Shown one piece after another: positions 1-22,687 of a stretch of DNA of 22,687 bases (position 1 is the first letter of the stretch; the number at the start of each line of letters is the position of its first letter). Source of the stretch: a virus. The notes beneath the pieces were generated by a model that saw only the letters and a program-made list of their open reading frames with translations, ran no database searches and was not told the origin of the DNA. The stretch spans positions 1 to 22,687 of the IMG/VR virus record IMGVR_UViG_3300007623_000036; one strand, written 5' to 3'. A program made the translations under genes and the position numbers.

Positions 1-28
1 GAGAAAACTCTACTAAAAGGCTAAAACC

Positions 29-160
29 ATGAATAACATAGTCGCGAAACATGCTCGCAAATTCAACAAGTCAGTTACTATGACTGATAGAAAAAAGCAA
101 AGTAAGCGCGGCTATGTTAAACACAAAAGCCGTCACAACACACATACACAAGGAGATTAA
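29..160 (+). CDS. Small basic protein, 43 residues, unknown function
   Basis: An ATG at 29 opens a 43-codon frame ending in TAA at 158-160, with a weak AAGG ribosome site about 9 bases upstream. The product is very rich in Lys, Arg and His (MNNIVAKHARKFNKS at the start, then DRKKQSKRGYVKHKSRH) and has no hydrophobic segment, so it could bind nucleic acid. Its last codons (CAA GGA GAT TAA) contain the AGGAG ribosome site of the next gene, which starts two bases after the stop, so the two are likely translationally coupled. Small basic proteins of this style occur in marine T4-like phages, but I cannot name a function. The compact packing and the good downstream ribosome site support a real gene. 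Confidence 0.55.
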   Translation: MNNIVAKHARKFNKSVTMTDRKKQSKRGYVKHKSRHNTHTQGD

Positions 161-161
161 T

Positions 162-392
162 ATGTCTAATAAAAACCCGTTTGAAATCCGTGCAGAGATG
201 CTCCAACTAGCAAAAGACTACATGGATCAGCAGTACAAAATGAACGTACAGTTTGCTGAGAAAGCGCTTGAAGAAGGTAAGAAAACTTTTGAAGAGTACC
301 AAGCAACTGTTACTAAAATGTATTCTGTCGATGAATTAATGGAAAAAGCTAAAGAAATGTATTCTTTTGTTTCGGATAAAGGTGACAAATAA
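162..392 (+). CDS. Small helical phage protein, 76 residues, unknown function
   Basis: The start is ATG 162, six bases after a perfect AGGAG (151-155). An in-frame ATG at 114 has no ribosome site and would run through the upstream gene, so it is not used. The protein is almost wholly predicted alpha-helical and charged (NPFEIRAEMLQLAKDYMDQQ near the N-terminus, then two Lys/Glu-rich helices), has no cysteine and no membrane segment, and is probably cytoplasmic. The style matches short conserved proteins of marine T4-like phages with an 'NPFE-R-EML-LA-DY' opening, but I know no function. Its TAA stop overlaps the ATG of the next micro-gene by one base. Confidence 0.7.
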   Translation: MSNKNPFEIRAEMLQLAKDYMDQQYKMNVQFAEKALEEGKKTFEEYQATVTKMYSVDELMEKAKEMYSFVSDKGDK

Positions 393-442
393 TGTGGCCT
401 TATACAGAAGAAGAGTACGAAGATTTCTTTGGAAGTAAATAA
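392..442 (+). CDS. Micro-gene, 16 residues
   Basis: ATG 392-394 shares its A with the stop of the preceding gene (TAATG), the overlap used throughout this window for coupled translation. The product is MWPYTEEEYEDFFGSK, an acidic aromatic 16-mer ending at TAA 440-442, three bases before the terminator stem. Exact fit between the upstream stop and the terminator suggests it is translated, but such a short frame can arise by chance. I have an impression of similar 'WPYTEEE' micro-peptides in marine T4-like phages and cannot verify it here. No function can be assigned. Confidence 0.45.
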   Translation: MWPYTEEEYEDFFGSK

Positions 443-445
443 TAG

Positions 446-470
446 AAAGGGACCGCAAGGTCCCTTTTTT
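446..470. terminator. Bidirectional intrinsic terminator between convergent operons
   Basis: A 9-bp perfect stem (AAAGGGACC 446-454 with GGTCCCTTT 459-467) encloses a GCAA tetraloop, of the stable GNRA class when read rightward. The rightward transcript continues in a U run (465-470). Read leftward, the stem is followed by TTTCTATT, a weaker U tract. The leftward tape-measure gene ends at 469-471, inside the U run, so one hairpin serves both operons. Confidence 0.85.
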
Positions 471-2502
471 AAACGTTGTATGCGTTAGTTAGTCCAGCTA
501 AACCAAAGGGATTAACTGAAGAACTACCACCCCCGCCAGATGATAATTGAACCATACTAATATTATCACCAGCATCCATATTACTATAAGTAACTGGTGC
601 ATTTGTAGATGCATCGATATAAACATTTCCACCTGTTCTACCCATAATGTAACTGTCCATCATTTCTAAACTAGATGACCTAGCAGCAGATCTTCCATTT
701 CTGTAACCCATTTCTAAGTAACCGTTTCCTCTGCCGCCATATTGTAGTGATGCACCGGCATCTCTAAGTGGAGGAAGTACTTCTTGCGATTGACGTGCAG
801 CATTTTCAGCAGCTATTGCAGCCCTTGATTGTGCTGCTGCGTTATATCCTTGAATACCCATGCCTTGCTGCAAATCACCATAATGCAAAGGTTTAACTCT
901 TCCTGATGCGTCGTGTGATACTACTGGTTGGCTCATAGCAGCATCTTCATCAACAAATCTTTTAACATAATCTCTTTCAATTTGCTTGGCATCAGCATCA
1001 TCTTTTGCTGTTGGGTTTTCATCAAATGCCCATCTTACAATCCATTCACCAAGATAACCACCTGCGAACAAACCAACTAAACCACCGGTAAGGCCACCGA
1101 TAAGAGCACCCCAAGGTCCACCCATTGCACCCGCAATAGCTCCTATTGTAGCACCTCCAGCACCACCGATTACTTCACCCATCAATCCGCCTAACTCGAT
1201 TTGTTTGTTTTTCGGTGACATTGAATCATTTGTTAGAACATCATAGATTTGATATGCTGTAAGAAGAAGAGCAGCCACACCAGCTACCTTTAAAACCTTT
1301 ACTAAATTTTTAAATACTTTGGAATATTTCGGGTCTAACGTTTTTTCCATATATTTTAGTGCGTCTTCATCACTTGCGAACTTCCCGTCAGGCCCTTGAA
1401 GCTTACCAGATTTAGTAAGTCTATAACCTGATCCAGTTTTTGCAGCTATATCTGCCCTAAGCTGCGCTCGTGCTTCCGGTGTATTCATTCCAGTACTAGT
1501 TCTACCGCTGTAAGTACTATTACTCTTAGGCGCAGCATTTTTAACAGATTTGTTATATTTTGCTCTTTCACCAGGTTTTTCGTATGTATCACCTCTGCCC
1601 TTTCTACCTTCTGGTTCTGCGCCTGTTGGATTAGATTTGTTATATTTTGCTCTTTCACCAGGTTTTTCGTATGTATCACCTCTGCCCTTTCTACCTTCTG
1701 GGTCGACGTTTTTTGGTGGTTTGTTGGGGTCAGGCGGTGGTTTAGGTTTAGAATTTTTCATGTTTCTTTCAACTATCTCACCCCACTTATACATAGCCTT
1801 AGACGCCCATCTTAAAGCTGTAAACCCGCTTATTAAGCCTATAGCCAATTTGGCCAAATTAAGCTGATCACGAAGTTTAGCAATTTCGTCAATCATATCT
1901 TTCATGTTTTTGTTTAAATCATCGACAGATTTCTTAAATCCGTCAACAGATTTCTTTAGTTCAGCGCCATATTGTTTCATTTCGGCAAACGCTTCGCGGG
2001 CTTTTTCTTCTACTTCAATCTTTTTGGCTTCTAGTTTTTCTAATCCTGATTCGCCATCACCTGCGAACGCTGTATTGATAAAACCTTTACCAAGATTATA
2101 ACCGAGGAATCCTGCAGCACCTACACCAGCAATTGTTTTAAGCGCACTACCTAAACCACTAAGACTAAAAGCTTTCTTAAGACTAGAGTCTATACTTTCT
2201 CCAATCTTATCACCAACTTTATCTATATTACTATCGGAATCTTTTTCTTTTTGCTTTGATTCTATTTCGTCTAACTGTTCTTTGGTACGAGCTGCTTCAA
2301 GTGCTTCAGTTGCTATACCTGCTTGCATTTGAAGAATTTTTGTTTGTTCAGCAATATTATTTGAAATGCTATTAAAAACACCTTCAAACTTCTGTAAAGT
2401 GATGTTTACAGATTTAATAGAGTTAGTACCGGTATTGCGAATCAAATCGCCTTCGGCTTTTAACCTATCTACAATTGCTTGTGTTTCTAATGAGAGTGCC
2501 AT
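469..2502 (-). CDS. 29: Tail tape measure / baseplate hub protein (gp29-like)
   Basis: This 677-residue protein lies directly downstream of the gp26/gp51-like chaperone pair, where a tape measure belongs. It probably runs inside the tail tube, sets its length and travels with the DNA on ejection. It has a helical charged N-terminal half with a coiled coil around residues 154-222. A Pro/Lys-rich disordered linker (250-335) follows, with two near-identical 23-residue repeats. A hydrophobic helix lies at 405-422. A Gly/Ala-rich membrane-like block occupies about 438-487 (runs such as GGAGGATIGAIAGAMGG), and the tail end is Gly/Ser-rich. T4 gp29 is 590 residues, so this is somewhat longer. The start ATG at 2502-2500 follows AGGAATAGG, eight bases after the gp51-like stop. 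Identification rests on position, size and architecture more than on sequence motifs. Confidence 0.72.
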   Translation of the reverse strand: MALSLETQAIVDRLKAEGDLIRNTGTNSIKSVNITLQKFEGVFNSISNNIAEQTKILQMQAGIATEALEAARTKEQLDEIESKQKEKDSDSNIDKVGDKIGESIDSSLKKAFSLSGLGSALKTIAGVGAAGFLGYNLGKGFINTAFAGDGESGLEKLEAKKIEVEEKAREAFAEMKQYGAELKKSVDGFKKSVDDLNKNMKDMIDEIAKLRDQLNLAKLAIGLISGFTALRWASKAMYKWGEIVERNMKNSKPKPPPDPNKPPKNVDPEGRKGRGDTYEKPGERAKYNKSNPTGAEPEGRKGRGDTYEKPGERAKYNKSVKNAAPKSNSTYSGRTSTGMNTPEARAQLRADIAAKTGSGYRLTKSGKLQGPDGKFASDEDALKYMEKTLDPKYSKVFKNLVKVLKVAGVAALLLTAYQIYDVLTNDSMSPKNKQIELGGLMGEVIGGAGGATIGAIAGAMGGPWGALIGGLTGGLVGLFAGGYLGEWIVRWAFDENPTAKDDADAKQIERDYVKRFVDEDAAMSQPVVSHDASGRVKPLHYGDLQQGMGIQGYNAAAQSRAAIAAENAARQSQEVLPPLRDAGASLQYGGRGNGYLEMGYRNGRSAARSSSLEMMDSYIMGRTGGNVYIDASTNAPVTYSNMDAGDNISMVQLSSGGGGSSSVNPFGLAGLTNAYNV
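1546..1701. repeat. Perfect 69-bp tandem direct repeat in the tape measure gene
   Basis: Bases 1546-1614 and 1633-1701 are identical over 69 bases, with an 87-bp period (18-bp spacer). The period is a multiple of three, so the unit adds 29 residues in frame. In the protein the copies read EGRKGRGDTYEKPGERAKYN at residues about 269-288 and 298-317. The lack of even synonymous differences points to a recent duplication or gene-conversion event. Confidence 0.97.
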
Positions 2503-2510
2503 TTATTTAC

Positions 2511-2672
2511 CTATTCCTGATTCTGTTTTGCTATGTAGTCAAGTAGCATACCAAAGTAAAGGTCTCTTTCATAAGGCATCATATTTTCTATGTCGCTTAT
2601 GTTATATTTATGATGCTGAGCCATGGAAAATACCATTTTGTAATAATCCTTGAGTGTTATATGACTCAGCAT
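2511..2672 (-). CDS. 51: Baseplate hub assembly / tape measure chaperone (gp51-like), 53 residues
   Basis: Reading leftward from ATG 2672-2670, a 53-codon frame ends at TAG 2513-2511. Its start overlaps the gp26 stop as TAATG. The product begins MLSHITLKDYYKMVF and contains DIENMMPYERDLYFGMLLDY. That Ile-Glu-x-Met-x-Pro-(Tyr/Phe)-Glu-Arg-x-(Leu/Ile)-Tyr signature is the kind seen in the short partner of phage tail chaperone pairs. In T4, gene 51 follows gene 26 and is needed for hub assembly with gp29. Here the order 26-51-29 is the same with 27 and 28 absent. It fills the only gap between gp26 and the tape measure. It may be made alone by re-initiation or fused to gp26 by a -1 frameshift. 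T4 gp51 is much longer, so this is a minimal version. Confidence 0.8.
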   Translation of the reverse strand: MLSHITLKDYYKMVFSMAQHHKYNISDIENMMPYERDLYFGMLLDYIAKQNQE

Positions 2673-2697
2673 TAAAGAAAAAAAGTATTAAGACCTT
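2651..2697 (-). promoter_or_regulatory. Candidate programmed -1 ribosomal frameshift signal at the gp26/gp51 junction
   Basis: Reading leftward, gp26 ends ACT TTT TTT CTT TAA, so the heptamer T TTT TTT (2684-2678) is in the correct X XXY YYZ phase. A Shine-Dalgarno-like AAGG lies at 2697-2694, nine bases before the heptamer. Nine bases after it is a short stem, TGAGT (2668-2664) with ACTCA (2655-2651), with an 8-base loop. A -1 slip reads TCT TTA ATG and continues in the gp51-like frame. The three parts match the layout of bacterial frameshift sites, though the stem is short. Confidence 0.65.
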
Positions 2698-3373
2698 GTA
2701 CTACGAATACTCCTTCCTTACCATTTTTATTAGTGTATTTAATTTCATGCCTCAATTTTGGCATGGTAGCAAAGAATTGCTCGATCCCTTTTATGACATT
2801 AGAAGAGACGCCTTCCATAAATTCATCAACTTCCGTTTGTGTATAGTTTTTAAATTCAAAAACTTCATCTTCTGACGCAACCTTATCCAAACATGCGACC
2901 AAAATGATGTAATTTAATAGAGGATCGTCTGGATCCATCTCTGAAATTTTAATGTATTCATCTATCGTTGGATATTTTAGAAACAAAGTATATTCATCAC
3001 TAATCTTTACTTCTTTCTCGTGTCCTTCTGCAGTTTCAACCTTTAGTTCTTCAATATCAAACTCTAATTCAATTTGTTCGTCGGTTTCTGGGTCTCTGAT
3101 TGCAAATTGAATAGCGTTATCTACAGATTTAGATCTAATTGCCAAGATGACATATTCCAAATCAAACATTGCCAACTGCGAAACATCCATATCAATCAAA
3201 CAATTATTTACTACTTGCTTAATTGCTATAATTCCTTGCGCTGAATCATCTGATTCTTGCGCTACCAATAAAATCTTTTCTTCTTTAACCGTAAATGCAC
3301 GGTACTTAAACTTCTGACCAGACGATGGTAAGACACCTTCAAAAATCGGCAAGTCAATCTTGGGTAAAGCCAT
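2672..3373 (-). CDS. 26: Baseplate hub subunit / tape measure chaperone (gp26-like)
   Basis: This 233-residue protein matches the T4 gp26 family (T4 gp26 is 208 residues). It opens LPKIDLPIFEGVLPSSGQKF, followed by the 'YRAFTVKEEKILLVAQES' region and a family-typical 'YPTIDEYIKISEMDPDD' stretch near residues 135-150. The fold is mixed alpha/beta and acidic with no membrane segment, so it acts in the cytoplasm during assembly. In T4 it is needed for hub formation around gp29, and its gene position beside 51 and the tape measure is that of a tail assembly chaperone. The ribosome site GAGGAGA lies about 9 bases before ATG 3373-3371. The gene ends in a T7 run and TAATG, where a -1 slip would fuse it to the gp51-like frame. 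Confidence 0.9.
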   Translation of the reverse strand: MALPKIDLPIFEGVLPSSGQKFKYRAFTVKEEKILLVAQESDDSAQGIIAIKQVVNNCLIDMDVSQLAMFDLEYVILAIRSKSVDNAIQFAIRDPETDEQIELEFDIEELKVETAEGHEKEVKISDEYTLFLKYPTIDEYIKISEMDPDDPLLNYIILVACLDKVASEDEVFEFKNYTQTEVDEFMEGVSSNVIKGIEQFFATMPKLRHEIKYTNKNGKEGVFVVQGLNTFFL

Positions 3374-3391
3374 ATTATAGTCTCCTCATAA

Positions 3392-4150
3392 TTAAAATAA
3401 GCTTTTTATCTTGTCAAACTTGTTAGTTACTTTAGTATACTTATTAACTGCATCTTGGATAGAATCTGGTACAAGGTTTTGGCCAATAAGTTGCCCAAAA
3501 GCCCCTACTTGATTGATTAAACCTAATAGGCCATTTCCACGTCCAAACCTTGCTGTTGGTGAACCAATTTTTTCACCAGTATACTCTATGCGATCATATT
3601 GGAAGCTCACAGGTAATACTGAGAATGAATCGTTATTTTCCCAAGCCAAATCTACATCTCCTATCATAATAGGAAACGCATTTTCTATTTTAACTTCGTA
3701 ATACTGGCCAGTCTTTTCATAGTTTGTTGAATACTGTCTAATAACAACAGTTGCGCCATAATCGTCTTTATAGTTTACTTCGTATGGTAATCTTCCACCA
3801 ACTTCAGCAAATGGACCTGCTGCAGTTGAATAGTTAACAACTTGCTGCATCCATCCATGAAAGAATGACATGACCTGATGATCAGAATCAAGCATAAAGA
3901 TTGTTTGAACTGGTTCTATATTAATAGTCATCGGCATCATTTTACGAAATTGTCCGACGTGCTGACTTTCAACTGCACCAAATGACATTCCAGGAATAGC
4001 AGCATTTTTGCAAAAGAATACTAAATCCCTAGAATTGGCTCTTGATTTAACGCCTGGAAAGTTCATTATTTGTACTTCAAACAATGAACCACGCGCAGGA
4101 CCGCCAAACCAATCCATTTGTGATTTAAACTCTGATATTCTGAATGCCAT
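3392..4150 (-). CDS. 54: Baseplate-tail tube initiator (gp54-like, tail tube fold)
   Basis: This 252-residue protein looks like a member of the gp19/gp48/gp54 tube fold group. It opens AFRISEFKSQMDWFGGPARG and 'SLFEVQIMNFPG'. A core around residues 70-190 contains 'MPMTINIEPVQTIFMLDSDH' (the beta-hairpin region), 'YEVKIENAFPIMIGDVDLAW' and 'NDSFSVLPVSFQYDRI', with a Gly-rich then helical C-terminus. In T4, gp54 (320 residues) joins the hub through gp48 and starts polymerisation of the gp19 tube. gp48 is recognised separately in this window and the sequence is too long for gp19, which leaves gp54 as the best fit. The ATG overlaps the preceding stop by one base (TAATG), and gp26 follows 18 bases on. 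Confidence 0.65.
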   Translation of the reverse strand: MAFRISEFKSQMDWFGGPARGSLFEVQIMNFPGVKSRANSRDLVFFCKNAAIPGMSFGAVESQHVGQFRKMMPMTINIEPVQTIFMLDSDHQVMSFFHGWMQQVVNYSTAAGPFAEVGGRLPYEVNYKDDYGATVVIRQYSTNYEKTGQYYEVKIENAFPIMIGDVDLAWENNDSFSVLPVSFQYDRIEYTGEKIGSPTARFGRGNGLLGLINQVGAFGQLIGQNLVPDSIQDAVNKYTKVTNKFDKIKSLF

Positions 4151-4773
4151 TATCGACCTCTTATTGCTTTTCTAGAATCAGCATATACTTGGTTAGCAGT
4201 TGCACCAATAAATTTCTGCATTGGTAAGAACAAAGCGATATCCCATTCCGATGGGTTAATATATGCTGGCTTTGATCTTACATGCGCGTTTAAATAATGT
4301 TTCACGCACGGCGCGAATTCTTTAAACTTTGCCGCTCCATTCAAAACTTTATAAGAAGCTTGCAAGCGAGTAGTTTCATCAAAGTTCTTGTTATTTAAAA
4401 TAGTATACAACTGATCCATTAATTTTGCTCTTAATATTGGTGGCAAATAATGCATATTGATACCAAGAAATCCACCCTTTGCTTTATTTATTGGAAATAT
4501 TAAAGGAAATCTATCGTAATAAGGGAGAGTTTCTTTATGCTTTGGATCGTAAGAAAAAAGATACATATTGCCCATCATGAAACGACTATCCTGTCTGCGA
4601 TCGTTATCACCACGAAGCTCACGAATAACTTTTTCACCTTGTGTTCTATTTTTTGTAGTACGTGTTATTTCTTTAGCCTGCGTACGATACCACTCGCGAG
4701 CGGCAGCGGTGCGAGCAGGAACTTGTCCAGCCCTAATACCTTTAAGTAACATGTCGTCGAATAACGCTGCCAT
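4150..4773 (-). CDS. Conserved T4-like phage protein of unknown function, 207 residues
   Basis: I do not recognise a T4 counterpart. The basic N-terminus (residues 1-60, rich in Arg, Lys and Thr) is followed by a compact domain with 'MMGNMYLFSYDPKHKETLPY', 'YDRFPLIFPINKAKGGFLGI' and 'NMHYLPPILRAKLMDQLYTI'. This aromatic/proline-rich core gives the impression of a structural or assembly protein, and similar proteins occur in marine T4-like phages. It has one cysteine and no membrane segment. The ATG (4773-4771) directly abuts the gp4 stop, and its own stop overlaps the gp54-like start, so it is translated with tail and head completion genes. A missing hub gene such as 28 is possible from context, but no motif supports that. 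Confidence 0.8.
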   Translation of the reverse strand: MAALFDDMLLKGIRAGQVPARTAAAREWYRTQAKEITRTTKNRTQGEKVIRELRGDNDRRQDSRFMMGNMYLFSYDPKHKETLPYYDRFPLIFPINKAKGGFLGINMHYLPPILRAKLMDQLYTILNNKNFDETTRLQASYKVLNGAAKFKEFAPCVKHYLNAHVRSKPAYINPSEWDIALFLPMQKFIGATANQVYADSRKAIRGR

Positions 4774-5229
4774 TTATTTAATCCCTAATTCGTGTTCTGT
4801 CATTAGTTGAAATTCCCAACCTTTTTGTGCACAATATGCCCTAGCGGCTTTCCACTTTGCTTCGTTTACACCCCAAGTCTTAACCTCGTTAAGATATCTT
4901 CTAGAAACGCGACCTTTTTGTGTTGTTTTATTTTTGATATCGGGTGGCCTCGTTTGTCCCTTTGGCTTAATTTCAATCATTAACGTTTTTGTTTCGCCAC
5001 TTTTTATTTTTCTATGTACAATTACATCTGGAAAGTATCTATGCCTTTTACCGTCGATCGGCGAATAATATGGTATTGCCAATTCTTCACTCTGCCACCA
5101 AATTACATCTGGATGCCTATCACAATACCCAAAGAATTTTAATTCCCATGAAGATCTATAAAATATTTTAGACGGATCACCCTTATACTTGTTTGGATTT
5201 TTTGGACGGAATCTACCATTATAAGCCAA
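4774..5229 (-). CDS. 4: Head completion protein (gp4/50-like nuclease fold)
   Basis: This 151-residue protein aligns along its length with T4 gp4 (150 residues), which also begins MAY-G and shares 'KYRGDP', 'YRS-WE', 'IPY', 'RYF-D' and 'IEIKPK' blocks. Here those read KYKGDPSKIFYRSSWELKFF, 'IPYYSPIDGKRHRYFPDVIV' and 'MIEIKPKGQTRPP'. The Glu of WELK, the Asp of PDV and the E-x-K of IEIK form the layout of a PD-(D/E)XK nuclease core (TnsA-like). In T4 it is needed to make filled heads competent for tail joining. The only in-frame start after an upstream stop is TTG 5229-5227, preceded by AGGTGA, and the encoded N-terminus matches T4, so the TTG start is well supported. Confidence 0.93.
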   Translation of the reverse strand: MAYNGRFRPKNPNKYKGDPSKIFYRSSWELKFFGYCDRHPDVIWWQSEELAIPYYSPIDGKRHRYFPDVIVHRKIKSGETKTLMIEIKPKGQTRPPDIKNKTTQKGRVSRRYLNEVKTWGVNEAKWKAARAYCAQKGWEFQLMTEHELGIK

Positions 5230-5248
5230 ACGTCACCTCACAATTTGT

Positions 5249-5256
5249 TATAAATA
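5249..5256 (+). promoter_or_regulatory. T4-type late promoter for the gp48 operon
   Basis: An exact TATAAATA, the sole core element of T4 late promoters (recognised by gp55 with the gp33/gp45 co-activators), lies 38 bases upstream of the gp48 start. Transcription would begin near 5262. It is the only perfect box ahead of the long rightward operon before 19929. Confidence 0.85.
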
Positions 5257-5268
5257 GAAATAATAAAT

Positions 5269-5276
5269 TATTTATA
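5269..5276 (-). promoter_or_regulatory. T4-type late promoter for the gp4-to-gp29 operon
   Basis: On the minus strand this is an exact TATAAATA, 39 bases ahead of the gp4 TTG start, with expected initiation near 5263. Initiation would thus nearly coincide with that of the rightward promoter, on the opposite strand. Confidence 0.85.
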
Positions 5277-5294
5277 ACAAAGCACGAGTAGCAA

Positions 5295-6419
5295 ATGGCC
5301 AAATTCAGTAGACCAGAAACGTTTAGAAGAGAAGCAGAAAGAAAATCTGCTTCTTCTGGCACTAATATACGTTTCCCAGATAAGCCAAATCCGCACAGCA
5401 TGTTGATGGTTTTTAAAGAATACGATTTTAAAAACTATGAACCTGGCGTATATGCGAATCCACTTTACAATAAAAAAATAACGGACGAAGGAATTAGAAC
5501 CTCTGGCGTTGGCCTTCGTTCTCTTAATTCAATAGAGTTACCTTTTCCAAAGCAACTAACAGATAATACTGCTTTAAACATTAACAACCAAACGCGCGAT
5601 CCGTTAATAGAAAAAGGTGCTGAGGTAGCTAGTAATTTTGTAAATGGCAATAGTACATTGTCTGATTTACCTGGTCAATTGCAGTCTGCGGGCGCGCTTG
5701 CTGGTAACAAGTTCAATGAACTTATGAAAGGCGGCGGTGGTAATGCCGGTGATTTAGTTAAAGGTGTATTCGGTGCAGCAGGTGGCGTAAAACAAGCAGA
5801 TGTCGCATCAGCAGCTGGTTATCTTTTAAGGCAAGCTGGATCTGCGCTTGGTGTTGGCACTGGTGCAGTAGATTTGGTAACCGGTCAGACGCTAAACCCT
5901 AAAGAAACGCTTGCATTTCAAGGTGTGCAGCTAAGAACGCATCAATTTAATTGGGATCTTTACCCAAGCAATAAAGCTGATACTAACCAAATTAAAGCAA
6001 TCGTAGATACTTTAAAGAAAAATGCACTGCCAAGAATAACTGGATTTAATGAATCATTTAACGACGTATTTTTGTCATTTCCACATGTCGTTGAAATATA
6101 TTTGCTAGGTGTAAATCAAGAATATTTTCCTGTATTTAAACCTGCCATGATTACTAATATATCGGTAGATTATGGTGCCGGTGGTAATTTGGCAATTATG
6201 AAAGGTGGTGCACCAGCTGGCGTTAGCATTAGTCTAAGTTTGATGGAGCTAGAAATCCAAACTGCTGAAGATTTAGAATATCCAGAAAGTGATTACGTTG
6301 ATTCTAATATTTCAGATGACGGTGCATCTGCATTAGATCAAAGTGTTATAGATAGACAAATACAGCCTAACATGAGCATTTACGATCTTGGCAGTGATCC
6401 AACGACGCGAACCGGATAA
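5295..6419 (+). CDS. 48: Baseplate tail tube cap (gp48-like)
   Basis: This 374-residue protein is close to T4 gp48 (364 residues). An N-terminal arm with 'PDKPNPHSMLMVFKEYDFKN' is followed by a Gly/Ala-rich insertion (residues about 130-200). The tube-fold domain then contains 'GQTLNPKETLAFQGVQLRTH', 'FNWDLYPSNKADTNQIKAIV', 'YFPVFKPAMITNISVDYGAG' and a final 'ISLSLMELEIQTAEDL'. The NPKE-LAFQGV--RTH---W-L-P block is characteristic of this family in marine T4-like phages. It sits on the hub and seeds gp54 and the tube. It is the first gene after the rightward late promoter. The start ATG has only a weak GAG ribosome site, and gp53 begins 9 bases after its stop. Confidence 0.9.
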   Translation: MAKFSRPETFRREAERKSASSGTNIRFPDKPNPHSMLMVFKEYDFKNYEPGVYANPLYNKKITDEGIRTSGVGLRSLNSIELPFPKQLTDNTALNINNQTRDPLIEKGAEVASNFVNGNSTLSDLPGQLQSAGALAGNKFNELMKGGGGNAGDLVKGVFGAAGGVKQADVASAAGYLLRQAGSALGVGTGAVDLVTGQTLNPKETLAFQGVQLRTHQFNWDLYPSNKADTNQIKAIVDTLKKNALPRITGFNESFNDVFLSFPHVVEIYLLGVNQEYFPVFKPAMITNISVDYGAGGNLAIMKGGAPAGVSISLSLMELEIQTAEDLEYPESDYVDSNISDDGASALDQSVIDRQIQPNMSIYDLGSDPTTRTG

Positions 6420-6428
6420 GGAAGAGAA

Positions 6429-6800
6429 ATGAAGTATTTTGAGAGTTTTCCAAAAATTAATTATGAAGGTTATAAGGTAAAGGATATTACTCGACGAAAT
6501 AGCTTTTCACAGCTTGTCGCAAATAATCCTATGCTTTATATGCCTTTCACTATTAAAGAAGGTGAACGCCCAGAAGACATAGCAAACTATTATTATGGCT
6601 CTACGGATTATACGTGGTTGGTTTATATGTCAAATAACATTATTGATCCGTATCATCAATGGCCAATGGCCGAAGCAGATTTTAATAATTATCTTATTGA
6701 AAAATATGGTGACGTATCGGGAAGAGTTGGAGATGAAGTTGTTGAATGGACTTCTGAAGATAACGGCGATAACATCATTTATTATTACAAAGAGGTTTAA
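6429..6800 (+). CDS. 53: Baseplate wedge subunit (gp53-like)
   Basis: This 123-residue protein matches the N-terminal part of T4 gp53 (196 residues). The core 'IKEGERPEDIANYYYGSTDY' then 'TWLVYMSNNIIDPYHQWPMA' parallels T4 'GSPRPEELANAIYGNPQLYW' and 'VLLMCNDNYDPYYGW', a LysM-like fold. The C-terminal half of the T4 protein is absent, as is usual in shorter phage versions. In T4, gp53 clamps adjacent wedges around the hub and closes the baseplate ring. A good ribosome site (GGAAGAGA) precedes ATG 6429. The TAA stop is followed by the next ATG after three bases. Confidence 0.92.
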   Translation: MKYFESFPKINYEGYKVKDITRRNSFSQLVANNPMLYMPFTIKEGERPEDIANYYYGSTDYTWLVYMSNNIIDPYHQWPMAEADFNNYLIEKYGDVSGRVGDEVVEWTSEDNGDNIIYYYKEV

Positions 6801-6803
6801 TGA

Positions 6804-7061
6804 ATGGCCATAGATATTATTAAACTAGCACCAGAATCGTTTAGAACAATTTACCTTCGTAAAGAAGACCGAGTTATTCTACGTACAGAACAAGGGCGTA
6901 AGATTATTATTAAGCGTATCATTCCTGATGAATGGAAACCTTGGAAAGTTTACGATCAAGAGCTAGCAGAAAACGAAAACAAAAAAGAAATATTTTTAAT
7001 TGATAGGTCGTTCTTGCCTATCATTGAAAATGAATTTACTCGCAAAATAAGACAAGGCTAA
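6804..7061 (+). CDS. Unknown small protein between gp53 and gp27, 85 residues
   Basis: I do not recognise this protein. It is strongly charged and beta-rich in its first half (SFRTIYLRKEDRVILRTEQG, 'RKIIIKRIIPDEWKPWKVYD') and more helical after residue 55. It has no cysteine and no membrane segment. It is packed between gp53 and the gp27 hub with a 3-base gap upstream and a one-base TAATG overlap downstream, so it is certainly part of the baseplate operon and may be a minor baseplate or assembly protein. Codon use resembles its neighbours. Confidence 0.85.
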   Translation: MAIDIIKLAPESFRTIYLRKEDRVILRTEQGRKIIIKRIIPDEWKPWKVYDQELAENENKKEIFLIDRSFLPIIENEFTRKIRQG

Positions 7062-8449
7062 TGTCAGATATTAACCCATCATCGTGCAGTATAGAAAAAG
7101 CTTTCATAGAGACTTATGACGGCGAGTCTAATGCTGACATTAAGAAAATGATTACTGGTTTTGAGCTTGAACAAGGCATGAATATGTCTTCGTACAAGGG
7201 TGTTATTGATGTGATGGATAACATTGGCGTTTTAGAAAAAACTCCATTGCGCGGCGAAGAATCATTAGAATTGTGGATTACCGCTCATGATGGAAGTGGT
7301 TCTATTAAATTAAACAATAGAATTTTTAAAATCGATAGTATACAGCCTAGCGATGTCGGAAAAGGACTGATATATAAAATTCATTTTATTTCCGAAGATT
7401 CTTTTAATGCCGGTAAGAAAATTATTACACAATCTAATTATAAACCTGTTTACGAAATAGTTAAACAGATATTTAACTCTAGTTTTTGTAGAATACTAGG
7501 CGAAGGTAGCGACTTTTATACAGATCAAGAAGAAGAAAAATTACCATTTAGATCTAAACGTTGGGCTCTTGAAAAACTAAATGGTCTTCATAAAAGAGAT
7601 ATTATAATACAACAGACGGATAAGCCACACAACATTATTATACCTAGATTATCTTCACAAGAAGCTATGTATTTTTTAGCTTCAAGAAGTTATAGTGCAG
7701 AAACTCCCTCACAATCATTTAAATTCTTTGAAACGTTTGAAAGGTACTATTTTTGCACAGATGAATACTTTGTAAAATTTCATAATAACAATCCTAAAAA
7801 TATTTTCAAATTGCACTACTCTCCTATTTCAGAGTTACAAAGTGGTTCAATAGATCCTGTTCAACAAATGAGTAAAATAGATAATTTGTTTGTGGATAAC
7901 AAAGGTATAGATTCTGCGTCTGACATGGCATCAGGCGCGTACAAAAATAAAGTTATTGAAATAGATTTTGTTAGAAAGAAAGTAACTTCTAATATCTTTA
8001 ACTATGATAATGCTTCATATATTGATATGAGCGGTGATATAAAAAATATTGACAACAATCCTCACTCGGCTACCTTTAGAGAAGATACATTTACTGATAA
8101 TAACGCACCTCAGTTTTTAATATTTAAAAATTACTCTACAAATGGTGATAACATAAGTAACTTACCTGGTGATAGAATGTTAACTAATATCTTACAAAAT
8201 AGAATTTCTTATTATCATCATTTAAATAATACTGCAATTATAGCTCAGTTAAAAGGTAGAATAGATTTAAGGCCGGGTATGATTATTGACCTATCAATTC
8301 CATCGTTTGATGGAGACGGTACTAAGCGGAATGCACAACTTGCAGGACGATATATGATCCAAAGTATTAAACACCAAATGAAAAAAGATAATACATTATC
8401 GACAGGCATACGTATGATTAAATTTGATTGGAGTGGTAATAATGAGTAA
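7061..8449 (+). CDS. 27: Baseplate hub subunit (gp27-like)
   Basis: This 462-residue protein has the pattern of the gp27/Mu gp44 hub fold. It opens 'SCSIEKAFIETYDGESNADI', then 'MITGFELEQGMNMSSYKGVI' and 'DVMDNIGVLEKTPLRGEESL', the first tube-like barrel. Later come 'QSFKFFETFERYYFCTDEYF' and a C-terminal beta segment with 'LKGRIDLRPGMIIDLSIPSF'. T4 gp27 is 391 residues, so this is longer in the middle. In T4 a gp27 trimer forms a cup that holds the gp5 trimer and bridges to the tail tube. The gp5 gene follows at once, overlapping by 8 bases, which fits their 1:1 assembly. The start ATG overlaps the previous stop. Confidence 0.85.
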   Translation: MSDINPSSCSIEKAFIETYDGESNADIKKMITGFELEQGMNMSSYKGVIDVMDNIGVLEKTPLRGEESLELWITAHDGSGSIKLNNRIFKIDSIQPSDVGKGLIYKIHFISEDSFNAGKKIITQSNYKPVYEIVKQIFNSSFCRILGEGSDFYTDQEEEKLPFRSKRWALEKLNGLHKRDIIIQQTDKPHNIIIPRLSSQEAMYFLASRSYSAETPSQSFKFFETFERYYFCTDEYFVKFHNNNPKNIFKLHYSPISELQSGSIDPVQQMSKIDNLFVDNKGIDSASDMASGAYKNKVIEIDFVRKKVTSNIFNYDNASYIDMSGDIKNIDNNPHSATFREDTFTDNNAPQFLIFKNYSTNGDNISNLPGDRMLTNILQNRISYYHHLNNTAIIAQLKGRIDLRPGMIIDLSIPSFDGDGTKRNAQLAGRYMIQSIKHQMKKDNTLSTGIRMIKFDWSGNNE

Positions 8450-10451
8450 TCCTGGTGTAGGTGTATCTAATCCTTTATTTTTCGTAGGTGTAGTAGAAAA
8501 TAATGTTGATCCACGCAGAGAAGGACGTGTTCAAGTAAGAGCATTTGGCGTACACGGTTTCTCTAATGGTGTTAATGGTGGTGGTTTAGAAACAGACGAA
8601 TTACCTTGGGCTATCGTTGTTAAGGGTGATTACGATCCTAATGGCTCTCCAGGATTAGGCTTACCAGCTATTAACTCTTGGGTGTTTGGAATGTTCCTAG
8701 ATGGACGCGACGCGCAACAACCAATGATACTTGGATTAATACCCACTCAAAACGTAGAAGCTATCGACCCGTTTAAAAATGGCTGGGGTTATATTCCTAA
8801 TACTTCGGATGCAGAATTGATAGCCCGTGGTTCTGATCCAGATAATTTTGGCGAAGTTCAGCAATCTCGATTAGCTCGTGGAGAACGACTTACAGAAACA
8901 CACGTTCATAAACATCAGGCAACAAGAACGACTGGTATTAAAATAGGTGGTAAAGATAAAACGTGGAGTGAGCCTCCTTCTGCTTATAAAGCTCAATATC
9001 CTCACAACCGAGTAATTGAATCTGGTGCTCACACTATCGAACTTGATGATACACCTGGTGCTGAACGTATTACTATTTTCCATCGTGCAGGTGCGTATGT
9101 ACAAATAGACCATAGAGGAACGACTACACATAAAGCTACTGGTGATAAGTACGAAGTAAATGATAGAAATCATCATGTAGTTGTAGGCGGGATGAGTACT
9201 GTAACTGTTAATGGTAATAGTTATGTGTACGTTAAAGGTAACAAGATTGAAGAAATAGAAGGCGATCTAACAACGATGGTTCATGGCAATCATCACTTAA
9301 ACGTCGGCGGTGAAATAACTCACCAATCTGGTGATAGATTACAAATAAGAGCTGGCGCAGATGTAAGAATGACTTCTTTAAAAGCTACTTCAATTAACGT
9401 AGGAACAGAATTACAGGTACAATCAGGCCAGAGTGCTTACTTTAAAACGCCTAAAGCATGGTTTCAAGCAACGGACTCGTTAAGTATAAAAGCAAATACT
9501 ACGTTGTTTGAATCTGTTGAAAGTTTAGATATCTTTAGTGATAAGATTAATATGCAAGGTACATCTGATTTTAATATCAGAGGTGACGCGGTATTAAGAG
9601 TTGGTTCAGATGGTAATATACATGTTAATGCAACTGAAGTCTTTATAGATGATTATGTAACCATGGCCAATGGTGGTGCTGAAGGTGCAGGAAGTGCATT
9701 ATCTGCTGAAGATGCTATTGATGCAGTAAAAGTTGAAGCACCGGAACCGACTGCTAAATCTACTTCTATTGTTGCAAACGATCCGCCTTCATTAGCATCA
9801 TCTGGTCCAGTATATGAAGTTCAAGATCCAAATGCAGAAAGTAGCGTTACCGCTACGATACCTGGCAATGTAACAGCTGTTGTAGAATCAGCAGCCTCAC
9901 CTTTATTAGACTTCATTGGTAATAAAGAAAGTAATGGATATGACGATATCTGGGGTGGCATTAGAAACCCAAGACACCGGCCATCTAAGCCACTTACTTC
10001 TATGACAATACAAGAAGTTCTTGATTGGCAAGAAAGTATTGATGCAATATACAACTCAGAAGCAGCTGGCCGTTACCAAATTATGGAAGATACTTTGCGC
10101 GGATATAATAATGATAAAGGTGGTAAAACTGGCAAGTCATTGTATGAACGTGCTGGCTTGTCAGCAGGCGATCTGTTTAGTCCAATAAACCAAGACAAGA
10201 TGGCTGTTGTATTATTAGAAGGAAGAGGATTAACATCATTCCTAGATGGTAAAATAACAAGAGAACAGTTTGCTAATAACTTGGCATCAGAATGGGCTTC
10301 GTTGCCATTAGTAACTGGACCAGGCGCGGGACAAAGCAAATACGCCGGAGATGGATTAAATAGATCTTTAACATCAATTCAAGAATTCTTGTCGGTTATA
10401 GATCAAGTTAAAGCAAAAGAGCAGGCAATTATTAGTGGAGGTGCTGGATAA
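8442..10451 (+). CDS. 5: Baseplate hub spike with C-terminal lytic transglycosylase domain (gp5-like)
   Basis: I start this gene at ATG 8442 (669 residues). It overlaps the gp27 stop, and the product (SNPGVGVSNPLFFVGVVENN) then opens straight into the OB-fold. An in-frame ATG at 8424 lies deeper in gp27. Domains in order are: an OB-fold at about 10-110; a connecting region; a triple beta-helix at about 190-410 with VgrG/gp5C-like short repeats ('HHVVVGGMSTVTVNGNSYVY'); an Ala/Ser/Pro linker at about 415-485; and a cell-wall hydrolase domain at about 488-655. The hydrolase reads FIGNKESNGYDDIWGG, 'SEAAGRYQIMEDTLRGY', 'FSPINQDKMAVVLLEGRG' and 'NNLASEWASLP', and resembles lambda R (GH104), with Glu496 as the likely catalytic acid. 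In T4 the lysozyme (a different family) sits between the OB-fold and the helix, so this layout is rearranged. It would pierce the outer membrane and cut peptidoglycan. Confidence 0.92.
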   Translation: MSNPGVGVSNPLFFVGVVENNVDPRREGRVQVRAFGVHGFSNGVNGGGLETDELPWAIVVKGDYDPNGSPGLGLPAINSWVFGMFLDGRDAQQPMILGLIPTQNVEAIDPFKNGWGYIPNTSDAELIARGSDPDNFGEVQQSRLARGERLTETHVHKHQATRTTGIKIGGKDKTWSEPPSAYKAQYPHNRVIESGAHTIELDDTPGAERITIFHRAGAYVQIDHRGTTTHKATGDKYEVNDRNHHVVVGGMSTVTVNGNSYVYVKGNKIEEIEGDLTTMVHGNHHLNVGGEITHQSGDRLQIRAGADVRMTSLKATSINVGTELQVQSGQSAYFKTPKAWFQATDSLSIKANTTLFESVESLDIFSDKINMQGTSDFNIRGDAVLRVGSDGNIHVNATEVFIDDYVTMANGGAEGAGSALSAEDAIDAVKVEAPEPTAKSTSIVANDPPSLASSGPVYEVQDPNAESSVTATIPGNVTAVVESAASPLLDFIGNKESNGYDDIWGGIRNPRHRPSKPLTSMTIQEVLDWQESIDAIYNSEAAGRYQIMEDTLRGYNNDKGGKTGKSLYERAGLSAGDLFSPINQDKMAVVLLEGRGLTSFLDGKITREQFANNLASEWASLPLVTGPGAGQSKYAGDGLNRSLTSIQEFLSVIDQVKAKEQAIISGGAG

Positions 10452-12445
10452 TGGCGTGCACATGTAAACCTGGAAAGCCACTTTGTAGTAGCTGTTTAAC
10501 GAGTACTTTCGAAAGAAATAAATTAAATTTAGCTGTTAATAGCACTACCGTTTATCAAAATGCCGACGGAGAATATACTCTTAATCAAGTTGATGAGTTC
10601 GAAAAGAAATTTAAAAGCAATATAGTCGTCGATGTTCAAAACAATCCTTTGTCAGGTGCTGTAAAAAGATACGGTGAAAAGGAATTTTATGATGCGGCTA
10701 ATTCTATTAATAATGATTTCTTAAAAAGAGATTATATAAAAGCAGAACTTGTTAATAATGCAGAAACTTATCCTGTACTAAATGAGCGATTAGGAAGAGG
10801 CGCGATAAGTCCATTAGAATTTGCTGCATTTATTAGAGATAGTAATTATTCGCCAGCAGCGGCAGTTGCGTCAAGTAATGCAGCCGGTTCTAGGTTCTTA
10901 GAGGAATTAGAAGAATTCTATAATGGTGATTTTTCTGCAAGCGTACTAGGTGGATTCTGTGCCATGTTTAATAGCATATTTGGTGCTATTGGTGGCTTCT
11001 TTGATTTAATTGATGGTGTTAGCGGTCTCATAGGAGATGCCTTATCATTTTTAGATAGAATCAAAAATATAGAAGATCCATTACAAGCTCTGTTTGATAA
11101 GATTAAAGTTAAAGCTTTAATTGAAGCTGTTAAAGAAAAGATCACAAGCACCATTGAAAAAACTATTAATAAAGTTAAAAAAATGGTTGAAAATTTTAAT
11201 CCTTCTGAAATTATTGGCAACATTGCAAACAATATAGAAAAAACTATTACTGAAAAAGTAAATAGCATTCAAAACCAAATTAGCAGTTTCTTTTCCCAAG
11301 AAAACGTAGATAAAATTTTAGGTAAAGTAAATGGACTTATTGATTACGCCGTAGGCCAATTTTCTAATCCATCTATTGAAGAAATATCATTTATGATTTC
11401 TAGATTCTGCGCACTTGCAACAGGTGTTGAAGGATTGATTAAAGGACTTAAAGCTCCACTTGACGATTTCTCTAACCGTTACGATGAAGTATTTAATACT
11501 TTAAGTAATGCATCCAATAGAATAACAGGTGAAGCTATTAGAGCAGGCGCCATAAGATTCTCAGATGAAAGAAGAACTTCTGAAATAAATAAACAAAAGG
11601 AAGTTTGGGGTAATGTTAAAAGAGGTAATTCACCCGTAAATCCAGCTGCGCAGGCTACATCGGAAGGACAGGTTGTTCCAGTTGGAGTAACTAATATACC
11701 TACTGCACAAGAAAGAGCCGCGAAGTTGTTTGAAATTGGCCCGCCGACCGCGAAAGAATTAGGAAGTATGCCTACGTGGGAAGATATTAGAGAAGGAAAG
11801 GACGGAAGAATATTCTCAACAACAAGCTCAATGTTCGGTGTAAGTAAAGAAAGAGGAACTGCTGGCGCCGGTGGTCCAGATGGATGGAACAATTTAACAT
11901 TAGATACTCGAATCGCAATACTTAGATTACACAGCGCAATTAAAAAGCATATTAATGGAAAAATTGAAATTATCGTCGGGTGGGTTAATGGTGAAGAAGC
12001 TGAGTTTTTCAATAAACATTTTGAGTCCGGTACTGCTGTAAAATTAAAGTGGGAACCTTGGGGACACGATGAAATGTCAATATACTATGCCGAGGAATAT
12101 GGTAGGATAATGGGTTGGCGTGGTATTGTTTTCAGTGATGCTTCAGCAATGTTTGATATGGGTGGTAAAGAAAGATATAGAAATAATATGTCTAAGAATC
12201 TTCCGCCTCTTACGGTACCAGATAAAGGTCAAGATCTTTGGAAAAGAACAAGTGACCGTAATAAGGATAAAATTAATAGAAATTCAGCCCGTGCTATTGT
12301 CATGGAAACAAAAGGTGAGCTCATATTTGAAGAAAATGGGCACAAGTATAAGGCTGTTTATAGACCACCGACCCAAAGTAATTACACTTCCGGCGGTGTA
12401 GAAACAGAATTCAAAGGAACTGTGGTAATCACACTAGTTAGATAA
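10451..12445 (+). CDS. Virion structural protein with tetracysteine N-terminus and degenerate M15-like C-terminus
   Basis: This 664-residue protein lies between spike gene 5 and wedge gene 25, where marine T4-like phages often carry a virion structural protein. The N-terminus (MACTCKPGKPLCSSC) has four Cys spaced C-x-C and C-x-x-C, a likely metal site. Residues 160-330 hold amphipathic and hydrophobic helices ('GGFCAMFNSIFGAIGGFFDL', then long Lys/Ile-rich heptads), possibly a coiled coil or membrane-active part. Residues about 470-580 ('LDTRIAILRLHSAIKKHING', 'IEIIVGWVNGEEAEFFNKHF', 'ESGTAVKLKW', 'MGWRGIVFSD') recall a peptidase M15-type D-Ala-D-Ala carboxypeptidase. The metal ligands look lost: Lys531 is where Asp is expected, and Met567-Phe568-Asp569 is where His-x-Asp is. 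Function is unknown, and the family suggestion is my inference. The ATG overlaps the gp5 stop. Confidence 0.85.
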   Translation: MACTCKPGKPLCSSCLTSTFERNKLNLAVNSTTVYQNADGEYTLNQVDEFEKKFKSNIVVDVQNNPLSGAVKRYGEKEFYDAANSINNDFLKRDYIKAELVNNAETYPVLNERLGRGAISPLEFAAFIRDSNYSPAAAVASSNAAGSRFLEELEEFYNGDFSASVLGGFCAMFNSIFGAIGGFFDLIDGVSGLIGDALSFLDRIKNIEDPLQALFDKIKVKALIEAVKEKITSTIEKTINKVKKMVENFNPSEIIGNIANNIEKTITEKVNSIQNQISSFFSQENVDKILGKVNGLIDYAVGQFSNPSIEEISFMISRFCALATGVEGLIKGLKAPLDDFSNRYDEVFNTLSNASNRITGEAIRAGAIRFSDERRTSEINKQKEVWGNVKRGNSPVNPAAQATSEGQVVPVGVTNIPTAQERAAKLFEIGPPTAKELGSMPTWEDIREGKDGRIFSTTSSMFGVSKERGTAGAGGPDGWNNLTLDTRIAILRLHSAIKKHINGKIEIIVGWVNGEEAEFFNKHFESGTAVKLKWEPWGHDEMSIYYAEEYGRIMGWRGIVFSDASAMFDMGGKERYRNNMSKNLPPLTVPDKGQDLWKRTSDRNKDKINRNSARAIVMETKGELIFEENGHKYKAVYRPPTQSNYTSGGVETEFKGTVVITLVR

Positions 12446-12456
12446 GAGAAACAAAA

Positions 12457-12873
12457 ATGGTAGCAACGGTATTTACAGCTAAAAGCAAAAAGATTAATCT
12501 TTACCAAGATTTTAAAAAGAATCTTGAACGCAGTCCTGTATCTAATGACTTGACAGTTTTTAAAGATGAAGATGCTGTAAAAGAATCTATTAAGAATCTT
12601 ATACTCACTGATAAAGGCGAGAGGTTAATGCAGCCAAATTTAGGTGGTAATATAACAGCTATGCTATTTGAAAATATTACTCCGGCAACATTAACATTGA
12701 TTGAAGATCAAGTAAGATCCACTATAGAGTTGCATGAGCCTAGGGCAGAATTAGAAAACGTAATTGTATCTACGGGTGCTGACGAAAACAGCATTCAAGT
12801 TAGAATAATATTTTACATCAAAAATATTCAACAGCCAATATCGCTTGATGTATTCTTAGAGAGGACCAGATAA
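12457..12873 (+). CDS. 25: Baseplate wedge subunit (gp25-like)
   Basis: This 138-residue protein belongs to the gpW/gp25 family (T4 gp25 is 132 residues). Typical features are 'NDLTVFKDEDAVKESIKNLI', 'LTDKGERLMQPNLGGNITAM', 'LFENITPATLTLIEDQVRST' and the conserved E-P-R of LHEPRAEL. The corresponding T4 blocks are 'TTRKGSRPFDPEFGCDLSDQ', 'LFENMTP' and NYEPRIDKL. gp25 joins the (gp6)2-gp7 wedge core and nucleates the tail sheath, and is conserved in contractile injection systems. The ribosome site GAGA lies ahead of ATG 12457. Its TAA is directly followed by the gp6 ATG, which fits the strong gp6-gp25 partnership. Confidence 0.95.
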   Translation: MVATVFTAKSKKINLYQDFKKNLERSPVSNDLTVFKDEDAVKESIKNLILTDKGERLMQPNLGGNITAMLFENITPATLTLIEDQVRSTIELHEPRAELENVIVSTGADENSIQVRIIFYIKNIQQPISLDVFLERTR

Positions 12874-14670
12874 ATGGGCAAACTTAATATTTCAGAATTA
12901 GATTTTGAGTCTATCAAGTCTCAATTTAAAGAATATCTGACAAGCCAAACACAATTTAAAGATTACAATTTTGATGGTTCTAATATGAGCGTATTCTTGG
13001 ATGTGTTAGCTTATAATACATTCCAAAATAACTTTTATGCTAATATGGCAATTAATGAGATGTTTCTTGACTCAGCGGTATTGAAAAACTCAGTAATGTC
13101 ACATGCCAAAGAGCTCAACTATTTACCTCGTTCAAGAAGATCTCCTAGAGCTGTTGTTAATGTTACAATATATGATACAACAATTACTGATCAAATTGTT
13201 ACTATACCTGCTTATTCTAACTTTATTACTACGTTCCAAGGTATTCAATACGAATTTGTTAATGATCAAACATATGTCGCACGTAAAATAGCACCTGGCA
13301 CGTTTGTTGCAGAAAATGTAGAAATTTTTGAAGGACAAATGCTTTCAAGCTTTGAAAGAGAAGGTTATTTCGTAGATGAAGATGGAATCCTACGCGTTAT
13401 TCTAACAAACGAAAACGCTGATACAGAATCTATCGTGGTATTCGTAGATGCTGAGGCGACCGATAACGAAAATATATTTATTCGTAAAAATGGTATTTTT
13501 GGTGTAGGTCCAACGGATAAAGTATTTTATGTTGAACCATATTACGACGGTCGTTACACTGTTTATTTTGGTAATAATAAATTTGGTTATCAGCCAAAAG
13601 AATATGAAGATATTCGTGTAAGATACAGAATTACATCAGGTTCAGAAGCTAACGGTGCATTTAAATTTGAATTAGGCACAACAAGTGCTAATGCCACAAC
13701 TATTGTTGATACTGTTGAAATTGCAGCCGGTGGTGCGGAAAGAGAAACACTTGAAAGTATTCGTTATTATGCTCCTAAATCTTTACAAATTCAAGAACGA
13801 GCTGTTAGTACAAAGGATTATGAAATTCTTCTACAAAGACAGTTCCCAGAAATTAAATCAGTTTCTGCTTACGGCGGTGAAGAATTAGAACCACCACAGT
13901 TTGGTAAGGTTGCTATTTCTGTTTATTTAGGTGAAGGGCGCGATGGTCTTTCATCAACTTTATCTGCGGCTTATATCGAATACTTGAGTGATAAGAGTCC
14001 ACTCGCAGTTGAACCTATCTTTATTGATTCAGATTTCTTGTATGGTTGTGCTGAAGTTGATGTTTACTTTAATCCTAAAGTAACTAAGAAATCTGTTGGT
14101 GAAATTGAAGCAGCAGTTCGTACGGCTATTGCGAGCTACAACTCAACATATTTGGATGACTTTAATACAACATTAAGATTATCTAAATTGAATGCAAATA
14201 TTGATTCCGCAGATGGATCTATTACCAGTAATGAAACTATGGTTTGTCCATATGTAGTTTACTCTCCAGATTTAAATGTAGCTGAAAGCCCATCATTTAA
14301 ATTTTATGCTAAATTAGTCAAGCCGTATCCTTTTAAAGATACTAATGGTTTTGCGGATTACAAACCAGCAGTTAAAAGTAGCGTATTTTCATATAACAAC
14401 GTAAGTTCATATCTACAAGATGATGGTATTGGTAATATTCAAATTGTAACGTCTGATCTTACTAACCCGCAGGTTGTTAAACCAATTGCCGGTAGCGTTA
14501 ATTATGAAACTGGTGAAATTAATCTTGTTGGATTTAAGACTTCTTCTTACGAAGGAAACGGTATTAAAATTCAAGTAACAACTTATAGAGATGATATTAC
14601 TGCTCCTGCAGGAAGAATATTCTTGATTAAAGATGATGACGTAACCGTAAATATGATCGAGGTTAAATAA
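12874..14670 (+). CDS. 6: Baseplate wedge subunit (gp6-like, J-family)
   Basis: This 598-residue protein is the counterpart of T4 gp6 (660 residues), the wedge core that dimerises around gp7 and forms the inner baseplate ring. The N-terminus carries the family hallmark 'FDGSNMSVFLDVLAYNTFQN', 'NFYANMAINEMFLDSAVLKN' and 'SVMSHAKELNYLPRSRRSPR'. A baseplate_J-like beta domain follows, with 'SIRYYAPKSLQIQERAVSTK' and 'DYEILLQRQFPEIKSVSAYG' at residues about 305-345, a motif common to J-type wedge proteins of contractile tails. It abuts gp25 upstream (GAGAGGACC ribosome site) and overlaps the gp7-like start by one base. Nothing looks truncated. Confidence 0.95.
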   Translation: MGKLNISELDFESIKSQFKEYLTSQTQFKDYNFDGSNMSVFLDVLAYNTFQNNFYANMAINEMFLDSAVLKNSVMSHAKELNYLPRSRRSPRAVVNVTIYDTTITDQIVTIPAYSNFITTFQGIQYEFVNDQTYVARKIAPGTFVAENVEIFEGQMLSSFEREGYFVDEDGILRVILTNENADTESIVVFVDAEATDNENIFIRKNGIFGVGPTDKVFYVEPYYDGRYTVYFGNNKFGYQPKEYEDIRVRYRITSGSEANGAFKFELGTTSANATTIVDTVEIAAGGAERETLESIRYYAPKSLQIQERAVSTKDYEILLQRQFPEIKSVSAYGGEELEPPQFGKVAISVYLGEGRDGLSSTLSAAYIEYLSDKSPLAVEPIFIDSDFLYGCAEVDVYFNPKVTKKSVGEIEAAVRTAIASYNSTYLDDFNTTLRLSKLNANIDSADGSITSNETMVCPYVVYSPDLNVAESPSFKFYAKLVKPYPFKDTNGFADYKPAVKSSVFSYNNVSSYLQDDGIGNIQIVTSDLTNPQVVKPIAGSVNYETGEINLVGFKTSSYEGNGIKIQVTTYRDDITAPAGRIFLIKDDDVTVNMIEVK

Positions 14671-15566
14671 TGCCAGCTAATAACAGAGTCACGCTAGTTG
14701 AAAAAAATATAGCGTTTAAAATAGCTCAGCAATTCCCAGCGTATTTTAGGGAACACGGCTCTGAGTTAGTTGACATGGTTGAACAATATTATAGGTTTGT
14801 TGAATCAGAATCTAACATGGGTGTTTATAACGTCCGTAGGATGTTTGAATATCGTGATGTAGGCAGTACATTATCTGAGATGATCATATATTTTAAAAAG
14901 AAATATATGGCAGATTTACCACAACTAGATGAGCAAACTACACGCGTTGTAATTAAAAACATTATGGATTTGTACCGACGCAAAGGTACGGAAGCTGGTA
15001 TTAAACTATTCTTTAGAATGTTCTATGATGAAGATGTTAATATTAACTACCCAGCTCGCCACATGCTCAAGCCGTCTGATTCGCAGTGGAAAACAGGTAC
15101 ATTCTTACAATTATTTCCTAATAACAATGATTTCATTTCTAACAATGGCGCAAATAGATATGATTATAGTACTCTTTTAAGTAAGAATGTTACAGGCTCA
15201 ATATCTAAAGCAACTGCTATTGTAGATAAAATTAACTTTGTTTATTTGAATAAAACATTAACACCCATAGTTTATCTTGTTAACGTTAAAGGAAAGTTTG
15301 TTAAATACGATGAAATTCTTTGCAGATTAGCAGGAGAAGATGTTTCGTTTGGTAAGTTGAATGGCTCTGCTGCATCTATGGATATAAATCTAGATTGGGG
15401 CGGAACAACTGGTAACAACATTGGTGATATCTTCTCTATTCAAAGCAAGTACGGTAAAGGCGGTACTGCAATTTTACTGAGCTTCAGGACGAGTTTACCG
15501 GTACAGTTGATTACAAGATACTTGATGGTGGTTGGGGATATACTGTCGAAAATACTAGAATTTTAG
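14670..15566 (+). CDS. 7: gp7-like baseplate wedge protein, N-terminal part (frame broken)
   Basis: These 298 codons overlap the gp6 stop (TAATG) and begin PANNRVTLVEKNIAFKIAQQ, then 'FPAYFREHGSELVDMVEQYY'. This is an opening often seen in gp7-position virion proteins of marine T4-like phages, followed by 'VVIKNIMDLYRRKGTEAGIK' and 'LFFRMFYDEDVNINYPARHM'. The last 30 or so residues (after about 15475) are out of character. The -1 frame from there reads 'FTELQDEFTGTVDYKILDGG' and leads into the next frame without a break. I therefore read 14670-17287 as one gene of about 870 codons, interrupted by one missing base or by a programmed shift. T4 gp7 (1032 residues) forms the wedge arm with gp6, gp8, gp10 and gp53. 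Assignment is by position and style. Confidence 0.7.
   Translation: MPANNRVTLVEKNIAFKIAQQFPAYFREHGSELVDMVEQYYRFVESESNMGVYNVRRMFEYRDVGSTLSEMIIYFKKKYMADLPQLDEQTTRVVIKNIMDLYRRKGTEAGIKLFFRMFYDEDVNINYPARHMLKPSDSQWKTGTFLQLFPNNNDFISNNGANRYDYSTLLSKNVTGSISKATAIVDKINFVYLNKTLTPIVYLVNVKGKFVKYDEILCRLAGEDVSFGKLNGSAASMDINLDWGGTTGNNIGDIFSIQSKYGKGGTAILLSFRTSLPVQLITRYLMVVGDILSKILEF
15458..15480 (+). other. Frame transition inside the gp7-like gene
   Basis: The downstream frame is closed by TAA at 15455-15457, and the upstream frame loses sense soon after GGTACTGCA (15462-15470), so the switch lies in this interval or just after. Restoring one T in the run at 15472-15475 would give Ala-Ile-Phe-Thr-Glu-Leu across the join. 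No canonical slippery heptamer is present here. Confidence 0.75.
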
Positions 15567-15586
15567 TATCTAACCAATCTATTGTA

Positions 15587-17287
15587 TTGCAAAATGAAGA
15601 TTTTATATTTAATGAGTTGGAAACATTGCGTGATAGTGCTGGCAATGAAGGTGTTGTAATTGGACAAAATTCTAATTCTGTTGGTGTTAAAGTAAGAGAT
15701 GGTGATGAGTTTGCTATTACTCGTCCTATTTCAACCGTAGATCGTGATGTGAATTACACACTAACAGCCTATAACGCCGGAACTAACACTGGACAAATAT
15801 ACACGATTTCTTCTAAAAATGATTCTTCGCCCGGTGAGCTATATGCTGAAACCGCTAATACAGAACATGCAAAGGTAGGTGAATTAGAAAATATTGAATC
15901 TATAGGATTAATGACTGATCCTATTGCTAATTTTTTAGCAGTACCACTTAATTCATCTAACTTTAATACTGTGCCACCAGCTTTAGCCGCTATGTCTGGA
16001 ACCGCTAATCCTGTTACTCTAGCTACAAGATTAGATGCTGCGTTTGACTTAACTCCATTTGAGATTGGTTCTATTGCATCGTTTGAAAATATAAACCCAG
16101 GATCTAATTATGTAAACGACGTGTTTAATATCGTCACAGACGATCAAATTGTAATATTTGATAGATTTGAACAAGTTCTTTTAATTGATAATTATAGCGC
16201 AACATTTTCGGTAGGTGATGAAATAAGACAACCTTCTACTTCAACTGTTGGTATAATTACTAAGGTTGATAATGACATTAAAGGAATATATGTTAGACCA
16301 TACGCTTATTATGGATTTAAAACCGGAAACAATGATTATATAATTCATAAAGGTAATAATTACGACGTACTAGCAGTCGAAAGAGATTATAGTTCAAAAA
16401 GACTCGGCGAAAACGCTACGATTAAAACTGAAACATTGTTCTCAACTGGTAGAATTGCCGCTGCAATAATAAGAAACTCAGGCCTAGGATATGTAGATGA
16501 AGAAACAGTTTACCTTGTAGATGATGACGGAGTAAAACATGCCGAAGCGGTATTGAACGTAGATTCACAAGGTATTACGGAAGGTTATTGGGCCCGTCAA
16601 AATTCTAATATTAATGGTTATGTAGCACAGCAGGTTACAGATTCCACGCCTTTACTTCCAACAAAAGAGTTTGCTTACCAAGTATTAAAATTAGCTACAG
16701 GTCAAGCTACACAACCTGCTGAGCTGGGAATATTCTTAAACAGTACTCGTACTGGTGGATTTAAGTATGGTGACATTACTGAAGATGGTCTAATAAAAAG
16801 TAACGATGTCCTCATGTTTGCTCAATTGGCAAACGGTACAGCGCCAGAAGGGGTTAAGCAAATATGGGATGAATTAATCGTTCCTATTCTTAAAACAGAA
16901 TCTTGGTTCAACGATCATATTAATAAACTTTATGTTTACCCAACAGTTTTGGATTATTATGACAATAATGTTAAAATACAAGACAGCGATAGATACCAAG
17001 AATATTCTTATGAAATTAAATCTACAGTAGATCCAGGCAAGTATGAAAAAGTAGTTAAAGATACTATGCATTTAGCTGGAACTAAAATGTTCAGTGAATT
17101 TGAGTATCAAAGAATGACTGGTCCTAAAGTAAGTTATAAATTTCAGATCATACAAAAAGAAGATTACGTTCGTGGAGGAGATCCAATTGTCGGACCTAAC
17201 CAATCTGTTGGAGATCAAACAATTAGAGCAGATAACTTTGTTTGGACCGTAGACACAGACGGAATTACAACCGACAATGGTGTTTAA
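15587..17287 (+). CDS. 7: gp7-like baseplate wedge protein, C-terminal part (dockerin/EF-hand-like motif)
   Basis: This open frame (566 codons from a TTG at 15587, but really open from 15458) continues the gp7-like protein after the frame break. The TTG lacks a ribosome site and the codons upstream of it read as sensible protein, so it is not a true start. The product is beta-rich with repeated Asn/Gly turns. Near its last third it carries D-I-T-E-D-G-L-I-K-S-N-D (16772-16807), which fits an EF-hand loop at positions 1, 3, 5, 6, 8 and 12, as in one half of a dockerin. Such motifs occur in marine T4-like structural proteins. A helical segment follows ('WDELIVPILKTESWFNDHIN'), then a final region ending in 'DNFVWTVDTDGITTDNGV'. 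Confidence 0.7.
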   Translation: MQNEDFIFNELETLRDSAGNEGVVIGQNSNSVGVKVRDGDEFAITRPISTVDRDVNYTLTAYNAGTNTGQIYTISSKNDSSPGELYAETANTEHAKVGELENIESIGLMTDPIANFLAVPLNSSNFNTVPPALAAMSGTANPVTLATRLDAAFDLTPFEIGSIASFENINPGSNYVNDVFNIVTDDQIVIFDRFEQVLLIDNYSATFSVGDEIRQPSTSTVGIITKVDNDIKGIYVRPYAYYGFKTGNNDYIIHKGNNYDVLAVERDYSSKRLGENATIKTETLFSTGRIAAAIIRNSGLGYVDEETVYLVDDDGVKHAEAVLNVDSQGITEGYWARQNSNINGYVAQQVTDSTPLLPTKEFAYQVLKLATGQATQPAELGIFLNSTRTGGFKYGDITEDGLIKSNDVLMFAQLANGTAPEGVKQIWDELIVPILKTESWFNDHINKLYVYPTVLDYYDNNVKIQDSDRYQEYSYEIKSTVDPGKYEKVVKDTMHLAGTKMFSEFEYQRMTGPKVSYKFQIIQKEDYVRGGDPIVGPNQSVGDQTIRADNFVWTVDTDGITTDNGV

Positions 17288-17291
17288 CACC

Positions 17292-17299
17292 GATAAATA
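17292..17299 (+). promoter_or_regulatory. Possible late promoter, one mismatch
   Basis: GATAAATA differs from the late box TATAAATA only at the first base. It lies in the 40-bp gap after the gp7-like gene, 28 bases before the next start, with a good AGGAG ribosome site between them. Placement is right, but the mismatch makes it uncertain. Confidence 0.35.
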
Positions 17300-17327
17300 A
17301 ATAGTTTAAAAATAAACAGGAGCAATC

Positions 17328-18257
17328 ATGGCAAAGCAAATAGTAAATGTCGGTGAAGAGGCCAACGACGGTCAAGGTGATCCAATACGAACTGCATGGC
17401 AAAAAGCTATGGCAAACTTTGATGAATTATATGATAATTGGAGTAATCTAAGTTTAACTGATGCTGGAATCGTAGATGGAGTTGCTGGACAAGTATTAAC
17501 CACTGACGGTGACGGTAACTTTACATTTGAAGACGCGGCAACGGGTACTGCTTACGCAAATGCAGATGTTGACGCACATTTAAATACAAGTAATGCAGCC
17601 AATAACCAAGTATTAAGTTGGAACGGTACCGATTATGCATGGGTTAATTCAGCATCAGGCGGCATCGCTCTAACAGATTTAAGTGCAAACACAACTGCAG
17701 CTGGTACCACTTCGTTAACATATGACTCAGATACTGGTGAATTCTTATATGTACCGCCAGTTATTCCAACTGACATTACAGATCTCGGTATTACAGATGG
17801 TTCTAGTGGTCAAGTACTTACTACTGACGGCGCTGGTAATTTCACGTTCACAACGGTATCAAGTGGCGGTTCTTCCTTACAAGCAAGAACTGTTTTAACT
17901 TTTACTACCACTACATTGAATGCTTTTTCTGGCAACTACTTTAATATTACTGGCTTTAAATCATATGCATTACTATCAATTGAAACCGATGATGCTGCAT
18001 GGGTAAGAATTTACACTGATGAAGCGGCAAGAGCAGCCGATCTCGGTAGAACTCGCAATACAGATCCAGCACCCGATGCCGGTGTAATTGCAGAAGTAAT
18101 TACTACAGGGGCAGAAGTAGTTAGAGTATCACCTGGTGCTATTGGATATAATTTAGAGTCTACACCTACAACTGCCATTCCATGTAACATACTTAATGAT
18201 ACTGCATCGCCTAGAGCCGTAACGGTAAAACTCACAGTACTACAATTAGAGGCTTAA
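17328..18257 (+). CDS. Fibre-like virion protein with internal repeats
   Basis: This 309-residue protein begins AKQIVNVGEEANDGQGDPIR then 'TAWQKAMANFDELYDNW', an N-terminus widely used in marine phage fibre and virion proteins, probably for attachment. Two copies of a 24-residue unit centred on GQVLTTDGxGNFTF lie at residues 44-67 and 151-174, with shorter related turns between them (NNQVLSWNGTDYAW, 'TYDSDTGEFLYVPP'), as in beta-structured fibre shafts. The C-terminal domain (about 183-309) is a Thr/Val-rich beta fold with 'DDAAWVRIYTDEAARAADLG' and 'AGVIAEVITTGAEVVRVSPG', seen at the ends of other marine phage structural proteins and a candidate host-binding head. It has a clear AGGAG site and lies between gp7-like and protease genes. 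The exact role is unproven. Confidence 0.75.
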   Translation: MAKQIVNVGEEANDGQGDPIRTAWQKAMANFDELYDNWSNLSLTDAGIVDGVAGQVLTTDGDGNFTFEDAATGTAYANADVDAHLNTSNAANNQVLSWNGTDYAWVNSASGGIALTDLSANTTAAGTTSLTYDSDTGEFLYVPPVIPTDITDLGITDGSSGQVLTTDGAGNFTFTTVSSGGSSLQARTVLTFTTTTLNAFSGNYFNITGFKSYALLSIETDDAAWVRIYTDEAARAADLGRTRNTDPAPDAGVIAEVITTGAEVVRVSPGAIGYNLESTPTTAIPCNILNDTASPRAVTVKLTVLQLEA

Positions 18258-18258
18258 A

Positions 18259-19920
18259 ATGCTTAGAGAGTGGATCGTAACTCTGCATAACAGAGAAGAC
18301 CTGGAAGGTTTCTATGAAGACATGGAAACACCAGGCGGTAATCTATTCATTCCAGATAGAGCCGTTAATGTAGCAAATAAAAGACCCATTAGTAGAAATA
18401 CTCATTATATGCTAACTCATGAAGAAGCTGAGTTGGTAAGGCAAGATGATAGAGTTTGGGGTGTTGATTTAGTAGAACTTATTGATGCTACCACGCGACC
18501 ACTATATACTATTACAAATGGTGATTTTGATAAAGGATGGGGTGATTCAGCTACAGATATTAACTGGGGTTTATTAAGACATAGCGAAGCTACAAACAGA
18601 AGCAACTGGGGTGCAGGTACTGGTGGCACGTATCAAATTACAGATGACTTAACAATTACTGCATCTGGCAAAAATGTTGATGTCGTAATTGTTGATGGCC
18701 ATATTGATCCTGCACATCCAGAATTTGCTGTTAATTCTGACGGGTCTGGCGGTAGTCGTGTTCAGCAGTTTAACTGGTTTTCTTTAAATGGTCAAGTAAC
18801 CGGTGGTGCTAATGGCACATATGTTTATACTCCATATGTAGATGCCGGCAATGCAGATAGAACCGCCGATAATAACCATGGATGTCACTGTGCAGGGACC
18901 GTAGCTGGAAACTCGCAAGGATGGGCTAGAGATGCAAATATCTATAATATTAGTCCATATGGCACAAATCCGAATAGTCTTTCTAGTTCTCTTATGTGGG
19001 ATTATATCAGAGTTTGGCACAATAGTAAACCAATTAATCCAGTAACAGGTCGTCGCAATCCAACTATAACAAACAACAGTTATGGATCAGTTGTAACACC
19101 CGGTCAAAATAATTTTGGTTTAGTTACAGAAATTACTTATCGTGGAACAACTTTTTCACCTGGACGCGATTTAACCGTAGCAGAATTGAATGAACGTGGA
19201 TTCTTTTCAATGGCTGCAAATAACTATTATATTCCAAATTATTTCACATCAAGACTAGCTGATATTCAGGATGCAATTGCTGATGGAATTATTCTTGTAT
19301 TTGCGGCAGGTAACGAATATTGGAAAATAGTAAATAGCTCAGATCAAGACTTTGATAATACTTATAAAATGACTTATTTCGGAACGAATTATAATTGGTA
19401 TTCTCATAGAGGTACTGGTTCTGGTGCACTTTATGAACCGGCAATTACTGTCGGTGCTTTAGGGCAAGCACTAACAGAAGATAAAGCTGTATTTAGTAAC
19501 TGTGGTAGCCAAATAGACGTTTTTGCAGCTGGTGAAGCAATTAATAGTAGTGTTCATGAAAGATTAAACGACGTTGCGGATCCAAGACTAACAGGTTATA
19601 ACTTTGATAAGTATCAGGGTACAAGTATGGCAGCACCACAAGTAGCTGGTGTGTTAGCATGTTTAGCAGAATCTTGGCCAAACATGACTCAGGCTGAAGC
19701 TCAACAATGGATTATAGATACTTCTGGTAAAGATCTTATGCTTGATACAGAAGCAGACGACCCAATGGATTTACAAAGTTTGCAAGGTGCACCAAATAGA
19801 ATTCTTCGTTGGATTAACCAGAGACCAGAATCTGGCAATTGTTACCCTCAAAGAAATTTTAAACCTAGACCATCATCTGGTGTTATTTATCCTAGGCCAA
19901 AAATTCGTAGGAGAGGTTAA
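18259..19920 (+). CDS. Subtilisin-family serine protease (S8) with I9-like propeptide
   Basis: This 553-residue protein has a full S8 triad: Asp146 in VDVVIVDGHIDPAHPEF, His207 in NNHGCHCAGTVAGN, and Ser456 in GTSMAAPQVAG. The oxyanion Asn352 is in ILVFAAGNEY. Residues 1-75 look like an inhibitor_I9 propeptide (EWIVTLHN at the start, 'YMLTHEEAELVRQDDRVWGV' at the end), so it would be made as a self-processing zymogen. There is no signal peptide, which fits a virion-borne enzyme rather than a secreted one. The last 50 residues are basic and proline-rich (RPKIRRRG end) and may anchor it. It starts one base after the fibre-like stop and precedes gp8. It could trim structural proteins or digest host surface protein. 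It is unrelated to the T4 prohead protease gp21 (family S78). Confidence 0.93.
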   Translation: MLREWIVTLHNREDLEGFYEDMETPGGNLFIPDRAVNVANKRPISRNTHYMLTHEEAELVRQDDRVWGVDLVELIDATTRPLYTITNGDFDKGWGDSATDINWGLLRHSEATNRSNWGAGTGGTYQITDDLTITASGKNVDVVIVDGHIDPAHPEFAVNSDGSGGSRVQQFNWFSLNGQVTGGANGTYVYTPYVDAGNADRTADNNHGCHCAGTVAGNSQGWARDANIYNISPYGTNPNSLSSSLMWDYIRVWHNSKPINPVTGRRNPTITNNSYGSVVTPGQNNFGLVTEITYRGTTFSPGRDLTVAELNERGFFSMAANNYYIPNYFTSRLADIQDAIADGIILVFAAGNEYWKIVNSSDQDFDNTYKMTYFGTNYNWYSHRGTGSGALYEPAITVGALGQALTEDKAVFSNCGSQIDVFAAGEAINSSVHERLNDVADPRLTGYNFDKYQGTSMAAPQVAGVLACLAESWPNMTQAEAQQWIIDTSGKDLMLDTEADDPMDLQSLQGAPNRILRWINQRPESGNCYPQRNFKPRPSSGVIYPRPKIRRRG

Positions 19921-19928
19921 AAAATGAT

Positions 19929-19936
19929 TATAAATA
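19929..19936 (+). promoter_or_regulatory. T4-type late promoter for gp8 and downstream genes
   Basis: An exact TATAAATA sits in the 40-bp gap between the protease and gp8, with expected initiation near 19942 and an AAGG ribosome site at 19948-19951 before ATG 19961. It would boost gp8 and the following virion gene independently of the long operon. Confidence 0.75.
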
Positions 19937-19960
19937 TTAGAAAAGCTAAGGTCTTCTAAA

Positions 19961-21616
19961 ATGGCAACTACGTTAACTACAAAATTTCAAAATGACATTA
20001 CTCGCTTAGTGTATGAAGATATTCAAAATAATAAATTTTATTTTATGATATCTTCTGTATCTAAAGAAGCGTTAGATCGCGTCGATGCAGAGAATACTCT
20101 GTACAGTAAAAATGAGTTTAAAGAAAATATACTTTTTGGAAAACAGATTTTTCAAGAAGATATTAAGTACATGATCAAATATTATCCTTGGCAAAAAGAT
20201 GCGATTTACACTCAGTACGATGACCAAGAAGATATGGTTGATAAAAATTTCTATGCTGTAGTTGGACCAACAAATAATGATTCTGGCGATTACCGAGTTT
20301 ACAAATGCTTATCTAATAATAACGGTGTACCTTCAACAACTCCACCTAGCTATGATCCAACAATAGCAGATCAAATCTATAGAACAACAGACGGCTACGT
20401 GTGGAAGTTTATGTATTATTTAACCGAGCCACATTTTGAAGCATATAATGCTTCTGGTTATATTCCATTAAGTGGAAATTTTGATATCAATCCAGATCCA
20501 GCAGCTGATACTAATAACATAATTACTGGTTCACAATTAAGTGATATTTTTGTACTTAATAATATTGATAATACTGGTTATCCAAGTTTAGAAAATGGAC
20601 AAGTTACAGGTCCTCCGGGTAATGATGGAACTATAAAAGTTAGAGCAAATGATATTAGTGTACGTGATAATTATTACGCTGATATGACTTTATACGCTTC
20701 AAATAATGACACTGGTGAATCTTTTGTTTATGTTATTGAATCTTATAAGTGGGATAACACTTCAAACAACGAGGGTACATTGAAAGTAGTTGGTACACCG
20801 CAGGCTGATGGTTTAAAAATTAATGCATCGTTTAAGATTGTACCTACAGTAAAAATTAGCGGTGATGGGGAAGGTGCAACAGCTATTCCTCGTATAGTTG
20901 ATGGCAGAATTACAAACATTGAAGTTTTAGATCCTGGTAAAAATTATAATAATATTTTAGCAGAGGTTGTAGATCCACCATTTGATTTTTATCCAGATGA
21001 TGCTAACTCTATTGATGTTAGAGCAAGATTAAGACCAATTCTTTCTCCTACCGGGTACCATAATTGGAATCTAATAGATGAAATGCACTGTAGACATATC
21101 TTACTTTATGCTTACATTACAGAAACAGATAATAACCAAATTGGTAAAACAAATACTTATTCTGCTTTAGGTGTAGTAAAGAATCCAGTATTTACTCCTG
21201 ACCCAGATACAGCCAATACTGCGCCTCCGCTGGTATTTGATAATCGTCTTGCAATAGTAACAGATGATTATGGCAAAGTAGAACAAAACTCGCAGCTATT
21301 CCAAAGGAATGCTAATAACGATATAACGTTTAGTGCTTATGTACATGAAGTAGATTCAGATAACAAAACTCTTTATTTGAGTAGTTACATGGGTCCTTAC
21401 TTGAACCAAGCAAATAATGATATATCATTAGATGCTAATACAATTTTAACGAATAGTACGGGCCAACAAATCACTATAAATACCCCTATAGCAGACAATG
21501 TTATTGAATCAAGATACACACAAAGATCTGGTACAGTATATTTCATGGAGGATTTCTTTCCGTTAGAAAGAACAGAAAACTCTAGAGAAGAATATAAGTT
21601 GGTCTTAGAATTTTAA
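19961..21616 (+). CDS. 8: Baseplate wedge subunit (gp8-like)
   Basis: This 551-residue protein is the expected gp8 counterpart, longer than T4 gp8 (334 residues) as in other marine relatives. Its opening resembles gp8-type proteins ('FQNDITRLVYEDIQNNKFYF', 'MISSVSKEAL'). The block 'YRVYKCLSNNNGVPSTTPPS' and 'TTDGYVWKFMYYLTEPHFEA' is typical of the family, followed by long beta-rich insertions and a C-terminal 'GTVYFMEDFFPLERTENSRE'. In T4 a gp8 dimer sits on the gp7-gp6 wedge and contacts gp10 and gp53. It has its own late promoter and a 15-base gap to the next gene. Only the family assignment is firm. The insertions are unexplained. Confidence 0.8.
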   Translation: MATTLTTKFQNDITRLVYEDIQNNKFYFMISSVSKEALDRVDAENTLYSKNEFKENILFGKQIFQEDIKYMIKYYPWQKDAIYTQYDDQEDMVDKNFYAVVGPTNNDSGDYRVYKCLSNNNGVPSTTPPSYDPTIADQIYRTTDGYVWKFMYYLTEPHFEAYNASGYIPLSGNFDINPDPAADTNNIITGSQLSDIFVLNNIDNTGYPSLENGQVTGPPGNDGTIKVRANDISVRDNYYADMTLYASNNDTGESFVYVIESYKWDNTSNNEGTLKVVGTPQADGLKINASFKIVPTVKISGDGEGATAIPRIVDGRITNIEVLDPGKNYNNILAEVVDPPFDFYPDDANSIDVRARLRPILSPTGYHNWNLIDEMHCRHILLYAYITETDNNQIGKTNTYSALGVVKNPVFTPDPDTANTAPPLVFDNRLAIVTDDYGKVEQNSQLFQRNANNDITFSAYVHEVDSDNKTLYLSSYMGPYLNQANNDISLDANTILTNSTGQQITINTPIADNVIESRYTQRSGTVYFMEDFFPLERTENSREEYKLVLEF

Positions 21617-21631
21617 GGAAGCTCAAAAAAG

Positions 21632-22687
21632 ATGCCTATTAATACAGATTTAAATATTGCGCCATATTTTGATGACTTTGACGTTGAGAAACAGTTCTAT
21701 AAAATCCTGTTTAAGCCAGCGTACGCTGTCCAGGCTCGAGAGCTTACTCAACTTCAAACGATTCTTCAAAACCAAGTTGAACGCTTTGGTGATAATATCT
21801 ACCAAGAAGGTAGTATCATTAAAGGTTGTAACTTTACAACTATTAACAACCTAGAATTTGTTAAATTGGTCAGCCCAAATGGATTTGACGTTGATTCATT
21901 TGTCAGTGGCAAAGAGATCGACATCATTGGCGGTATTGAAACCGAAGTTGATGTAGTGTATGAAGTTGAAGGTTTGACCAACGGATTGAAAGCAAACATT
22001 ATTGCTGCAGCCCGTGGTTTTGAAACTAGGCCGCCAGATCTAAACACGTTCTTCATTAACTATTTGAATACTAATACTGATGCTAACTCTAACACAGTTA
22101 AAGTATTCCAACCGGGTGAATCTCTTCAAATTACTCGTTACAAGTACAACGGTAAAGAACTTTATTCAACCGAAAACCAACTTGTTTTATATACTACTAC
22201 TTCTGGCGATCAGACAACTATTAGTGTAACTCAACAATCTAACCCAACTGGAAAATCATACGGTATTAGAGCATCCTCCGGTGTAATTTTCCAGAAAGGT
22301 CATTTCCTATTTACAAGTGATCAAACACTAATTGTTTCTAAATATAACGATCAGCCTGATAACTTATCTGTTGGTTATAAAGTTGAAGAATCTACAGTAA
22401 GCGCATTGCAAGACAGTTCATTGTATGATAACGCCAACGGATCACAAAACGAAAATGCACCAGGCGCCGATAGATTAAAAATGAATCCAGTACTGACTGT
22501 CGTTGCTACTGGTACGGGTGATGAAGATTCTGCATTTTTTGCTTTGATTAGATACCAAAATGGTAACCAAGTACAATTAAGAGATGTTTCTCAATTCAAC
22601 TCAATTGCTGATGAATTAGCAAGAAGAACTTATGAAGAATCTGGTAATTACGTTCTAGATAAATTTAAAGTAAATATGGAACGAAGA
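21632..22687 (+). CDS. DUF4815-type virion structural protein, 5' part only
   Basis: ATG 21632 follows AAGGAAG at a 10-base distance and the frame is open to the last base of the window (352 codons, no stop), so the gene is truncated by the window edge. The N-terminus 'DLNIAPYFDDFDVEKQFYKI', 'LFKPAYAVQARELTQLQTIL' and 'QNQVERFGDNIYQEGSIIKG' is the hallmark of the DUF4815 family found in large structural proteins of marine T4-like phages. The following part is beta-rich with Thr/Ser/Asn repeats. Position after gp8 suggests a baseplate or fibre-attachment role (where T4 has gp9, 10 and 11), but this is inference. Confidence 0.88.
   Translation, partial: MPINTDLNIAPYFDDFDVEKQFYKILFKPAYAVQARELTQLQTILQNQVERFGDNIYQEGSIIKGCNFTTINNLEFVKLVSPNGFDVDSFVSGKEIDIIGGIETEVDVVYEVEGLTNGLKANIIAAARGFETRPPDLNTFFINYLNTNTDANSNTVKVFQPGESLQITRYKYNGKELYSTENQLVLYTTTSGDQTTISVTQQSNPTGKSYGIRASSGVIFQKGHFLFTSDQTLIVSKYNDQPDNLSVGYKVEESTVSALQDSSLYDNANGSQNENAPGADRLKMNPVLTVVATGTGDEDSAFFALIRYQNGNQVQLRDVSQFNSIADELARRTYEESGNYVLDKFKVNMERR

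Follow-up and report, generated by a model that had tools for sequence, protein, structure and literature searches.

A slippery heptamer at the end of gene 26 in an uncultured marine T4-like phage and the probable frameshifting of its tail assembly chaperone

The end of gene 26 and the frame that overlaps it

In the tail region of an uncultured marine T4-like phage (record IMGVR_UViG_3300007623_000036, analyzed here as one stretch of 22,687 bases, hereafter “the window”), gene 26 ends in a run of thymines and its stop codon overlaps the start of a frame of only 53 codons, which raises the question of whether two separate proteins are made from this junction or, rather, a short and a long form of a single chaperone. 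It is very probable, judging from the sequence comparisons presented below, that programmed -1 frameshifting at the end of gene 26 gives rise to a short (TAC-N) and a long (TAC-NC) tail assembly chaperone, much as G and GT are made in phage lambda. Profile searches place a T4-like tail and baseplate block in the window, and the features that the argument relies upon are as follows:

3392-4150, minus strand: upstream gene, tail-tube-like protein of the gp54 type (phrog_45 tail tube, E 7e-37; PF23849, E 6e-8)
2672-3373, minus strand: gp26/TAC-N, zero-frame product, 233 aa (PF12322 T4_baseplate, E 9e-51; phrog_150 baseplate hub, E 9e-56)
2710-2719, minus strand: strong SD-like AAGGAAGGAG, 25 nt 5' of the heptamer (duplex up to -8.3 kcal/mol)
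2694-2697, minus strand: weak SD-like AAGG, 9 nt 5' of the heptamer (duplex about -3.3 kcal/mol)
2678-2684, minus strand: slippery heptamer T TTT TTT, phased with gp26 (read from the sequence; T TTT TTN in 106 of 108 representatives)
2672-2674, minus strand: zero-frame stop TAA of gp26, one codon past the heptamer (same distance in 94 of 106 loci)
2661-2672, minus strand: 5' arm of the hairpin, beginning 5 nt past the heptamer (fold z -4.3; covariation in 32 relatives; excess over synonymous shuffles)
2613-2624, minus strand: 3' arm of the hairpin (same basis as the 5' arm)
2511-2672, minus strand: TAC-C domain, the “gp51-like” frame, 53 codons from ATG, -1 relative to gp26 (phrog_634, E 5e-20; C terminus of T4 gp51 of the same family; three helices in the AF2 model)
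469-2502, minus strand: next gene, 677 aa, with a coiled coil and a Gly-rich hydrophobic stretch, a candidate tape measure protein (position, length and weak PHROG tape-measure matches)

The 3' end of gp26 reads ACT TTT TTT CTT TAA, so that the heptamer has the X XXY YYZ form, in the phase of the upstream frame, that is characteristic of programmed -1 sites, and the gp26 stop overlaps the ATG of the 53-codon frame as TAATG. The product of a -1 slip would read ...N-T-F-F-S-L-M-L-S-H... and comprise 232+2+53 = 287 aa. The phased heptamer, the TAATG and the 287-residue fusion had all been proposed in a first-pass annotation of this DNA, and each was borne out when the sequence was read and the fusion recomputed; the AAGG it had pointed to is likewise present, whereas the downstream stem it had called “small” is actually larger, at 12 bp.

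Were frameshifting to operate here, most ribosomes would reach the gp26 stop and release the 233-aa TAC-N, and a minority would stall at the 12-bp hairpin 5 nt downstream, slip one base back on T TTT TTT and complete the 287-aa TAC-NC; by analogy with lambda G/GT, the tape measure protein would then be coated by the short and long chaperones, which would also deliver the tail-tube subunits. Slippage in cells, the slip rate and the chaperone role are what we infer for this locus. Near the gp26/TAC-C junction, neither an intrinsic terminator nor a convincing promoter was found. What counts against a frameshift-only reading is that the downstream frame of the window has an ATG of its own in the TAATG overlap, at which translation could be re-initiated, and some 53-aa product may be made separately from this ATG. 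The weakness of the AAGG, a homology search that yielded no tape measure partner and the relatedness of the loci counted below are further points on that side.

Conservation of the heptamer and the alternatives to a ribosomal shift

The check suggested in the first-pass annotation, namely, the conservation of the heptamer and of the -1 phase among relatives, was performed on 146 loci (the window included), thinned to 108 representatives for the heptamer counts. In all of the first 19 loci retrieved by protein search (19/19), gp26 ends in T TTT TTY and the -1 phase is kept. An in-frame T TTT TTN is found at the gp26 end in 106 of the 108 representatives, at identities down to about 26-30% (69 TTTTTTC, 35 TTTTTTT and 2 TTTTTTG), and the C-terminal domain, recognizable in 145 of the 146 loci, lies in the -1 frame in 144 of those 145. 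Both traits are kept in phages of cyanobacteria, Pelagibacter, Vibrio, Aeromonas, Rhizobium and Pseudomonas, and the isolates having them include P-SSM2, S-RSM4, Aeh1, Milchi, RL38J1 (with TTG), Ci1, nt-1, S-SM2, S-H68, S-WAM2, D483, PhiW-14, BUCT608 and Pelagibacter phage Mosig. At other Phe-Phe pairs within the gp26 genes, the heptamer is seen once in 103 cases, versus the gp26 end, for which the difference gives a Fisher p of 9e-60 with loci treated as independent; as related loci were counted in this way, this p value and the one given further below overstate the evidence, the effects being large nonetheless. Because the heptamer and the -1 phase are conserved in the relatives, comparison excludes a chance origin of the T TTT TTT at the gp26 end.

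The sole locus with a C domain outside the -1 frame (L057) has a broken gp26 frame, which probably reflects a sequencing mistake or a copy that is no longer functional. Both representatives lacking the heptamer (L026 and L027) are of the Ackermannviridae type. Six loci from Ackermannviridae and Vibrio K475 (L026, L027, L030, L151, L152 and L153) have no T TTT TTN, their C-domain-like frame still being -1; their gp26 genes end in NTT TTY (ATT TTC, GTT TTC, GTT TTT or CTT TTT), possibly a weaker slip resembling the GTTTTT of phage Adele.

Of the other explanations, the one that fares best holds that the two frames yield separate proteins by translational coupling, the ribosome restarting at TAATG on the 53-codon frame without any shift. 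Such a restart would agree with the TAATG of the window, with the presence of an ATG within 8 codons of the slip in 56 of 107 representatives and with the many GenBank records in which the two frames are listed as separate genes. It is nevertheless improbable: the -1 phase is fixed; the heptamer and its Phe-Phe codons are kept far beyond what codon usage would account for; the bases 12 to 6 before the ATG of the window are the T-run itself, so that no SD fits there; and 37 of the 107 relatives (S-RSM4, Aeh1, Milchi, Ci1 and S-SM2 among them) have no ATG, GTG or TTG within 8 codons after the slip, which leaves a shift as practically the only way for them to produce the C domain.

In bacteria, RNA polymerase is known to slip on long A/T runs, and by adding or dropping a U in the run of seven T present in the window it could also, in principle, yield the fusion from an edited mRNA. 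The relatives make this very improbable, as 69 of the 106 representatives have a run of six T only (T TTT TTC) and two have TTG, the phase of the heptamer being kept throughout, and a codon-phased heptamer followed by a hairpin 5 nt downstream suits a ribosome rather than a polymerase. A sequencing or assembly error splitting one true gene, to which homopolymers are indeed prone, is refuted by the same run in a second contig (L001, 99.8% identical over 6373 nt) and by the same split in the same phase in isolate genomes and over 100 contigs.

Hairpins downstream and an SD-like element upstream

Frameshifting by the ribosome at programmed -1 sites usually involves a stable RNA structure about 5-9 nt downstream, and one is found in the window: a 12-bp stem (2672-2661 paired with 2624-2613) after a 5-nt spacer, at -20.1 kcal/mol, with a z of -4.3 against dinucleotide shuffles and of -3.2 against synonymous shuffles encoding the same peptide. 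Over 105 loci, the mean fold z is -2.31 in the downstream 70 nt, compared to 0.02 in the upstream control and -0.61 further downstream. Within the clade of the window (32 relatives), two base pairs of the stem covary (one changes from CG to UA, the second from AU to either UA or UG), and the stem is paired in 87% of cells versus 25-50% when slid. A different, short hairpin at equal spacing is present in 24 P-SSM2-like sequences (95% paired, with UA/AU/GC exchange at one pair). The spacing is 5-6 nt in both clades, but the window clade has a long-loop 12-bp stem, whereas the short hairpin of the P-SSM2-like cyanophages has 11 bp and pairs other bases; Aeromonas-type and other lineages apparently have further stems. 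As these stems are more stable than the same-peptide synonymous shuffles (mean z of -4.23 in the window clade, -3.67 in the P-SSM2-like clade and -1.79 in the rest), they are not by-products of the encoded peptide. An Rfam search at the slip site returned no known RNA family.

The upstream side of the heptamer carries a phased SD-like GAGGG in most lineages, with a spacing like that of the SD-like stimulators of bacterial -1 sites (about 10 nt); the duplex of this family consensus averages about -6 kcal/mol, compared to about -3.3 for the AAGG that takes its place in the window. At codon -4, when Gly follows, GAG is chosen over GAA by 53 to 20, versus 701 to 1630 elsewhere (Fisher p 2e-13, again with loci treated as independent). 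Taken together, it seems somewhat more likely than not that the RNA stimulator has been conserved yet repeatedly re-built, i.e., that this is a two-sided stimulated site whose downstream arm was replaced in evolution with the spacing and the heptamer fixed. The strong SD-like AAGGAAGGAG at 2710-2719 is too distant for a usual stimulator, nor does its position suit an SD for the 53-codon frame.

Genes 26 and 51, lambda G/GT and the tape measure

The window has both parts that define the tail assembly chaperones of T4-like phages, an N domain of the gp26 family (PF12322, E 9e-51) and a C domain that shares homology with the C terminus of T4 gp51. T4 gp26 (208 aa) and gp51 (249 aa), whose genes are on opposite strands, both match PF12322, and an HMM of the frameshift-type C domains matches T4 gp51 at 207-244 (9e-8) and JY1 gp51 (1e-9), with no match to T4 gp26. 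Since T4 gp51 matches phrog_150 over its whole length and has the phrog_634 domain at its C terminus, T4 carries the short form and the fused long form as two gene copies, without a frameshift; the profile matches mark gp26 and gp51 as paralogues and gp51 as a whole TAC-NC. Compared with the present locus, T4 thus shares PF12322 and the C-terminal domain on gp51, and differs in using two paralogous genes and no frameshift. The first-pass annotation had rightly taken genes 26 and 51 to be separate in T4, but its notion of gp51 as a small stand-alone piece does not agree with a 249-aa paralogue of gp26, and the 53-aa frame it had named “gp51” corresponds only to the C-terminal domain of a gp51-type protein, as the profile matches indicate.

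Structure prediction gave a gp26 model with a mean pLDDT of 87, for which the top-ranked PDB match, the HK97 tail assembly chaperone 2ob9, is weak (E 0.53, probability 0.66), and three helices are predicted for the C domain in its AF2 model; a sequence search of solved structures with gp26 and the C domain returned chance matches only. Lambda G/GT slips on G GGA AAG, which is different from the slip sequence seen here, and the link to the HK97 chaperone fold is, as said, weak. Frameshifting is reportedly conserved in several groups of T4-like phages, T4 itself being said to use genes 26 and 51. What is shared with lambda G/GT is a single gene from which a -1 slip, placed close to where the first frame ends, yields chaperones of two lengths (Xu, Hendrix & Duda 2004). 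In the tail assembly chaperone locus of Vandenendeviridae/Andersonviridae (phage Adele), a -1 shift likewise falls on T-rich sequence close to the TAC-N terminus, the motif there being GTTTTT, compared to T TTT TTN here (PMC12846349).

The bridge from the T4 hub genes to lambda G/GT that the first-pass annotation had put forward holds, and is not new: it was published for T4-like phages in 2022, with gp26 as TAC-N and gp51 as TAC-NC (Vladimirov, Gautam & Davidson 2022, Virology 566:9-15), and two papers citing that work state that, among T4-like phages, separate short and fused long genes stand in for a frameshift (PMC10274946) and that poly-T stretches are known -1 signals in the TAC-N genes of T4-like phages (PMC12846349). 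Going by these citing papers, the gene family and the -1 poly-T shift are the same as in the chaperones of Vladimirov et al. (2022), the phage here being an uncultured marine one, and the present locus is a further case of an already published kind of frameshifting. As late as 2010, T4 gp51 was presented as an essential protein whose function was not known (PMC3004832). Given the frameshift form in the relatives, gp26 and gp51 become the short and long forms of one chaperone and the old hub-assembly puzzle turns into a question of tape-measure chaperoning, a link that the 2022 work is reported to have made already; what is added here is a comparison over many loci and an RNA signal conserved among them, and the conserved stimulator hairpins, together with the upstream SD-like bias, may be new detail relative to that work.

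The comparison further points to many “gp51” genes being misannotated, or lacking annotation, in the public records of marine phages. In the public records of S-RSM4 (L022), Aeh1 (L023), Milchi (L024) and S-WAM2 (L036), the C domain is either entered as a short gene with a late internal start or left unannotated, and the true product in these phages is probably the fusion.

That the gene following the 53-codon frame encodes the tape measure protein, as the first-pass annotation had it, is not established: the 677-aa protein encoded after TAC-C has weak PHROG tape-measure matches, and its profile comparison with T4 gp29 gave no alignment. A 664-aa protein encoded between gp5 and gp25 (10451-12445), with a Cys-rich N terminus, scores above it with tape-measure profiles, still weakly (phrog_1272, E 6e-6; phrog_4200, E 2e-5), and is a second tape-measure candidate. 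A perfect direct repeat of 69 bases (1546-1614 and 1633-1701), coding for a repeated segment with PEGRKGRGDTYEKPGERAKYNKS, lies within the 677-aa gene. Elsewhere in the window, a subtilase (Peptidase_S8, E 4e-31) is encoded at 18259-19920, downstream of the baseplate genes and beside a wedge/fibre-connector-like gene.
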